Below, in pieces: positions 1-64,000 of a stretch of DNA of 64,000 nucleotides. The position numbers were made by a program, and so were the translations under genes. Each line of letters starts with the position of its first letter. The first letter of the stretch is position 1. Below the pieces are notes generated by a model. That model was not told the origin of the DNA and ran no database searches. It saw only the letters and a list, made by a program, of their open reading frames with translations. Origin of the DNA: Clostridia bacterium (GTDB lineage Bacteria > Bacillota > TC1 > UBA5767). The stretch lies in assembly GCA_016887505.1 (NCBI GenBank), contig CP069393.1, positions 558,001-622,000 on the forward strand, given 5' to 3'.

Positions 1-858
1 GTCGTCACCGCGATGGTGACGCCGTTTGACGCCCAAGGAAAGCTTGACGTTGAAGCGGTTAGAAAATTGGCAAAACACCTTGAAAATACAGGTACAGATA
101 CAATTCTAGTGGCAGGAACTACGGGTGAAAGTCCTACTCTTAGCTGCGAGGAAAAAATTACATTGCTAAAGACTGTCAAGGATGTGGTTAAAATTCCGGT
201 GATGATTGGTACAGGTTGTAATGATACTAGAGCTACCATAGAAATGAGCAAAATGGCAGAAGAAGCAGGTGCTGATGCCTTACTGTTGGTAGTACCTTAT
301 TACAATAAACCCAATGCGAAAGGCTTATATGAGCATTTTAAGGCCATTGCTGAATCAACTAAATTGCCATGTATGCTTTATAATATACCGAGCAGAACTG
401 GTATCAATATGGACGCAGAAACGACAATTGAATTGTCAAAAATTTCCAATATTATTGCCCTTAAAGCCGCTAGTGGCTGTCTAGATCATATTATTAGAAT
501 CCGTATGGCAACAAGTGGAGACTTTTCCATCTATTCAGGTGACGATTCACTAACTCTGCCTATCCTATCTGTTGGGGGTAGGGGTGTAGTATCTGTTGCT
601 TCGAATATTATCGGATCACCAATCCAAGAAATGGTCAGTCTCTACCGTAAGGGAGAGTCAGACAAAGCTAGGGCTAGATTCTTCAATCTATATCCAATGT
701 TTAGAGGTTTGTTTATCGATACCAACCCGATACCTGTTAAATATGCCGCTAGTCTTTTGGGCTTGCTTGAGGATAATTACCGCTTGCCAATCGTAGGACC
801 AGAGGAAGATACAAAGCAGTTTGTAAAACAACTTTTAGAAAAATATAAATTACTATAA
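1..858 (+). CDS. dapA: 4-hydroxy-tetrahydrodipicolinate synthase, 5' end cut by window
   Basis: The enzyme condenses pyruvate with aspartate semialdehyde, the first committed step of lysine/diaminopimelate synthesis, in the cytoplasm. The reading frame is open from base 1 (VVTAMVTPFD), and DapA proteins normally carry several residues before this segment, so the true start lies upstream and only about 6-10 residues are missing. The ATG at 13 is internal. Visible family marks are GTTGES near the N-terminus (pyruvate binding), LYNIPSRTG with the catalytic Tyr, and the Schiff-base Lys in IIALKAASG. The usual 'KEASG' reads 'KAASG' here. A 285-residue visible length fits the roughly 290-residue family. 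It is followed by its own terminator. Confidence 0.95.
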   Translation, partial: VVTAMVTPFDAQGKLDVEAVRKLAKHLENTGTDTILVAGTTGESPTLSCEEKITLLKTVKDVVKIPVMIGTGCNDTRATIEMSKMAEEAGADALLLVVPYYNKPNAKGLYEHFKAIAESTKLPCMLYNIPSRTGINMDAETTIELSKISNIIALKAASGCLDHIIRIRMATSGDFSIYSGDDSLTLPILSVGGRGVVSVASNIIGSPIQEMVSLYRKGESDKARARFFNLYPMFRGLFIDTNPIPVKYAASLLGLLEDNYRLPIVGPEEDTKQFVKQLLEKYKLL

Positions 859-880
859 ACAGGCTTAGGCCTGTTTTTTT
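857..880 (+). terminator. Rho-independent terminator after dapA
   Basis: An AACAGGC / GCCTGTT stem with a TTAG loop runs directly into a T tract, starting at the dapA stop codon. Confidence 0.85.
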
Positions 881-881
881 C

Positions 882-910
882 TTGTGTTTATGACATCTAT
901 CCTTTATAAT
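882..910 (+). promoter_or_regulatory. Sigma-A type promoter for RNase J gene
   Basis: TTGTGT at 882-887 and a perfect TATAAT at 905-910 are separated by 17 bases, about 48 bases before the gene's GTG start. It lies just after the dapA terminator, so the RNase J gene is probably transcribed on its own. Confidence 0.7.
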
Positions 911-957
911 CAGATGAAGATAACTGTTCGGATAAATAATGAATTAGGAGGATTAGA

Positions 958-2625
958 GTGTCAAAAAACGAAAATAAAGTTTCCATAATACCATTGGGTG
1001 GTCTGGGTGAAATCGGAAAGAACATGACAGTCATCAAATATGGTGAGGAAATGATCCTGATAGATGCTGGATTGACTTTTCCCGAGGACGACATGCTGGG
1101 AATCGATATTGTCATTCCAGACATAACCTATCTGGAGGAAAATAGGGACAAACTGTTGGGGATCTTCTTGACGCATGCACATGAAGATCACATTGGTGCG
1201 CTTCCGTACGTATTGGATAAGATTCAGGTGCCTGTCTATGGGACCCGTTTTACCTTGGGACTGGTTAAAGGAAAACTGAAGGAAAGAAGGATGCTGGAAC
1301 AAGCAAAACTTCATACCGTAAAACCTAGGGGCATGGTAAAAAAAGGACCATTTAAGATTGAATTTTTCCGCGTGAGTCATAGTATTCCAGATGCAGTTGG
1401 TATCGTGGTGCACACACCAGAAGGTATCATCGTTCATACTGGAGACTTCAAATTTGATCAGACGCCGGTAGATGGTCAACTGATGGATTTGCCCAAGTTG
1501 GCAAAACTAGGAGAGCAGGGTGTGCTTGCTCTTATGTCAGATAGCACCAATGCAGAGCGTAGCGGTAGTACTATGAGCGAAAAAGAGGTAGGTAGGAACC
1601 TACTTGAAGCGTTTCGGGAAGCAACTGGCCGGGTTATTGTTGCTAGTTTTGCAAGCAACGTGCATAGAGTGCAACAGATTGTGAATGCCGCAGCTGCTAC
1701 TGACCGAAAGGTTGCTGTAATCGGTCGTAGTATGGTCAATATTTTTGAAGTTGCAAGAGAGCTAGGGTATCTAAGGGTACCAAAGAAAACTTATGTTGAA
1801 GTAGAACAAGTGGCAAAATTGCCACCCAATAAAGTAACTATTATCACAACGGGAAGTCAAGGTGAACCGAAAAGTGCACTTTCAAGACTGGCCTTAAGTG
1901 ATCACAGGCAATTAGAAATCAACGAAAAGGATACGGTCATTATATCGGCGAATCCGATTCCTGGTAATGAGAAATATGTTTCGAGAACGATTGATCAACT
2001 ATTTCGACTAGGAGCTAAAGTGATTTATGGTAAAGCAAGTGATATGCATGTGAGTGGACATGCTAGCAAGGAAGATTTGTTGCTAATGCTAAACCTGATT
2101 AAGCCTAAATATTTCATACCTGTACATGGAGAATACCGTATGCAAGTAGCCCATGCAAAATTTGCTGAACAAACTGGTGTTGATCCGAACAATATCTTCA
2201 TTGCAGACAACGGCCAAGTTATAGAACTCAGCAAGGAAAAAGGGCGTATTGCAGGACGTGTATCTTCAGGAAGAACATTGGTAGACGGTTTGGGTGTTGG
2301 CGATGTTGGAAACATCGTATTAAGGGACCGCAAACAGCTTTCAGAAGATGGGATTGTCATCGTTATGATTGGGCTTTCTAAGAAGGGGTCTGAATTGATG
2401 AGTGGTCCAGATGTAGTGTCTAGAGGCTTTGTCTATGTCCGCGAATCGGAAGAACTGATGGATGAGACTAAAAAACGCATTGTTGAGACACTGGATAATC
2501 TGAAAAAAGATGGTGTCTACGAATGGAGTGGTATTAAGAATAAAGTCAGAGAACAAGTGAGCCGATTCCTATACGAAAAGACTAGAAGAAGACCGATGGT
2601 TCTACCCATCATTGTAGAAATTTAG
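958..2625 (+). CDS. rnj: Ribonuclease J
   Basis: A metallo-beta-lactamase/beta-CASP ribonuclease, an endo- and 5'-exonuclease central to mRNA decay and RNA maturation in Gram-positive bacteria. The protein is 555 residues, the usual length. The metal motif HAHEDH is at residues 73-78, with the preceding SIIPLGGLGEIGKNM segment typical of RNase J. The beta-CASP part includes MSDSTNAERSG and the later HVSGHAS and PVHGEYR motifs, followed by the C-terminal domain. The start is GTG at 958, with AGGAGG about seven bases upstream. RNase J is often duplicated in Firmicutes; only one copy is in this window, so J1 versus J2 is not assigned. Confidence 0.95.
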   Translation: MSKNENKVSIIPLGGLGEIGKNMTVIKYGEEMILIDAGLTFPEDDMLGIDIVIPDITYLEENRDKLLGIFLTHAHEDHIGALPYVLDKIQVPVYGTRFTLGLVKGKLKERRMLEQAKLHTVKPRGMVKKGPFKIEFFRVSHSIPDAVGIVVHTPEGIIVHTGDFKFDQTPVDGQLMDLPKLAKLGEQGVLALMSDSTNAERSGSTMSEKEVGRNLLEAFREATGRVIVASFASNVHRVQQIVNAAAATDRKVAVIGRSMVNIFEVARELGYLRVPKKTYVEVEQVAKLPPNKVTIITTGSQGEPKSALSRLALSDHRQLEINEKDTVIISANPIPGNEKYVSRTIDQLFRLGAKVIYGKASDMHVSGHASKEDLLLMLNLIKPKYFIPVHGEYRMQVAHAKFAEQTGVDPNNIFIADNGQVIELSKEKGRIAGRVSSGRTLVDGLGVGDVGNIVLRDRKQLSEDGIVIVMIGLSKKGSELMSGPDVVSRGFVYVRESEELMDETKKRIVETLDNLKKDGVYEWSGIKNKVREQVSRFLYEKTRRRPMVLPIIVEI

Positions 2626-2632
2626 TAATTGG

Positions 2633-2660
2633 ATACACGGGCTTTGTCCGTGTATTTTTT
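2633..2660 (+). terminator. Terminator after RNase J gene
   Basis: ATACACGG and CCGTGTAT pair around a GCTTTGT loop, followed by TTTTT. The T tract touches the ribosome binding site of the next gene, so the following gene is reached by read-through or an internal promoter. Confidence 0.8.
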
Positions 2661-2671
2661 TGGAGAAGAGT

Positions 2672-3283
2672 ATGAAAGAATTGATGGAACTACATAAAAG
2701 AATCTGCGAATGCAGGAAATGCAGTCTATGTGAAACGAGAGTTATGCCGGTGGTTGATGATATACCGGAAAATACAATTCGTCTTATGTTGATTGGAGAG
2801 GCACCAGGAGGCCATGAGGCTACTATTTCTGGACGTCCATTCTCTGGTCAGGCTGGTGAAATTCTTGATGATTTTTTGCATACTATTAATCTAGAACGTA
2901 AGGTATTGTATGTTAGTAATCTGGTAAAATGTCGCCCAGTAAAGCCATCAAAGAGGCCTCGTTATGGTTTGTATGCCAACCGCAAGCCGAGTAGGGAAGA
3001 AGTGCAGGAATGCTCTATTTTTCTAGAAAAAGAAGTACAAATATTGGAACCAGAGCTGCTTGTAACGCTAGGTAAGACACCTTTGGAATGGTGCTTGGGA
3101 AGAACAATATCCATGAAGGATGTTCACGGACAGATGCTTTATTCAGATATACTTCATAGACAAGTTTACGCCATGTATCATCCTGCTAGTCTGATATATA
3201 ATCGCGCATTAGCTTCAAAATATACTGAAGATTTGGAAAGACTTAGTAGTTGGCTTCATGAAGGGGCAATTAGGGAAATATAA
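2672..3283 (+). CDS. Family 4 (Fe-S) uracil-DNA glycosylase
   Basis: Removes uracil from DNA in base excision repair. The 203-residue protein has the family-4 motif GEAPG with the following GRPFSGQAGEILDDFL region, a VSNLVKCRP segment and the C-terminal MYHPASL motif with the DNA-contacting His. Cys14 and Cys17, together with the Cys of VKCRP and of EVQECS, match the four ligands of the family's 4Fe-4S cluster. The ATG at 2672 is chosen because GGAG at 2662-2665 sits six bases ahead. A TTG at 2660 in the same frame has no proper spacing. The stop overlaps the next start by one base, implying coupled translation with the phosphoesterase. Confidence 0.9.
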   Translation: MKELMELHKRICECRKCSLCETRVMPVVDDIPENTIRLMLIGEAPGGHEATISGRPFSGQAGEILDDFLHTINLERKVLYVSNLVKCRPVKPSKRPRYGLYANRKPSREEVQECSIFLEKEVQILEPELLVTLGKTPLEWCLGRTISMKDVHGQMLYSDILHRQVYAMYHPASLIYNRALASKYTEDLERLSSWLHEGAIREI

Positions 3284-3966
3284 TGAAAATATTTGCGATA
3301 TCTGATTTACATTTGTCATTGGGGACAGATAAACCCATGAATATATTTGGAAATAATTGGGAGAATCATTCTCAAAAAATTGCAACAGACTGGTTGGGGC
3401 AGGTGAGCGATGACGATTTGGTCTTGCTGCCAGGTGATCATTCTTGGGGGTTGAAACTTGCTGAAGCCGTGCCCGATTTAGATTTTATTGGAAAATTGCC
3501 TGGGCAGAAGGTTTTGATTAAGGGAAACCACGATCTTTGGTGGCAAAGTAAAAAAAAGCTCTTAGCTGTAATGCACCCCAGTATGCATATTCTTCAGAAT
3601 GATACTTATGTTTACAATGAATGGACAATCTGTGGAACAAGGGGTTGGAGTGTACCAATGGATGACAAATTTAGTCCTGAAGACCGTAAGGTCTATATGC
3701 GGGAGCTATTGCGTCTAAAAATGTCACTAGACAAGGCAGACAAGGACAAACCCATCATTGCCATGCTTCATTATCCACCAGTCAGTGCAAGTGGTGTACC
3801 GAATGAATTTGCTAAACTGTTGGAAGAATATGGTGTGAAAATTTGCATATATGGGCATTTGCACGGTGCGATGACTCGGATTGCTTTTGAGGGGGAGCTT
3901 CATGGTGTACAGTATCATTTGGTATCTGCTGACCATTTGGGATTTAAGCTCAAGAGATTATTATGA
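3283..3966 (+). CDS. Calcineurin-type metallophosphoesterase
   Basis: A predicted cytoplasmic phosphohydrolase of the calcineurin superfamily, 227 residues. The metal-binding motifs appear in order: ISDLHL (residues 6-11), LLPGDHSW, KGNHDLWW and the C-terminal IYGHLHG. It resembles the stand-alone predicted phosphohydrolases of Clostridia. The substrate is unknown. GD-H in place of GD-x-x-D/N is a small departure in motif II. Its start overlaps the uracil-DNA glycosylase stop by one base, so a role in nucleic-acid repair or nucleotide turnover is possible but is inferred only from position. Confidence 0.85.
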   Translation: MKIFAISDLHLSLGTDKPMNIFGNNWENHSQKIATDWLGQVSDDDLVLLPGDHSWGLKLAEAVPDLDFIGKLPGQKVLIKGNHDLWWQSKKKLLAVMHPSMHILQNDTYVYNEWTICGTRGWSVPMDDKFSPEDRKVYMRELLRLKMSLDKADKDKPIIAMLHYPPVSASGVPNEFAKLLEEYGVKICIYGHLHGAMTRIAFEGELHGVQYHLVSADHLGFKLKRLL

Positions 3967-3973
3967 ATCTTCC

Positions 3974-4017
3974 TTGTTTGCTTAAGCTACTTGTCATATA
4001 ATACATGTAGTCATGTG
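3974..4017 (+). promoter_or_regulatory. Promoter of lpdA with adjacent inverted repeat
   Basis: TTGTTT at 3974-3979 and TATAAT at 3997-4002 are spaced by 17 bases. Directly downstream, ACATG-TAGT-CATGT (4004-4017) forms a short inverted repeat at the expected transcription start, a possible operator. An AAGGAGG ribosome binding site and the lpdA ATG follow. Confidence 0.65.
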
Positions 4018-4037
4018 ATAAATAAGGAGGAAAAAAG

Positions 4038-5417
4038 ATGTATAATTTATGTGTTGTCGGCGGTGGCCCAGGTGGCTACGTTGCAGCAATTCGCGCTGCT
4101 CAATTGGGAGCAAAAGTAGTATTGATAGAAAAAGAATGGTTGGGAGGAACTTGTCTGAATGTTGGATGTATTCCTACCAAGGCTTTAGTAGCATCCACAT
4201 CAGTACTTTCTGACATCAAAAATGCAGCTAGCTTCGGTATCGAAGTGGAAGGTGTAGGCTTTGATTTCAAAAAGATGATGGAACGTAAAGACAAGATTGT
4301 AAGCCAATTGGTTGGCGGTGTTGGATTTCTAATGAAGAAAAACAATGTTGATGTAATTGATGGAACAGCCAAATTGATTGGTAAGAATGCAGTAGAAGTA
4401 ACTACACCAGATGGTACACAAACTGTTGAAGCTGAAAATATCATCTTGGCAACCGGTTCAGAAGCTGCCTTGATTAAAGCGCTTAGCTATGACGGTAAAA
4501 ATGTAATTACGTCTAAGGAAGCATTAAGCCTGACCGAGGTTCCTAAAAGTATGTTGGTTATCGGCGGTGGCGTCATTGGCTGTGAATTTGCCATGATTTA
4601 TGCTGAACTTGGAGTAAAAGTGACCATTGTAGAAGCCTTGGACAGAATCCTGCCTATGGTAGATCCTGAAATTTCCAAACGGATGACTACGATGCTCAAG
4701 AAAAAAAGAATCAAGATTTCTACAGGCAAGCTTATTACTGGCGTTGAAGTTGCTGATGGAAGTATCAAAGCAACTTTGGAAAGTGGTAAAGAAGTAGAAG
4801 CTGAAAAAGCATTAATTTCCATCGGTAGAACCTTCAACTCTAAAGGTTTGGGTCTTGAGGAAACTGGGGTTGAGATTGGTCAGCGTGGTGAAATCGTAGT
4901 TGACGAATACTTAAAAACCAATGTTGAGAATATTTATGCTATTGGGGACGTAACCAACAAGATACAATTAGCACACGTAGCAAGTGCCCAAGGTATCGTT
5001 TGTGTTGAAAATATGTTTAAAGATGGACCAGCAATAGCCATGAAATACGATGTAGTTCCTAGCTGTATCTTTACCAGCCCAGAAATTGCTACCGTAGGTA
5101 TCTCTGAAGCAGAAGCTGAAGAGAAGGGCATCGAAATTGCTATCGGTAAGTTCGATTTCAAAGCTAGTGGAAAAGCGCTTTGTATTGGACACAATGATGG
5201 CTTTGTTAAAATAATTGCAGATAAGGCTACGGATAAAATTTTAGGTGTTCATATTATGGGCCCTCATGCAACTGATTTGATTGCAGAAGGCGTATTAGCT
5301 GTAGAAAAAGGTATTACCGTTGAAGAACTGACAAAAACCATCCATGCACATCCCACATTGTCGGAAAGTGTTATGGAAGCTGCTGAGGCAGTTCATGGGA
5401 TGTCTATTCATTCATAA
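4038..5417 (+). CDS. lpdA: Dihydrolipoamide dehydrogenase (E3)
   Basis: A flavoprotein that reoxidises protein-bound dihydrolipoamide with NAD+, serving 2-oxoacid dehydrogenases and the glycine cleavage system. The 459 residues hold the FAD motif VVGGGPGGYVAA (6-17), the redox-active disulfide in GGTCLNVGC (Cys39, Cys44), the NAD motif VIGGGVIGCEFA, the second FAD contact YAIGDV and the catalytic HAHPTLSE near the C-terminus. There is no fused lipoyl domain. It has its own promoter and terminator. No E3 gene is present in the E1/E2 operon at 14.5-18.6 kb, so this protein is the nearest candidate to complete that complex; that link is inference. Confidence 0.95.
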   Translation: MYNLCVVGGGPGGYVAAIRAAQLGAKVVLIEKEWLGGTCLNVGCIPTKALVASTSVLSDIKNAASFGIEVEGVGFDFKKMMERKDKIVSQLVGGVGFLMKKNNVDVIDGTAKLIGKNAVEVTTPDGTQTVEAENIILATGSEAALIKALSYDGKNVITSKEALSLTEVPKSMLVIGGGVIGCEFAMIYAELGVKVTIVEALDRILPMVDPEISKRMTTMLKKKRIKISTGKLITGVEVADGSIKATLESGKEVEAEKALISIGRTFNSKGLGLEETGVEIGQRGEIVVDEYLKTNVENIYAIGDVTNKIQLAHVASAQGIVCVENMFKDGPAIAMKYDVVPSCIFTSPEIATVGISEAEAEEKGIEIAIGKFDFKASGKALCIGHNDGFVKIIADKATDKILGVHIMGPHATDLIAEGVLAVEKGITVEELTKTIHAHPTLSESVMEAAEAVHGMSIHS

Positions 5418-5423
5418 GAAACC

Positions 5424-5448
5424 AAGCCCGGGAAACCGGGCTTTTTTT
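5424..5448 (+). terminator. Terminator after lpdA
   Basis: AAGCCCGG-GAAA-CCGGGCTT followed by a T tract. The stem ends right before the ribosome binding site of the next gene. Confidence 0.88.
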
Positions 5449-5461
5449 GGAGGTTTAGGTG

Positions 5462-6031
5462 ATGAAAATTTGTGTATATTCATCTTCTAGTGAAGGATTG
5501 GAAGAATCCTATTTCCAGGAGGCTAAGATTTTAGGTAAGTTGCTAGCAGAAAAACAATATGACCTAGTTTACGGCGCCGGGGATTTAGGTCTAATGGGGG
5601 CCTGTGCCCGAAGCACCTTTGAATCTGGTGGCAAGGTAATCGGAGTGATACCAGAAGCGTTAAATCGCAAGGGGATTGTATTTGAAAACTGCCAGCAATT
5701 GCACGTGACTAAGACCATGCGGGAAAGAAAGGCCATTATGGAAGACTCTGCTGATGCCTTCATCGCTTTGCCTGGTGGTTATGGAACACTTGAAGAATTG
5801 TTGGAGGTAATCACTCTCAAACAACTCCAATATCATAAAAAGCCCATCGTCATATTAAATACCAATGATTTTTATGGCAAATTACTGTCTTTTTTTGAAC
5901 AGATTATTTCTCTTAAATTTGCCAAAGAAGTCTGCCGGGAATTTTACTATGTGGCCAGTGATTCCAAAGATGCTTTACGATACATTGAAGAATTCAAACC
6001 TAGCACATATGGGGAGAAGTGGTTTACTTAA
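5462..6031 (+). CDS. LOG-family nucleotide 5'-monophosphate phosphoribohydrolase
   Basis: A Rossmann-fold protein of the 'Lonely Guy' family, which cleaves the N-glycosidic bond of nucleoside (cytokinin-type) 5'-monophosphates. The signature PGGYGTLEELLEV is present, with the conserved MRERKAIM ahead of it and GAGDLGLMG near the N-terminus. The protein is about 189 residues, the usual size. ATG 5462 is preferred because GGAGGT lies seven bases ahead; the GTG immediately before it (5459) is also possible. Bacterial LOG proteins were long annotated as lysine decarboxylases; the sequence supports the phosphoribohydrolase. The physiological substrate in bacteria is unclear. Confidence 0.88.
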   Translation: MKICVYSSSSEGLEESYFQEAKILGKLLAEKQYDLVYGAGDLGLMGACARSTFESGGKVIGVIPEALNRKGIVFENCQQLHVTKTMRERKAIMEDSADAFIALPGGYGTLEELLEVITLKQLQYHKKPIVILNTNDFYGKLLSFFEQIISLKFAKEVCREFYYVASDSKDALRYIEEFKPSTYGEKWFT

Positions 6032-6077
6032 GCCGGATAGGTGTATAGTATAATAAAAACTAGGAGGATGCAGAGCT

Positions 6078-6902
6078 ATGAAATTCATTGCTGAATCAAT
6101 AAATACTAGTATTGAGCGCATCAAAGAAGCCGTTGCGGAAGGTGATTCCAACTATATAAAACGATTGGCTGTAAAACTTGAAAATGCTGGCGCTAGTTAC
6201 ATCGATCTTAATTGTGGCACTAGAATCGGTGACGAGGTTGAGAAGATGACATGGTTGGTGAACCAGGTTCAAGAAGTTAGTAAATTACCACTATGCATTG
6301 ATAGCCCTAGTCCAGAAGTTATTGAAAGAGGGCTTTCGCTTGCAAAAAACAGGAAGCAACCTATCATTAACTCCATTACTGGAGAAAAGAAACGCATGGA
6401 TGCTATCATACCGATGATTGGTAAATACAAGGCCAAGGTGATAGGCCTTCTACTTGATGATCAAGGGATGCCAGCTAGTGCAATAGACCGGATTCGTATT
6501 GCAGACAACTTAATTCCTGCATTGCTAGGTGCCGGCGTATCACCGGATGACATCATAGTTGATCCAATTGTACGGCCTATCGGAACGGGCGACACTGCGG
6601 GGTTGGAGGTATTTGATGCTATCCGAGCCATCAAGGAGCGTTATCCTGAGGTGCATTTCAGCATTGGCCTTAGTAATATATCCCATGGAATTCCAGTTGA
6701 TGAGATGACCAATCATGCCTTTATGATTATGTGTATCTTGCAGGGACTAGATTACTGTATTGCCAATGTATTGGATGAAAGAGTAAGAGGATATGCTTTG
6801 GTTGCGGAGGCATTGACGGCAAAAGATCCCTATTGCGCAAAATTGCTAAAGGGCTTTCGTAAAGGATATTTCCCGGAAACTCAAAACTACTTAGATTTTT
6901 AA
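6078..6902 (+). CDS. Pterin-binding methyltetrahydrofolate methyltransferase (AcsE/MtgA-like)
   Basis: A TIM-barrel protein of the dihydropteroate synthase/methyltransferase class, 274 residues, as in the methyl-H4folate:corrinoid protein methyltransferase AcsE and the related MtgA. Pterin contacts expected from that family are seen: LNCG (44-47), IDSP with Asp75, INSI with Asn98 and VDP with Asp162. It has a clear AGGAGG site. No corrinoid protein, CO dehydrogenase/acetyl-CoA synthase or trimethylamine/betaine methyltransferase gene accompanies it in the window. Its partner is therefore unknown: a stand-alone MtgA-type enzyme linked to a methyl-corrinoid protein elsewhere is most likely. Confidence 0.8.
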   Translation: MKFIAESINTSIERIKEAVAEGDSNYIKRLAVKLENAGASYIDLNCGTRIGDEVEKMTWLVNQVQEVSKLPLCIDSPSPEVIERGLSLAKNRKQPIINSITGEKKRMDAIIPMIGKYKAKVIGLLLDDQGMPASAIDRIRIADNLIPALLGAGVSPDDIIVDPIVRPIGTGDTAGLEVFDAIRAIKERYPEVHFSIGLSNISHGIPVDEMTNHAFMIMCILQGLDYCIANVLDERVRGYALVAEALTAKDPYCAKLLKGFRKGYFPETQNYLDF

Positions 6903-6923
6903 AGTAGTTGAAGGGCTAGGTAT

Positions 6924-6952
6924 TTGTATTAATTTGAGACAAGGTGTACAAT
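6924..6952 (+). promoter_or_regulatory. Candidate promoter for a small RNA
   Basis: TTGTAT at 6924-6929 and TACAAT at 6947-6952 with 17-base spacing. No + strand gene follows before the terminator at 7064, so a transcript from here would be non-coding. Confidence 0.4.
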
Positions 6953-6958
6953 ATAAAA

Positions 6959-7117
6959 AAGTAAATGAAATATTTATTTTTCCAGTTACAGGATTGAAAA
7001 CCGTAAGGTTTAACAATAGTCGCTTAAGGTGCGACAAACTCAACACTTGTTGAGTAGGGGGGGATAAATAAGAAAGAGACGTGGAATCCACGTCTCTTTC
7101 TTATTTATGCTTTTTTA
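6959..7117 (+). ncRNA. Candidate structured small RNA between convergent genes
   Basis: No coding frame with a ribosome binding site is visible. Three perfect hairpins follow one another: AAACC-GTAA-GGTTT (6998-7011), GTCGC/GCGAC (7019-7035) and ACTCAAC/GTTGAGT (7038-7055). A run of seven G (7057-7063) and a very strong terminator stem follow. A plausible promoter precedes it. The pattern fits an independent small RNA of about 155 nt, but it could also be a long 3' UTR of the methyltransferase gene. No known RNA family was recognised. Confidence 0.4.
7064..7116 (+). terminator. Long-stem terminator between methyltransferase/sRNA and thrC
   Basis: A 21-bp perfect stem (7064-7084 with 7088-7108, 3-base loop) is followed on the + strand by GC and six T. 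The thrC stop on the - strand is only 12 bases away, so the same hairpin may also end thrC transcription, though on that strand a C run rather than a T run follows. Confidence 0.85.
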
Positions 7118-7119
7118 TC

Positions 7120-8616
7120 TTATATTTCTAGAAAACCGGAAACACTATTTTGCATGTCTGCTTTTTCTACGACATCTTGGTGCAGAATAGGCTTTTTATC
7201 CAGATCTTTGAGACCAGCTGGAATGGGCATCCCTGACTCTTCAGATAGTTTTGTCAAAAGCGTAATTTCATCTGAATTTCTGACTAAGTCGGCAGAAAGT
7301 ACTGCCTTGGCAACCGAGGAATTGAACTTAAAAGGGCTAGCTGTCGATACGATAACAGTTCTATGTTCATCGGCAGTATTGGCTTGATATTTGTGATATA
7401 TATCCATTGCCACGCCTGTATGAGTATCCATTAAATACCCCTTATCCTCATAAGTAGTTTTGATTCTTTGGATGGTTTCTTCATCGTTGCTACAATCCGA
7501 CCAGAAAAGTTCTTGTATGGTTTTCTTCATTTGGTCATCTACCTGATAAATGCCTTTTTCTGACAGGTCTTGCATATAGCCGCGAACCTTGTTTGCATCC
7601 TTGCAAATAAGGAATAACAACCTTTCGAGGTTACTGGATATTAGGATATCCATGGATGGTGAAATAGTTTTGTTAAAGGCACGGTTTCGGTCATAGACAC
7701 CTGTATTGATAAAATCTGTTAGAACGTTATTCTTGTTGGCAGCACAGACTAGGCGGTGGATGGGAAGACCCATCTGTTTAGCAAAATAGCCAGCTAGGAT
7801 ATTACCAAAATTGCCAGTAGGTACCACGAAGTTTATTTCTTCCCCTAATTCAATTTCTTGACGTTTAAGGAGGTCACAATAACTGGAAAAATAGTAAACG
7901 ATTTGTGGAGCTAAGCGTCCCCAATTGATAGAATTGGCGGAAGAAAAACGGTACTGTTTTTCTTCTAGCTGAGCTCGCAAGTTTTCATCTGAAAAAATCT
8001 TTTTAACACCAGTCTGGGTATCATCAAAATTGCCTTTGACAGCAATGACTTTTACATTGTCACCTTCTTGGGTAATCATCTGCAGCTTTTGTATCTCACT
8101 GACCCCAGCATCAGGATAGAAGACTAAAATTTTAGTATGGTCTACATCTTTGAAACCGGATAAAGCAGCCTTACCAGTATCACCAGAGGTTGCGACAAGG
8201 ATAACATAGGTGTAATCATCATTTTGCAATGAGGCTGAACTCATTAATAGATGGGGTAGTATTTGCAGTGCAATATCTTTGAAAGCGCAGGTAGGACCAT
8301 GGTAAAGTTCTAATACGCTGATTTTTTCTGTTAATTTGACTAAAGGCGCAACGTCTGGATGATCGAATGATCTTTCATTGTAGGCATTATGCACACAATT
8401 TGAAAGTACATCCTTAGGAAAGTCATCTAAGAAAAGCGATAAAATGGACAGAGCCTTTTCTTGATAGGACTGATCTTTCATTTTGTCTATTTGCTGAAGC
8501 GAGAGTTTTGGAATGCTATCAGGTGTGAAAAGTCCACCATCGATGGCCAGACCAGCCAGGATAGCTTCTGCGGCACTGTGGGTCGCTTTGCCATCTCTCG
8601 TACTTTGATACAACAT
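7120..8616 (-). CDS. thrC: Threonine synthase
   Basis: A PLP enzyme converting O-phosphohomoserine to threonine. The 498-residue protein is of the longer class (as in Escherichia coli and yeast). The N-terminal YQSTRDG, the Schiff-base Lys113 in TCAFKDIALQ, the ATSGDTGKAA loop that binds substrate phosphate and NFGNILAGY for the PLP phosphate are all present. The start ATG has AGGAGG eight bases upstream on the - strand. It stands alone without hom or thrB. A promoter with flanking direct repeats lies just upstream. Confidence 0.95.
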   Translation of the reverse strand: MLYQSTRDGKATHSAAEAILAGLAIDGGLFTPDSIPKLSLQQIDKMKDQSYQEKALSILSLFLDDFPKDVLSNCVHNAYNERSFDHPDVAPLVKLTEKISVLELYHGPTCAFKDIALQILPHLLMSSASLQNDDYTYVILVATSGDTGKAALSGFKDVDHTKILVFYPDAGVSEIQKLQMITQEGDNVKVIAVKGNFDDTQTGVKKIFSDENLRAQLEEKQYRFSSANSINWGRLAPQIVYYFSSYCDLLKRQEIELGEEINFVVPTGNFGNILAGYFAKQMGLPIHRLVCAANKNNVLTDFINTGVYDRNRAFNKTISPSMDILISSNLERLLFLICKDANKVRGYMQDLSEKGIYQVDDQMKKTIQELFWSDCSNDEETIQRIKTTYEDKGYLMDTHTGVAMDIYHKYQANTADEHRTVIVSTASPFKFNSSVAKAVLSADLVRNSDEITLLTKLSEESGMPIPAGLKDLDKKPILHQDVVEKADMQNSVSGFLEI

Positions 8617-8647
8617 GTTATTTCCTCCTCAATATGATATCTTAGTA

Positions 8648-8687
8648 ATCGTAACAGATTTGATGTTACTTGTTAAGATGTTACTTG
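8648..8687 (-). promoter_or_regulatory. thrC promoter with two direct repeats flanking the -35
   Basis: On the - strand, TTAACA (8671-8676) and TACGAT (8648-8653) are spaced by 17 bases. The 11-base sequence CAAGTAACATC occurs twice (8677-8687 and 8662-8672) with a 15-base period, one copy on each side of the -35 and overlapping its edge. Such helically spaced direct repeats suggest binding of a regulator. The regulator is not identified. Confidence 0.5.
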
Positions 8688-9683
8688 CTATGATTCGCGT
8701 TTTATAAAGCGAGTGGGAAGTTCAATATTCCTAGATCCCTTGGATGCATCCTCAATGGAGAGAAGTAACTCATGTGCAGCCATTTCACCAAGTTCAATAT
8801 TGGGATATGAAATGGATGATAGGGATGGAATCATTACATCGTTATACTTTGAATTTTCCCCTGCAACAACGGAAACCTCATCTGGAACAAGGAGGCCCAA
8901 TTCATGCAGTGCTCTTAGTGTGCCCATAGCCAAAGCCTCATTGGCAGCATAGATTCCTTGTGGCATAGAATTTTTCATAGAAAGAACAGCCTTTCGGCTA
9001 CTTTCAGGATCTTCCATAGGGAAAGAGAATATATTTTCTGGTAGTACGGTAATATTTTTCTTTTTGAGCTCCTCAACCAAAAGGTCACAACGGCGTTTAC
9101 TGAATAAAAATTCCATTTCACCAGGAATAATAGCTACATTTTGAACTTGTGATTCGGCAAAATGGGATGCAACTTGTTTCATAGCGCTTCGTTCTTCCAC
9201 ATATACGGTTGTGATATTTTCAAGGGGGCCCTTGTCAATAACTACTAGAGGACATTGAAGGATGCTTTGTATTGAGCTACAATAATCCTTTTCATGTAGA
9301 TAAGAACCTGCTAAAATTAAACCATCCATAAAAATGTTGGGTCGTTTTTCTTGTAGAAAATCCATAAAGTTGGCCATCTTATCCATGCTTTTACTGATAT
9401 TGATGATGCTCAGCATATAGCCAGCTTCGAACAGAACTTTTTCTGCACCTTGAGTGATATCCATCATGAATTGGTTATCGATGCTATTGATTAGAAGAGT
9501 AATGCTTTTTGTTCTGCTATTAATCAGGTTTCTCGCGAATGGATTGCCTGTATAGTTGTTTTCTTGCATGACTTTTCTGATTTTTAACAAAGTTTCCGGC
9601 TTAACCTTTTCCGGTCTATTCATTGCTCTTGATACAGTAGCAACGGAAACGTTTGCGAGTTTTGCTATTTCACGAATATTCAT
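8688..9683 (-). CDS. LacI-family transcriptional regulator
   Basis: A 331-residue regulator. The N-terminal helix-turn-helix is canonical: MNIREIAKLANVSVATVSRA (1-20), followed by the hinge helix NPFARNLINSRTKSI and a periplasmic-binding-protein-like ligand domain (ITLLINSIDNQFM, then SVVAGENSKYNDVMIPSLSSI). The start at 9683 is chosen for the HTH alignment and the AGGAGG site; the open frame continues upstream across folB but has no family match there. It is divergent from folB and upstream of thrC in the same direction. The ligand is unknown. LacI proteins usually regulate sugar genes, but no sugar operon adjoins it. Confidence 0.9.
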   Translation of the reverse strand: MNIREIAKLANVSVATVSRAMNRPEKVKPETLLKIRKVMQENNYTGNPFARNLINSRTKSITLLINSIDNQFMMDITQGAEKVLFEAGYMLSIINISKSMDKMANFMDFLQEKRPNIFMDGLILAGSYLHEKDYCSSIQSILQCPLVVIDKGPLENITTVYVEERSAMKQVASHFAESQVQNVAIIPGEMEFLFSKRRCDLLVEELKKKNITVLPENIFSFPMEDPESSRKAVLSMKNSMPQGIYAANEALAMGTLRALHELGLLVPDEVSVVAGENSKYNDVMIPSLSSISYPNIELGEMAAHELLLSIEDASKGSRNIELPTRFIKRES

Positions 9684-9743
9684 GAAGTCCTCCTTTGAGG
9701 TTCTATGGGTATTATAGCAAAAAACAATGAGGGGGAAAATGAA

Positions 9744-10121
9744 ATGAGAAAAGAAGATGTATTGTTTGTCAAAGATATGCGGTTTTGGGGAACACACGGT
9801 TATTTTCAAGAAGAAAACAAACTTGGACAAGAGTTCATCATCGATATTGAAGCAATAATCGATATGACCGACATGTGTGAAAAAGATGAGTTTGTTTGGG
9901 AAATAAGCTATGTGGCTCTGTTTAAGGCAGCTAAGAAGGTTGTTGAAGGTGAGGAACACAAGCTGATTCAACGCATGGCCTACCGTATTATTGAAGAAGT
10001 GTTTGCTGATACGCCAGCTTCTAAAGTGAGCGTAACTGTCAAGAAACCCAGTGCGCCACTCGGCGGTATTTTCGACCACGCTGGTTGCATCATCGAAAGA
10101 ACTAGAGAAGAGATGCAATAA
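9744..10121 (+). CDS. folB: Dihydroneopterin aldolase family protein
   Basis: Cleaves 7,8-dihydroneopterin to 6-hydroxymethyl-dihydropterin and glycolaldehyde in pterin synthesis. The 125-residue protein has WGTHGYFQEE with the pterin-binding Glu, LGQEFIIDIE, an ISYVALFK segment, and the catalytic-Lys motif KKPSAPLGG. ATG 9744 has a GAGGGGG site eight bases ahead. It is not next to folE, folP or folK, unlike most folB genes, and faces the LacI regulator divergently. It might serve folate synthesis in trans or be specialised; sequence alone does not separate aldolase from related epimerase activity. Confidence 0.85.
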   Translation: MRKEDVLFVKDMRFWGTHGYFQEENKLGQEFIIDIEAIIDMTDMCEKDEFVWEISYVALFKAAKKVVEGEEHKLIQRMAYRIIEEVFADTPASKVSVTVKKPSAPLGGIFDHAGCIIERTREEMQ

Positions 10122-10163
10122 CTGACAGCAAGTGAATAGAATCGTGGCAACACAAAAGGTCTA

Positions 10164-10188
10164 CCCCTTCCTCGGAAGGGGTTTTTTT
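10164..10188 (+). terminator. Terminator after folB
   Basis: CCCCTTCC and GGAAGGGG pair across a tiny loop, followed by seven T. Confidence 0.85.
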
Positions 10189-10280
10189 AGATATATAAAA
10201 CAGTTGAAGGAGGCTTAGCAAATTCACCGAAGATAAAGCTAGGATAGTTTTTATGTTGCGGAGATATAGGGAGATAATAA

Positions 10281-10832
10281 ATGAAGAAAGTTGTATATGA
10301 CAAGCATTACCAGAATGAAAACTATTTTGGTAAACCCTATTCGGGACTAGTGGATTTCTTTTCCAATTATGAACCGAAGTGCAGGGTGCTTGATTTAGGA
10401 TGTGGTCAGGGCAGAGATTCTCTTGTGCTTGCTCGTATGGGATACCAAGTAACGGGTGTAGATATATCAAGTGTTGGCATTTCGCAAATGAATAGAACGG
10501 CAGCGCTAGAAAATTTGGCAGTAAGAGGAATAATTGGAGATGTTTACACGTATCGTATTGATGAGTCTTATGATATGGTTCTATTAGATTCAATGTTTCA
10601 TTTTTATACTAAAGACCGAAAAAAAGAGAAAGAATTGTTGCTACGGATTTTATCGGAATTAAAAACGGATGGAGTTCTATGTAATTTCATGCAAAAAGGG
10701 CAAGAAAGAGAAAAATATTATGAGAAAATTCTAGCTGAGTCAGGTCATCAGTTGGTCACCATAGTGGAAGGGTATACTGAATACCTAGAATTTGCGGATG
10801 CATTCCATATGCATATTGTAAAAAAGATATAG
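10281..10832 (+). CDS. SAM-dependent methyltransferase (class I, TehB-like)
   Basis: A 183-residue class I methyltransferase. Motif I is VLDLGCGQG (37-45), followed by VTGVDIS (acidic residue binding the SAM ribose), GDVYTY and DMVLLDSMFHFY. The size and the order of motifs resemble the TehB/UbiE-like small-molecule methyltransferases. No substrate domain is visible, so the acceptor is unknown; tellurite or thiol methylation is only a family association. Confidence 0.8.
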   Translation: MKKVVYDKHYQNENYFGKPYSGLVDFFSNYEPKCRVLDLGCGQGRDSLVLARMGYQVTGVDISSVGISQMNRTAALENLAVRGIIGDVYTYRIDESYDMVLLDSMFHFYTKDRKKEKELLLRILSELKTDGVLCNFMQKGQEREKYYEKILAESGHQLVTIVEGYTEYLEFADAFHMHIVKKI

Positions 10833-10927
10833 AACATTGAATTAAGTTTGTTTAATGATACGAGCTGAAGAAGGATAAGCTTGACTAAATTTATTTGACA
10901 TAATTGTAAAGAGGCAGGAGATAAGGT

Positions 10928-11836
10928 ATGGATACTAAATTTGTAAAATTGATGGTAGTAATGGGTGTGATGTTTGTGTCAGTGGTGGCCCTTGTTGTAA
11001 AATCAGCTAGTGCACCTTTGATTACAACTGCTTTTTTTAGATTGTTTTTTACAGTGCTTATTATGCTTCCCGTGGTGGTAGCCAAAAACAACCGAAATAC
11101 ATATTTTCCCCAAAAGGAACTATTGCTATCCATATTGAGTGGACTAATATTGGGGGTACACTTTTTTGGCTGGTTTGTCGCCCTGGATTATACGACTGTG
11201 GCAAATGCTACAGTGATAGTAGATGCTAGTTCTGTTTTTACACTTTTGGGAGGGCATCTTTTTCTAAACGACAAGATGACGAAGAAAGAGACAATCTGTG
11301 TGATGGCGACCTTTGTAGGTGCAATACTCTTAACCTACCGTTCCTTATCCTTTGCATCAAATGAATATATAGGCATTCTACTTTCGGTGATGTCATCAGT
11401 GACCTTATCCATTTATATGCTAATTGGTAGAAGAGTTCGGCGTACTATTTCCAATTTGAACTATACTTTTGTAGTCTATCTTTTTGGTTCCATTTTTTTA
11501 GCAGCATGTACAATGATTATGGAAGGAACCTTTACAGGTTTTCCCAAAAGCAACTACCTGATATTCCTATATTTGGCTATTTTTCCGACACTCCTAGGAC
11601 ATAGCATATTTTCTTGGTCACTCAAATACATAAAGGCTTCTTTCTCCGCTACGATGTTACTATTTGTTCCAGTAGTATCCATTATTGGAGCCTATTTCCT
11701 GTTTGATGAGTTGCCATTGCCAGAACAGTTTGTAGGTGCCGGTATTATCATTCTTAGCCTTTTTGCATTCACGCTAGGGAAGGATGAGGCTAGGAAAAAT
11801 TTAGATTCTGACAAGGAAGAAAAAGGGATCAACTAG
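10928..11836 (+). CDS. EamA/DMT-family permease
   Basis: A 302-residue integral membrane protein with about ten hydrophobic helices arranged as two EamA repeats (roughly 8-140 and 155-292). FFGWFVALDYTTVANATVIVDASSVFTLL is the typical first-repeat core, and FPTLLGHSIFSWSLKYIKASFSA the second. These transporters export or import small metabolites, often amino acids; the substrate cannot be read from sequence. A GGCAGGAG-type site precedes ATG 10928. Confidence 0.85.
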   Translation: MDTKFVKLMVVMGVMFVSVVALVVKSASAPLITTAFFRLFFTVLIMLPVVVAKNNRNTYFPQKELLLSILSGLILGVHFFGWFVALDYTTVANATVIVDASSVFTLLGGHLFLNDKMTKKETICVMATFVGAILLTYRSLSFASNEYIGILLSVMSSVTLSIYMLIGRRVRRTISNLNYTFVVYLFGSIFLAACTMIMEGTFTGFPKSNYLIFLYLAIFPTLLGHSIFSWSLKYIKASFSATMLLFVPVVSIIGAYFLFDELPLPEQFVGAGIIILSLFAFTLGKDEARKNLDSDKEEKGIN

Positions 11837-11855
11837 TTGATTGGTGTAGGGAAGA

Positions 11856-11893
11856 TTTGAGCCTTTTTAAGAGTAGATCCGTTGTGGCTCAAA
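11856..11893 (+). other. Stem-loop after the permease gene
   Basis: TTTGAGCC (11856-11863) pairs with GGCTCAAA (11886-11893) around a 22-base loop. There is no T tract, so it may be a 3' stabilising hairpin or a weak terminator. Confidence 0.4.
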
Positions 11894-11961
11894 AGATGAA
11901 ATAGTCGAAGCAATATATAACAATAATTGGAAAATTAACGATTGTTATTGTTCTAGAGGTC

Positions 11962-12018
11962 TTTTCATTTAGAGATAATTACGGTATAATGCTAATACAG
12001 TATGTTGCATGCATCATA
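11962..12018 (+). promoter_or_regulatory. Promoter and palindromic operator of the GntR-led operon
   Basis: TTTTCA at 11962-11967 and TATAAT at 11985-11990 are spaced by 17 bases. At 12001-12018, TATGTTGCATGCATCATA is an almost perfect 18-base palindrome (16 of 18 positions symmetric), at the expected transcription start and just before the AGGAGG of the regulator gene. FCD-type GntR proteins bind short palindromes of this kind, so autoregulation is likely. Confidence 0.65.
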
Positions 12019-12033
12019 CAGGAGGAGATGATT

Positions 12034-12684
12034 ATGACTGCGAATATCCATTGTCTGACCAAAGGTGAATACGTATATAGGGTTTTGAAGGACCGTATTT
12101 TTTCTGGTGAGATGGTTAAAGATAAGACGTATACTGTTGTTGAAATAGCTGAAGAATTGAAGGTTAGTAGAACTCCTGTAAGTGAAGCAGTGAAAATTCT
12201 TACTTCACAAGGGTACTTAATGATGTTACCCGCGGTGGGATTTAGAGTGAAGGAACTCACCTTTGAGGAAATCAATGAAATATTGTTAATCAGCTCTGCT
12301 TTGGAACGACTGGCATTGCAACAGATTATTCAAAAAGGAACAGAGGTTGATACTGAAGCCTTGAATAAGAATTTGGATGATTGTATATCGGCTATTAAAA
12401 ATAAAGATGTAGATGAGTATGCTCGCCTATCTGATGAATTTCACAATCATATTTATGGAGCGGCAGATTTGCCGAAGCTATTAGATGTGATGGAAAGCAT
12501 TAGTATACACGAAGCCTATTATCAGGAATCCGTGTTACGCAATCCTGAATCACTCATCACTCTTATAGAAGATCACAAGCTTTTATTGAAAATAGTAGAA
12601 CAAAAACGTATCGATGATGTAGATGGATTTCTTGAACGACATGTCTGTAATTGCCTAAAGACACACGAAATCTATCTTAAATAG
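12034..12684 (+). CDS. GntR-family (FadR/FCD) transcriptional regulator
   Basis: A 216-residue DNA-binding regulator. The winged helix lies at about residues 8-75, with the recognition segment EIAEELKVSRTPVSEAVKILTSQGY typical of the FadR group. It is followed by an all-helical FCD effector domain, where the metal-site pattern DEFHNHIYG and later His residues (EDHKLLL, LERHVCN) can be seen. FCD regulators sense carboxylate metabolites. ATG 12034 has GGAGGA seven bases ahead, while ATG 12028 is too close to it. It heads the SDR-Mch-E1-E2 genes and is the obvious regulator of them. Confidence 0.88.
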   Translation: MTANIHCLTKGEYVYRVLKDRIFSGEMVKDKTYTVVEIAEELKVSRTPVSEAVKILTSQGYLMMLPAVGFRVKELTFEEINEILLISSALERLALQQIIQKGTEVDTEALNKNLDDCISAIKNKDVDEYARLSDEFHNHIYGAADLPKLLDVMESISIHEAYYQESVLRNPESLITLIEDHKLLLKIVEQKRIDDVDGFLERHVCNCLKTHEIYLK

Positions 12685-12727
12685 TTTTTGCAAAAAAACA
12701 ATAGTGGGAAACCACGAGGAGGTATGT

Positions 12728-13459
12728 ATGAAAAGGTTTGATGGTAAGGTTGCAATCGTAACTGGAGCAGGACAAGGACTTGGTGCTCAGTATGCCAAGG
12801 ATTTTGCTGCAGACGGCGCACAAGTAATTGCTGTGGATATGAATCCAGACACTTTAAAAAATGTAGCATCTGAGATTGAAGAACAAGGTGGCAAAGTTGC
12901 TACTTATGTCTTGGATATCACCAACTACGAGGGTGTGGTTGCTATGGTGGATGAAGTGGTAGCTAAGTTTGGCTCAGCTGATATTCTCATCAACAATGCA
13001 GCTGTACATAGAGCAGTAGAAGTATCTGAGATGAGCAAAGCTGACTGGGACTTGCAGATTAATGTGGACTTGAATGGTTCTTTCTATTGTACCAGAGCTT
13101 GTCTTCCTTATATGCTTGAAAGAAAATATGGCAAGATTATTAATATTGCATCAGCATCTGCTAAAGTATATTTCCCAGGATTTGGTGGATATGCTGCAGC
13201 TAAAGGCGGTTTGGTAAGCTTTACGCATACCTTACAAGAAGAAGTTAAATTCGATAACATCAATGTGAATGCCATATATTTGGGCATGACCAACACAGAG
13301 TATACTCGTGCTAGAATGAATGAACATGCATCTGTGACCATTCCTCTAGAAGATATGATGCAGCCACCTGAAGTTTCAAAAGTAGTTACATGGTTAGCTT
13401 CAGATGAAGCAGCTCCTATCAAAGGCGCAGCTATTGACGTATTTGGCAACCACTACTAG
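12728..13459 (+). CDS. SDR-family NAD-dependent dehydrogenase
   Basis: A classical short-chain dehydrogenase of 243 residues. TGAGQGLG (12-19) binds the nucleotide, Asp37 at the end of the second strand favours NAD(H), NNAA is at 89-92, and the catalytic set is Ser142/Ser144, Tyr155 and Lys159 (GYAAAKG). The start ATG 12728 is five bases after GAGGAGG. It begins the metabolic part of the operon, 8 bases ahead of the first Mch-like gene, so it probably oxidises a hydroxyl group of the pathway substrate (or reduces a carbonyl). The substrate is unknown. Confidence 0.9.
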   Translation: MKRFDGKVAIVTGAGQGLGAQYAKDFAADGAQVIAVDMNPDTLKNVASEIEEQGGKVATYVLDITNYEGVVAMVDEVVAKFGSADILINNAAVHRAVEVSEMSKADWDLQINVDLNGSFYCTRACLPYMLERKYGKIINIASASAKVYFPGFGGYAAAKGGLVSFTHTLQEEVKFDNINVNAIYLGMTNTEYTRARMNEHASVTIPLEDMMQPPEVSKVVTWLASDEAAPIKGAAIDVFGNHY

Positions 13460-13467
13460 GAGGTATT

Positions 13468-14439
13468 ATGGCTAAACAAGTAAGTATCAACCAAATGGCG
13501 GCTAAAATCGTCAAAGAGGAAATAATACCTTACGAAGCAAAGCTTGGTGTTGAAGTGCATAAGATGGATTGTGGTGCAACTTTGATTGACATGGGATTGA
13601 ATGTAAAAGGAAGCTGGGAGGCTGGACTTCTGTTTACTCGTGTAACCACAGGAGATATGGCCACAGTACAGTTAGGTCGTTGGAGACTAGACGATGAGAT
13701 TTCATTTGCAGGGTTGGAAATTTTTACCGAAAGCCCTCTCATCGCTTGCTTGGGTTCACAAATTGCGGGTTGGCAGTTGGGCTCAGGCGAGTTTGCAACC
13801 ATAGGATCTGGTCCTGCGAGAGCACAGGCTGTAGTTGAAAGTGATATGTATTTTGAGATGACAGATTACAGAGACCATAATGAAGAAGTGGTTCTTTGCA
13901 TCCAGGACATAAAACTTCCTTCCGATGATATTGCGAAAGAAGTTGCTAAAGAATGTGGTGTAGACCCTAAAAATGTATATCTGCTACTCGCGCCAAGCGC
14001 TTGTCTGGTTGGATCTATTCAGGTCACAGCTAGAATTTTAGAGCAGGTTTGTCACAAAATGCATGAAAAGGGTTTCCCTGTAGAAAAAGTTGTAAATTGT
14101 TGGGGTAGTGGTCCCATCGCACCAGTAGTAAATGATGAAGTGAAAGCGATGGGTCGTATCAATGATGCTATTCTATATGGCGGAGAAGTTGAGTTTTGGG
14201 TGGATGCAGACGATGTGGAAATTGCCAAGGTTGTACACCAACTAGTTTCCAATACATCCTCGCCGTATTATCCTGAACCATTTGAGGCTGTGTTTGAAGC
14301 AGCAGGCAAAGATTTTTACTATATTGATCACGATTTCCACTCCATTGCGAAAATACAGATACACAATGTTCGAACCGGAAAATGTTTTGTTGGCGGTAAG
14401 CTAAACAAAGATGTTATTCGTGAGACGTTTCTTAAGTAG
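13468..14439 (+). CDS. Methenyl-tetrahydromethanopterin cyclohydrolase (Mch) homologue, copy 1
   Basis: A 323-residue protein matching the whole length of Mch. In methanogens and methylotrophs Mch opens the imidazolinium ring of methenyl-H4MPT to give formyl-H4MPT. Family segments seen include CLGSQIAGWQLGSGEF, GSGPARA (113-119), a VYLLLAPSACLVGSIQVTAR core, APVVND and MGRINDAILYGG. Clostridia are not known to make H4MPT, and no fae, mtdB, ftr or fhc gene is nearby. The protein probably acts on another ring or C1 carrier. It sits 8 bases after the SDR gene and 24 bases before E1 alpha, so it belongs to the dehydrogenase operon. Confidence 0.85.
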   Translation: MAKQVSINQMAAKIVKEEIIPYEAKLGVEVHKMDCGATLIDMGLNVKGSWEAGLLFTRVTTGDMATVQLGRWRLDDEISFAGLEIFTESPLIACLGSQIAGWQLGSGEFATIGSGPARAQAVVESDMYFEMTDYRDHNEEVVLCIQDIKLPSDDIAKEVAKECGVDPKNVYLLLAPSACLVGSIQVTARILEQVCHKMHEKGFPVEKVVNCWGSGPIAPVVNDEVKAMGRINDAILYGGEVEFWVDADDVEIAKVVHQLVSNTSSPYYPEPFEAVFEAAGKDFYYIDHDFHSIAKIQIHNVRTGKCFVGGKLNKDVIRETFLK

Positions 14440-14463
14440 AAAGAGAGAGAAAGGGGTAAAGTT

Positions 14464-15486
14464 ATGGCTTTAACAAAAGATCGTCTATGGAAAGTATATA
14501 GAGATATGGTACTAATCCGTAGATTCGAGGAAGAAGTTGAGAAGTACGCACAAAACGGAACCATTCCTGGTTTCATCCACTTGTCCATCGGACAGGAGGC
14601 AGCACAAGCTGGTGTAGTAGAAGCACTAAAGCAAACTGACTACAAGTTCCCTGACCACCGTGGCCATGGTGCTATCGTTCTTTCTTCTCCAGAAGAGAGA
14701 AGAAAAAACTGCATGTCTGAAATTTTTGCAAAAGAAACCGGTATCAACCACGGACGTGGCGGTTCAATGCACGTGAATGATTTGGATGCAAGAAATATGG
14801 GATTCAATGGCATTCAAGGTTCAACAGTAGTAACTTGCTTAGGAACAGCATTTGATTCTTATTACCGTAAAGCAAACAAGATGGAAGGCTGGGAGTCTGA
14901 CGATAGAGATCTTGATGTAACAGCAGTATTCATGGGAGATGGTACTTTGGGAGAAGGAACCTGTCACGAATCCATGAACATGGCTGCTACTTGGAAATTG
15001 CCAATCATTTACTGCTTGATCAACAACCAGTATGCAATTTCTACACACTACACAGAATCACACCCACAAAAGCAATTGGCTACTTGGGGCGAAGGCTATG
15101 AAGTTCCTAGCTTTACAGTAGACGGAAACGACATCGAAGCTGTAATCGAAGTGGTTGAAAAAGCTGCTGAACGTGCTAGAAAAGGCGAAGGCCCAACTTT
15201 GATTGAATTTATGACCTATCGCTGGCAGGGTCACTTCTCCGGAGACCCCGCAGCCTACAGACCTGATGGCGAATTGGAAGCGTGGAAGGAAAAATGTCCA
15301 CTAGTATTAGCCAAGAAAAAGCTGATGGAAGTACACGGTTATTCAGAAGAAGAGCTGGATGCTTTGCATGCTGAAGTAGAAGAAGAAATTCAAGGTTATG
15401 TAAAATTCTCTTTGGAATCACCCTCACCCAAAGCTGAGGATGCAGTGAAATTTGTTTACATGGACCGTGAAGTGGAGGGAAGATAA
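14464..15486 (+). CDS. 2-oxoacid/acetoin-type dehydrogenase E1 alpha subunit
   Basis: A thiamine-diphosphate subunit of 340 residues that pairs with E1 beta to decarboxylate a 2-oxo compound (or cleave acetoin) and load the acyl group on lipoyl-E2. The ThDP motif runs from GDG (158-160) to NN (187-188), with YAIS after it. HRGHG (65-69) and GRGGSMH (98-104) are typical of the AcoA/PdhA family. Compared with usual AcoA sequences there is an extra stretch of about nine residues (around 141-150, GWESDDRDL) just before the ThDP motif, which may mark a distinct subgroup. The stop overlaps the E1 beta start by one base. Acetoin specificity cannot be proved. Confidence 0.9.
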   Translation: MALTKDRLWKVYRDMVLIRRFEEEVEKYAQNGTIPGFIHLSIGQEAAQAGVVEALKQTDYKFPDHRGHGAIVLSSPEERRKNCMSEIFAKETGINHGRGGSMHVNDLDARNMGFNGIQGSTVVTCLGTAFDSYYRKANKMEGWESDDRDLDVTAVFMGDGTLGEGTCHESMNMAATWKLPIIYCLINNQYAISTHYTESHPQKQLATWGEGYEVPSFTVDGNDIEAVIEVVEKAAERARKGEGPTLIEFMTYRWQGHFSGDPAAYRPDGELEAWKEKCPLVLAKKKLMEVHGYSEEELDALHAEVEEEIQGYVKFSLESPSPKAEDAVKFVYMDREVEGR

Positions 15487-16463
15487 TGACTAGAAAGATA
15501 TCATTTTCCGGCGCTATAAACGAAGCCCTGCATCAGGAGATGGAACGGGACGAAACAGTATTTATTTTAGGCGAAGACGTAGCTAAAATGGGCGGTGACT
15601 TTGGTATTACCAAAGGAATTTGGCTGAAATGGCCTCATCGTGCATATGACACTGCTCTTTCAGAACAAGCCATTTTAGGACTTTGTAATGGTGCAGCTGT
15701 CTGTGGCCTTAAACCAGTAGCTGAATTGATGTTTGCTGATTTTGTTGGTGTTTGTTATGACCAATTAGTCAACAATGCAGCAAAACTTTGCTATATGTAT
15801 GATGGACAAGCTTCAGCACAAATTGTGGTTCGTGCGGTAACTGGCGGAGGAATTCGTTGTGCTTATCACCATTCACAATGTATCGAACCTTGGTTGATGA
15901 ACATCCCTGGTTTGGTCATTGTAGCACCATCCAACGCATACGAAGCAAAAGGACTCTTGGTTAGTGCAATCCGTAACCCGAACCCAGTAGTATTCTTAGA
16001 GCATAAATTGCTTTACAATACAAAAGCTGAAGTGCCTGAAGAACTCTATGATATTGAGTTATATAAGGCAAAAGTGGTTAAAGAAGGAACTGACATCACA
16101 ATGGTCGCAGCTATGACCATGATGGCCTTTGCAGAAAAAGCTGCTAAAGAATTAGAAAAAGAAGGCATCAGCGTAGAAATCGTTAATCCATTGACCATCT
16201 TCCCTCTAGACAAGGAAACCATTGTGGATTCCGTTGCTAAGACCGGACGTTTGGTTGTGGTACAAGAAGGACCTAAAGTAATGGGCTATGCCGCTGAAAT
16301 CGGAGCTATGGTAGTAGAAGATATCTTCGAATACCTGAAGGCACCAATAAGACGTGTAACATCCTTGGATGTACCTGTGCCTTTTGCACCAGTACAAGAA
16401 GATTATGTATTGCCACAGTATGACGAAGTAATCAAGGCTTGCCACGAAGTAATGACATTTTAA
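15486..16463 (+). CDS. 2-oxoacid/acetoin-type dehydrogenase E1 beta subunit
   Basis: The 325-residue partner of E1 alpha. The N-terminal INEALHQEM and FILGEDVAKMGGDFGITKG segments, ALSEQAILGLCNGAA with the ThDP-activating Glu region, and the C-terminal transketolase domain (DITMVAAMTMMAFAEKAA, then VVVQEGP) are all as expected. The HHSQ segment (YHHSQCIEPWL) matches the QHSQ of PDH/AcoB proteins. It is translationally coupled to E1 alpha. A 94-base gap holding strong hairpins separates it from E2, which is unusual for this type of operon. Confidence 0.9.
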   Translation: MTRKISFSGAINEALHQEMERDETVFILGEDVAKMGGDFGITKGIWLKWPHRAYDTALSEQAILGLCNGAAVCGLKPVAELMFADFVGVCYDQLVNNAAKLCYMYDGQASAQIVVRAVTGGGIRCAYHHSQCIEPWLMNIPGLVIVAPSNAYEAKGLLVSAIRNPNPVVFLEHKLLYNTKAEVPEELYDIELYKAKVVKEGTDITMVAAMTMMAFAEKAAKELEKEGISVEIVNPLTIFPLDKETIVDSVAKTGRLVVVQEGPKVMGYAAEIGAMVVEDIFEYLKAPIRRVTSLDVPVPFAPVQEDYVLPQYDEVIKACHEVMTF

Positions 16464-16478
16464 GATAGATAGATTGAT

Positions 16479-16552
16479 GTAAGGTCAAACCTTACGATAT
16501 TAGGTAAATCGCTGGCGGGAAAACTCCGCTAGCGATTCCTTGATTAAGGAGG
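16479..16552 (+). promoter_or_regulatory. Three consecutive hairpins in the E1 beta-E2 gap
   Basis: GTAAGG/CCTTAC (16479-16495), a 12-bp stem AATCGCTGGCGG with CCGCTAGCGATT (16507-16537, one G-U pair), and CCTT-GATT-AAGG (16538-16549). The last pairs with the first four bases of the E2 ribosome binding site AAGGAGG. There is no T tract, so this is not a terminator. It may set E1:E2 stoichiometry by RNA processing or by masking the binding site. Confidence 0.5.
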
Positions 16553-16557
16553 ATAAT

Positions 16558-18567
16558 ATGGCAACGGTAATTACTATGCCAAGATATGGCGCAAATATGG
16601 AAGAAGGTACCGTGGCTTCCTGGATGGTAGAAGAAGGCGACACCGTAGAAGAAGGCGACATTATCGGTGAAATCGCTATCGAGAAATTATCAAACGATCT
16701 AGAATCTCCCGTTACAGGAACGGTACTAAAACTTGTAGCCAAAGAAGAAGAAACACTAGCCTGTGGAGAAACAATCGCCATTATTGGTGAAGAAGATGAA
16801 GATATTTCAAGCCTACTAGGCAACAATGCGGACGAGGCAAGTACGGCCACTAGTTCAGGAAACTATGTGGTAGTAGAAATGCCCCGTTATGGTGCTAACA
16901 TGGAAGAAGGCACCGTAGCAGAATGGTTTGTAGAAGTTGGAGATGAAGTTGAAGAGGGAGAAGCAATTGGTGAGATTGCCATTGAAAAACTCTCTAATGA
17001 GTTATTGGCACCGATTGGTGGTACGGTACTTAAACTGATTGCAGCAACGGAAGAAACCTTGGTATGTGGAGCACCAATCGCTATAATTGGTGAAGCCGGA
17101 GTAGATGTATCGGATTTTGATGCAAATAAAAGTGAAGCTCCCACAGCTAGTGGAAACGGTGGAACAGACGGAACAATCATAGAAATGCCGCGTTATGGAG
17201 CCAATATGGAAGAAGGCACCATAGCTGAATGGTTTGTGGATGAAGGCGACGAAGTAGAAGAAGGCGATGCGATCGGTGAAATTGCCATCGAAAAATTGTC
17301 CAATGAGTTGCTAGCACCAGTCAGCGGTGTCGTAAGAAAAATTTTGGCACAAGCTGAAGAAACCTTAGCCTGTGGTGAACCCATTGCAATCATTGCTGAT
17401 GAAGATGCGGATATTTCAGGTTTATTAGAAGCAAAGGGCTCTCCTGTAGTGAATGAAGCAGTTCCCGCAGAAGAGACAAAACCAGTAGCAAAAGTGGAAA
17501 CAAGAGAACCTGTTGGTGAAGTTCGTATTACACCTAAGGCCTTGGATTTGGCAGAAAAAGAAAACATCGATTACCGGGCAATAGTCGGAACGGGCAGACA
17601 TGGCGATATCACCAGGGAAGATGTAAGAAATTATATTGCATCTGGAGCAGCAAAACCCGCTCCTGCAACTGCAAAGGCATTAAATGAAGATGTGAAGGCT
17701 ACCCCCAAAGCGGCGGTATTAGCAGAAGAATTGGCTATCGATATTCGTAGCATAAAAGGCACTGGAAGACATGGTATGGTGACACGTGAAGATATACGTG
17801 CTGGAATTGCAGCAGGCACCGCAAGTAAATTGAATGCTTGTACAGCAGAAACATCCCTACCAAGCATGAGCTTTGGAAAACCTGAAGCCAGCCGTGTTAA
17901 GATGACAGAAATGCAAAAAGTAATTTCCAAATCCATGATGAGTAGTTTGCAAGAAACAGCACAGACTACCATTTCTATGGATATGGATGTAAATAATATG
18001 GTGAAAGCCTATAAAGCGCACAAAGAGGCCTATAAGGCTAACAATGTGAAACTTAGCTACACAGCTATTTTAATCAAGGCTGTGGCGATGGCTATGATTG
18101 AGCACCAATCTCTGAGAACTAGCATCGTTGGAAATGAGTTCGTGACTACGGATAAAATTAATATTGGTGTAGCCATTGATGTTCCTGGCGGTTTAGTAGT
18201 TCCAAGCATTAAAAACGCAAATGAAAAGAGTGTGAGCGCGATTGCTGTAGAATTGGCTGATTTAGCAAAGAGAGCCAAGGAAAATGCCTTAACGATGGAT
18301 GAAATGAGTGGAAGTACATTCTCTATTACCAACTTGGGTATGTTTGGCATCAAGTACTTCACACCTGTGCTGAATCCACCTGAAAGCGGAATACTGGGTG
18401 TTGGAACACTAGTAGAACAGCCAGTTGTAAAAGATGGTGGTATATTCATGAGCCACGTTATGAACTTTAGTTTGACACACGATCATAGGATTGTGAATGG
18501 CGCACCAGCTGCTCGCTTCCTGAATGCGATAAAAGAGATTCTGGCAAGGTCGGAAGAATTACTTTAA
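16558..18567 (+). CDS. Dihydrolipoyl acyltransferase (E2) with three lipoyl domains
   Basis: A 669-residue E2. Three lipoyl domains begin near residues 3, 104 and 206, with lipoylated Lys at 43, 144 and 246, each inside EIAIEKLSN. Two peripheral-subunit-binding domains follow (about 322-360 and 382-420, each with GTGRHG and ITRED/VTRED-like ends), then the catalytic domain from about 445. The active site reads DHRIVNG (642-648): His643 is kept, but the Asp usual in HxxxDG is Asn647. Two binding domains in one E2 is uncommon; one might bind E1 and the other E3. ATG 16558 follows AAGGAGG. A terminator ends the gene. Confidence 0.92.
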   Translation: MATVITMPRYGANMEEGTVASWMVEEGDTVEEGDIIGEIAIEKLSNDLESPVTGTVLKLVAKEEETLACGETIAIIGEEDEDISSLLGNNADEASTATSSGNYVVVEMPRYGANMEEGTVAEWFVEVGDEVEEGEAIGEIAIEKLSNELLAPIGGTVLKLIAATEETLVCGAPIAIIGEAGVDVSDFDANKSEAPTASGNGGTDGTIIEMPRYGANMEEGTIAEWFVDEGDEVEEGDAIGEIAIEKLSNELLAPVSGVVRKILAQAEETLACGEPIAIIADEDADISGLLEAKGSPVVNEAVPAEETKPVAKVETREPVGEVRITPKALDLAEKENIDYRAIVGTGRHGDITREDVRNYIASGAAKPAPATAKALNEDVKATPKAAVLAEELAIDIRSIKGTGRHGMVTREDIRAGIAAGTASKLNACTAETSLPSMSFGKPEASRVKMTEMQKVISKSMMSSLQETAQTTISMDMDVNNMVKAYKAHKEAYKANNVKLSYTAILIKAVAMAMIEHQSLRTSIVGNEFVTTDKINIGVAIDVPGGLVVPSIKNANEKSVSAIAVELADLAKRAKENALTMDEMSGSTFSITNLGMFGIKYFTPVLNPPESGILGVGTLVEQPVVKDGGIFMSHVMNFSLTHDHRIVNGAPAARFLNAIKEILARSEELL

Positions 18568-18572
18568 TATTA

Positions 18573-18595
18573 GGGATGCTTAGGCATCCCTTTTT
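18573..18595 (+). terminator. Terminator between E2 and second Mch gene
   Basis: GGGATGC-TTAG-GCATCCC followed by five T. It should make expression of the following gene lower than that of E2 unless read through. Confidence 0.82.
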
Positions 18596-18612
18596 AAAAA
18601 TGAGGTGAAAAA

Positions 18613-19581
18613 ATGATTAGTGTTAACGAGAATGCCATGCCAATGGTTAAAGACTTAATTAAAAGAGCAGCATCCCTAGGATGTGAATACAAAAAATTGA
18701 AAAATGGTGCTCATGTTGTGGACATGGGAATCAATGTACCTGGTGGATGGGAAGCAGCACGTATCTTTACAGAAATCAATATGGCTTGTCTAGGAACATG
18801 TAATTATCATGACTACCAACTTAGTGAGACATACAGTGTGCCGGCTGTTGAAGTCTATTGCGACAATCCATTATTGGGATGTTTGGCTTCGCAAATCGCA
18901 GGTTATCCTTTAGGTTCGGGAGATTTTGCTGCAATTGGTTCAGGACCAGCCAGAGCACAGGCAGCACTGAAAGAGGATCATTGTTTTGAGTATACAGATT
19001 ACCGTGACCATCATCATGAGGTTGTAATCGGTGTTCAAGCAAATGAATTACCAGATGAAGCCATGGCTGAAAAGGTTGCTGCAGATTGTAAGGTAAAACC
19101 AGAAAATGTTTATCTTTTGGCGCACAATACTACCTGTATTGTAGCTAGTGTGCAAGTATCAGCACGAATTATGGAACAGACAATTAACAAGATGATTGCC
19201 AAAGGTTTTGATTTGAATACGATACAGTTTTCTAGAGGATTATGTGTCGTTGCACCAGTTGTCTTTGATGATGATGATGCGATGGGAAAAATCAATGACT
19301 GCTTGTTATATGGTGGAAAATCTGAGTTTTGGGTACGTTGGGAAGATGAAAAAATTGAGAAAATTCTTCCACAATTGGTTACCGAACACAGCAAAGATTA
19401 TGGTACGTTGTTTAAAAAACTATTCTTAGCGGCTGAACGTGATTTTTATAAAATGGATTTAGATATTCATTCTCCTGCAGAAGTTACTATCTACAACATG
19501 AATACAGGGAATGTTTTCCACGCAGGAAAAATACGCAAAGATTTGATGATAAAGAGTCTATTCAATAATTGTAATCAATAA
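18613..19581 (+). CDS. Methenyl-tetrahydromethanopterin cyclohydrolase (Mch) homologue, copy 2
   Basis: A 322-residue paralogue of the gene at 13.5 kb, alignable along its length: CLASQIAGYPLGSGDF, GSGPARA (109-115), TDYRDHHHEVV, VYLLAHNTTCIVASVQVSAR and MGKINDCLLYGGKSEFWV. Differences cluster in loops: Mch1 has LAPSACLVGS where Mch2 has LAHNTTCIVAS, and Mch1 has CWGSGPIAPV where Mch2 has SRGLCVVAPV. These loops lie in conserved Mch segments, so the two copies may have different substrates or form a hetero-oligomer. It follows E2 after a terminator and has a GAGGTG site. The catalysed reaction is unknown. Confidence 0.85.
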   Translation: MISVNENAMPMVKDLIKRAASLGCEYKKLKNGAHVVDMGINVPGGWEAARIFTEINMACLGTCNYHDYQLSETYSVPAVEVYCDNPLLGCLASQIAGYPLGSGDFAAIGSGPARAQAALKEDHCFEYTDYRDHHHEVVIGVQANELPDEAMAEKVAADCKVKPENVYLLAHNTTCIVASVQVSARIMEQTINKMIAKGFDLNTIQFSRGLCVVAPVVFDDDDAMGKINDCLLYGGKSEFWVRWEDEKIEKILPQLVTEHSKDYGTLFKKLFLAAERDFYKMDLDIHSPAEVTIYNMNTGNVFHAGKIRKDLMIKSLFNNCNQ

Positions 19582-19584
19582 AAG

Positions 19585-19622
19585 AAATTGGCAGATGGAT
19601 TAAATCTAGCTGCCAATTTTTA
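19585..19622 (+). terminator. Terminator after second Mch gene
   Basis: AAATTGGCAG (19585-19594) pairs with CTGCCAATTT (19610-19619), ending in T. It closes the operon-like block. Confidence 0.75.
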
Positions 19623-19756
19623 TTGATAATTGCGGATTCTAATGTTGATATAGTCATTTTTCTAAACCATATTGAATTGCAGCCTGGTGCAGCTAAGAAC
19701 GAAATCCACTTAATTGACTCCTGAATTAAGACGAATTCAATTTTTTGTCGATTAAA

Positions 19757-19785
19757 TTGGTTATTTTTCATGTATTTATGATAAT
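19757..19785 (+). promoter_or_regulatory. Promoter of the GGDEF/HD-GYP gene
   Basis: TTGGTT at 19757-19762 and GATAAT at 19780-19785 with 17-base spacing. A short inverted repeat CTTAATT/AATTAAG (19709-19730) lies upstream. Nothing else is seen in the 250-base gap. Confidence 0.5.
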
Positions 19786-19837
19786 ATATAAATCGTGAAA
19801 ATAATTGACGCACTATCTAAGAGATTGGGGTATATCT

Positions 19838-21817
19838 ATGAGTGATTTTTTTGTTGGTATTTTCTATAATGCCAGCTTACTTATAACATTAAGCTTTTTC
19901 TTTGCAAATATAACACTAAAAAAGGATGAACCTTATCGAATAGTCAAAATGATAGGTGCAGGATTATTTATTGGTATCGTCGGCATTTCGCTTATGCTCA
20001 ATCCAATGTTCCTTTTACCTGGTGTATTTTTTGACACTAGGACAATTCTCTTGACTGTGACTGGATTCTTCTTTGGTTTAGTACCCACACTAGTGGCAAG
20101 CATCATAACCGTTATCTTCAGATTGACGCTAGGTGGAGTAGGAGCCTATATCGGTTCACTGACCATTATTTTGGCCTCAGTCTGTGGCCTTATATTTAGA
20201 AAAATTCGCTATCAAAAAATCATGACTAAAAAATGCTCAATTTTAGATTTTTATCTTCTAGGGCTAATTGTTCATGTATTGATGGTTAGTTCCTTATTAC
20301 TTTTGCCGGTGCATGGTTTTAATATTGCCAAGAAGGTTGCTTTTCCAGTCATTCTTTTGTACCCGTTGGTATTAACGCTGATTTCTCAAGTAATTAAAAA
20401 ACTGCAGGAAAATGCGCGAATCAAAATGGAATTGAAAGATAGTGAGGAAACTTGCAAACTCTACCTTAGTGCTTCACCATATGGAATTTTTGTGATTGAC
20501 TTTAATGAGAGTATTACGGAAATCAATCCTAAGATCACAGAGTTATTTAAGGCTGAGAGAAACGATATGTTGGGCAGAAGAATTACGGATTTATTTGATG
20601 ATAAGCAAGGCAATCTGATTCATGAACATTTTTTAAAAACAAGATTTGAGGATGATGAAACGGATTTAACGATTGAGTATATTGAACCGGACAGTTCGAA
20701 ACGAATTTTCAGATTAAAAACGGTCTTAATCAAAGAACAGAAGATTTTAGGGTATCTTGATGATATAACATCGGAAGAATTGCTACGCAAAAAAATTGAG
20801 TTCTTAAACTATCATGATAGTCTAACCGGAGTCTATAATCGAAGATTTTTTGAAGAAGAATGTAAGAGATTAAATGTAGCGAGAAAAATGCCTTTGGGTA
20901 TTGTAATTGGGGATGTAAATGGACTGAAGATTACCAATGATGGCTTTGGCCACCTTTCTGGCGATGAGCTCATAAAGAAAGCTTCGGAGGCTATGCAGAA
21001 ATCTCTTCGAAAAGAAGATATTATGGCTAGATGGGGTGGAGATGAATTCATTATTTTGCTACCAAATACCGGTTACAAGGACACACTGAATATCATTGAC
21101 CGAATCCAAAATAATATGTCTGAAGTGGTAACGGAAACAGGAATTTTATCGATTTCTTTTGGGCTGGCTGTGAAAAAAAGTCAAGACGAGGATTTTGAGG
21201 ATATTTTCCGCAAAGCAGAAGATGCCATGTATCGCCAGAAAATGCACGACAGTCCAAGTGCTAAGAATATTACGCTGCGGACTATTATCAATTCATTGTA
21301 CAATGCGTGTCCAAGAGAAGAAGAACATTCGAAAGGCGTGGCAAATTATGCCAAACGTTTAAGTATGGCACTCGGTCATGATGCTCGATTCCAAAAAGAC
21401 GCAGAAGTTGCTGGACGACTTCACGACATAGGAAAAATTGCAGTAGGACAAGATATTCTGGATAAAACAAAAGAATTGACGAAAGAAGATTGGCATGAAT
21501 TGCGCAAACATCCAGAAGTCGGCTACCGAATTCTGCAGAATGTTTCGACCTTGGGTGATGTAGCCAATGTAATATTATCTCATCATGAGTGGTATGATGG
21601 ATCAGGTTACCCACAGGGACTGTATGGTGAGAAAATCCCAGAGATGTCTCGAATTATATCTGTCTGTGATGCCTATGAGGCTATGATAACCGATAAGCCA
21701 TATAGATCAGCCCTAACAAAAGAAGTAGCAAAAGAAGAGCTTAAAAAGCAGATGGGAACACAGTTTGATCCTACAATTACGAGAGTGTTTTTGGATGAAG
21801 TACTAAAAGATGAATAG
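19838..21817 (+). CDS. Membrane sensor with PAS, GGDEF and HD-GYP domains
   Basis: A 659-residue signalling protein that can both make and break cyclic di-GMP. The N-terminal ~195 residues form 5-6 membrane helices of the LytS-like 5TM type (GFFFGLVPTLVASIITVIFRL). They are followed by a PAS-like region (CKLYLSASPYGIFVIDFNESI), a GGDEF domain with DSLTGVYNRRFF and an intact RWGGDEF active site, and an HD-GYP domain with HDIGK, HHEWYDGSGYP and SVCDAYEAM. Both catalytic motifs look complete. ATG 19838 is preferred over a TTG at 19805 because GGGG sits eight bases ahead. The signal sensed is unknown. Confidence 0.92.
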   Translation: MSDFFVGIFYNASLLITLSFFFANITLKKDEPYRIVKMIGAGLFIGIVGISLMLNPMFLLPGVFFDTRTILLTVTGFFFGLVPTLVASIITVIFRLTLGGVGAYIGSLTIILASVCGLIFRKIRYQKIMTKKCSILDFYLLGLIVHVLMVSSLLLLPVHGFNIAKKVAFPVILLYPLVLTLISQVIKKLQENARIKMELKDSEETCKLYLSASPYGIFVIDFNESITEINPKITELFKAERNDMLGRRITDLFDDKQGNLIHEHFLKTRFEDDETDLTIEYIEPDSSKRIFRLKTVLIKEQKILGYLDDITSEELLRKKIEFLNYHDSLTGVYNRRFFEEECKRLNVARKMPLGIVIGDVNGLKITNDGFGHLSGDELIKKASEAMQKSLRKEDIMARWGGDEFIILLPNTGYKDTLNIIDRIQNNMSEVVTETGILSISFGLAVKKSQDEDFEDIFRKAEDAMYRQKMHDSPSAKNITLRTIINSLYNACPREEEHSKGVANYAKRLSMALGHDARFQKDAEVAGRLHDIGKIAVGQDILDKTKELTKEDWHELRKHPEVGYRILQNVSTLGDVANVILSHHEWYDGSGYPQGLYGEKIPEMSRIISVCDAYEAMITDKPYRSALTKEVAKEELKKQMGTQFDPTITRVFLDEVLKDE

Positions 21818-21818
21818 A

Positions 21819-21849
21819 AAAAAGAGCCTCAGGTGAGGCTCTTTTTTTT
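21819..21849 (+). terminator. Terminator after GGDEF/HD-GYP gene
   Basis: AAAGAGCCTC-AGGT-GAGGCTCTTT with a long T tract. Confidence 0.9.
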
Positions 21850-21863
21850 ACCTAGTAACCATG

Positions 21864-21892
21864 TTACAATAAACATATCAAATTAGTATAAA
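21864..21892 (+). promoter_or_regulatory. Promoter of the psuK-psuG pair
   Basis: TTACAA at 21864-21869 and TATAAA at 21887-21892 with 17-base spacing. The predicted transcription start near 21899 lies beyond the ATG at 21896, which supports ATG 21914 as the true start. Confidence 0.6.
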
Positions 21893-21913
21893 TATATGTT
21901 TAGAAAGGGCAAA

Positions 21914-23008
21914 ATGACACCTAGAGAAAAACAAATACTGGAAATGATTCGAGAAAACCCTGTGGTATCTCAAAATGAACTTGCTAGAAGATTGGATATT
22001 ACGAGAGCCTCTGTCGGTGTTCATATCAGTAATTTGACCAAAAAAGGATACTTGCTTGGAAAGGGGTATATCGTAAGCGAAAGTCATCCGATTACAGTAA
22101 TTGGAGGTGCGAATATGGATATCCATGCCATGCCAAAAAGTAGTATGGTTATGCACGATTCTAATCCAGGCAATATCTCGATGGCTTTGGGTGGGGTAGC
22201 AAGGAATATAAGTGAAAATTTGGCACTCTTGGGTATGGATGTACGTTTAGTTAGTGCAGTTGGAGAGGATGCGTTTGGTGAGCGAATCATACGCAATGCG
22301 TTAGTGCGTAATATCAATATAAAGGATATTATTCAAAGCAAGACAGGAAGTACGTCCATATATAGTTATGTAAATGATTTGGATGGAGATTTATTAGTGG
22401 CAGTTTCGGATATGGAGATTCTGAACAACTTGGATGTTAATTTTTTCAAAAACAGGTTGCCCAAAATTGATAATTCTAAGATCACAGTCATAGAAGCCAA
22501 CCTTCCACAAGACAGTATTTCCTATCTTTGTAAAAATTTAAGAAAAACAAAAATTGTAGCAGATACTGTTTCAACAACCAAGGCGAGGAAACTAATACCG
22601 GTGCTTGCAAATATATATTTACTCAAACCAAACCTACTAGAAGCAGAAGTAATATTGGGCCATCAAATAAAAACCAAAACAGAAATCATTGAAGCTGGAG
22701 ATGAATTCTTAGAAAGAGGAGTCGAAAAAATTATCATTACCTTAGGGAAAGACGGTATCTATTATGCTGATGAAGTTCATAGCTATTTTTTGAAACCGAG
22801 GGTAGATAAGGTTGTCAATACGAATGGGTCTGGAGATGCGTTTCTAGCGTCATTGGTATTTGCCCTCCATGAGGGCTACGATACCAAAAGAATGTTAGAC
22901 TTTGCTCTTTCAGGTGCAGCCTTAACAAGTATGAGTGAAGAAACAATAAATCCAGAAATAAGCTTAGAACGTGTAGAGGAAATGGAGAGGAGAACTCAAG
23001 TTGTCTAA
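21914..23008 (+). CDS. psuK: Pseudouridine kinase (PfkB family) with N-terminal winged helix
   Basis: Phosphorylates pseudouridine to pseudouridine 5'-phosphate for breakdown by the next enzyme. The 364-residue protein starts with a winged helix (MTPREKQILEMIRENP, then SQNELARRLDITRASVGVHI), as in many PsuK/YeiC proteins. The PfkB ribokinase fold follows: ITVIGGANMDIHA, GGVARNISENLALLG, and the C-terminal signature TNGSGDAFLASLVFAL with the catalytic Asp. ATG 21914 is preferred, with AAAGGG ahead of it; ATG 21896 lacks a site and would overlap the promoter. The stop overlaps psuG by 8 bases. Confidence 0.9.
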   Translation: MTPREKQILEMIRENPVVSQNELARRLDITRASVGVHISNLTKKGYLLGKGYIVSESHPITVIGGANMDIHAMPKSSMVMHDSNPGNISMALGGVARNISENLALLGMDVRLVSAVGEDAFGERIIRNALVRNINIKDIIQSKTGSTSIYSYVNDLDGDLLVAVSDMEILNNLDVNFFKNRLPKIDNSKITVIEANLPQDSISYLCKNLRKTKIVADTVSTTKARKLIPVLANIYLLKPNLLEAEVILGHQIKTKTEIIEAGDEFLERGVEKIIITLGKDGIYYADEVHSYFLKPRVDKVVNTNGSGDAFLASLVFALHEGYDTKRMLDFALSGAALTSMSEETINPEISLERVEEMERRTQVV

Positions 23009-23924
23009 TTATCTAAAAGTATCAAATGAGGTTAAAGAAGCTTTGCTTAGCAATAAACCAGTAGTGGCTCTAGAATCGACCATCATATCTCATGGTATGC
23101 CCTATCCTCAGAATGTTGAAACAGCATTACGCGTCGAGGAAATTATCCGAAAGGAAGGCGCCACTCCGGCAACAATAGGAATTATCAAGGGTAAACTGAC
23201 AGCTGGACTATCTGAAAATGAAATTGAGTATTTGGGTAAAAATGCTAACCAAGTAGTTAAAGTCAGCAGAAGGGATCTTCCAGTGGTTGTATCCAGAAAG
23301 CAAGACGGTGCGACTACTGTCGCTACAACCATGATTATTGCCAAGATGGCAGGCATTCAATTTTTTGCTACAGGAGGAGTCGGTGGCGTGCACCGGGGTG
23401 CAAATATAAGTTTTGACATATCTGCTGACTTGATGGAACTAGCAGAGACTGAGGTTGTAGTAATCAGTGCTGGGATTAAGTCAATACTAGATATCCGGGC
23501 AACGCTCGAGGTCTTGGAAACGCAGGGCGTTACAGTTGTTAGCTATCAATGCGATCATTTACCGGCGTTCTATCTTCGTGATAGCGGATTTGCAGTAGAT
23601 GCTAGAGTAGATACACCTGAGGAGTTAGCCCAAATGGTGCATGCAAAATGGAATATGGGACTAAAAGGTGGCATGCTGATTGGCAATCCAGTACCCAAAG
23701 AATATGAAGAACAGAAGGGTAGGGTAGAAGGTGCTATTAATATGGCACTTGAAGAATTGAAAAGCAGTGACATCAAGGGTAAGGACGCGACACCCTTTCT
23801 TCTTAAACGAGTTAAAGACCTTACCAACGGAGAGAGCTTAAATACCAACATACAATTGGTTTATAACAATGCAAGATTAGCGGCGCAAGTTGCAAAAATA
23901 TATTGCTCCAGTCAAGAAGATTAA
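23001..23924 (+). CDS. psuG: Pseudouridine-5'-phosphate glycosidase
   Basis: Splits pseudouridine 5'-phosphate into uracil and ribose 5-phosphate. The 307-residue protein carries the IndA/PsuG motifs VVALESTIISHGMPYPQN, PATIGI, DGATTVATTM and ATGGVGGVHRG, with the active-site Lys region in VVKVSRRDLP. The start is TTG at 23001 with GAGAGGAG ahead, overlapping the end of psuK, so the two proteins are made together. The pair allows use of pseudouridine released from RNA as a carbon and uracil source. A nucleoside transporter is expected and the ECF system 186 bases downstream is a candidate. Confidence 0.94.
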   Translation: MSNYLKVSNEVKEALLSNKPVVALESTIISHGMPYPQNVETALRVEEIIRKEGATPATIGIIKGKLTAGLSENEIEYLGKNANQVVKVSRRDLPVVVSRKQDGATTVATTMIIAKMAGIQFFATGGVGGVHRGANISFDISADLMELAETEVVVISAGIKSILDIRATLEVLETQGVTVVSYQCDHLPAFYLRDSGFAVDARVDTPEELAQMVHAKWNMGLKGGMLIGNPVPKEYEEQKGRVEGAINMALEELKSSDIKGKDATPFLLKRVKDLTNGESLNTNIQLVYNNARLAAQVAKIYCSSQED

Positions 23925-23992
23925 GATGTTTTACCATTGTTAGCAGATCTATTTTGCAAATTTGGAAGGATAATCCTCTAAAATCTTGAAAT

Positions 23993-24082
23993 TTATCTGT
24001 GATATCTAAAAGAATGCAGTATGGATTGGTTTATCCGTTATGACGGTTTCATCTTTTAGGACGAAAAAGGAATAACAGATAA
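23993..24082 (+). promoter_or_regulatory. Structured leader RNA before the ECF transporter genes
   Basis: An outer helix TTATCTGT (23993-24000) with ACAGATAA (24075-24082) encloses a second helix CTAAAAGA (24006-24013) with TCTTTTAG (24052-24059). Inside, ATGGAT/ATCCGT (24021-24038) and CCGT/ACGG (24035-24045) are mutually exclusive hairpins. Nested helices plus alternatives suggest a riboswitch-like element. It does not match purine, TPP, FMN, preQ1, SAM or c-di-GMP consensus sequences as I recall them. No terminator or obvious ribosome-site mask follows. Confidence 0.45.
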
Positions 24083-24109
24083 TCAAAATAGTTTGTTCAA
24101 GGAGGAGCT

Positions 24110-24667
24110 ATGAAAGATATGTTTAAAGTTTCAACCAAAACCATTGTTGCTACGGGTTTGGGAGCTGCCATTTTTATGCTTTTATTTATGTATGTTAAAG
24201 TGCCTTCTCCCGTGCCTGAGACTAGTTTTCAGACAGCTTATGGTCTAGGGGCTTTTTTTGCTACCTTATTTGGACCCATTGCGGGTGCCTTGATTGCTTT
24301 TATTGGACATGCTCTTAGTGATGCTGTTCAGTATGGATCACCGTGGTGGAGTTGGGTTATCGCATCTGGTGTTGCTGGCTTTATCTTTGGTTTTGCATTT
24401 AAGAAAACTTCTGTCGAAGAAGGTATATTTGGAACGAAGGACATCATAAGATTTAATGCAATTCAAATTATTGGCAACTTAATTGCTTGGGTTATCGTTG
24501 CCCCTGTGCTGGATATCTTGATTTATGCAGAACCTGTGAATCTTGTGTTTACGCAAGGCATCATTGCCGCAGTCATGAACTCGATTAGTGCAGGAGTTAT
24601 AGGAACGTTGTTACTGATTGCTTATGCACAAACTAGAACAAAAGAAGGTAGCTTGACCAAGGAATAG
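24110..24667 (+). CDS. ECF transporter S component (UPF0397-like)
   Basis: A 185-residue membrane protein with about five helices, the substrate-binding subunit of an energy-coupling-factor importer. TKTIVATGLGAAIF at the N-terminus carries the alanine-rich pattern used by S components to contact EcfT. The segments FGPIAGALIAFIGHALSD and YGSPWWSW are typical of the UPF0397 group, whose substrates are not firmly assigned. ATG 24110 follows AAGGAGGAG. The neighbouring psuK-psuG and SAM-hydrolase genes hint at a nucleoside-type substrate; that is inference. Confidence 0.82.
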   Translation: MKDMFKVSTKTIVATGLGAAIFMLLFMYVKVPSPVPETSFQTAYGLGAFFATLFGPIAGALIAFIGHALSDAVQYGSPWWSWVIASGVAGFIFGFAFKKTSVEEGIFGTKDIIRFNAIQIIGNLIAWVIVAPVLDILIYAEPVNLVFTQGIIAAVMNSISAGVIGTLLLIAYAQTRTKEGSLTKE

Positions 24668-24686
24668 GAAAAGGCAGGAGTATTTT

Positions 24687-26411
24687 ATGACGAATAAACC
24701 AATCATTTCCTTTAAAAATTTCACCTTCCAGTATTATAGTCAGGCAGAACCGACCCTCTATGATATAAATCTGGATATTTACCCAGGTGAGAAAATATTG
24801 ATAGTTGGACCCAGTGGAAGCGGCAAAAGTACACTGGGTCATTGTTTAAATGGCTTGATTCCCTTCTCATATAAAGGCAATAGCACGGGCTCTTTGACAA
24901 TCAAGAATCAAGAAACAAACGAGTTGGATATATTTACGCTATCGAAAATGATCGGTACGGTGCTCCAAGATGCAGACGGTCAGTTTGTTGGTTTGACAGT
25001 GGGAGAGGATATTGCCTTTGCCATGGAAAATGACTGCGTTGATAATGAAACAATGCACGAAAGAGTTAAGAAAGTATCAGAAATGGTAGATATGGATAAT
25101 TTACTGACCAGTTCTCCCTTTGAACTTTCAGGTGGTCAGAAGCAAAGGACTTCTTTGGCAGGTGTCATGATTGATGATGTTGATATACTGCTGTTTGATG
25201 AACCGCTGGCTAACCTTGACCCCTTGACAGGTAAAGTAGCCATTGAAATCATTGATGATATTCAAAAACGTTCCGGTAAGACAGTTATAATTATAGAACA
25301 CCGCCTCGAAGATGTATTACATCGCCATGTTGACAGAATTCTCGTTGTAAATGAAGGAAGAATCATTGCTGATGAGAATGCTCATCGTTTGGTATCTTCT
25401 TCCACACTAACGAATACTGGTATTCGCGAGCCCTTATATGTCACTGCCTTGAAATTGGCAGGTGTATCTGTAACACCGGAGATGTTGCCGGGTCAAATTA
25501 CGAGTATCAAGACAGAACGCGTTGCAGAGGATGTTAAGAATTGGTTTAATAGACAAGTTAAAATGACACCTGAAAAACAGGGTGAATCCCTTCTAACTAT
25601 GGATAATATATCCTTTTCATATGATGGGGTAACCCCTATTCTTAAGAATATTTGTTTTGATATTAAGGTAGGAGAAATGGTATCCATTGTAGGAAAAAAT
25701 GGTGCTGGCAAGTCAACCATATCCAAAATACTCTGTGGCTTTGAGGCTGAAGACGAGGGAAGGGTATTCATAAAAGGCAAAGATATTCGTAACCTAAGCA
25801 TCAAGGAAAGAGCAGAAACGATTGGATTGGTAATGCAAAATCCCAATCAGATGATTTCGAAACCAATGATTTATGATGAGGTTGCTTTAGGCTTGCGCTT
25901 GAGAGGAGTAGCAGAGGACGTAATTGAGTCTAGAGTTCAGGAAGTTCTTACGGTTTGTGGACTGGCTCCTTTTATTAAGTGGCCAATTTCAGCACTAAGT
26001 TATGGACAAAAGAAAAGGGTGACGATTGCATCCATATTGGTGATGAACCCAGATATATTAATACTGGATGAACCAACTGCTGGTCAAGATTACAAGCACT
26101 ACAGTGAAATAATGGAATTTTTGGTAAAAATCAATCAGACAGGGGTGACCGTAATTATGATTACCCATGATATGCATCTGATGCTTGAATATACACCTAG
26201 AGCCATTGTGCTAGCTGGTGGTGAAATTATTGCTGATACGAGTGCTTCGTCTGTTCTTACTGATATGGACATCATCAATCAAGCAAATTTGAAAGAAACC
26301 TCTTTGTTTAACCTAGCTCAAATGGTAGGAATTGCCGATGAGACAGCCTTTGTTCAGTCCTTTATTGATGCGGAAAGGAGGCTGCGTAATCATGAAAATG
26401 AAACTTTTTAG
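24687..26411 (+). CDS. ECF transporter ATPase, two ABC cassettes fused
   Basis: A 574-residue protein equivalent to EcfA plus EcfA' in one chain. Cassette 1 (about 1-240): GPSGSGKST, LSGGQKQRTS and LLFDEPLANLD. Cassette 2 (about 305-560): GKNGAGKST, the signature as LSYGQKKRVT with Tyr in place of the second Gly-side Ser/Gly position, and LILDEPTAGQD. Fused double ATPases are usual for the YkoD-type ECF systems that pair with UPF0397/YkoE-like S components. The last 20 bases overlap the EcfT gene. Confidence 0.92.
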   Translation: MTNKPIISFKNFTFQYYSQAEPTLYDINLDIYPGEKILIVGPSGSGKSTLGHCLNGLIPFSYKGNSTGSLTIKNQETNELDIFTLSKMIGTVLQDADGQFVGLTVGEDIAFAMENDCVDNETMHERVKKVSEMVDMDNLLTSSPFELSGGQKQRTSLAGVMIDDVDILLFDEPLANLDPLTGKVAIEIIDDIQKRSGKTVIIIEHRLEDVLHRHVDRILVVNEGRIIADENAHRLVSSSTLTNTGIREPLYVTALKLAGVSVTPEMLPGQITSIKTERVAEDVKNWFNRQVKMTPEKQGESLLTMDNISFSYDGVTPILKNICFDIKVGEMVSIVGKNGAGKSTISKILCGFEAEDEGRVFIKGKDIRNLSIKERAETIGLVMQNPNQMISKPMIYDEVALGLRLRGVAEDVIESRVQEVLTVCGLAPFIKWPISALSYGQKKRVTIASILVMNPDILILDEPTAGQDYKHYSEIMEFLVKINQTGVTVIMITHDMHLMLEYTPRAIVLAGGEIIADTSASSVLTDMDIINQANLKETSLFNLAQMVGIADETAFVQSFIDAERRLRNHENETF

Positions 26412-27225
26412 CTACAACCTTGTAGATACCTTTGTCCACCGTTTATCAGGTATGACCAAGCTAATTTGCTTTCTATTGCTCACGTTTGCAGTAATGTTTT
26501 CCTATGATATACGAGTCATTCTTTTTGTTATGTTTTTCTCTTTGGCTATTTTAAAGATATCTTTAATAAAATATCGGCAGATTCGCCTTATGGTAATCTA
26601 TGTAGCCATATTTGTCATTACAAATGCAATAATAACTTATTTATTTGCTCCTGAATATGGTGTCGAAATTTATGGAACTCGTCATGAACTTGTGCATCTT
26701 ATTGGACGATATTCTATAACGTTAGAGCAATTATTCTATCAAGTAACCAAACTGATCAAATATGCATCCGTCATACCGCTCGGTATCATCTTCTTATTGA
26801 CCACCAATCCTAGTGAGTTTGCTTCCTCCTTGAATGGAGTGGGTGTCCACTACAAGGCAGCCTATGCAGTAGAATTGACCTTGCGTTATTTTCCTGATGT
26901 TCAGCGAGAATATCACGATATCAGTCAAGCCCAACAGGCACGAGGATTAAATTTATCCTCTAAGACAAAACTAGGTACAAGATTTAAAAATTCTCTACAA
27001 ATTATAATACCCTTGATTTTTTCAACGTTAGATCGTATTGAAATGATCTCCAATGCCATGGATCTTCGTGGATTTGGAAAACATAATAAGAGGACTTGGT
27101 ATAATCAACGCAGGATGACAAGAGAAGATTTCCTTGCTATTTCAATTTCAACCGCCATCTTTTTATTAACCATTGCCGTATCAGTATTTGTAAATCAAAG
27201 TAGATTTTTTAATCCATTCGTTTAG
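26392..27225 (+). CDS. ECF transporter transmembrane subunit EcfT
   Basis: A 277-residue membrane scaffold with hydrophobic helices. The coupling motifs contacting the ATPases are present in the family pattern: AQQARGL (residue ~180) and MDLRGFG near the C-terminus. ATG 26392 has GGAAAGGAGG about 11 bases ahead and overlaps the ATPase gene. S, A-A' and T are contiguous, so this is a dedicated (group I) ECF importer. Confidence 0.9.
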   Translation: MKMKLFSYNLVDTFVHRLSGMTKLICFLLLTFAVMFSYDIRVILFVMFFSLAILKISLIKYRQIRLMVIYVAIFVITNAIITYLFAPEYGVEIYGTRHELVHLIGRYSITLEQLFYQVTKLIKYASVIPLGIIFLLTTNPSEFASSLNGVGVHYKAAYAVELTLRYFPDVQREYHDISQAQQARGLNLSSKTKLGTRFKNSLQIIIPLIFSTLDRIEMISNAMDLRGFGKHNKRTWYNQRRMTREDFLAISISTAIFLLTIAVSVFVNQSRFFNPFV

Positions 27226-27233
27226 GAGGGAAT

Positions 27234-28091
27234 ATGAAACCGATTTTAGTATTTCAAACCGATTTTACCTATAAGGAAGGTGCTGTTTGCGCCATGTATG
27301 GTGTCGTAAAGAGCGTTGATCGAGAGCTAGAAATTATGGATGGAACCCACGAGATACCCCAATACGATACGTGGAGTGCATCGTACAGATTGTTTCAATC
27401 TATGAAATTTTGGCCGAAAGGTACCGTCTTTGTTTCAGTAGTGGACCCAGGTGTTGGCACCACCAGAAAAGCAGCCGTGGCAAAAACCACAGACGGGTAC
27501 TATGTGGTGACACCAGATAATGGTTCCCTGACACATTTGAAGAAATGGGTGGGAATAGAGGAGATACGAGAGATAGATGAGTCAGTCAATCGACTAAAGG
27601 GGAAGAATACAGAGGGTGTAGCAATATTCCATGGTAGAGACCTTTTCGGGTACTGTGCAGCTAAACTGGCGAGTGGGATCATTCGTTTTGATGAGGTTGG
27701 TCCAAGCTATCCTGTAGCTGAAATAGTAGAACATGAAATAAATGTTCCAACAATAAAAGATGGTGTGCTGCTTGGCCATATTGAGATTGGAGACCCAAAT
27801 TTTGGGAATCTTTGGACAAATATTCCATTAGAATTAATGAATGAAGCGGGATTTGAATATGGGGATTATCTGCATTTAAAGATATTCTTTGAAGGCAAAG
27901 AACGATTTAATGATGTACTTCTTTTTGAAAAATCTTTTGGCTTTACAGATAAGGGACAACCCATTATTTACAATAACGAACTGATGCGCATTGCTTTGGC
28001 TGTGAGCCAAGGAAGCTTTGAAAAACAGTTTGGCATTGAATCGGGCACAGGATGGACATTGGAATTAGGAAAAGCAGAAAATGTTGCTTGA
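27234..28091 (+). CDS. SAM hydrolase / SAM hydroxide adenosyltransferase (DUF62), copy 1
   Basis: A 285-residue protein of the chlorinase/fluorinase fold family. Non-halogenating members hydrolyse S-adenosylmethionine to adenosine and methionine. The D-R-H set of that group is present: Asp in SVVDPGVG, Arg in TTRKA and His in FHGRD. The N-terminal FQTDFTYKEG and TPDNGSLTH also match. It is eight bases after the EcfT gene with an AGGAGG site, so it belongs to the transporter operon. Why a SAM hydrolase accompanies an importer is unclear. Confidence 0.88.
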   Translation: MKPILVFQTDFTYKEGAVCAMYGVVKSVDRELEIMDGTHEIPQYDTWSASYRLFQSMKFWPKGTVFVSVVDPGVGTTRKAAVAKTTDGYYVVTPDNGSLTHLKKWVGIEEIREIDESVNRLKGKNTEGVAIFHGRDLFGYCAAKLASGIIRFDEVGPSYPVAEIVEHEINVPTIKDGVLLGHIEIGDPNFGNLWTNIPLELMNEAGFEYGDYLHLKIFFEGKERFNDVLLFEKSFGFTDKGQPIIYNNELMRIALAVSQGSFEKQFGIESGTGWTLELGKAENVA

Positions 28092-28149
28092 AAGCTGTTG
28101 CCAAGAATAGTTTAAACGAAAATGATTCACGGGGTAGGAGGAATTTGAA

Positions 28150-28998
28150 ATGAATAAACTGTTGGTTTTCCAAAGCGACTTTGGTTTGGTTGACGGTGCG
28201 GTGGCTGCAATGTATGGAGTAGCTCATGAGGTAGATCGAGAATTAAAAACATATGATTTGACACACGATATTAAACCATTCAATATTTGGGAAGCAAGTT
28301 ACAGACTGTTTCAAGCTCTTGAATACTGGCCAACGGACACTGTTTTTGTATCTGTTGTAGATCCTGGTGTAGGTTCTTCTAGGAAAAGTGTTGTTGCAAA
28401 GACTTCTAAAGGTCAGCTAATTGTAACACCAGATAACGGTACTTTGACACATTTGAAAAAGTTTGTTGGAATTACAGAAGTGAGGGAAATTGAAGAGTCA
28501 AAACACAGACGTAAGGACTCAGAACATTCCCATACTTTTCATGGGCGAGATGTCTATGCCTACACTGGTGCCAAGCTAGCTTCTGAGGCTATAAGCTTTG
28601 AAGAAGTTGGACGTGAGCTTTCAGTAACAGAAATTGTGGAGGTAGTACTTGGAGAAGTAATTAAAACAGAGGATGGCATCCAAGGGAGCATTGATATATT
28701 GGATGTGCGTTTTGGATCTTTGTGGACAAATATTTTATGGGAAGATTTCAATGAGATGGGTTTCAAATACCAAGATAAGATAGAAGTTATCATAAAGAAT
28801 GGCCCAACCATGGTCTATAATAACCGAATAACATTTGGTAAATCTTTTGCAGACGTTTATGCAAGTGAACCAATTATCTATATTAATTCACTGTACCGTG
28901 TGGCTGTAGCCATCAATCAAGGAAATTTTGCACGTGCCTATAATATAGGAACCGGAATACACTGGACTATAGAATTTAGAAAGATAGAGGATAAGTGA
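28150..28998 (+). CDS. SAM hydrolase / SAM hydroxide adenosyltransferase (DUF62), copy 2
   Basis: A 282-residue paralogue of the preceding gene, clearly alignable (FQSDFGLVDGAVAAMYGV against FQTDFTYKEGAVCAMYGV). Asp in SVVDPGVG, Arg in SSRKS and His in FHGRD are kept. The two tandem copies have diverged outside these motifs, so a hetero-oligomer or different nucleoside substrates are both possible. The end of the gene forms a small hairpin AAGTGATT/AATCACTT without a T tract. Confidence 0.88.
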   Translation: MNKLLVFQSDFGLVDGAVAAMYGVAHEVDRELKTYDLTHDIKPFNIWEASYRLFQALEYWPTDTVFVSVVDPGVGSSRKSVVAKTSKGQLIVTPDNGTLTHLKKFVGITEVREIEESKHRRKDSEHSHTFHGRDVYAYTGAKLASEAISFEEVGRELSVTEIVEVVLGEVIKTEDGIQGSIDILDVRFGSLWTNILWEDFNEMGFKYQDKIEVIIKNGPTMVYNNRITFGKSFADVYASEPIIYINSLYRVAVAINQGNFARAYNIGTGIHWTIEFRKIEDK

Positions 28999-29009
28999 TT
29001 ACGCTCAAA

Positions 29010-29363
29010 TCACTTTGGGATAGAAATAGCTGAAAAAGGACAGACAGATACACACCTCTTACACCCAATGCATCGCTCATCCACAATAACTGCAATTTTA
29101 TCAGTCAGGTCAATGGCACCCATAGGGCAGACATCTTGGCATTTACTACATCCCATGCATAGAAGAGGGTCAATTCTAGGGACTGGTCCTCTGTTTACGT
29201 TGGGCATAGGTATTGGCTCCATCATGGTCTTACAATTGGGACAGCTCTTTTGTGGCGTTTCTCCAAAGGATACGGTGCTAGTGCTATAGCCGCATTCTGG
29301 ACATTTGATAAACTGAATTATCGGACGTTTATTTTTCGAATTATCATTGGCATTCTTAGACAT
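29010..29363 (-). CDS. Zinc-ribbon ferredoxin (2[4Fe-4S])
   Basis: A 117-residue electron carrier. An N-terminal zinc-ribbon/rubredoxin-like part has paired CPECG and CPNCK, and the C-terminal half has two 4Fe-4S motifs, CMGCSKCQDVCP and CIGCKRCVSVCP. The start at 29363 follows GGGAGAGG. It is expressed from its own strong - strand promoter and lies tail-to-tail with the SAM hydrolase. Partner enzymes are unknown. Confidence 0.88.
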   Translation of the reverse strand: MSKNANDNSKNKRPIIQFIKCPECGYSTSTVSFGETPQKSCPNCKTMMEPIPMPNVNRGPVPRIDPLLCMGCSKCQDVCPMGAIDLTDKIAVIVDERCIGCKRCVSVCPFSAISIPK

Positions 29364-29393
29364 GATTCTACCTCTCCCTGTAATATTGTTACT

Positions 29394-29422
29394 ATAATAC
29401 ATCCGGGGGGTATAAGTGTCAA
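29394..29422 (-). promoter_or_regulatory. Strong promoter of the ferredoxin gene
   Basis: On the - strand TTGACA (29417-29422) and TATTAT (29394-29399) are spaced by 17 bases. The spacer contains a run of six C. The start codon lies about 31 bases downstream of the -10. Confidence 0.75.
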
Positions 29423-29601
29423 ATTTTTATATGGCAATATAATATCTTGCACATCAAACTAAAGAACGTGGACAAAACGATTCCTTTGGAGTATTCTAAT
29501 GAAGGATATATGTTCAAAAATACAGATTAGGGGGCTTAAAGTGGAAACAGTATCAATGCTAGTAGGGTATTGAAGAGTAATAGAGACGATGTGAGGTGTC
29601 T

Positions 29602-29982
29602 ATGAGAGTAACCATGGTATGGCCGAATTGTGATAAATTTAATGATTCGGTAATTTCTGAACATAATGACTTGTTTTGGGTTGAATGTCCCAAAGAAATA
29701 GCTGAGAATAAAGTATTCCCTTATATGAAGAAAAGAACAATTAAAGAGACTCTGCGAACTGTTCGAACTGAAACCTGTGATTGTGATTTGATGAAAGAAC
29801 ATGGGAACCGGGTTAATTGTTATTATTTTTTAATTTCCAGAGACTTAAAGATTATCAAGCCGATGCTTTGGTTTTATCTTAGTAGTCATGATGTAAATGG
29901 TAAACATCCTCTTAGAAAGATTGAAGAGGTTCACTTAGATAGCTTAAAAGATCTATCTAGTCTAAATCCAGTACTAATTTAA
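29602..29982 (+). CDS. Hypothetical protein, 126 residues
   Basis: Not recognised. The protein is soluble, mixed charge, with an N-terminal MRVTMVWPNC, a central CDCDLM pair of cysteines and SLKDLSSLNP at the end. No signal peptide or membrane helix is seen. ATG 29602 with GAGGTG ahead is preferred over an in-frame GTG at 29596. A clear terminator follows. Codon use is like that of its neighbours, so it is probably a real gene. Confidence 0.6.
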   Translation: MRVTMVWPNCDKFNDSVISEHNDLFWVECPKEIAENKVFPYMKKRTIKETLRTVRTETCDCDLMKEHGNRVNCYYFLISRDLKIIKPMLWFYLSSHDVNGKHPLRKIEEVHLDSLKDLSSLNPVLI

Positions 29983-29990
29983 AAATATAG

Positions 29991-30021
29991 AAAACGTATT
30001 CCTGTTGGAATACGTTTTTTT
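29991..30021 (+). terminator. Terminator after hypothetical gene
   Basis: AAAACGTATTCC-TGTT-GGAATACGTTTT followed by T. Confidence 0.85.
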
Positions 30022-30207
30022 AAATACCAGAAATGATGAATTAACAAAAAAACTCTGGTTCGAAATTATTTATGTTACCTTGTGTAGCATAGAGTGTTAC
30101 TTTACGAATGATATGATTGATAAAAGAAGGTAATGGCGACGAAAAATAGAATTGGTATATTAGCCAGAGTTACGAAAACGTATTCAAAAAAATTGAGGAG
30201 GAAAAAG

Positions 30208-30696
30208 ATGTTTAAATTCCAAAATGGAGAAAATAATTACAGGTTTTATCAGACAAGATATGGTATAGAATGTTGTATGTTGGATGCAGATGGGAATAAT
30301 AAGGATTGCAGAATATCAACTGAGGTCACTCTACCTACGAATGAAGAAGAAGCAAAAGCTGCACTTAAAGATGACAATTGGTTTCCTTCTGAAGAATTGT
30401 TAGATAAAAAACTTTTCGCTGGAGGTCTTTGCCGTTTAGAATCAAGAGCAGGAGACAAGGTAAGGGTATTCAGCAAAGACAAACTTGGAAAATATAGTTT
30501 TATTGATCTAATGAAATTGGGCTTTATGTCTGATTTAGATAAAGAGAGTATTAAGGGTAAAAGAGCAACGGAAATGATGAATGTGGTAGCAGATTTTTGC
30601 GCAAGCAATGATATCTCATACATGAAATTATTCAAAGAAGAAGCCGACGCTGTAGAGTTTGCTGAATTCTTGCACGATGGAGGATTTGTTGAATAG
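30208..30696 (+). CDS. Hypothetical protein, 162 residues
   Basis: Not recognised. Acidic soluble protein with MFKFQNGENNYRFYQ at the start and a helical C-terminal half ending in HDGGFVE. ATG 30208 has GAGGAGG six bases ahead. The frame stays open to an ATG at 30133 with a weaker site, which would add a basic 25-residue leader (MATKNRIGILARVTK...). The short form is preferred. A strong hairpin follows. The 225 bases before it hold only the preceding terminator and this possible leader. Confidence 0.55.
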   Translation: MFKFQNGENNYRFYQTRYGIECCMLDADGNNKDCRISTEVTLPTNEEEAKAALKDDNWFPSEELLDKKLFAGGLCRLESRAGDKVRVFSKDKLGKYSFIDLMKLGFMSDLDKESIKGKRATEMMNVVADFCASNDISYMKLFKEEADAVEFAEFLHDGGFVE

Positions 30697-30705
30697 GAAT
30701 AATTG

Positions 30706-30733
30706 TTAGGGGAGCCGACAGGCTCCCCTAATT
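30706..30733 (+). terminator. Hairpin after hypothetical gene
   Basis: TTAGGGGAGCC-GACA-GGCTCCCCTAA, an 11-bp perfect stem; only a short T-containing tail follows. Confidence 0.65.
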
Positions 30734-30848
30734 CGTATAAGGATGGTATAGAAGTATGAGTATGATATTTAGCTGTAAATGCTATAATAAGTATATTCTG
30801 AATTTTCACTATACTTACTATTGCTAGGTTAGTATGGAAAGGACAGTT

Positions 30849-31826
30849 ATGATACCCAATCGATGGTATGCAGTGCTTTCAGAAAAAGAATTGAAGAATA
30901 AGAGTTTACTTTCAATCAGGTGTTTTGGCATAGACCTTGCTTTGTGGCGACGTAAGGATGGTTCCTACGTATGTCTAACGGATCAGTGTTGCCACCGTGG
31001 GGCGAGCCTATCAAGGGGAAAAGTAAAAGGTGATTTGCTTCATTGTCCATTTCATGGGTTTGCTTATGATGAAAAAGGAATCGTGAGAATAATACCAGCC
31101 TTGGGTAAGCATTCTGTAGTTAATGAGCGATTCCATATAAATCATTTTAAAACTCAAATACGATATGGATTTCTATGGGTATTCTATGGCAAGGAAGAAG
31201 AAGCACCATCTGATATACCCTTTTTTGAAGAACTAGAATCAGGTTACATTTATGGTGAGTTTTCGGAGGTTTGGCCAGTCCACTATACGAGAGCGATAGA
31301 AAATCAACTAGATGTAGCTCATTTGCCTTTTGTACACGATACAACGATAGGTAGGACTAAGAAAACACTGGTACATGGCCCAGTGGTTATTTGGGAAAAA
31401 GAGAAAATGACATTCTATGTGAAAAATGAGAAGGATGATGGACTTGTTACTCCTTTGAAACCGGATGAGATAAGACCATACAAACAATTGTTTTCATTGC
31501 AGTATCAAGTTCCCAATATCTGGCAGAACAGAATATCTGATTCGTTAAAAATATTGGCAGCGTTTGTACCCGTTGATGAAAACCATACTCGAATATATTT
31601 ACGAACATATCAAAAGAAAGTAAGTATTCCATTACTAGGTAAACTGTTGACTCAAATCATGCAGGTGGGGAATAGGGTGGTTCTACACCAAGACCGAAGA
31701 GTAGTTGTTTATCAAAAGCCGATAAAAAGTGAGCTTAATATGCATGAAAATTTAATTCAAGCAGATTTACCAATTATTGAATTTAGGAAAAAAAGGGAAC
31801 AATTAAAAGGCTTACATAAAGCCTAA
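30849..31826 (+). CDS. Rieske-type ring-hydroxylating oxygenase, alpha-subunit-like
   Basis: A 325-residue Rieske non-heme iron oxygenase. The [2Fe-2S] ligands are Cys47, His49, Cys66 and His69 (CCHRG and CPFHG). The mononuclear iron motif NxxDxxHxxxxH is seen at 152-163 (NQLDVAHLPFVH), as in single-component types such as vanillate demethylase and pheophorbide oxygenase. ATG 30849 is chosen because GGAAAGGA precedes it; ATG 30834 is less likely. No reductase gene adjoins; the Rieske centre would need a ferredoxin, perhaps the one at 29.0 kb. An O2-using enzyme in an apparent anaerobe is notable. Confidence 0.88.
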   Translation: MIPNRWYAVLSEKELKNKSLLSIRCFGIDLALWRRKDGSYVCLTDQCCHRGASLSRGKVKGDLLHCPFHGFAYDEKGIVRIIPALGKHSVVNERFHINHFKTQIRYGFLWVFYGKEEEAPSDIPFFEELESGYIYGEFSEVWPVHYTRAIENQLDVAHLPFVHDTTIGRTKKTLVHGPVVIWEKEKMTFYVKNEKDDGLVTPLKPDEIRPYKQLFSLQYQVPNIWQNRISDSLKILAAFVPVDENHTRIYLRTYQKKVSIPLLGKLLTQIMQVGNRVVLHQDRRVVVYQKPIKSELNMHENLIQADLPIIEFRKKREQLKGLHKA

Positions 31827-31840
31827 CGGGGGACTAAGGG

Positions 31841-32743
31841 ATGGCGCTTAAGGAAAGAGATTTGTACCAAAAGCTATTAAACAAGATTGATGACGGAATT
31901 TATTTTGTAACGACCGATCGCACCATAAGCTTCTGGAATAAAGCAGCAGAAAGAATCACGGGTTATATGAGTGACGAGGTGGTAGGAAGCAAATGCTATG
32001 ATAATATTTTGAATCATATTGATAAAGAAGGCATAGGCCTTTGCCAGGTCGCATGTCCCCTGGTAAAGACAATGGAAGATGGTAAGGACAGACAAGCTCC
32101 AGTTTATCTCCGGCATAAGAAGGGCTATCGTGTTCCGGTCAGTATCAAGACTTTACCCATATACGACGATCAGGAAATTGTAGGTGCTATTGAGATTTTT
32201 ACGGATCAAGAAGAACCCTTCAGTTTGTTGGAAAGTATAGAAGAATTGACAATATTAGCTCATTATGATGCATTGACTGGTTTAGCGAATCGAAGAAAAA
32301 TTGGTGACTTTTTGCAACAAAACCAATTGAACCAAAATGACTTAGATATTCCTTTTGGTGCAATTTTAGCTGATATTGATAATTTTAAAAGAGTCAATGA
32401 TTGTTATGGCCATGATGCTGGAGACGAAGTAATTAAGATGACAGGTAAGGTGCTATCTAGCATTGGACGAAAGAGTGATCTAATCGGTAGATGGGGTGGG
32501 GAAGAATATGCAGGGATATTTCCTGGTGTTTCGCAAGACTATCTTAAGAAGATTGTAGAAAAGATGAGAGTTATGATTGAAAACTCGGTTGTTTATTATA
32601 AAGGAGAAACCATTGAAATAACCATTTCAATCGGTGCTGCAATATCTCGAAAAGGAGAGAACCCAACAGAATTAATGAACAGAGCGGATAAGATGTTGTA
32701 TCAGTGTAAATCTGATGGCAGAAATTGTGTAGCTGTGGAATAA
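31841..32743 (+). CDS. PAS-GGDEF diguanylate cyclase
   Basis: A 300-residue soluble cyclase. A PAS domain (about 8-125, DGIYFVTTDRTISFWNKAAERITG) is followed by GGDEF with DALTGLANRRKIGDFL and an active site RWGGEEYAG (GGEEY, a functional variant of GGDEF). The inhibitory I-site is not clear. It lies 14 bases after the Rieske gene and may be co-transcribed. A haem or flavin ligand for the PAS domain cannot be read out. Confidence 0.9.
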   Translation: MALKERDLYQKLLNKIDDGIYFVTTDRTISFWNKAAERITGYMSDEVVGSKCYDNILNHIDKEGIGLCQVACPLVKTMEDGKDRQAPVYLRHKKGYRVPVSIKTLPIYDDQEIVGAIEIFTDQEEPFSLLESIEELTILAHYDALTGLANRRKIGDFLQQNQLNQNDLDIPFGAILADIDNFKRVNDCYGHDAGDEVIKMTGKVLSSIGRKSDLIGRWGGEEYAGIFPGVSQDYLKKIVEKMRVMIENSVVYYKGETIEITISIGAAISRKGENPTELMNRADKMLYQCKSDGRNCVAVE

Positions 32744-32815
32744 TGGACAAAAATTGGCGCGTAAATGAAACATTATTGTAGTGCTACCGTCTAGAAGAGT
32801 AAGGAGGGATGTTTT

Positions 32816-34030
32816 ATGTTTTTGAAGATAAATACGAAAATAGTCAACATCGTACTTATTCTTGTCATGCTATTAGGATTCACAGGCTGTGAAGAAGCCA
32901 TTGAACCAAGTGAGGTAACTGTAAATGAGGAACTTTCTTTAGCCAACACTTCTTTTTCCTTTGATATGCTAAGGATGCTCAACAAAGAAGAGGAAGATGG
33001 CAACGTGTTATTTTCTCCCTTAAGTATTTCAATAGCTCTTAGTATGGCCTTAAATGGTTCACAAGGCGAGACGCGTGATGAAATGGTAGAAATGCTGTCT
33101 TATCAGGAATTAGATATGAACTCTATCAATCAGTCCTATGCCGACTACCAAAATTATTTAGATAATCATAAAGGAGATACGGAGTTATATTTGAAAAATT
33201 CCATATGGATTCGGGAAGGCGAAGAAATAAAGACTGACTATTTGGATGTTATAGCCAAACAATATCTCGCAAGATTAGACTATCTGGATTTCAATGATCC
33301 AGATTCAGCAACTGCTATCAATAACTGGATTGAAGAAGCTACAAAGGGAAAAATTAGCGATATGATAGCGCCACCCTTACCTTCAGATGCAGTAGCCTAT
33401 CTAATAAACGCAATTTATTTTAAAGGAGATTGGGCTGAACAGTTTGATAAGGATAGTACCTTTGATGCAGAATTCTATAAGCAAAATGGTCAAACTAGTA
33501 CCGTTAAAATGATGAATGACAAGAGAACGGTATGGTATATGGAAAATGAAAATATGGAAGCAGTTCGTATTCCATATGTAGATGAAAATCGAAGTATGAT
33601 TATTCTGCTTCCAAAGGAAACAGATTATATCGATAATTTGATCAACCGATTAGATGAAAAGATATTTTCAACAATTCTAGAAAGTTTTTATGAAGTCGAT
33701 GATATGATACTGCAAATACCTAAGTTTGAGATGGAATATGGAACTAAAAATTTGAATCAGTCTCTTAAAAACTTGGGCATGAATATAGCTTTTACCTCTG
33801 ATGCTGATTTTTCCGGCATGAGGGATGGATTGTATATTTCAAATGTGTTGCATAAGGCCTTTATTGAAGTAAATGAGCAGGGAAGTGAGGCAGCAGCTGC
33901 AACTGTAGTTGACCTGAAAGAAACTGCTATGGAGAGTCCAAAAAAATTTAGAGCAGATCGACCATTTCTATTTTTAATTTATGATGAGGATTCAAATAGT
34001 ATCTTATTCTTAGGGAAGTATAGCGAATAA
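32816..34030 (+). CDS. Serpin (serine protease inhibitor) lipoprotein
   Basis: A 404-residue surface lipoprotein. The N-terminus carries a signal peptide with lipobox GFTGC, Cys at about residue 25. The serpin fold follows: FSPLSISIALSMALNGSQGETRDEM, NAIYFKGDW, and the C-terminal FRADRPFLFLI signature with FLGKYSE. The reactive-loop hinge reads NEQGSEAAAATVV, which supports an inhibitory serpin (small residues at the hinge). The bait residues fall around VVDLKETAMES and are not certain. Bacterial serpins are sporadic; some are thought to protect surface enzymes from host or self proteases. Followed by its own terminator. Confidence 0.9.
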   Translation: MFLKINTKIVNIVLILVMLLGFTGCEEAIEPSEVTVNEELSLANTSFSFDMLRMLNKEEEDGNVLFSPLSISIALSMALNGSQGETRDEMVEMLSYQELDMNSINQSYADYQNYLDNHKGDTELYLKNSIWIREGEEIKTDYLDVIAKQYLARLDYLDFNDPDSATAINNWIEEATKGKISDMIAPPLPSDAVAYLINAIYFKGDWAEQFDKDSTFDAEFYKQNGQTSTVKMMNDKRTVWYMENENMEAVRIPYVDENRSMIILLPKETDYIDNLINRLDEKIFSTILESFYEVDDMILQIPKFEMEYGTKNLNQSLKNLGMNIAFTSDADFSGMRDGLYISNVLHKAFIEVNEQGSEAAAATVVDLKETAMESPKKFRADRPFLFLIYDEDSNSILFLGKYSE

Positions 34031-34044
34031 GATTAAGAGACAAA

Positions 34045-34087
34045 AAGAGGAGTGATGAAATGAGTATGTCATCACTCCTCTTTTTTA
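34045..34087 (+). terminator. Terminator after serpin gene
   Basis: GAGGAGTGATGA (34047-34058) pairs with TCATCACTCCTC (34069-34080) and a T tract follows. The next 220 bases are AT-rich with no further gene seen. Confidence 0.85.
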
Positions 34088-34310
34088 TTATAATTCTTCC
34101 TAAAATGTATGGAGCTTGAAGATATGTGATGTATAATTCTGTCTTTGAAAATTATATTATGACTAGTCTAGATTTTCAGGCCTTTGAACTTGGATTTTCA
34201 GATATTTAAAATGTATAATATAAATGAGACTAGCATAGGAGAATTATATTTCTACTGTAAGTACTAAGAATAGTAAGAAAACGATTGCAGATTTGTTAGG
34301 GGAGGAATAT

Positions 34311-36155
34311 ATGAATAAGAAACCGAAAATTTTGACTGTGAATAAGGGACCCTTGGTCATTCAAGATTTAGAAAGTATTCATGCAGATACAGGGCGGGAG
34401 GTTTCTATTGATACTCCAGTTGCATTGTGCCGTTGCGGTGGCTCAGAGAATAGTCCATTTTGTGATGGCAATCATGCTAAAATTAACTTCAATGATGAAA
34501 AAGCTCCAAATAGAATAGAAAGAAAAAAGTCTAGTTACATCGGACATGGAATTACGATACATGATGATCGGGGCATTTGTTCTCATGCAGGTTTTTGCAC
34601 AGATGAACTACCAAAAGTATTCAGAATGCATGAAGAACCATGGATCGATCCGGATGCTGAATGTGTTGAAAAAATAATTGAAACAATCCGTAAATGTCCG
34701 TCAGGAGCTCTAAGTTATTCAATTGATGGCACACTGTTTGATGAATATTCAGAACAGCCCAGCATTAAAACTGTGGCTAGGGGACCGTATTATGTATCGG
34801 GCTCTGTGGAATTTGACCACGAGGATGAACTGGCATCGAAAGAGCATTATGCGGTGTGTCGCTGTGGTAGCTCTAAAAATAAGCCATTTTGTAGTGGGGA
34901 ACATTGGTATATAGGTTATGATGATACCGGATTGATTAGAACCCCGGCAAACCGTATGCATAAAAAACCAATGCTTTTAGAAGCAAATGAAATAGTACAC
35001 AACATGGTCCAACAAGGTGTAAGTGAAAATACGGCTATGAGTACACTACAACCGTATGATGGATTAGATACAGTGCTTTTTAAAGCTGCACAACTGAATC
35101 GCATGCCGTTAAATGAGGATGTTCCGGTAAAACTTGCAACTGTGATCGGAAAAAATTGTAGGAAACCACTAAGGCTTTCCCTCCCATTTTATATTTCTCA
35201 TATGAGCTATGGGGCTATTTCAAAGGAAGCCAAAAAGGCTTTAGCAGTAGGATCATCAATCGTGGATACAGCAATTTGTTCTGGTGAGGGTGGATATTTG
35301 GCCCTTGAACGCGAAAATGCAAAGCACTATATCTATGAACTGGGGACCGCTGAATTTTCTCATGACGAAAAGGCTATAGCAAAGGCAGATGCTGTAGAAA
35401 TTAAAATCGGACAAGGTGTTAAACCTGGGGTTGGTGGTCATTTGCCAGCGGAAAAAGTAACAGAGGAAATAGCAAAAATCCGCCATTTAAAGCCAGGACA
35501 AGATTCTGTATCGCCTGGGCGGTTCTCTGGTATAGATACCATAGACGATTTAATCAAAGTGGTGAATTGGATTCGTGAAATCAATCCTGATATTCCTGTA
35601 GGCATTAAGATTGCAACTGGTCAAATAGAAGAGGATATTCGTTTTGCCTTGAAGGCAAAACCTGACTTCATTACCATAGATTGCCGTGGAGGAGCAACGG
35701 GGTCTTCTCCAGGATTCCTAAAGGATAATGTGGGTGTTCCAGCCATTTATGCAATTCCAAGGGCCAAATCTGTTATGGCAAAAGAAGGAGCCGAAGTATC
35801 CCTTGTGGCGACTGGAAGCTTCCGTACGAGTGCAGATATTGCTAAGGGGTTAGCGTTAGGTGCTGATGCTATAGCGCTTGCAACAGCATCCTTGATCGGC
35901 ATAGGCTGCATTCAAGCAAGAGTTTGTCATACGGGAAAATGTCCAGTAGGAATTGCTACTCAGGATGAGAAACTAAGGACTTTGCTAAAACATGAGAAAT
36001 CAGTGAATGGCTTGGTAAATTTATATAATACATTAGCAGAAGAATTACGTGTATTTTGCCGAGTGAGTGGTAAACGGGATATCCATAAAATGGGAACAGA
36101 AGATTTGATGTCAACTAGCGAAACAATTGCTAGCGCTATAGGGATTACGTCCTAA
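34311..36155 (+). CDS. CDGSH-ferredoxin-glutamate synthase domain fusion
   Basis: A 614-residue multidomain redox protein. Residues 38-55 hold a CDGSH iron-sulfur site (CRCGGSENSPFCDGNH). A divergent 4Fe-4S segment follows (GICSHAGFC, KCPSGAL, about 90-145). A second CDGSH-like site follows (CRCGSSKNKPFCSGEH), where the usual Asp after Cys is Ser. From about residue 230 comes a glutamate-synthase FMN domain (SHMSYGAIS, VEIKIGQGVKPGVGGHL) with the 3Fe-4S pattern CIQARVCHTGKC. There is no glutaminase domain, so ammonium or another electron acceptor is likely. ATG 34311 follows GGGGAGG. The cluster chain suggests electron transfer to the FMN. Confidence 0.9.
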   Translation: MNKKPKILTVNKGPLVIQDLESIHADTGREVSIDTPVALCRCGGSENSPFCDGNHAKINFNDEKAPNRIERKKSSYIGHGITIHDDRGICSHAGFCTDELPKVFRMHEEPWIDPDAECVEKIIETIRKCPSGALSYSIDGTLFDEYSEQPSIKTVARGPYYVSGSVEFDHEDELASKEHYAVCRCGSSKNKPFCSGEHWYIGYDDTGLIRTPANRMHKKPMLLEANEIVHNMVQQGVSENTAMSTLQPYDGLDTVLFKAAQLNRMPLNEDVPVKLATVIGKNCRKPLRLSLPFYISHMSYGAISKEAKKALAVGSSIVDTAICSGEGGYLALERENAKHYIYELGTAEFSHDEKAIAKADAVEIKIGQGVKPGVGGHLPAEKVTEEIAKIRHLKPGQDSVSPGRFSGIDTIDDLIKVVNWIREINPDIPVGIKIATGQIEEDIRFALKAKPDFITIDCRGGATGSSPGFLKDNVGVPAIYAIPRAKSVMAKEGAEVSLVATGSFRTSADIAKGLALGADAIALATASLIGIGCIQARVCHTGKCPVGIATQDEKLRTLLKHEKSVNGLVNLYNTLAEELRVFCRVSGKRDIHKMGTEDLMSTSETIASAIGITS

Positions 36156-36211
36156 GTAAACGAGTATGAAATGTTGGGTTTTGTACTGTAAATGTGAAAG
36201 GTGGAAAAAAC

Positions 36212-36601
36212 GTGGCAACGTTTTTAGGTTGGTTGAATATTGTTTTAATCCTTTACCTTGTTTCGCTATTCCTAATCAAGCGATACATTAGTTGGAAGGG
36301 TAGAAATATCACCACAAGCATGAAATTGATTACCATCAAAATCAGTCGTTTTCATAAAATTGCAGCGATGGCTTTGCTGATGCTTGGATTGGTACATGGA
36401 TATTTAGCACAAGGCAATCAATTGATCATTAACCATAGCGGGTTTTTGTTATGGATAATTGTACTCACTACGACAGTGGTGGGTATGATAAACGAAAATA
36501 CAGATAATGAAAAGCTAAGAAAGTTACATGTTCAATATGCCTTTTTGCTAATAGTAGTTCTACTGTATCATTATTTTTATTCAGGACCGATAATTGGATA
36601 G
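36212..36601 (+). CDS. Four-helix membrane protein, candidate diheme cytochrome b
   Basis: A 129-residue membrane protein with four hydrophobic helices. Helix 2 has His-x13-His (FHKIAAM... LVHG) and helix 4 has another His-x13-His (LHVQYAF... YHYF), the spacing seen for bis-heme ligands in ferric-reductase-like membrane proteins. The start is GTG at 36212 with AAAGGTGG seven bases ahead; an in-frame GTG at 36194 is also possible. It follows the CDGSH-glutamate synthase fusion by 56 bases without a terminator, so it may be its membrane electron donor or acceptor. Heme binding is predicted, not shown. Confidence 0.65.
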   Translation: MATFLGWLNIVLILYLVSLFLIKRYISWKGRNITTSMKLITIKISRFHKIAAMALLMLGLVHGYLAQGNQLIINHSGFLLWIIVLTTTVVGMINENTDNEKLRKLHVQYAFLLIVVLLYHYFYSGPIIG

Positions 36602-36690
36602 TGAATGTAATAGATCAAGTATTTCAAAATATGTTATACCTGATTATCTAGACTTGTTATAGAACGAATGGTTTGAAATTATACTTTGAC

Positions 36691-36729
36691 ACAAGATAGC
36701 CATGCACTGCCGTGGGCTATCTTGTATTA
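36691..36729 (+). terminator. Hairpin after the membrane protein gene
   Basis: ACAAGATAGCC (36691-36701) pairs with GGCTATCTTGT (36715-36725); a short T-containing tail follows. Confidence 0.65.
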
Positions 36730-36850
36730 TTATGTCTAGGTATCGTAATTCAATTGAAATATAAATCATATTAATGGTTTATTTTGTATACTTTTTTTGA
36801 TGTCATACGTTATATATATGAGATCTCAATTCATTGAAAGGCAAATGGTA

Positions 36851-37384
36851 ATGGACAATATTGAAGCACAATTGATTATTGAAAAAGCCAACATAGTATT
36901 TCGCTACTTGCTAAGTATAGGTGTTGAGTATCAAATTGCAGAAGATATAGTGGGGGAAGCTATCTACAAATCAATCCTTTACTTTGATGGTATTGAGCCT
37001 GAAAACCTCAAGTCTTGGCTTTTTAGAGTAGCCCTAAATGGTTATTATGATCTTTTAAAAAAGAATAAAAGACAGACCTTATATGGAACAGTAGATTTAG
37101 ATCGATTCAGCCAGTATTTATTGAAAGAACAGTCTGAATCACTAGAAAAGAAACTAATACAAAGTGAAAATCATAAGCTAATTGCCGAAACGATTCGAAG
37201 TTTAAACAAGAGCATGCAAGAAGTATTGCTGTTACGCGTACAAATGGAACTTAGCTATAAGGAAATTGGCGAATATTTAGATATGCCAATTGAAACAGTA
37301 CGTACTTATCTTTACCGAGCTAGATTGGAATTAAAAAACAGATGGGAGAAAGAAGATGGAAAATCATACGAAAAAAGAGTATAA
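36851..37384 (+). CDS. ECF-type RNA polymerase sigma factor
   Basis: A 177-residue sigma-70 family factor with region 2 (AEDIVGEAIYKSILYFDG... NLKSWLFRVALNGYYDLLKK) and region 4 helix-turn-helix (MELSYKEIGEYLDMPIETVRTYLYRAR). ATG 36851 with GAAAGG ahead is preferred; the frame is open further upstream (TTG 36797) but without a binding site. It overlaps the following anti-sigma gene by 29 bases, the usual arrangement for a sigma/anti-sigma pair. The stimulus is unknown. Confidence 0.85.
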   Translation: MDNIEAQLIIEKANIVFRYLLSIGVEYQIAEDIVGEAIYKSILYFDGIEPENLKSWLFRVALNGYYDLLKKNKRQTLYGTVDLDRFSQYLLKEQSESLEKKLIQSENHKLIAETIRSLNKSMQEVLLLRVQMELSYKEIGEYLDMPIETVRTYLYRARLELKNRWEKEDGKSYEKRV

Positions 37385-38417
37385 ACTGATGGATGATATG
37401 TATGAAGTTGATGACTTAGAGCAAGAGGAGAAATGGAAAAAAATATTAAAGAAAGCCAAGACAAAATCCATATTTCGAAACCTAGGTATAAGCCTGTTGG
37501 TTTTTTTATTGTTGTTTTTGGTTGGAAATCATGTCAATAATTGGTTAATTGATGAAATGCGACAAGAACAAGAATTGGCGACTGAAGCCTTTAATATGAT
37601 TTCTGCACCCAATAAATATTTGGGTAGTAGTAGTCGATTTGAAGAGTTCTTCAGAGGATATACGGAAGTATCAACTTACAAGATAATAGGCGGAAAAGTA
37701 GTCCCAACTGAATTATTGAAATACAGTTATGGACTTACGCAAGATTATAGAGGGGATTGGACTGGTAGTTTTTCTCCTGCGATTTTGTCCAGAAGCTATA
37801 CCGAGGATGATGCGGAGAATGTGCACTACAATGAGTTGGGACAACGAGAAATGTTGTTTTATTATCCATTCATCAAGTATGATTCCTATCGCAATGATTT
37901 GGAACTATTGAAAGACATGGATCAGGATATGCTAATTGAAGTCGCCTTATCTCTAGATGGAGATTATTCGATAGCGGATATCCAAGAAATGTTTCCTACG
38001 CAATTGATTGCATGGTATTGGGTACTTGATTTGGATGAAGCGGAAGAAGAACAAGCTAGAGCACACTTGTATATTCAAGAAACAGAAGAAGGTAATATTG
38101 AACATCAGATACCCAATCGAGTACGATCCGAAGAGACAGCATATGGTGTAAAAGCATATTCAGAAAATGGGGAACCGTATGAAGAGCCATTGAATAGTTT
38201 TAGAAGAAATCTAGAAATGGGTATGAAACAGGACACAAGATTTACGAGTGAATTTAAAAGAGTATATCAAAATACAGGCTTAGGACAGGCATCTTCCGAT
38301 GATTATGAATGTTTTGGAGGACTGGTTGTAAGTGGAAGCGTAGATGAATTACTACCGTTATTAGATCATCCTCATGTTGTAGCTAGTACACTAGGGGTTA
38401 CAACAAGGAAGTATTAG
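37356..38417 (+). CDS. Anti-sigma factor with Sigma_reg N- and C-terminal domains
   Basis: A 353-residue single-pass membrane protein. A charged cytoplasmic N-terminus (about 1-45) precedes one membrane helix (NLGISLLVFLLLFLVGNHV, 46-64), and the external part shows sigma-regulator features (NELGQREMLFYYP, AWYWVLDLDEAEEEQARA, VVSGSVDELLPLLDH). It is translationally linked to the sigma gene and probably holds that sigma factor at the membrane until a signal arrives. Confidence 0.8.
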   Translation: MENHTKKEYKLMDDMYEVDDLEQEEKWKKILKKAKTKSIFRNLGISLLVFLLLFLVGNHVNNWLIDEMRQEQELATEAFNMISAPNKYLGSSSRFEEFFRGYTEVSTYKIIGGKVVPTELLKYSYGLTQDYRGDWTGSFSPAILSRSYTEDDAENVHYNELGQREMLFYYPFIKYDSYRNDLELLKDMDQDMLIEVALSLDGDYSIADIQEMFPTQLIAWYWVLDLDEAEEEQARAHLYIQETEEGNIEHQIPNRVRSEETAYGVKAYSENGEPYEEPLNSFRRNLEMGMKQDTRFTSEFKRVYQNTGLGQASSDDYECFGGLVVSGSVDELLPLLDHPHVVASTLGVTTRKY

Positions 38418-38437
38418 CAATAGCCTTTTTTTTCAAG

Positions 38438-38537
38438 AAAGGAACAGGTTGCAAAAAAATGTTCCTTTAGAATTAAATAAATGGCAATATCCTAGAAAGA
38501 TGCATTGTATAAAAATCATTCTGGGATATTGTTTTTT
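38438..38537 (+). terminator. Hairpin plus terminator after anti-sigma gene
   Basis: A first stem AAAGGAACA/TGTTCCTTT (38438-38468) has no T tail. A second stem CAATATCC/GGATATTG (38485-38531) is followed by six T and is a good terminator. The rest of the 190-base gap holds an extended -10 (TGTTATAAT, 38574-38582) likely for the next gene. Confidence 0.75.
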
Positions 38538-38610
38538 AATACGATTTTTTGCAGTTATATTTTGAATTCTTTATGTTATAATCAGGAAAAAGTTAATGTG
38601 AAAGTGGAAT

Positions 38611-40059
38611 ATGTTAAATACAGAATTTTCCGCAGTACTATTGTTTACTGCGGCTATATTATTAAATCTATCCTATTATGGATATAAACGAAGGCACATA
38701 CCCGGAGCCAAAGCTCTATGTTTATTGATGCTTGCTATGAGCATACAGACCATAGGTTATGCATTTGAAATTATGAGTAGTAGCGTTGGGACGATGTTGC
38801 TATGGGTTAAAATTGAATATATTGGCATATCATTTTTCCCTGTCTTAATTATGTATTTTATAAGAGAATATTTGGATGAAAAGCGTTTTGCCAGTAGCTA
38901 CGTTATGCTATTTTTGCTAGCTCAAAATATCTTAACCTTGATTTTGGTTTGGACCAATTCATATCATTTCCTTTACTATTCTTCTTATAATTTGAGCCAG
39001 ACCTGGGGTTTTAATGTCTTGGTACTGAATAGAGGGATTTGGTACTATGTGCATGTATTTGTCTTTTACATGGTAGCCATCTATGGAACGTATCGTTTGT
39101 TTCAGAATATACATGGTGCAACAGGAATTTATCGTAGAAAAACTAGATTTGTTTTTTATGCTATTTCGATGCCGATGGTGGTATCCTTAGCCTATTTGTT
39201 TGGCATAGGACCTAAAAATATCGATATTACAATATTTTCATATGTATTAATTGGGATTCTAATAGCCTATGGTTTATACGAGCATGATATTTTATACCTC
39301 TTGCCGTTAACCCAAAAGGATATTTTGAATGCCATAGATGAAGCAGTAATCGTTTTAGATGATAAAGATTGTATCCTGGATTATAATGCAGCAGCGAGCA
39401 AAAATTTCAATATGTTACAGCTTAGTAAACAAGGAGATAAGTTAAAGAGCTTTGAACCTTTCAAGGAGTTTGACTTGGAGCAAGCTGAAACCAATATACA
39501 TTACAACGGGCGTATATTCGGTTCTAAAATTCGAAATGGTCAAAAAGACCGTTTTAGGATTCTGGTGATAAAGGATAATACTAATCGGGAAAATGCTTAT
39601 TATAAATTAAAATGGTTGGCCAATCGTGATGTATTAACATCCTTGTACAATAGACGGTATTTTATGGAACTATTCGAATGTTCTATGAAGGATGGGGTAG
39701 TCGCAATTTTGGATATTGATCATTTTAAAAATATTAACGATACCTATGGACATAAGACAGGAGATAACACCTTAATTGCTTTCTCTAAACTGCTCCAAGA
39801 TTATTTCAAAAATTATCCAGTTTGCCGGTATGGTGGTGAGGAGTTTGCCATCTTTGCGGAAGACTTAGAGCTAGAAGAATTACAGGAGATGTTACAACAT
39901 TGCCAGACAAAACAAGAAAATAACCCGATACTAAAGGGCATTACTTTTTCTGCTGGTATTTCATCCTATCGGGCAGGATATACTGAAGTAGCCATCGTAA
40001 AGGCAGATGAGAAGCTTTATGAAGCGAAAAAGGCTGGTCGTAACAAGGTGATTGCTTAG
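38611..40059 (+). CDS. Membrane PAS-GGDEF diguanylate cyclase
   Basis: A 482-residue cyclase. Seven hydrophobic helices (about 1-225) of the histidine-kinase 7TM sensor type, with TIGYAFEIMSSS and WVKIEYIGISFFPVLIMYFIREY, are followed by a PAS-like segment (DAIDEAVIVLDDKD) and GGDEF with DVLTSLYNRRYFMELF and an intact RYGGEEFAIF. ATG 38611 has GAAAGTGG ahead. It is a third cyclic-di-GMP protein of this window. The external signal is unknown. Confidence 0.9.
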   Translation: MLNTEFSAVLLFTAAILLNLSYYGYKRRHIPGAKALCLLMLAMSIQTIGYAFEIMSSSVGTMLLWVKIEYIGISFFPVLIMYFIREYLDEKRFASSYVMLFLLAQNILTLILVWTNSYHFLYYSSYNLSQTWGFNVLVLNRGIWYYVHVFVFYMVAIYGTYRLFQNIHGATGIYRRKTRFVFYAISMPMVVSLAYLFGIGPKNIDITIFSYVLIGILIAYGLYEHDILYLLPLTQKDILNAIDEAVIVLDDKDCILDYNAAASKNFNMLQLSKQGDKLKSFEPFKEFDLEQAETNIHYNGRIFGSKIRNGQKDRFRILVIKDNTNRENAYYKLKWLANRDVLTSLYNRRYFMELFECSMKDGVVAILDIDHFKNINDTYGHKTGDNTLIAFSKLLQDYFKNYPVCRYGGEEFAIFAEDLELEELQEMLQHCQTKQENNPILKGITFSAGISSYRAGYTEVAIVKADEKLYEAKKAGRNKVIA

Positions 40060-40120
40060 TAACAGGGGCTTTGTTTCATAAAAGCTCTGATAACATTTGA
40101 TACTAGTAGCCAAATTGATA

Positions 40121-40148
40121 AAAAAGAATCTTTGGATTCTTTTTTTTT
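40121..40148 (+). terminator. Terminator after diguanylate cyclase gene
   Basis: AAAGAATC-TTTG-GATTCTTT with a long T tract. Confidence 0.88.
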
Positions 40149-40244
40149 GTACAAATTTTGTTCTGAACAGCAAATGTTTTATTCCCATTTTTATCGAAAT
40201 ATTAAAAAGGACAAGGGAGTAAATACGATTTAGGAGGAATAATT

Positions 40245-41279
40245 ATGAGGAAGATCAAAATTGCTCTTGCTTTATCACTATGTTTTGTGATGATTGTTTT
40301 TTCAATAGCTTGTTCTAATTCAGTAGATATAGGAAATGAGCTCGATGGAGGAATTGCTGAAACGGATGGTACAGATACACCTTCTGCTGCCTTGCTCTTA
40401 AATGGACCAATTAGTGATATGGGATGGAATGCTTCTGCCTACAGCGCTTTAGAAATGATTAAAGAAAAATATGGTGCAGAAATATCTTTTGCCGAAAGTG
40501 TTAGCCAATCTGATATGGAAGAGGTATATCGTAGCTATGCAACTGCTGGTTTTGATATCATTTATGGACATGGTTCTCAATTCACGGATGCTTGCCTGAT
40601 TGTAGCAAGGGAATTCCCGGAAACACAATTCATTATCATTAACGGATCGGCAGCAGTGGAGCCCAACGTTGCCTGTATGCAGATTGCAGATGATCATCAA
40701 GGATTTTTGATGGGGGCTATTGCTGGTTTAATGACAAAAACTGGAACTGTCGGGGTTATGGGAGGCCTGGAAATCCCACCAATAACAAATGCGGTAAAAG
40801 GTTTCAAGGCTGGAGTGAAATATGTAAACCCAGAAGTAGAAGTTCTTTCAACTATGACGGGAAGCTTTGATGATGCAGCTAAAGCAAAAGAAACAACGCT
40901 TGCATTTATTGATGCTGGTGCAGATTATGTTGGTGCAATCGCGGGAGCAGCGGGAATGGGTTCAATAGAAGGTTGTCAAGACTGTGGAATATATGCCATC
41001 GGTGGAGCCGGCGGTGACCAAAGCAGTGCAGCCCCAGATACAGTTTTGGTTAGTGTTATCAAGGATGTTCCGGTACCTTTCATTTTTGCTTATGAAAAAT
41101 ATATGGATGGTACATTAGAACAAAAGAATTATCGAGTAGGTGTAAAAGAACATGCTGTTTACTATTCCTCTTTCCATGAATTCGAAGATTTTGTGCCACA
41201 AGAAGTGAAAGATGAACTAGAGAAGGTTATAACAGCCCTAGGAAACGATGAAATTGATTATGGGGATATTAGTTATTAG
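40245..41279 (+). CDS. BMP/PnrA-family substrate-binding lipoprotein
   Basis: A 344-residue lipoprotein with a signal peptide ending in FSIAC (Cys at about residue 23). The periplasmic-binding fold of the basic-membrane-protein family, usually binding nucleosides, shows LLLNGPISDMGWNASAY, GHGSQFTDA and VGVMGGLEIPPITNAVKGFKAG. No permease or ATPase gene of an ABC importer is adjacent, so it may use a distant transporter or act as a sensor. ATG 40245 follows AGGAGG. Confidence 0.88.
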   Translation: MRKIKIALALSLCFVMIVFSIACSNSVDIGNELDGGIAETDGTDTPSAALLLNGPISDMGWNASAYSALEMIKEKYGAEISFAESVSQSDMEEVYRSYATAGFDIIYGHGSQFTDACLIVAREFPETQFIIINGSAAVEPNVACMQIADDHQGFLMGAIAGLMTKTGTVGVMGGLEIPPITNAVKGFKAGVKYVNPEVEVLSTMTGSFDDAAKAKETTLAFIDAGADYVGAIAGAAGMGSIEGCQDCGIYAIGGAGGDQSSAAPDTVLVSVIKDVPVPFIFAYEKYMDGTLEQKNYRVGVKEHAVYYSSFHEFEDFVPQEVKDELEKVITALGNDEIDYGDISY

Positions 41280-41330
41280 ATGCCATCGATTTTTTTAATG
41301 ATAAACATTTGACTTAATTGTCAAACATAC

Positions 41331-41374
41331 ATACCCAAAGAGAGAACCCATTCGTGGGTTTTTTCTTTGGGTAT
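41331..41374 (+). terminator. Nested terminator after BMP gene
   Basis: ATACCCAAAG (41331-41340) pairs with CTTTGGGTAT (41365-41374), enclosing AACCCA-TTCG-TGGGTT and a T tract. A second small repeat TTTGAC/GTCAAA lies just upstream (41308-41325). Confidence 0.85.
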
Positions 41375-41503
41375 GGAGTATCGATAGGCTGGAGAAGATA
41401 AAATTCAAATGCTTATTATATATTATTCACCTAGCTTGTGGTGTATAATTTAACTAGTAGTTTTGGAAAATGAACTGTTTACAATTCAATATTAGGAGGC
41501 GCA

Positions 41504-42637
41504 ATGAGAGTAATACATATAAGTGATCTGCACCTTGGAAAACGAGTGAATGAATTTCCCATGATGGAAGACCAAAAGCATATCATAGAACAAATATTGG
41601 CTATTGCTGAAGATGAAGAAGTGTCGGCAGTTATTATAGCGGGTGATATATATGATAAATCCTTGCCTTCTGCAGAAGCCATTGAATTGTTTGACCAGTT
41701 TTTGACAAATTTGGCAGAAAAGAAAATCCAGGTCTTTGGAATAAGCGGAAATCACGACAGTGCGGAAAGGGTTGGCTATTGTGCTGAAATCATGTGCCAC
41801 CAAGGCATCCATTTATGCAAACCGTATAATGGTAAATTGCAGTGTATTGAAGTGATGGATAAATTTGGTCCATTGAATATTTACCTAATGCCATTTATTA
41901 AACCAGCCAATGTTCGTAGGTTTGATGAGAATATTGAAATTGGAAGCTATGAAGATGCTGTAAAGTCGGTTTTGCGAAGTGCAAACATTAATCCTGAGAG
42001 TCGAAATTTGCTACTTGCTCATCAATTTGTAACGCACAATGGTGTTCAACCCGAACGAAGCGACTCAGAAGTGATTTCTGTTGGCGGATTGGATAATATT
42101 GATTCATCCGTTTTTAAGGACTTTGACTATGTGGCTTTGGGACATATTCACCGACCACAAAACGTGGGAAGACCTACAATCCGCTATTCTGGCTCACCTC
42201 TTAAATATTCATTTTCAGAGGTGAATCATAATAAATCAGTTACGATCGTGGAATTAAGGGAAAAAGGAACTGTTTTGCTGAAAGAGGTAGCACTGACCCC
42301 AATACGGGATATGAAAAAGCTCAAGGGATCTATCACAGAACTTCTTTCAAGTGATTTTTATGAATCAATCAATACAAACGATTATTATCATATTACCCTA
42401 ACAGATGAAGCTGTGATGGATGCCATAGGTAAACTTCGCATGGTATATCCAAATATTATGAGGCTTGAATTTGAAAGCAGTAGTGTAGAAGATTCAAGGA
42501 AGAGCGTGGCAATGGAGAAGATTGAATTATCCAATACATTAGAGATATTTGAAGAATTTTATGAGAGGCAAAATGGTACAAAAATGGATCAAACAAAAAG
42601 AGATATTATTGTTAAGCTTCTGAGTGAGGAGGTTTAG
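41504..42637 (+). CDS. sbcD: Exonuclease subunit SbcD (Mre11-like)
   Basis: A 377-residue nuclease subunit that with SbcC opens hairpins and processes DNA ends. Phosphoesterase motifs in order: ISDLHLGKR (5-13), AGDIYD, SGNHDS and GHIHRP. AGGAGG precedes ATG 41504. The next gene starts two bases after its stop. Confidence 0.94.
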   Translation: MRVIHISDLHLGKRVNEFPMMEDQKHIIEQILAIAEDEEVSAVIIAGDIYDKSLPSAEAIELFDQFLTNLAEKKIQVFGISGNHDSAERVGYCAEIMCHQGIHLCKPYNGKLQCIEVMDKFGPLNIYLMPFIKPANVRRFDENIEIGSYEDAVKSVLRSANINPESRNLLLAHQFVTHNGVQPERSDSEVISVGGLDNIDSSVFKDFDYVALGHIHRPQNVGRPTIRYSGSPLKYSFSEVNHNKSVTIVELREKGTVLLKEVALTPIRDMKKLKGSITELLSSDFYESINTNDYYHITLTDEAVMDAIGKLRMVYPNIMRLEFESSSVEDSRKSVAMEKIELSNTLEIFEEFYERQNGTKMDQTKRDIIVKLLSEEV

Positions 42638-42639
42638 CC

Positions 42640-45408
42640 ATGAAACCAATTCATCTGACAATGAGTGCATTCGGGCCTTATGCGGGAACAATTGAAGTAC
42701 CCCTATCACAGCTCGGCGAAAGTGGGCTTTATCTGATTACTGGTGATACAGGTGCCGGTAAGACGACCATCTTTGATGCGATTGCTTTCGCCTTGTATGG
42801 TGAGGCAAGTGGTGACACGAGAGAAAGTGAAATGTTTCGCAGTGATTTTGCGAAACCAGATAAGAAGACATTTGTCGAACTAGAATTCCTTTTCAGGGGA
42901 GAAGAATTTAAAGTTATTCGCAATCCACGATATATTCGTCCAAAGAAAAATGGTTCTGGAATGACGACAGAAAATGCCGATGCAACGCTCATTTATCCAA
43001 ATGGCAAGACCATAACCGGCAGTGGTAACGTGACTAGTGAAGTATCTGAATTATTGGGTTTAGACCGCAACCAGTTTAGTCAGATTGTGATGATTGCTCA
43101 AGGCGATTTTTTGAAATTACTACATGCTAATACTAAGGATAAGGGAGAAATATTTCGTAAGATTTTTAATACGGAGAGTTTCAAAAATTTTCAAGATAGT
43201 CTTAAAAATGAAGCCGCTGCATGGGAGAATAAATACCAAGAATTGAAGTCTAGAATTCTTCAAACCATGAATCAGGTTTCCATAACAGAAGAATTGCCTG
43301 AATTTACTCAAATTGAAGCAATCTTGCAAGAGGGAACGATCCATAATTTAGACAATATGCTTGCAATACTTGCTAATTTGGATACTCGAGATAGTGTAGC
43401 TATGGAGAATATCAGACTAGATGTACAGACGCTGGACTCCCAGATTAGATTGTTAGATGAAAAGATAGGACGACTAGCGGAAGAGGAAAGAGTCCAAAAG
43501 GAAATTGAAGAAACGACAATATATTTACGAACTCTGGTTGAACAAAGAAATGGTGCAAAGGAAACCTATGAACAAGCAAAGACAAGAATACCAGAATTGG
43601 AATCCTTGAGGACAGAAATTACAACCCTTAAAAATCATGAACCGGAGTATACTCGTCTTGCTAGTAAACAAGCTGAACAGAAAACTATTGAACGTTCCTT
43701 ATTTGAAGTCGAAAAGAATATTGAAATATTGGATACCCATTTGAAATCCTACGAAAAATCGGTAGTGGAGATTCGTAACGAGATAGAGAATATTGGTGAA
43801 GTCGGTGAAGCAATCGAGCATAACATGGCTAGCAAAAAGGCCTTACAAAGAACGCTAGATGAACTAGAGCAAATTGGAGTACTTCATAAAGATTGCCAAA
43901 AGGTGGATTTAAAACTGAAAGTTCAACAGGAGCAGTACAGGCAGGTTGAGGCAATTGAAAAGAGTGTAAACCAGAAGTATCAAAAGGCTTATCATGACTA
44001 TTTGGCCAATATGGCTGGTACCTTGGCGGAAAACCTACTTGAAGGAGAACCGTGTCCTGTTTGTGGTGCGACAGAACATCCAAATTTAGCCCATAAAGCC
44101 AAAGAAATACGAACAAAAGAACAAATTGACCAAATGCAGAAAGAGGCTCAAAAAGCGCTAAGGGATTTACAACAACACAGTGAAAAAACTGCTGCTTCAA
44201 GAAAAGAAATGGAAGTATTAAAGGATCAATTGGTGAAACGCACCAAACAAGTATTGGGTATCCAAGATTTGGAGCAAATAGAAGAGCAACTTCCGAATAC
44301 TGTAAAAGAAACAAGAGACAGTTTGAATAATTTAGATGAAATAATACAAGGATTAGAAGCAAGACAGGTTAGAAGAAAAGATTTACGAAAGCAACTTGAA
44401 GAACTGGGGAAACGAATTCAAGAAAATCAAGATAAATTAGCATCTTTGACCAGTCAAAAAAATGAATTAAAACAACAAAATAGCCTATTATCGGGTCAGG
44501 TGGCGACAGTTCAGGAATCGTTGCGGTATGAAAGTATTGAAATGCTTATGAGTATCATTCAGAAAAATGAGGATACATATTCAAAACTGCAGAATGATTT
44601 TACAAAAGCAGAAGAAAGCTTTCGACAGCTAGAACAAAAAATTGATACCCAAAATGCTAGATTGGAAACGTTGCGAGAACAGATTGCTGAAGAAAAATCG
44701 GATAATCTAGAAAACTTAACTGTAAACCGGAATAAGAAAAAAGAAGAAAGAGATCTTCTCTTGGCCAAGCAGGCAGAGGTAGGGGAACGTTTGAGCCGAA
44801 ATAAAGATGTGCGTAAGCAACTATATTCTCAAAAAGACTCCATAGTAGAAACTGAGACAAATGCATTGCTATATATAAACTTATCAGAAACAGCCAATGG
44901 AAATCTAAGTGAGAGACGAAAGATTGCATTTGAGCAGTATGTTCAGTCAGTATATTTGGAACGCATTCTTTTATTGGCCAATCAAAGATTAAGCCAAATG
45001 ACTTCTGGTAGATACGAGCTAAGAAGAAAAATTGAAGCATCAAATCTTAGAAGTAAATCAGGTCTAGATATCGATGTATTGGATAGACATACTAATAAAG
45101 TCAGAAGTGTAAAAACTTTATCTGGTGGCGAATCATTTAAAGCTTCCTTAGCCATGGCATTGGGAATGTCTGATGTTATTCAACAATATGCTGGTGGAGT
45201 ACAGGTGGAAGCAATGTTCGTCGATGAAGGTTTTGGTTCACTTGATCAAGAATCACTGAATCAAGCTGTGAATACATTGATTCAATTGACAGATAGTAAT
45301 CGCATAGTAGGTATTATTTCTCATGTATCAGAATTAAGAGAGCGAATAGACAAAAAAATTATAATACAAAAGGGGCTACAGGGTAGTACCATCCGGATTG
45401 AGCAATAA
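42640..45408 (+). CDS. sbcC: Exonuclease subunit SbcC (Rad50-like)
   Basis: A 922-residue SMC-like ATPase. Walker A GDTGAGKTT (about 34-42), long coiled coils, the zinc hook CPVCG at 472-476, the ABC signature LSGGESFKASLAMALG and Walker B MFVDEGFGSLD. It is on the short side of the family (often 1000 or more residues), mainly by shorter coiled coils. It is followed after 98 bases without a terminator by a JetD-like gene. Confidence 0.94.
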   Translation: MKPIHLTMSAFGPYAGTIEVPLSQLGESGLYLITGDTGAGKTTIFDAIAFALYGEASGDTRESEMFRSDFAKPDKKTFVELEFLFRGEEFKVIRNPRYIRPKKNGSGMTTENADATLIYPNGKTITGSGNVTSEVSELLGLDRNQFSQIVMIAQGDFLKLLHANTKDKGEIFRKIFNTESFKNFQDSLKNEAAAWENKYQELKSRILQTMNQVSITEELPEFTQIEAILQEGTIHNLDNMLAILANLDTRDSVAMENIRLDVQTLDSQIRLLDEKIGRLAEEERVQKEIEETTIYLRTLVEQRNGAKETYEQAKTRIPELESLRTEITTLKNHEPEYTRLASKQAEQKTIERSLFEVEKNIEILDTHLKSYEKSVVEIRNEIENIGEVGEAIEHNMASKKALQRTLDELEQIGVLHKDCQKVDLKLKVQQEQYRQVEAIEKSVNQKYQKAYHDYLANMAGTLAENLLEGEPCPVCGATEHPNLAHKAKEIRTKEQIDQMQKEAQKALRDLQQHSEKTAASRKEMEVLKDQLVKRTKQVLGIQDLEQIEEQLPNTVKETRDSLNNLDEIIQGLEARQVRRKDLRKQLEELGKRIQENQDKLASLTSQKNELKQQNSLLSGQVATVQESLRYESIEMLMSIIQKNEDTYSKLQNDFTKAEESFRQLEQKIDTQNARLETLREQIAEEKSDNLENLTVNRNKKKEERDLLLAKQAEVGERLSRNKDVRKQLYSQKDSIVETETNALLYINLSETANGNLSERRKIAFEQYVQSVYLERILLLANQRLSQMTSGRYELRRKIEASNLRSKSGLDIDVLDRHTNKVRSVKTLSGGESFKASLAMALGMSDVIQQYAGGVQVEAMFVDEGFGSLDQESLNQAVNTLIQLTDSNRIVGIISHVSELRERIDKKIIIQKGLQGSTIRIEQ

Positions 45409-45506
45409 TTTGGGGATGATTTTCTAAGCCTGTTGAAGTACAATGTTTACATGGTCAAGGAGCAAGATGCCAGCTATAGTTAGTATTCGGAAAGAGGAGT
45501 CCATAC

Positions 45507-46706
45507 ATGCCATCTAACATTGAAAAGATTATTCTGAACGCGTTACTAGATAGATTCGAAAGAAGGAAAAAGGGATCGACCAGACGTGTTATGCTGAAAC
45601 CGGATCAGTATGTTGAATACGGACTAGACTACCTAGTAGATAAAGAAGTCTTTCATAAGGCTGTTTACGATTTGGAGAAACAAGGATATATAGAATTAGA
45701 ATGGAACCCAAACAAAAAGTTTAAGTCGTTGAGCTGTATCGTTTTAAGTAAAGATATGATTCAGAAGAGTTACGGCTATTTGGGAAGATTACCAAAAGGT
45801 ACTAAAAATGAGGAGTATTTAAAGGAACTGAAGGGCGTACTTGGTCGCTTTCATTCAGACTGGATTCGGAACTTTATTATAGACTGTATTGATAAGTTGG
45901 AAAATGAGGGGAAATTGAGTGGCTCCTTATCAGGTGATGAGAAGATTCGTAAAGAGTTTTATCAGCTGCTAAAAGCTGTGGAAGATGGAGTTGAAACTAG
46001 TAGCCGGTATTTAAGTACGGCGCTCTATGGGGACAGTAAGACACTGGAGAGATATCATTTATCAAAACTGGTCACAGTAGCTAAAAAGTATCTTGATTTA
46101 GATTTAGATAAAAAGCGGGTGATGGATTTTTTGGGCATTCAAGACCATCCTACTGAAATACTAATTAGGGGAGGGTTCCGCTATAAACTTGAAAAAGATA
46201 TCATCATTGATACAGCGATACATACTTTTGGCACATCAATCAATGCCCATGCAGTTCAGATTATGGAACCCTTATCTATATCCTGTGATCGAATTTTAAC
46301 CATCGAGACCAAAACGACCTATTATGAGTATATCAAGAATGCTAAAGAGGGTGAACTGGTCATTTATTTAGGTGGCTATTATGGGAAGACGACCCGGGAT
46401 TTTTTAAATAAATTTAGAAAAATTATTTCTGCTGACACCCCGCTCTACCATTGGGGTGATGTGGATCCAGGTGGTCTTAGATTTTTTATCAAGCTTTGTG
46501 AAATTCTGAACCGACAAGTACTGCCGGTAAAGATGGACCGTGAGACATATCTTAAATATCACAGCTTGGATCAAGTTCTTACAAATGAACAAATTAAAAA
46601 AGCAGAGGAACTCAAAAAGAGCCCCTGGGCTAGGGCAATTGAAGATTCCATAGATGTGCTTGTGGAAAATAAGTTTCGCTTAGAACAAGAGCGAATTCCA
46701 CTATAG
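45507..46706 (+). CDS. JetD-like protein (DUF3322/DUF2220, Wadjet nuclease family)
   Basis: A 399-residue protein related to the JetD subunit of Wadjet anti-plasmid systems, a topoisomerase VI-like Toprim nuclease. The C-terminal half shows the conserved Toprim-type acids: Glu267 in LTIETKTT and Asp318/Asp320 in GDVDPGG, plus the YLGGYYGKTTRDF segment. The N-terminus is a winged-helix-type domain (FHKAVYDLEKQGYIELEW). JetA, JetB and JetC are absent; the gene lies directly after sbcD-sbcC instead. GAAAGAGGAG precedes ATG 45507. Confidence 0.85.
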   Translation: MPSNIEKIILNALLDRFERRKKGSTRRVMLKPDQYVEYGLDYLVDKEVFHKAVYDLEKQGYIELEWNPNKKFKSLSCIVLSKDMIQKSYGYLGRLPKGTKNEEYLKELKGVLGRFHSDWIRNFIIDCIDKLENEGKLSGSLSGDEKIRKEFYQLLKAVEDGVETSSRYLSTALYGDSKTLERYHLSKLVTVAKKYLDLDLDKKRVMDFLGIQDHPTEILIRGGFRYKLEKDIIIDTAIHTFGTSINAHAVQIMEPLSISCDRILTIETKTTYYEYIKNAKEGELVIYLGGYYGKTTRDFLNKFRKIISADTPLYHWGDVDPGGLRFFIKLCEILNRQVLPVKMDRETYLKYHSLDQVLTNEQIKKAEELKKSPWARAIEDSIDVLVENKFRLEQERIPL

Positions 46707-46775
46707 GAACTGTTGTTATAATGAAGTGTACTATGAATGAAAGATAGTTATACTCGATATATCAGCTTGATGAGG

Positions 46776-46805
46776 GGACCATCCATAGAAGGATGGTCCG
46801 TTTGA
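46776..46805 (+). terminator. Terminator after JetD-like gene
   Basis: GGACCATCC-ATAGAA-GGATGGTCC followed by a GTTTGATTT tail. Confidence 0.65.
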
Positions 46806-46864
46806 TTTCCTAGAGTATATATTGGATAATAAATGCAAGACATAGACAGGAAGGGGTCAGAATA

Positions 46865-47908
46865 ATGGATGAGATAGAATCGAAATTTAAGGCAACCCTG
46901 TTGGGGGGAGCCATAGGAGATGCACTAGGATATCCAATAGAATTTTCAAGTATTGAAAATATCAGAGAAATCTATGGTCCAAAAGGACTATGTGGATTCG
47001 AACTTGATCCTACAAGCGGCCTAGCACTCATATCAGATGATACACAAATGAGTTTATTTACAGCAGATGGATTACTGTGGGCCTATTATCGTGGTAGCTA
47101 TAAAGGTGTAGAAAGTTATGCGAAGAAGGGAATATATCCTTCCTATATGCGATGGTATTATACTCAGACAAAACAATTGCCGGAGGGGACTGATAAAAGA
47201 ATCTTAGAAACACAATCCTTTGAGAGACATGGTAGTTTGATGGATGAAGCAAAATTATTTGCGAAGAGATCTCCGGGAAATACATGTTTAAGTGCCTTGG
47301 CTTCAGGGAATATGGGTAGTATGGACGAGCCACTAAACCAATCCAAGGGTTGCGGAGGAGTAATGCGCGTAGCACCGATTGGTTTATTCCTATATAAGGA
47401 CCCCTTGCAGGCATTCTATGTAGCTTGTGAAGCCGCTGCTATCACCCATGGCCATCCTACAGGCTTTTTAGCTGCTGGTGCACTTGCTATGCTTGTTGCC
47501 CTGCTTGTTGGTCATCATAGCATGGAAGAATCCCTAACAACTACAATGGCCCATTTAAAACTCTATCCAGAAGGACAAGAGACTGTGGATGCACTCCAGA
47601 AAGCGGAATCCTTGGCGCATTCTCAACTTAGTGAACTAAATAATGCAAGTATTGAATCATTGGGTAAAGGATGGATAGCAGAAGAAGCCCTGTCCATGGC
47701 ATGGTATGCGGCACGAGTTGCCGAGAATTTCAAACATGGTATTTGCCTTTCAGTAAACCATGGTGGAGACAGCGATTCAACGGGCGCCATTTGTGGGTAT
47801 TTAATGGGAGCTCGTTGGGGCATGGAGGTTCTTGAAAAAGATTGGCTTACGGCCTTAGAATGTAGGGAACTAATACTCGATATGGCGGATAAACTGTATC
47901 GCTTCTAG
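46865..47908 (+). CDS. ADP-ribosylglycohydrolase family protein, copy 1
   Basis: A 347-residue all-helical DraG/ARH-type hydrolase that removes ADP-ribose from proteins or small molecules. The metal-binding motifs are GGAIGDALG (14-22), SDDTQMS (about 57-63) and the C-terminal GGDSDSTGAICG. It follows sbcCD and the JetD-like gene after a terminator. The target is unknown; DNA ADP-ribosylation reversal is a possible role because of the neighbours. Confidence 0.88.
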   Translation: MDEIESKFKATLLGGAIGDALGYPIEFSSIENIREIYGPKGLCGFELDPTSGLALISDDTQMSLFTADGLLWAYYRGSYKGVESYAKKGIYPSYMRWYYTQTKQLPEGTDKRILETQSFERHGSLMDEAKLFAKRSPGNTCLSALASGNMGSMDEPLNQSKGCGGVMRVAPIGLFLYKDPLQAFYVACEAAAITHGHPTGFLAAGALAMLVALLVGHHSMEESLTTTMAHLKLYPEGQETVDALQKAESLAHSQLSELNNASIESLGKGWIAEEALSMAWYAARVAENFKHGICLSVNHGGDSDSTGAICGYLMGARWGMEVLEKDWLTALECRELILDMADKLYRF

Positions 47909-47930
47909 TGGAAGCATAGATGGTGAAAAT

Positions 47931-49001
47931 ATGGCGTATTATGAGAAGATTGCTATATCCTTGACTAAGTGGTACAAATTGAATCAAAGAAATCTGCCAT
48001 GGAGAAAAACAAAAGATCCTTACTTGATTTGGATATCCGAAATCATGGCTCAGCAGACAAGAATCGCGGCTTTGATTCCATATTACGAACGTTTTATTGC
48101 ACAATTTCCACAAGTTCAGATCTTAGCTAGGGCAGAGATAGACGAGGTCTTAGCCTTGTGGGCGGGATTGGGATACTATAGCAGGGCACATAATCTACAT
48201 AAAGCGGCAATAAAACTGGTTGAAGAATACAAGGGAGTGTTTCCGCAAGATATTAAAGCGATACGTTCACTACCAGGTATTGGAGAATATACAGCAGGAG
48301 CAATTGCTAGTATTTCTTTTGGAAAACCGAGTCCAGCAGTGGATGGTAATGTGAAACGGGTTTATGCGAGACTGATGTTGGATCAATCAGAAGTAGCATC
48401 AAAGGATATGAAACAACACGCTACAATCTTTGTTTCAAAACTGATGCCTCATGCTGATCCATCCATTCTCACACAGTCATTGATGGAACTTGGTGCTTTG
48501 GTTTGTATACCTAGAAATCCGAACTGCCTTATTTGCCCTCTAGCAGATGTTTGTAAGGCTAAAAAAGAGCACAGACAAGAAGAATTACCCATAAAGCAAG
48601 CGGCAGCGAGGAAAACTACAGAAAGGAAAACACTTTTATTGGTCCATGATATGGCAGGAAACGTATTGTTGAAGAAACGTAAGGAGCGACTGCTATATGG
48701 GATGTATCAATATGTTTTACTTGATGGGCATTGTAGCGAAAAAGAATGTGCTGATGAGCTTATGACTATGGGCCTGAAACCTAAAAAAACTTGTGTTTTA
48801 AAGGGATACAGGCATGTATTTACTCATTTAATATGGGATATGGTAGGGTATAATTTCGAAGTGACGGGTGAAATGCTTGATAAAGAGAAGGATGGCTACC
48901 ACTTTTATAGTGAGCGCGAAAGAAAGAGTTTAGCAATTCCTACAGCTTTCGTATGGCTTGAAAGGAACTACAAGCAGCGACAATTAAAACATAGCAAGTA
49001 G
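47931..49001 (+). CDS. mutY: A/G-specific adenine glycosylase
   Basis: A 356-residue repair enzyme that removes adenine opposite 8-oxoguanine. HhH-GPD core with QQTRI, LPGIGEYTAGAI and the catalytic Asp in AVDGN; 4Fe-4S ligands Cys-x6-Cys-x2-Cys-x5-Cys (CIPRNPNCLICPLADVC); and a C-terminal NUDIX-like domain (LLLVHDMAGNVLLKKR) for recognising 8-oxoG. ATG 47931, 22 bases after the hydrolase gene, has a weak GGTGAAA site. Confidence 0.94.
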   Translation: MAYYEKIAISLTKWYKLNQRNLPWRKTKDPYLIWISEIMAQQTRIAALIPYYERFIAQFPQVQILARAEIDEVLALWAGLGYYSRAHNLHKAAIKLVEEYKGVFPQDIKAIRSLPGIGEYTAGAIASISFGKPSPAVDGNVKRVYARLMLDQSEVASKDMKQHATIFVSKLMPHADPSILTQSLMELGALVCIPRNPNCLICPLADVCKAKKEHRQEELPIKQAAARKTTERKTLLLVHDMAGNVLLKKRKERLLYGMYQYVLLDGHCSEKECADELMTMGLKPKKTCVLKGYRHVFTHLIWDMVGYNFEVTGEMLDKEKDGYHFYSERERKSLAIPTAFVWLERNYKQRQLKHSK

Positions 49002-49128
49002 CTATGCTATTAGATGAGAGGAATATCTCGGACTGAATTACTAGAATAGACACTTTGCTAGCGCAAGATAGGTTCATCTGGGTGAGCAAAGATTTGGTAT
49101 ACAGTTTAAATTGGAAAAGGGGAAAATT

Positions 49129-50175
49129 ATGAAAAAACTAAACATGTTTGAACCATTTCAAGTGAAAGATTTAATACTAAAAAACCGTATTGTATTTCCA
49201 CCAATGGATCTTTATTGTGCTAAGGAAAACGGATTGGTAACGGATGACCATTATCTGCACTATGTCAGTCGTGCGGTGGGTGGCACCGGCTTGGTCATTA
49301 TGGAGGCCACGGCGGTTATGCCAAATGGAAGAATATCAGATAATTGTTTGGGTATTTGGAGTGATCAGCAGATTGAAGGCTTATCTCGGGTAGTAGAGGG
49401 GATGCATCGGCACGGTGGTGCAGCTGGCATACAAATAAATCATGCTGGCAGAAAATGTACGGCGAATTCCAAAGATAGCGAGTATACCATTGGCCCAAGC
49501 CCTCTTGCCTTTGATGAAACCTATCGGACTCCTAGACAAGTGGATATAACTGAGATAAGAGAAGTTGTGGAAAGCTTTAAGGAAGCTGCAACAAGGGCTG
49601 AAAGAGCAGGCTTTGACATCATCGAAATACATGGAGCTCATGGTTACTTAATCAGTGAATTCCTATCACCGCTTACGAATCTAAGAGAAGATGAATATGG
49701 TGGTAGCACCGAAAACCGGACGAGGTTTTTAATGGAGGTTCTTAGCGCAGTTAGAGAGGTATGGCCTGCAGAAAAACCAATATTTTTGAGATTATCTGCC
49801 ACGGACCATATTGAAGGTGGAATGACTGTAGCGGAAATGGTAAAAATTGTTAACTTAGTAAAGGATCAGGTAGATGTGTTTCATATTAGTTCAGGTGGAG
49901 TAGTACCGGCTAAAATTAGGCTTTATCCGGGCTATCAAGTGAAATTATCGGAACAGATTAAAAAAGAGTGTCAAGTACCGACTATTGCTGTTGGGCTGAT
50001 TACCGAACTAGATAGTGTTGAAGAAATTTTAGGAAATGCTAGGGCGGATTTAGTCGCTATAGGCCGTGGGCTTTGTAGAAATCCATATTGGGTTATGCAG
50101 CAGGCCTTCCAAAAGGAGCAAGAATATGAGTATCCGTCTATTTATCATGAAGCTTTCTTAGATAAACTAAGATAG
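49129..50175 (+). CDS. NADH:flavin oxidoreductase (Old Yellow Enzyme family)
   Basis: A 348-residue FMN enzyme of the YqjM-like class that reduces activated C=C bonds. INHAGRK (substrate His), the HGAHGYLISEFLSPLTNLR core with the following DEYGGSTENR and AIGRGL are family marks. There is no C-terminal Fe-S/FAD extension, so it is a single-domain enzyme. ATG 49129 has AAAGGGGAA ahead; an in-frame TTG at 49111 is less likely. Confidence 0.9.
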   Translation: MKKLNMFEPFQVKDLILKNRIVFPPMDLYCAKENGLVTDDHYLHYVSRAVGGTGLVIMEATAVMPNGRISDNCLGIWSDQQIEGLSRVVEGMHRHGGAAGIQINHAGRKCTANSKDSEYTIGPSPLAFDETYRTPRQVDITEIREVVESFKEAATRAERAGFDIIEIHGAHGYLISEFLSPLTNLREDEYGGSTENRTRFLMEVLSAVREVWPAEKPIFLRLSATDHIEGGMTVAEMVKIVNLVKDQVDVFHISSGGVVPAKIRLYPGYQVKLSEQIKKECQVPTIAVGLITELDSVEEILGNARADLVAIGRGLCRNPYWVMQQAFQKEQEYEYPSIYHEAFLDKLR

Positions 50176-50215
50176 GTTCAATTATTGAATGGAAAACGGG
50201 TAAGAAAGGGAAAAA

Positions 50216-50761
50216 GTGAGAGCGATGAATATATTACACGATATTGAGCCTGAACGGGTGAAACCAGAGCGTTTTACAGTAGTAATTGAGATTTCCAAAG
50301 GAAGCAAGAATAAGTATGAACTAGATAAGACAACAGGAATGTTAAAATTGGACCGGGTGCTATCCACTTCTACTCAGTATCCAGCCAACTATGGTTTTAT
50401 CCCGAGGACTTATGCCGGAGACCATGACCCCTTAGATGTAATGGTACTATGTTCTGAAAGTATTTATCCCATGACATTGGTGGAGTGTAAGCCTATCGGA
50501 GTTTTAACCATGGATGATTCAGGAGAGGTAGATGAAAAAATTATTGCTGTTTCTCTACATGATCCATATTATAATTCGTATCAAGATGTATCTGAACTCC
50601 CAGCACATTTATTTGAGGAGTTAAAGCATTTTTATACTGTATACAAGATGTTAGAAAACAAGGAAACGATTGTACATGAAGTATTGGACAGATTAGAAGC
50701 CATGAAAGTAATTGAGAAAAGTATGAGGGCTTATGAAATGAAGGAGTATAATCGCCGGTGA
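50216..50761 (+). CDS. ppa: Inorganic pyrophosphatase, family I
   Basis: A 181-residue soluble pyrophosphatase. YPANYGFIPRTYAGDHDPLDVMVL holds the metal-binding Asp residues, split here as GFIPRTYAGD and DPLDVMVL. GTG 50216 is chosen because AAAGGG lies five bases ahead; ATG 50225 would be too far from it. Clostridia often have family II or membrane enzymes, so a family I copy is worth noting. A terminator follows. Confidence 0.92.
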   Translation: MRAMNILHDIEPERVKPERFTVVIEISKGSKNKYELDKTTGMLKLDRVLSTSTQYPANYGFIPRTYAGDHDPLDVMVLCSESIYPMTLVECKPIGVLTMDDSGEVDEKIIAVSLHDPYYNSYQDVSELPAHLFEELKHFYTVYKMLENKETIVHEVLDRLEAMKVIEKSMRAYEMKEYNRR

Positions 50762-50777
50762 TTGATATCGAGAATTA

Positions 50778-50813
50778 GAAGGGAGGGCAACCAACGACCC
50801 TCTCTTCCATTTC
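50778..50813 (+). terminator. Terminator after pyrophosphatase gene
   Basis: GAAGGGAGGG (50778-50787) pairs with CCCTCTCTTC (50798-50807) with one G-T pair; a short T-rich tail follows. Confidence 0.65.
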
Positions 50814-50902
50814 TTACAGGTACCTTTTTTTGTTATTCTTAATTATGTTATAGTGTACCTAGAATAGAATGATGCATTTATTGGGAAAGAAGCAGGTATT
50901 AT

Positions 50903-52438
50903 ATGAGGGCATTCGGAGTCAGAAACATCAATCGAATAGTAATTACAGGAGTAGGTGTCATTATTCAGTTGCTTATTTATTTTAGCATGCTAAGTGCTTT
51001 TAATGATTATTCAAACTGGTTTTATGGCTTTAGTATAGCCATAAGCGTCTTTGTGGTTTTATGGATAATAAATAATGATAGCAATCCTTCTTATAAGATG
51101 GCTTGGATTATACTTATTATGCTCGCGCCTGTTTTTGGTGGCATCTTCTATCTAGAATTTGGAAATAACCGGATGAGCAAAAGAGAAAGAAAAAGTATGT
51201 GCCGGATTGATGAGGCTACTCTTCAACAGCTGCCTAAAAATGACGATATCATCAACAATCTAATGAAGATTGATAAACCGGCTGCCCTTCAGTCTAGGTA
51301 TATACAGAACTTTGGTGGTTATGCAGCAGCAACTGATTCAGCAGTAGAATATCTTTCTATTGGAGAAGAGTATTTTGAAGAGTTGAAAATAGAGCTGAAA
51401 AAGGCAAGACATTTTATATTTCTAGAATATTTCATCATAGAAAATGGAACGATGTGGAATCAAATATTACAGATACTTGTTCAAAAAGTGAAAGAGGGCG
51501 TGGATGTACGAATTATTTATGATGATTTCGGATGTATGTTGACCTTACCAGTCGATTACAAGATGGAATTGGAAAGTATGGGCATTCAATGTATGGTCTT
51601 CAATAAACTAGTACCACTATTTTCTTTTCGATTTAATACACGAGATCATAGGAAGATAGCTGTGATAGACAATGCGTCAGCTTTTACCGGTGGGATAAAT
51701 CTTGCGGATGAGTATATCAATGCAAGAGAAAGATTTGGCCATTGGAAGGACGGAGGCATTAAAATATGCGGAGAAGCAGTATGGCACTTTACGGTTATGT
51801 TTCTTTCTATGTGGGATTATTTGGCAGGTACTAAAACTGACTATGATTCCTTTAAACTAAATGCAAAGCCCACTTCCTTAAAGGACTCAAATGGAGTTAT
51901 TCAACCATTTTCTGATAGCCCTCTCGATAATGAGCCGGTAGGACAAAATGTATATCTAAATCTAATTAGCAAGGCTCAAGACTATATTTACATTACTACA
52001 CCCTATCTGGTAATCGATGATGGCATGATGAATAACTTAACAAATGCTGCTAAATCAGGGGTTGATGTCCGCATCATGACACCACATATACCAGATAAAA
52101 AATATGTTCATGAGGTTACAAAAAGTTATTATCCCAAACTGGTGCAAAGCGGTGTTAAGATATATGAATATACACCGGGTTTCATCCACTGTAAGAGCTT
52201 CGTTGTAGATGATATTTACGGTATAGTAGGTACTATTAATATGGATTATCGTAGTCTATATTTGCATTTTGAATGTGGTGTGTGGACCTGTAGAACAGGA
52301 TTAGAGTTAGAATTAAAGAATGACTTTTTAAAAACACAGGAAAGGTGTACGGAAGTATCAGAAGAAACCCTTAGTAAGCTGGGAATCATCCATGCTTTTA
52401 TCAGGATGATTCTAAAAGCCTTTGCTCCGCTGATGTAG
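50903..52438 (+). CDS. cls: Cardiolipin synthase
   Basis: A 511-residue membrane enzyme that joins two phosphatidylglycerols. Two N-terminal helices (about 10-55), then two phospholipase D domains with HRKIAVID (about 252-259) and HCKSFVVD (about 430-437), each an HxK(x)4D motif. ATG 50903 has a GAAAG-type site ten or more bases ahead, a modest signal. Confidence 0.93.
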   Translation: MRAFGVRNINRIVITGVGVIIQLLIYFSMLSAFNDYSNWFYGFSIAISVFVVLWIINNDSNPSYKMAWIILIMLAPVFGGIFYLEFGNNRMSKRERKSMCRIDEATLQQLPKNDDIINNLMKIDKPAALQSRYIQNFGGYAAATDSAVEYLSIGEEYFEELKIELKKARHFIFLEYFIIENGTMWNQILQILVQKVKEGVDVRIIYDDFGCMLTLPVDYKMELESMGIQCMVFNKLVPLFSFRFNTRDHRKIAVIDNASAFTGGINLADEYINARERFGHWKDGGIKICGEAVWHFTVMFLSMWDYLAGTKTDYDSFKLNAKPTSLKDSNGVIQPFSDSPLDNEPVGQNVYLNLISKAQDYIYITTPYLVIDDGMMNNLTNAAKSGVDVRIMTPHIPDKKYVHEVTKSYYPKLVQSGVKIYEYTPGFIHCKSFVVDDIYGIVGTINMDYRSLYLHFECGVWTCRTGLELELKNDFLKTQERCTEVSEETLSKLGIIHAFIRMILKAFAPLM

Positions 52439-52475
52439 TTTTCTAAAATGTTCAGCTACAATAGAATAGACAATA

Positions 52476-52507
52476 AAAAAGTAGTTGTCCTAGGACAACT
52501 ACTTTTT
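52476..52507. terminator. Bidirectional terminator between cls and tRNA-Leu
   Basis: A 15-bp perfect stem AAAAAGTAGTTGTCC with its complement (loop TA) serves cls on + and, ending beside the CCA, the tRNA on -. Confidence 0.85.
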
Positions 52508-52594
52508 GGTGCGGCCGAGAGGACTTGAACCTCCACGATCATAATGACCACTAGAACCTGAATCTAGCGCGTCTGCCAATTCCGCCACGGCCGC
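52507..52594 (-). tRNA. tRNA-Leu(CAG)
   Basis: On the - strand the acceptor stem GCGGCCG (52588-52594) pairs with CGGCCGC (52511-52517), followed by A and an encoded CCA (52507-52509). The anticodon stem CTAGA/TCTAG closes the loop TTCAGGT, anticodon CAG. The long variable arm fits a class II leucine tRNA. The T arm carries GGTTCAAGTCC. Confidence 0.95.
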
Positions 52595-52618
52595 ATATTC
52601 AGTTGGCTTACCTCATGT

Positions 52619-52647
52619 ATATTAGCATAGTTCAGTTCGGGATGCAA
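52619..52647 (-). promoter_or_regulatory. Promoter of tRNA-Leu
   Basis: On the - strand TTGCAT (52642-52647) and TAATAT (52619-52624) with 17-base spacing, 25 bases before the tRNA. Confidence 0.7.
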
Positions 52648-52765
52648 CATTTTTTTAAGAAGAAGCCATTGCAAGAAAGTGTTCGATCGGAACTGTTAGG
52701 CACAGGTAAAAAACGCGAAAAAAATAATTATACTTGGCAATGGTACTACAAGAAGTAAAAGCTAC

Positions 52766-52794
52766 TTGATGGAAACTAAATATCAGAGTACACT
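52766..52794 (+). promoter_or_regulatory. Candidate promoter for the FG-GAP-like gene
   Basis: TTGATG (52766-52771) and TACACT (52789-52794), 17-base spacing. An inverted pair CCATTGC (52667-52673) and GCAATGG (52736-52742) lies upstream. Nothing else is seen between the tRNA and the gene. Confidence 0.4.
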
Positions 52795-52842
52795 ATAAAT
52801 GGAGAAGATTGAAATTTCAATATATTGGGGTAGGAATACAAA

Positions 52843-53775
52843 ATGAATAGCATAAAAAATAGAAATAGATGGATTCCGCTCTTATTGCTTTTTTTTTGCC
52901 TGATATGCATCGTGATATTTTGCATGACTATAGATGCTGTTTCACAAGTAAGAGGGAATGGGAGATACTACCAGCAAGAGATCTTTGGTAAATATATTTT
53001 ATACTATGTAGGTCCAAATGGAGTAAAGGCTCTATTAGAGGACCAAGCGCTGCAAGTATTGGATGAATTGCAGGGAGAAGAAAACAAGTATTTACTCGTC
53101 TTACAAAAAAATGAAGTGATTTTTTTACCAGTTGGAAGCATAAGAGGCGAAATGAAATTCAAATTGCCATCCGGTGAAAAAATAATTCAGAGCCATTGCG
53201 TTTGTGATTTAGATGGTAACGGAACAGAAGAATGGTTGTTTTTAACGGGTGAACATTTCTTTATTCTAGAGCTAGACAAGGGAATTAAGATATTGTACCA
53301 GGGAGAATACCCCAATCTAAAGCCGTGGAAGGTACAGACCTCGGATGTGGATGGGGACGGAAAAAAGGAAATATCTTTGGGTGTCTATAAGAAGACTCTA
53401 TTCCATCCAGTGATGGACAAAAGACCGTATATCTATGATTGGGATGGTACAGAATTAGTTCCCAAATGGCGAGGCTCAAGGCTTGCTCATCCATTTAAAG
53501 ACTATATTTTCCAAGATATTGATTCAGATGGCAAAGATGAAATTGTTGCACTTGAATTTCTTGCGGATGCATCGCAGATGGTTCAAGCCTATCGTTGGAA
53601 GGGATTTGGTTTTGAAGCCATGATCTGTTCTGATTCGAAACGTGAGATTGAAACAATATGGCGAGCAGCAGATGGAAAAGTGGGTGTAACGATAAGAAAT
53701 GGTATGGAACAAGAAGATTTTTGTCTGGAATATATTAAAGGAGTGTGGAAAGAAAATGCAATATGCAAAAGGTAA
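52843..53775 (+). CDS. Membrane-anchored protein with FG-GAP-like calcium repeats
   Basis: A 310-residue protein of unknown function. One N-terminal membrane helix (WIPLLLLFFCLICIVIF, about 10-28) anchors an external domain with three Asp-rich calcium-type loops: DLDGNGTEEW, DVDGDGKKEI and DIDSDGKDEI, evenly placed like FG-GAP/VCBS beta-propeller blades. It overlaps the following lipoprotein gene by 20 bases, so the two are probably one envelope unit. Confidence 0.75.
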   Translation: MNSIKNRNRWIPLLLLFFCLICIVIFCMTIDAVSQVRGNGRYYQQEIFGKYILYYVGPNGVKALLEDQALQVLDELQGEENKYLLVLQKNEVIFLPVGSIRGEMKFKLPSGEKIIQSHCVCDLDGNGTEEWLFLTGEHFFILELDKGIKILYQGEYPNLKPWKVQTSDVDGDGKKEISLGVYKKTLFHPVMDKRPYIYDWDGTELVPKWRGSRLAHPFKDYIFQDIDSDGKDEIVALEFLADASQMVQAYRWKGFGFEAMICSDSKREIETIWRAADGKVGVTIRNGMEQEDFCLEYIKGVWKENAICKR

Positions 53776-55987
53776 TGCTAGAGCAATCTTATTTGTATGT
53801 TTGGGTTTATTATTGATGTTGATTGTACCTGGATGCCAAGTAAATAAAGAAGTGGCTGAAGAACCAGTTCAAGTTGAACCAGAATTAGAGACTAACGCGA
53901 CCTTCGTTTTTGATTTCTCAGATAGTGAGAATATCAGAAATATTGATGTGGACTATGTGGAATCGAATATCGTAGCCACGGTGCCCTCCTATCAAGTATC
54001 TAATAATCTTTCCAATATTGTAAATTTGGAACAATTTGGTTATTTTTCTCCAGACCAACAAAAGAAGCTTGTAGAAAATGGCTTTGTAGTTACGCCGAGT
54101 AAGGAAGAACAACTTTTCTACATCTACGAAAAAAATGAATATTTGAAGTTGCCTAGCTTTGTTACCACCGATTCGGTACTTCAGGTATACCATATATTCT
54201 ATGACTATTCATTGCGTCTTCTAGAACAAGAAAAATTGCTTGGCTATCTAGAAGAATTAACCGAGCACATGATGGTGAAGTCTATGGAGGTCTATGAATT
54301 ATTAGACAATCCGGATGTCAAAGAAGCTCAAAAGAACAATGTAGCCTATTTTGGAGTAGCGTTAAAATGCTTAGACAAAGACCTTCCAGAAGGTTTATCC
54401 CAGGATACGATAGATTTAATCGAATCAGAGTTTCAAAAGATTGTAGACATGCAAGGATTTGAATCTTCTAGTTTGTTTCCTTTTGAACTAGATTACAGCC
54501 AGTATAAACCACGTGGGCATTATACAAGGAATGATGATTTTAAACGATATTTTAAAACGATGATGTGGTACGGACAAGCACCATTTCCTCTTTATCGTGT
54601 CGTTGAGGATGAAAAAGTACGAAATCTTGAAGGAACAGTGCAGGCCATGCTGATTAGCTGCATGATATCGATGCAGGATGAAGGGACAAAAGATATCGAA
54701 CTATGGGATAAAATATATAGCCCCACTGTCTTTTATGTCGGCTCATCGGATGATTTGTCCGTTCTTGAATATCGAAAAATCATGCAAACTGTGTTTGGAA
54801 ATGAGCTTGATTTTAATGACTTAAGTGATAAACAGAATATGGATCTTTTTTATAAAGAAGCAGATAAACTTCCTGAGCCAAAGATTCAAGCAAAATATTC
54901 TGAAGTCACGACACCAGTTGGTAAACAGTTTCGTTTTATGGGACAAAGATATACACCAGATGCAGATATAATTCAAAATCTAGTTGAGCCAATCACGAGA
55001 CCCATACCATCTGGTTTAGATGTGATGGGCTGTATCGGTTCAGAACGAGCCTATCAAATTATGGTTGAACAATATAAGGTGTTGGAAGAGTATCCTCAGT
55101 ACCAAGAAAAGCATGAACAGTTAAAGGATGAGTTTGGATCGTTACCATTAGATACATGGCAATCCAATATGTATTACGGTTGGATGTGGACTCTGAAAGG
55201 ACTATTGGAAGAATATGACGCTGGATATCCATCCTTTATGACCAACCAAGCTTGGAGTGATAAGTCGCTATCGACTGCGTTAGCAAGCTGGTCTGAACTA
55301 AAACACGATACCGTACTTTATGGCAAACAAAGTGGTGCTGAGTGCGGGGGTGGAGAAGAACCACCAACAGTGAAAGGATACATAGAACCTAGTATGGAAG
55401 TATATAATCGGTTGCTATGGCTTACAAAATATTCTAGAGCCAATCTGAGCAAACGAGATCTCATGATTCCAGAACTTGAAAGCAAGATGGAACGATTTGA
55501 AGAACTTTTGACTTTTCTTTTAGAATGTTCTGAGAAAGAGCTAAACAATGAGGAACTTTCAAGTGAGGACTATGACCAATTACTGACCTATGGAGGTCTA
55601 TTGGAATATTTAACGAGCTCCTTTGCTGGTGATGGAACTAGATGGTTTGAAATTACCTCGGATACGGATAAAAATATGGCAGTAATAGCAGATATCCATA
55701 CGATTGCTCCCAATAGTTTGAGCCCGGGTGGCTATTTTGAAGTAGGCGTTGGTCCAGCTCATGAAATTTTTGTAGTAGTACCGATTGGTGGTTCACTCTA
55801 TTTAACGAGAGGGGCTACCTTCAGTTACTATGAATTTACTAGTACGGAACGTCTAACGGACGAAAGTTGGCAGCAGATGCTCAAAGATGAGTTGGCACCT
55901 AAGCAAGCAGACTGGACAAGAAGTTTCATTGTTGGCAATAAAGAAGAAGTACCAGAGCCCGTAAGTCCATATACCACAGGATGCTAA
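53756..55987 (+). CDS. DUF3160-family lipoprotein
   Basis: A 743-residue surface lipoprotein with signal peptide and lipobox IVPGC (Cys about 26). The core, including NLEQFGYFSPDQQKKLVENGF and the later TTDSVLQVYHIFYDYSLR, matches the DUF3160 family of unknown function. The C-terminal region includes GVGPAHEIFVVVPIGGSLYLTRGA. ATG 53756 is chosen over upstream frame extensions because it gives the signal peptide. It overlaps the next gene start by one base. Confidence 0.8.
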   Translation: MQYAKGNARAILFVCLGLLLMLIVPGCQVNKEVAEEPVQVEPELETNATFVFDFSDSENIRNIDVDYVESNIVATVPSYQVSNNLSNIVNLEQFGYFSPDQQKKLVENGFVVTPSKEEQLFYIYEKNEYLKLPSFVTTDSVLQVYHIFYDYSLRLLEQEKLLGYLEELTEHMMVKSMEVYELLDNPDVKEAQKNNVAYFGVALKCLDKDLPEGLSQDTIDLIESEFQKIVDMQGFESSSLFPFELDYSQYKPRGHYTRNDDFKRYFKTMMWYGQAPFPLYRVVEDEKVRNLEGTVQAMLISCMISMQDEGTKDIELWDKIYSPTVFYVGSSDDLSVLEYRKIMQTVFGNELDFNDLSDKQNMDLFYKEADKLPEPKIQAKYSEVTTPVGKQFRFMGQRYTPDADIIQNLVEPITRPIPSGLDVMGCIGSERAYQIMVEQYKVLEEYPQYQEKHEQLKDEFGSLPLDTWQSNMYYGWMWTLKGLLEEYDAGYPSFMTNQAWSDKSLSTALASWSELKHDTVLYGKQSGAECGGGEEPPTVKGYIEPSMEVYNRLLWLTKYSRANLSKRDLMIPELESKMERFEELLTFLLECSEKELNNEELSSEDYDQLLTYGGLLEYLTSSFAGDGTRWFEITSDTDKNMAVIADIHTIAPNSLSPGGYFEVGVGPAHEIFVVVPIGGSLYLTRGATFSYYEFTSTERLTDESWQQMLKDELAPKQADWTRSFIVGNKEEVPEPVSPYTTGC

Positions 55988-56916
55988 TGAATAGGCCTAT
56001 TAAGCTGTTTCTGCTAATCAGTATGGTTGTGATTCTTGCCACGAGTAACAACGTAAGTACAAAAGGACAAGTAACGTTAAAGGCAGTAGGAGATATTCTA
56101 CTTGACCGAGGTGTTAGACGCGATATGGACAGGGACTATGATTATCCATACCAAAACGTATTGAAAGAATTAGCGAATGCAGATATAGTGATAGGAAACC
56201 TAGAATGCCCTCTTACCGAAGAAGGTAATCCGGTATTGAAAGAACCTTCGATTGTCTTTAGAGGTGATCCTAGGAATGCTGAGGCGTTAAAAAAAGCTGG
56301 TTTTCAAGTTCTTAGCTTAGCCAACAATCATACTATGGATTATGACGAACAGGGATTTCTGAATACAATATCTAATTTGCAAAAGCAGGGTATAAATAGT
56401 ATCGGCGCTGTATTTTCTGGAGATACCTTCCAAAAACCAGTATTTATCGCAAAAAATGGTTGTACAATAGGATTCTTGGCCTATTCAGTATTTCCTCCAG
56501 AAGGCTATGTAAGTCTCAAAGGTAAAGCAGATGTGGCACGATACAACAAAGTTGGTTCTATAGAAGAAATACGAAGGGTAAAGAAAGAGTGTGATTTGCT
56601 TGTCGTTTCATTTCATTGGGGCAAGGAATTCAGCTATTACCCAAGTGAACAACAAAAGGAGATAGGACATCAAGTTGTAGAAGCTGGAGCAGACCTCGTC
56701 CTAGGCCACCATCCTCACGTAGTTCAGAGCAATGAAAACTATTTAAATGGATATATTTTCTATAGTCTAGGCAACTTTATTTTTGATAGACAAATCCCTA
56801 GCGGGACAGATGAATCTGTTATTGTCGAGATCATCATAAGGAATAAAAAAATTGTTGAAATGAATTCCATACCCTTAAAGATTAAAAATAGCCAGCCATT
56901 CAAAGACGAAGTATAG
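55987..56916 (+). CDS. CapA-family (PGA_cap) metallophosphoesterase-like protein
   Basis: A 309-residue exported protein of the CapA fold, related to poly-gamma-glutamate capsule proteins. An N-terminal hydrophobic signal (IKLFLLISMVVILATS) precedes AVGDILLDR, GNLECPLT, LANNHTMDY, SFHWGKEFSYYPS, GHHPHVVQ and YSLGNFIFD, all family motifs. No capB/capC gene is nearby, so capsule synthesis is unlikely; the substrate is unknown. The start overlaps the DUF3160 stop by one base. Confidence 0.85.
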   Translation: MNRPIKLFLLISMVVILATSNNVSTKGQVTLKAVGDILLDRGVRRDMDRDYDYPYQNVLKELANADIVIGNLECPLTEEGNPVLKEPSIVFRGDPRNAEALKKAGFQVLSLANNHTMDYDEQGFLNTISNLQKQGINSIGAVFSGDTFQKPVFIAKNGCTIGFLAYSVFPPEGYVSLKGKADVARYNKVGSIEEIRRVKKECDLLVVSFHWGKEFSYYPSEQQKEIGHQVVEAGADLVLGHHPHVVQSNENYLNGYIFYSLGNFIFDRQIPSGTDESVIVEIIIRNKKIVEMNSIPLKIKNSQPFKDEV

Positions 56917-56932
56917 GAATATAGATTATGAA

Positions 56933-56985
56933 AACCAGAACCACAGAAGATGTGTAAGCATATTTTGTGGTTCTGGTTATTTTTG
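56933..56985 (+). terminator. Terminator after CapA-like gene
   Basis: AACCAGAACCACA (56933-56945) pairs with TGTGGTTCTGGTT (56966-56978); ATTTTTGT follows. Confidence 0.8.
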
Positions 56986-57058
56986 TATCGCTGATAATGT
57001 GAAAAAATTATTCTGGATCGAATCTATTTTGACACAGAAGCTTCACATTCTAGTAACA

Positions 57059-57090
57059 ATATTGTCATTGACAATATATATTATTAATAA
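57059..57090 (+). promoter_or_regulatory. MarR-type operator overlapping the marR-ftsH promoter
   Basis: ATATTGTC-ATT-GACAATAT (57059-57077) is a perfect 8-base inverted repeat with a 3-base centre. It covers TTGTCA (57062-57067), which with TAATAA (57085-57090) makes a 17-spaced promoter; TTGACA at 57068 is an alternative -35. A MarR protein is encoded 40 bases downstream, so autoregulation is likely. Confidence 0.65.
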
Positions 57091-57129
57091 TAACGTATAT
57101 ACATTAAACATAAATAGTGGGAGAAAAAA

Positions 57130-57624
57130 ATGGATGTAAAGAATTTCAAGCAAATCATGACGGGGTACGGTAAGAGAATCACGGAAGCATTGAACGGAAC
57201 CTATGGACCCGTTTGTAGTGAATTAGGGCTTACTGTTTTGCAACTAAAGATCGTGATGGAACTATACCAAAATGGAACCCATACAATTGGAAGCTTGGCT
57301 AACAGTATGCTGATGGCCACGACGAATATGTCTACAATGTGTAAAAAAATGGAAAAAGCGGGGCTTGTTGAACGTACGAGAGATCAAATGGATGAAAGAG
57401 TTGTTGTTGTTAAACTTACAGCGAAGGGAAGTAGAATAGGGAAAGAGATTGAAAATAACATTTTAAGGAAAATAGATTGTATTGCCCAAGGAGAGGACGA
57501 TTTATTTTATGACGATATCGTAAAAGGATTTGACAAATTTACGATGTTGATTGAAAGAATAATTGACTCTGAAGAACAAGTGGGAAGGAAAGAGGATAAA
57601 GATGAACTTAAAGAACGACTTTAA
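57130..57624 (+). CDS. MarR-family transcriptional regulator
   Basis: A 164-residue winged-helix regulator: ELGLTVLQLKIVMELYQNGTHTIGSLANSMLMATTNMSTMCKKMEKAGLVERTRD spans the DNA-binding core in pieces, ending with the wing DQMDERVVVVKLTAKG. The GTG-free ATG 57130 has a GGGAG-type site ahead. It overlaps ftsH by 23 bases, a rare pairing, so it probably controls ftsH in response to a small molecule or redox signal. Confidence 0.88.
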   Translation: MDVKNFKQIMTGYGKRITEALNGTYGPVCSELGLTVLQLKIVMELYQNGTHTIGSLANSMLMATTNMSTMCKKMEKAGLVERTRDQMDERVVVVKLTAKGSRIGKEIENNILRKIDCIAQGEDDLFYDDIVKGFDKFTMLIERIIDSEEQVGRKEDKDELKERL

Positions 57625-59410
57625 AAAGCCATTCATTTTCTACTATCTCATCGCGATGGTGATTGTATTATTCTTAAATGCGGTTATATTTCCAATTTTC
57701 ATGAATCAAGAAGTTAATGAAGTAGATTATGGTACCTTCTTAAGAATGGTTGAGGACGGAGAAGTAACCAAAGTTGAGGTACGCGAAGAAGAAATAGGTT
57801 TTACAACAGAGAATGAAACAATTTATATCACTGGTAGAATGGACGACCCGCAACTAGCAGATAGGCTTCTTGAAGCGAATGTTGATGAATTTTCAGAAGT
57901 ATTTCCTCAAGAAATGTCACCACTGGTTAGCTTTTTGCTAACATGGATTATTCCGATTGGTCTATTCATCGCGTTGCAACAGTTCCTTATGAAAAAGATG
58001 CAGGGGGGAGGCGTTGGAAATGCCATGTCCTTTGGCAAGAGCAATGCGAAAGTCTATGTCCAGGCCCAAACAGGAATAACCTTTGCTGATGTAGCAGGAC
58101 AAGATGAAGCAAAGGAAGCTTTGCAGGAAATAGTAGCTTTTTTAGGAGATAAGAATAAGTATGCAGAAATTGGTGCTACCGTCCCTAAAGGAGCACTACT
58201 GGTAGGACCGCCTGGAACAGGTAAAACACTTCTAGCAAAAGCTGTAGCGGGAGAATCGAATGTACCATTTTTTTCCATCTCTGGTTCAGAATTTGTTGAG
58301 ATGTTTGTGGGTATGGGAGCAGCAAGAGTAAGGGATTTATTTAAACAGGCTAAAGAAAAAGCGCCTTGTATCGTATTTATCGATGAGATAGATGCTATTG
58401 GCAAAAGTAGAAATACTGCTTCTGGTATGGGTGGAAATGATGAACGGGAACAGACACTCAACCAGCTTTTAACTCAAATGGATGGATTTGATGCAGATTC
58501 AGGCGTCATCATTTTAGCCGCTACCAATAGTCCAGAGGTATTAGATAAAGCACTACTTAGACCGGGAAGATTTGATAGACGAGTACCGGTGGAACTACCC
58601 AACCAAGTTGGTAGAGAGGCGATTCTTAACGTTCATGCTAAAAAGGTGCAATTAGGACCAGGAATTGACTTTAAGGCTATTGCACGAGCGACCCCAGGTG
58701 CATCTGGGGCAGATTTAGCGAACATCATCAATGAAGGAGCTATTCGAGCAGTTAAAGAGGGACGAAAAAAAGTGGCTCAAGAGGATTTAGATGAAGCCAT
58801 AGAAGTAGTTATTGCAGGTTATCAAAGAAAGAATTCTGTACTAAGCAATAAAGATAAACTAACGATTGCCTATCATGAAATTGGTCATGCTTTGGTGGCA
58901 GCAAAACAAGAAGGTGCTGCACCTGTTCACAAAATTACGATCATTCCAAGGACTTCTGGCGCTTTGGGCTATACTATGCAGGTGGAAGAAAACGAAACCG
59001 TCTTGATGAGCAAGGAACAAGCTTTAGAAAGAATCACGACATACATGGGCGGTAGAGCAGCAGAGGATGTAGTTTTTGACCGAATTACAACAGGAGCATC
59101 CAATGATATTGAGCAGGCAACCAAAATTGCACGTGCAATGGTTACCAAGTATGGTATGAGTGAGCGCTTTGGCATGATGGCTCTAGAAACCAACAACAAT
59201 CCGTATCTTGGAGGAGATAGCACTCTATTGGTTTCGAATGAGACCGCCTCAGAAATTGATAGTGAGGTTTTGGAAATTATCAAAAAATGTTATGCAAAGG
59301 CGAAACAAATCTTAGAAGAGAATAAGGATAAAATGCATGATTTGACTAAATTTTTATTTGAGAAGGAAACCATTACGGGAGAAGAATTTATGGACGTGCT
59401 TGGTGAATAA
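57602..59410 (+). CDS. ftsH: ATP-dependent membrane zinc protease FtsH
   Basis: A 602-residue membrane protease. Two membrane helices (about 9-28 and 102-122) flank an external domain; AAA motifs are GPPGTGKT (about 200-207), FIDEIDAIG and the second-region RPGRFDRR; the zinc site HEIGH is at 425-429. Start ATG 57602, inside the end of the MarR gene. The usual ftsH neighbours (tilS, hpt) are absent, so this may be an extra copy; the host's main ftsH would lie elsewhere. Confidence 0.93.
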   Translation: MNLKNDFKKPFIFYYLIAMVIVLFLNAVIFPIFMNQEVNEVDYGTFLRMVEDGEVTKVEVREEEIGFTTENETIYITGRMDDPQLADRLLEANVDEFSEVFPQEMSPLVSFLLTWIIPIGLFIALQQFLMKKMQGGGVGNAMSFGKSNAKVYVQAQTGITFADVAGQDEAKEALQEIVAFLGDKNKYAEIGATVPKGALLVGPPGTGKTLLAKAVAGESNVPFFSISGSEFVEMFVGMGAARVRDLFKQAKEKAPCIVFIDEIDAIGKSRNTASGMGGNDEREQTLNQLLTQMDGFDADSGVIILAATNSPEVLDKALLRPGRFDRRVPVELPNQVGREAILNVHAKKVQLGPGIDFKAIARATPGASGADLANIINEGAIRAVKEGRKKVAQEDLDEAIEVVIAGYQRKNSVLSNKDKLTIAYHEIGHALVAAKQEGAAPVHKITIIPRTSGALGYTMQVEENETVLMSKEQALERITTYMGGRAAEDVVFDRITTGASNDIEQATKIARAMVTKYGMSERFGMMALETNNNPYLGGDSTLLVSNETASEIDSEVLEIIKKCYAKAKQILEENKDKMHDLTKFLFEKETITGEEFMDVLGE

Positions 59411-59417
59411 CAAAGTA

Positions 59418-59449
59418 AGAAACAGCCTAAAACAGTAGGCTGTTTCTTT
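59418..59449 (+). terminator. Terminator after ftsH
   Basis: GAAACAGCCTA (59419-59429) pairs with TAGGCTGTTTC (59436-59446); T follows. Confidence 0.8.
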
Positions 59450-59527
59450 AGCTTTGAAGAACAATATGGATGATTAAGTTTGTGGTTAGATTCATGGGTA
59501 GTATAATAGATAAAAGGAGGTTAAACT

Positions 59528-60079
59528 ATGAAAAGAACGGCATACATATTGTGTTTTAGCTTGCTCATGGTGCTATTGATTGCTGGTTGTCAAGTAGTTC
59601 CGAACGTGGAACCAGATGCTAGTGAGATGCCAATTGAGAAGGAAGAGCCCGCTTCTTTTGAGGAATCTTTGGTTCTTGAAGAACCAAAAGAATCTGAAGC
59701 CGTGCCAGAACCGGACCTATTTGAACTACTAAAACAAGATGATAAAACCTTAATAGCTGATATGACGGATGTTAGTGGGGGTTCCGCTAAGGGACTTGGC
59801 TATGTCAGAAATGTTGATGGCATTTTGACACATGCTGTTGTTGCGACCCTGCCTCCTCTTGAAGAAGGAACCTTCTATGAAGGGTGGTTGGTAAAACGTG
59901 GACCGCTTGATTTCTTTTCAACAGGGATGTTGACTCTTGAAGATATGGAAGACGGAAACTTCAAACTATTTTATACGGAAGAACAAGACCGATCTGAATA
60001 CCTGGAAGTGGTTATTACTCTAGAAACGAAAGACGACCAAGAACCAGAAGAACATATATTGGAAGGCATAGCACAATAA
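59528..60079 (+). CDS. Hypothetical lipoprotein
   Basis: A 183-residue exported lipoprotein: signal peptide with lipobox LIAGC (Cys about 21), then a Glu/Pro-rich linker (about 25-65) and a C-terminal beta domain (TFYEGWLVKRGPLDFFSTGML) faintly like the anti-sigma-K (RskA) external domain. No function is assigned. AAAGGAGG precedes ATG 59528. It is 13 bases upstream of the HAD gene. Confidence 0.7.
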   Translation: MKRTAYILCFSLLMVLLIAGCQVVPNVEPDASEMPIEKEEPASFEESLVLEEPKESEAVPEPDLFELLKQDDKTLIADMTDVSGGSAKGLGYVRNVDGILTHAVVATLPPLEEGTFYEGWLVKRGPLDFFSTGMLTLEDMEDGNFKLFYTEEQDRSEYLEVVITLETKDDQEPEEHILEGIAQ

Positions 60080-60092
60080 AAAGGAGGATAAC

Positions 60093-60821
60093 ATGAAAAG
60101 GACAGCAGCCTTTTTTGATATTGATGGAACCTTATATAGAGAAGGATTGATAACGGAGGTATTCAAAAAACTGATCCGTTATGAAATTATTGATGCTGAA
60201 CGATGGTATAAGGAGGTAAAACTGGATTATGACCGGTGGGACCAGCGAGTAGGAACATACGACTCCTATCTCTTAGGGATGGCTTCTATATATACAGAAG
60301 CCATAAAGGGACTGCATCAATCTCAAGTCAGTTTTATTGCAAAAAAAGTGGTGGAGCAAAAAGGTGGACGTGTTTATACATACACCCGAGACCGAATCAA
60401 TTTTCATAAAGATAACAGGCACCTGCTGATTGTTGTTTCTGGAAGTCCGATTGAATTGGTTCAAGAAATGGCTAACAAGTATGGGTTTGATAGGCATATA
60501 GGGTCAATATACAAACGGAAGAATGATATTTATACTGGTGAAGTTGTCCCCATGTGGGATTCTAAAAGTAAGGAAGAAGCAATTTATAAACTGGTCAATG
60601 AGTATGATATTGATTTGGAAACTAGTTATGCTTATGGAGATACGATGGGTGATTTTTCTATGCTTAAGATGGTAGGAAATCCTACAATTATCAATGCTAC
60701 GAAGGAAGTTTATCAGCGGATTACAAGCGATGAAGATTTACGGAAAAGGATTAATGTAATTGTAGAAAGAAAAGATATGATTTACCGCTTGGTACCAGAG
60801 CATATCGAGGTATTGTCATAA
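60093..60821 (+). CDS. HAD-superfamily phosphatase (HAD-IB/SerB-like)
   Basis: A 242-residue phosphatase: nucleophile motif FFDIDGTLY (Asp9, Asp11), motif II VVSGSP, and the Lys/motif IV pair with YAYGDTMGDFSML. The layout resembles PSPase-like HAD-IB hydrolases; substrate unknown. AGGAGG precedes ATG 60093. It overlaps the next gene by one base, so it is co-translated with the ADP-ribosylglycohydrolase. Confidence 0.85.
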   Translation: MKRTAAFFDIDGTLYREGLITEVFKKLIRYEIIDAERWYKEVKLDYDRWDQRVGTYDSYLLGMASIYTEAIKGLHQSQVSFIAKKVVEQKGGRVYTYTRDRINFHKDNRHLLIVVSGSPIELVQEMANKYGFDRHIGSIYKRKNDIYTGEVVPMWDSKSKEEAIYKLVNEYDIDLETSYAYGDTMGDFSMLKMVGNPTIINATKEVYQRITSDEDLRKRINVIVERKDMIYRLVPEHIEVLS

Positions 60822-61597
60822 TGCTTGGAGCTATACTTGGCGACATGATCGGCTCATACTATGAGATTCACCCTGAGGTAGAGCGCCTGCCTAGTATGAA
60901 GATGAAGTGGCATGACTATTCAGATGATACCGTTCTTACTGTGGCAACGATGGAGGCCCTATTAAATAATGAGGATTATGCAAAATCCTATCGTAATTAT
61001 TTTATGAACAATCAAGAACGGGACTATGGTAGACGTTTCATTGAGTGGGCAAGGGATGAAAAGATGCCAGCCTATGGTAGCTACGGCAATGGGGCAGCGA
61101 TGCGTATCAGCCCTATTGCGTTTATGGCAGAAAATGAATGCTGGCTTGAAAAAGAAGTTTATCAAAGTGCTACAGTTAGCCACAATCATCCAGCGGCTCT
61201 GACTGGTGCCCAAGCCATTGCCTTTTGTATTTTTTGGTTAAAAGAAGGTAAGGATAAACGCTATCTAAAAAAAGAAGTAGAGAGGCGTTTTCACTATGAC
61301 TTAGATTTTCGAATCATCGAAATACGAAAAAGCTATACTTTTGATGCAAGTGCCAGCGGTTCTGTCCCTCAGGCCATAAAGTGCTTTTTAGAAAGTGAAA
61401 ATTTAATGCAAGCCATTGGCAATGCTGTTTACTTAGGTGGAGATATGGATACAATTGCTGGTATGGCAGGGGCCCTTGGTGAGGCGGCCTATGGAATAAA
61501 AAGAGCACTTGCAAACACCATACTGAGTCGCTTGCCAAAAGAATATCAAAATACAGTTAAGAAATTCTATAATAAGTCATTAGCAAGAAGACTTTAA
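60821..61597 (+). CDS. ADP-ribosylglycohydrolase family protein, copy 2
   Basis: A short (258-residue) ARH/DraG member. LGAILGDMIGS at the N-terminus, YSDDTVLT with the metal-binding Asp pair and GGDMDTIAGMAGALG near the C-terminus are intact. It is distant in sequence from copy 1 at 46.9 kb. Coupling with a HAD phosphatase suggests that ADP-ribose released is further processed, but that is inference. Confidence 0.88.
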   Translation: MLGAILGDMIGSYYEIHPEVERLPSMKMKWHDYSDDTVLTVATMEALLNNEDYAKSYRNYFMNNQERDYGRRFIEWARDEKMPAYGSYGNGAAMRISPIAFMAENECWLEKEVYQSATVSHNHPAALTGAQAIAFCIFWLKEGKDKRYLKKEVERRFHYDLDFRIIEIRKSYTFDASASGSVPQAIKCFLESENLMQAIGNAVYLGGDMDTIAGMAGALGEAAYGIKRALANTILSRLPKEYQNTVKKFYNKSLARRL

Positions 61598-61660
61598 TTA
61601 TAAAAACTGGATAATGAGATAAAACGTAAAAGAAATGGATTGCACCTATGATAATGAGCA

Positions 61661-61691
61661 TAAAATTACCCCAACAACGAAGTGGGGTAAT
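61661..61691 (-). terminator. Terminator of amt
   Basis: ATTACCCCA (61665-61673) pairs with TGGGGTAAT (61683-61691); on the - strand a short T run follows. About 100 bases separate it from the amt stop, and nothing else is seen in that gap. Confidence 0.5.
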
Positions 61692-61793
61692 GGGTGTTTG
61701 GTCCATCCAGTATGAATCCAAACCATAAAGCTCAGATTCATCGGATATGGCCAAACGATATTGAATAGTAAAAATAGTTTTTTATAATGAATA

Positions 61794-63008
61794 TTAGAAC
61801 ATATAAGCATTTTCACCAAGTGTTGATTCATCTAGACCAAGAACCTGATCTTCCGCAGATACTTTTACTGGTGTGATTTTGTTAATAATCCATAATAGTG
61901 AATAGCTGATAATGAAGGCATAGATTGCTGTACCTAATACAGCTAGCACTTCTACTTGGAAAAAATGTACACCGCCATAAAATAGGCCATTAGCTCCAGC
62001 GGGATTTACTGCTGTATTTGCAAACAAGGATAACATTATTACACCAAGCATACCACCCACACCATGGACACCCCAGACGTCCAAAGAATCGTCCCAGTTC
62101 ATTTTGTTTTTCAAGGATACGGCAGCAAAGCATACTATGCCAGCTGAGATACCAATGAATATAGCGATAGTAGGACTAACAAATCCAGCTGCTGGCGTTA
62201 TGGTTGCAAGTCCTGCTACAGCACCTGTAAGAAGACCAACAAATTTGGGCTTTCCCACTTTTTTCCATTCAATAATCAGCCAAGTAATTGCCGCAAAAGA
62301 TGCAGCGATATCTGTGTTTAAAAAAGCGAGTGCGGTAGTGCTATCTACCCTCAGCTCAGAGCCTGCGTTGAAACCGTACCAGCCAAACCACAAAAGTGCT
62401 GTACCAATCGCTATCAGAGGGATACTGTGTGGATTATTAGCTTTAACATGGCGTTGGCCTACATAGAAGACTGAGGCTAAAGCAGCCATACCTGCAGTGG
62501 TATGTACGACAATTCCTCCTGCAAAATCAAGGACACCTAATTGTGCTAAAATACCACCACCCCATACCATATGTGTAAGAGGAAAATATACAATAAACAA
62601 CCACATCACTTGAAAGAATAGATAGGCTTTAAATCTTATACGTTCAGTGAAAGCACCTGTAATCAGAGCAGGGGTGATAACCGCAAACATCATCTGATAT
62701 GCCACAAATACCAATAGTGGTATGTTATTAGTAGGCGAGAGTGCATCATTTAAACCAATTCCTTTTAAGAATGCCATATCTAGATTACCAATAATTCCAT
62801 AGACATCTCCGCTAAAACATAGTGAATATCCAAAGGTAACCCAAATTATTGTAGTAATTCCTAAAGACACAAAACTTTGTAACATAATTGCTAGAACACT
62901 TTTTCGACCTACAAGACCTCCATAAAAAAAGGCTAACCCCGGTGTCATCAGCATTACTAAACTTGTAGCCAATAACATAAATCCCGTGCTGCCAGTATCA
63001 AAAGCCAT
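61794..63008 (-). CDS. amt: Ammonium transporter
   Basis: A 404-residue Amt/MEP/Rh channel with about 11 helices. LVMLMTPGLAFFYGGLVGRKS, DFAGGIVVHTTAGMAALA and the pore-His region in VWGVHGVGGMLGVI are intact. ATG 63008 has AAGGAG eight bases ahead on the - strand; a GTG at 63017 is too close to it. There is no glnK/glnB gene beside it, as there often is. Confidence 0.94.
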   Translation of the reverse strand: MAFDTGSTGFMLLATSLVMLMTPGLAFFYGGLVGRKSVLAIMLQSFVSLGITTIIWVTFGYSLCFSGDVYGIIGNLDMAFLKGIGLNDALSPTNNIPLLVFVAYQMMFAVITPALITGAFTERIRFKAYLFFQVMWLFIVYFPLTHMVWGGGILAQLGVLDFAGGIVVHTTAGMAALASVFYVGQRHVKANNPHSIPLIAIGTALLWFGWYGFNAGSELRVDSTTALAFLNTDIAASFAAITWLIIEWKKVGKPKFVGLLTGAVAGLATITPAAGFVSPTIAIFIGISAGIVCFAAVSLKNKMNWDDSLDVWGVHGVGGMLGVIMLSLFANTAVNPAGANGLFYGGVHFFQVEVLAVLGTAIYAFIISYSLLWIINKITPVKVSAEDQVLGLDESTLGENAYMF

Positions 63009-63084
63009 ACAAATCACTCCTTTTAATTTATTATGTGAAATATTAAGTAAAGTAGAGGTTAAACAGATATAGATTTTTCTTAAT

Positions 63085-63120
63085 TCAGGAGGGTGTAAAA
63101 TAATTGGTGTAAACTCCTGA
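63085..63120 (+). repeat. Probable left end of the IS256-family element
   Basis: TCAGGAG (63085-63091) and CTCCTGA (63114-63120) form an inverted repeat, and GGTGTAAA occurs twice between them. This lies 41 bases before the transposase start, where an IS256 terminal repeat is expected. The exact end cannot be fixed because the right end is outside the window. Confidence 0.45.
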
Positions 63121-63161
63121 GATTGTATAAACTAAATCTATCTTCAAGGAGGAACACTATA

Positions 63162-64000
63162 ATGGCCCAGAAAAAACTCATCGACAAACAACTGATCCGC
63201 GAACTCATGAAAGAAGGCGAGCTTAAGGATGTCAAAGACATCCAGTCCCTACTAAAAGCACAGTTCAAAGACATCATGCAAGAAATGCTGGAAGCTGAAC
63301 TGGATCATGAACTCGGATATAGCAAGTATGACTATAAGAACAAGGATACTACAAACAGCCGTAACGGCATTCGTTCTAAAAAGGTTCGTTCCGATTATGG
63401 AGAAATGGAAATTGACATACCTAGAGACCGTAATGGGGATTTTGAACCTGTAATCATTAAGAAAAACCAACGTGATGTTTCAAGTATTGATGACCAGGTC
63501 ATAAGCATGTATGCCAAAGGGATGACTGTCAGAGACATTCAGGATCATCTACATAACCTTTACGGAATTGATGTATCACCAACCATGATTTCACAGATTA
63601 CTGAGAAAATATTACCTGTAATAAAGGAATGGCAGCAACGCCCACTACAAGAGGTTTATGCCCACCTAATCATGGATGCCATCCACTACAAAGTCCGTCA
63701 GGATGGAAAGATAGTCAACAAAGCAGTCTACATCATACTAGGTATTGATTTGGACGGTAAAAAGGACGTTGTAGGTATGTGGGTCGGAGAAAATGAGACC
63801 AGTAAATTTTGGCTTAAAGTGTTAACTGATTTGCAGCATCGTGGTGTTAAGGATGTGCTGATAGTGTCTATCGATGGACTGAATGGCTTTAAAGAAGCAA
63901 TACAGGCTGTTTATCCAGACACCAGAATTCAGCGGTGCATCGTTCATATGATTCGCAATTCAACGAAATACCTGTCCTGGAAGGACCGTAAAGCATTCGT
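63162..64000 (+). mobile_element. IS256-family transposase, 3' end beyond window
   Basis: The frame from ATG 63162 (AAGGAGG 9 bases ahead) is open to the window end, giving about 280 residues of a protein usually near 400. It starts MAQKKLIDKQLIRELMKEG; LEAELDHELGYSKYDYK and NSRNGIRSKKVRSDYGEMEI are typical of IS256/mutator transposases. Two of the DDE acids are visible: Asp in HLIMDAIHYKVR and Asp in VSIDGLNGFKEAI; the Glu lies downstream. There is no sign of frameshift in the visible part. Confidence 0.92.

Follow-up and report, generated by a model that had tools for sequence, protein, structure and literature searches.

In two species of one genus, the sbcDC locus carries an intact jetD gene that is maintained by selection but stands alone, apart from the rest of a Wadjet operon. 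JetD is usually found in the four-protein, plasmid-killing Wadjet machine, and work on it has treated it as the executioner within an SMC complex. We came upon the locus in a window of 64,000 nucleotides (positions 558,001 to 622,000 of contig CP069393.1) from a Clostridia bacterium whose genome (G000) is a single contig of 2.56 Mb and 99.2% complete. Because this intact JetD is encoded behind sbcCD in two species without JetB or JetC, it probably now serves a new function, possibly in partnership with SbcCD.

The sbcD-sbcC-jetD unit and its JetD

ORF calling placed sbcD, sbcC, and a type-I jetD head to tail on the + strand, bracketed by two terminators, with the coordinates and order that an initial annotation of this DNA had given for a JetD homologue behind sbcD-sbcC. 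The features of the unit, in window coordinates, are as follows.

41330..41375, + strand: terminator stem-loop 3' of bmp, -33.8 kcal/mol over 70 nt; upstream border of the unit
41442..41449, + strand: putative extended -10 TGTATAAT of an sbcD promoter, by consensus resemblance only
41504..42637, + strand: sbcD, 377 aa, Mre11-type nuclease
42640..45408, + strand: sbcC, 922 aa, Rad50-type ATPase with zinc hook
45432..45453, + strand: 22-bp noncoding block GTTGAAGTACAATGTTTACATG, putative jetD promoter or operator
45507..46706, + strand: jetD, 399 aa; winged-helix region 2-96, linker R167/S170/K178, Toprim 213-399
46776..46799, + strand: terminator stem-loop 3' of jetD

SbcD has Metallophos and SbcD_C domains and the motifs DLH at residue 8, GDIYD at 47, GNHD at 82, and GHIH at 213. 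SbcC has AAA_23 and SbcC_Walker_B domains, with Walker A (GDTGAGKT) at residue 35, the zinc-hook CPVC at 472, LSGGE at 827, and Walker B (MFVDE) at 859. This SbcC was the only SbcC match in G000, and the sbcCD of the unit is therefore probably the ordinary housekeeping repair nuclease of the cell. The flanks of the unit consist of household genes, with no defense island among them.

The jetD product matched PADLOC JetD1 (E = 1e-79, residues 4-397) and Pfam JetD_C PF09983 (83 bits), and it is the single JetD of the genome. An alignment with JetDs of JetABCD operons, to any of which it is about 30% identical or less, shows that the acidic Toprim residues E267, D318, and D320 are retained, as are the terminal E393-Q-E395 and the conserved linker residues R167, S170, and K178. 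These results support the earlier assignment of a JetD homologue with intact Toprim acids. DNA cutting by MksG depends on E236 and D279, and E349/E351 are its proposed nucleophiles (PMC10123090). We provisionally equate these residues with E267, the DxD, and the EQE of JetD, by pattern and not by residue-level alignment. The jetD product presumably cuts DNA.

An AlphaFold2 model of JetD built with 14 sequences (pLDDT 77, pTM 0.51) has a winged-helix N-terminal part, a confident Toprim part, and a low-confidence linker at residues 161-215. In Foldseek and VIA-align comparisons, modeled residues 213-399 matched Top6A (Z 15-18) and Spo11 (Z 14.9), and the whole chain matched Corynebacterium glutamicum MksG 8b7f (Z 13.7) and Pseudomonas aeruginosa JetD 7til (Z 12.9) with a high rmsd because the domains are differently placed. 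The N-terminal part of the model matched SarA/MarR-type winged helices. The predicted fold is thus the winged-helix/CAP plus Toprim fold of Topo VI A/Spo11, with the Toprim half giving the strongest match. The sequence profile of JetD recovered Top6A, Spo11, and MksG (Topo VI A/Spo11 at 1.9e-6), and a direct phmmer search of the PDB with JetD returned spurious matches only.

We searched the G000 content by family and by profile for the rest of Wadjet. JetB (KITE, PF13835) was absent from G000 and from the genome of the second species (G002), with a control genome (G013) positive in the same run. The best JetC (MukB-like SMC) matches scored 19 bits in G000 and 17.9 bits in G002, compared to 978-1610 bits in four control genomes with JetABCD loci. 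The JetA (kleisin) model PF11855 had no match in G000, but since it fails on the known JetA of G013 as well, JetA is not directly excluded; no jetA-like gene lies immediately upstream of jetD. The initial annotation had noted that JetABC is missing from the locus, and for JetB and JetC this now extends to the whole genome. The possibility that JetABC is hidden elsewhere in G000 was discarded on the JetB and JetC searches, the JetA model being uninformative on this point.

Conservation and distribution

The second species is a "Clostridia bacterium" MAG (DAOUPV010000004.1), where the locus (L019, the same record as L035 and counted once) has the order bmp-sbcD-sbcC-jetD and glutamate dehydrogenase, followed by ADP-ribosylglycohydrolase, mutY, and FMN oxidoreductase as in G000. 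The glutamate dehydrogenase gene (L019:11765-13099), which separates jetD from the ADP-ribosylglycohydrolase gene, is an insertion peculiar to the second species. Even with this insertion directly behind jetD, both species retain the sbcCD-jetD order. The whole neighborhood is colinear between the two genomes, however, so the shared order may be plain inheritance, and adjacency alone is weak evidence.

Protein identities between the two species were 81% for bmp, 75% for JetD, 71% for adprgh, 70% for SbcD, 68% for ggdef, 63% for mutY, and 60% for SbcC, which puts JetD behind bmp alone among the seven neighborhood genes and above both SbcD and SbcC. Identity at fourfold-degenerate sites was 0.23-0.36, which is near random; the value to set beside the 75% of JetD is 33%. 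dN was 0.165 for jetD, 0.209 for sbcD, and 0.341 for sbcC. Saturated synonymous change together with a low dN indicates that jetD is under strong purifying selection. Within JetD, residues 156-220 are 94% and residues 261-300 are 90% identical between the species.

We surveyed 398 genomes of the phylum together with genome-contig matches and read 57 distinct type-I JetD loci. JetC adjoins JetD in 47 of them, another 8 have a JetD that is solitary or lies at the edge of a contig or gene, and the 2 that adjoin SbcCD are those of the two species. Since most type-I JetDs belong to JetABCD operons, the sbcCD-linked JetD was probably derived from one. Outside the genus, the sbcCD-jetD order was found in none of the 398 phylum genomes, in none of 13 other genome-contig matches, and neither in IMG/VR nor in phages; a plasmid search returned no such order and 2 distant matches at 26% identity. 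A second sampling round around two other centers gave no JetD nearer to the sbcCD-linked one. We therefore rejected the idea of a widespread type. The adjacency, which the initial annotation had allowed might be seen only here, recurs in the second species and, in our survey, nowhere outside the genus. A literature search, with subscription journals mostly outside its reach, found no description of an sbcCD-JetD pairing.

A congener (G001) has no jetD. Its mutY-FMN oxidoreductase locus (L135) is without the upstream bmp-sbcD-sbcC-jetD block. A very different sbcCD, 25-27% identical, lies elsewhere in the G001 genome (L034:6369-10871, - strand; SbcC of 1083 aa, 25% identical); in this lineage, SbcCD is apparently free to be replaced or lost. 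A sister-family genome (G009) carries a related sbcDC (L032) with no jetD behind it. A gain of jetD in the ancestor shared by these two species would fit, and so would its loss in G001.

In a quick JetD tree, which has long-branch problems and does not firmly place the sbcCD-linked clade, this clade has a stem of 1.16 changes per column and tips of 0.24 and 0.11. A long stem with short tips is the pattern expected from a one-time adaptation followed by constraint. Two genuinely solitary JetDs elsewhere in the sample have lost the active site and lie on very long branches, with the changes D318S, D320S, E393K, and E395S in L031 and E267A, D318S, E393D, and E395D in L092. These losses set the sbcCD-linked JetD apart from an unpartnered JetD drifting to a noncatalytic role. 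The gene for the acid-less JetD-like protein of L031 (10779-12086, - strand) lies beside MarR and solute-binding genes and that of L092 (1337-2683, - strand) beside sigma54 activator and molybdopterin oxidoreductase genes; both proteins are possibly JetDs turned regulators.

The phylum also holds weak PF09983 matches of about 350 aa, which have recurring neighbor families with lengths near 510 and 250 aa and, in some loci, 1494 aa. By their layout, these loci resemble Wadjet type III, and we rejected them as relatives of the sbcCD-jetD order. The 1494-aa, SMC-sized protein is encoded in two such type III-like loci (L114:3388-7872, - strand; L119:1738-6222, + strand), the gene order of which departs from that of the others; in L114, the large gene adjoins the JetD-like gene.

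Transcription signals around jetD

The stem-loop at the upstream border of the unit is matched in the second species, with an 18-nt identical run, AGAACCCATTCGTGGGTT, in L019, and the putative extended -10 upstream of sbcD also occurs there. A stem-loop follows jetD in the second species too. Between sbcC and jetD, as the initial annotation had indicated, we found no terminator-like site on the + strand in either species; one follows jetD at 46776-46799. JetD is presumably coexpressed with SbcCD.

The 22-bp block between sbcC and jetD is identical in the second species (L019:10305-10326) at saturated synonymous divergence, and it occurs once in G000. It precedes the jetD start by 53 bp in G000 and by 49 bp in the second species. 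No identical run in the four coding regions checked is as long (the maximum is 20, in bmp). The block is also more than double the shuffled intergenic maximum (10) and includes a -10-like TACAAT and the near-palindrome ATGTTTACAT. Its identity in both species suggests that jetD probably has its own promoter or operator as well. From these signals, jetD is probably both the last gene of the sbcDC unit and separately controlled.

What JetD may do beside SbcCD

We tentatively favor, at a little under an even chance, a reading in which a JetD freed from Wadjet cooperates functionally with SbcCD, a coupling that we infer from gene order alone. In the ancestor of the two species, a type-I JetD, a Toprim endonuclease of the Top6A/Spo11 fold, would have split from JetABC and would have been kept as an active DNA-cutting enzyme encoded last in the sbcD-sbcC transcription unit. 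The JetD dimer would cut both strands of DNA that is sharply bent or constrained in some other way, and SbcCD would either recruit or license JetD at such DNA or process the ends that JetD makes, in functional parallel to Spo11 with Mre11-Rad50 in meiosis. Spo11 binds Mre11 physically and modulates the Mre11 nuclease (PMC11077076), and bending of the target DNA is common to the Top6, JetD, and Gabija nucleases (PMC13040014). In favor of this reading are the absence of JetB and JetC, the strong selection on a JetD that has kept its catalytic acids and linker residues where L031 and L092 have not, the Top6A/Spo11 matches of the model, the terminators that bracket the unit, and the gene order kept despite the inserted glutamate dehydrogenase gene. 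Counting against it are the conserved upstream element of jetD, which suggests partly independent expression, the colinear neighborhood, the confinement of the order to one genus, and the sbcDC of the sister-family genome G009, which has no jetD behind it. In other systems, moreover, JetD alone cuts only at artificially high concentrations (PMC10586767). The stronger proposal of a three-protein SbcCD-JetD machine, either a prokaryotic counterpart of the Mre11-Rad50-Spo11 break-maker or a plasmid defense with SbcC as its motor, is unlikely.

A role for JetD independent of SbcCD is almost as likely as cooperation. JetD would then be a solitary enzyme with its own job, e.g., as an anti-plasmid, structure-specific, or self-regulated stress nuclease. 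That its gene follows sbcC would be incidental, and SbcCD would be doing housekeeping. The 22-bp element conserved immediately ahead of jetD in the two species, the single SbcC match in G000, the lack of SbcCD adjacency outside the genus among the 57 type-I JetD loci, and the colinearity that weakens adjacency as evidence are all consistent with this. However, in both species terminators lie on either side of the three genes and not between sbcC and jetD, and the congener G001 is without both JetD and this type of SbcC.

It is improbable that the locus is a minimal Wadjet-like defense in which SbcC stands in for JetABC as the loop extruder and brings JetD to small DNA circles, and we know of no evidence for loop extrusion by SbcC. 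In favor of such a defense, SbcC belongs to the SMC-like ATPases, JetD cannot cut circles without a partner that acts as motor (PMC10586767), and JetB and JetC are absent. However, SbcC has a zinc hook and is without kleisin or KITE partners (PMC10586767), JetB with its known JetD contact (the IFDR motif, PMC10586767) is missing here, and the flanks hold no defense island.

We give little credence to the proposal that JetD is now mainly a DNA-binding regulator, acting through its winged-helix N terminus with the 22-bp block as a putative operator. The predicted N-terminal match to SarA/MarR-type winged helices and the single conserved block upstream of jetD itself would suit such a role, and the altered active sites of L031 and L092 indicate that such a path exists, but the active site is fully conserved here and canonical JetD shares the winged-helix/CAP plus Toprim architecture. 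Although the usual home of type-I JetD in JetABCD operons would suit a decaying remnant of a lost Wadjet operon, as the initial annotation had suggested, we rejected this reading as barely credible, given 75% protein identity at saturated fourfold sites with every catalytic acid intact and the different appearance of those solitary JetDs whose active sites are gone.

The locus poses the question of what activates JetD, which is conserved and catalytically intact here although JetB and JetC are missing. If SbcCD activates JetD, Top6A-fold nucleases would be driven interchangeably by SMC proteins of the Rad50 and MukB types, and the locus would offer a small bacterial system in which to model the Spo11-Mre11-Rad50 partnership. 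If SbcCD is not the activator, the locus would be a clean example of a Wadjet nuclease recruited to a new role.

Compared with Wadjet type I (JetABCD, MksBEFG), the JetD described here is a full-length homologue with the same winged-helix/CAP plus Toprim build and the same catalytic acids, but its genome is without JetB or JetC, its gene lies behind sbcDC, and it sits on a long stem branch. Compared with SbcCD, the bacterial Mre11-Rad50, sbcD and sbcC here have all the standard motifs in the usual order, but a Toprim nuclease gene follows them, which is not so in the sister-family sbcDC locus L032. The Toprim half of the JetD model matches Spo11/Top6A, and a Spo11-fold nuclease beside an Mre11-Rad50 pair recalls the meiotic partnership; however, the catalytic topoisomerase tyrosine is absent from the CAP domain of JetD (PMC10586767), and the likeness is one of functional analogy and not of membership.
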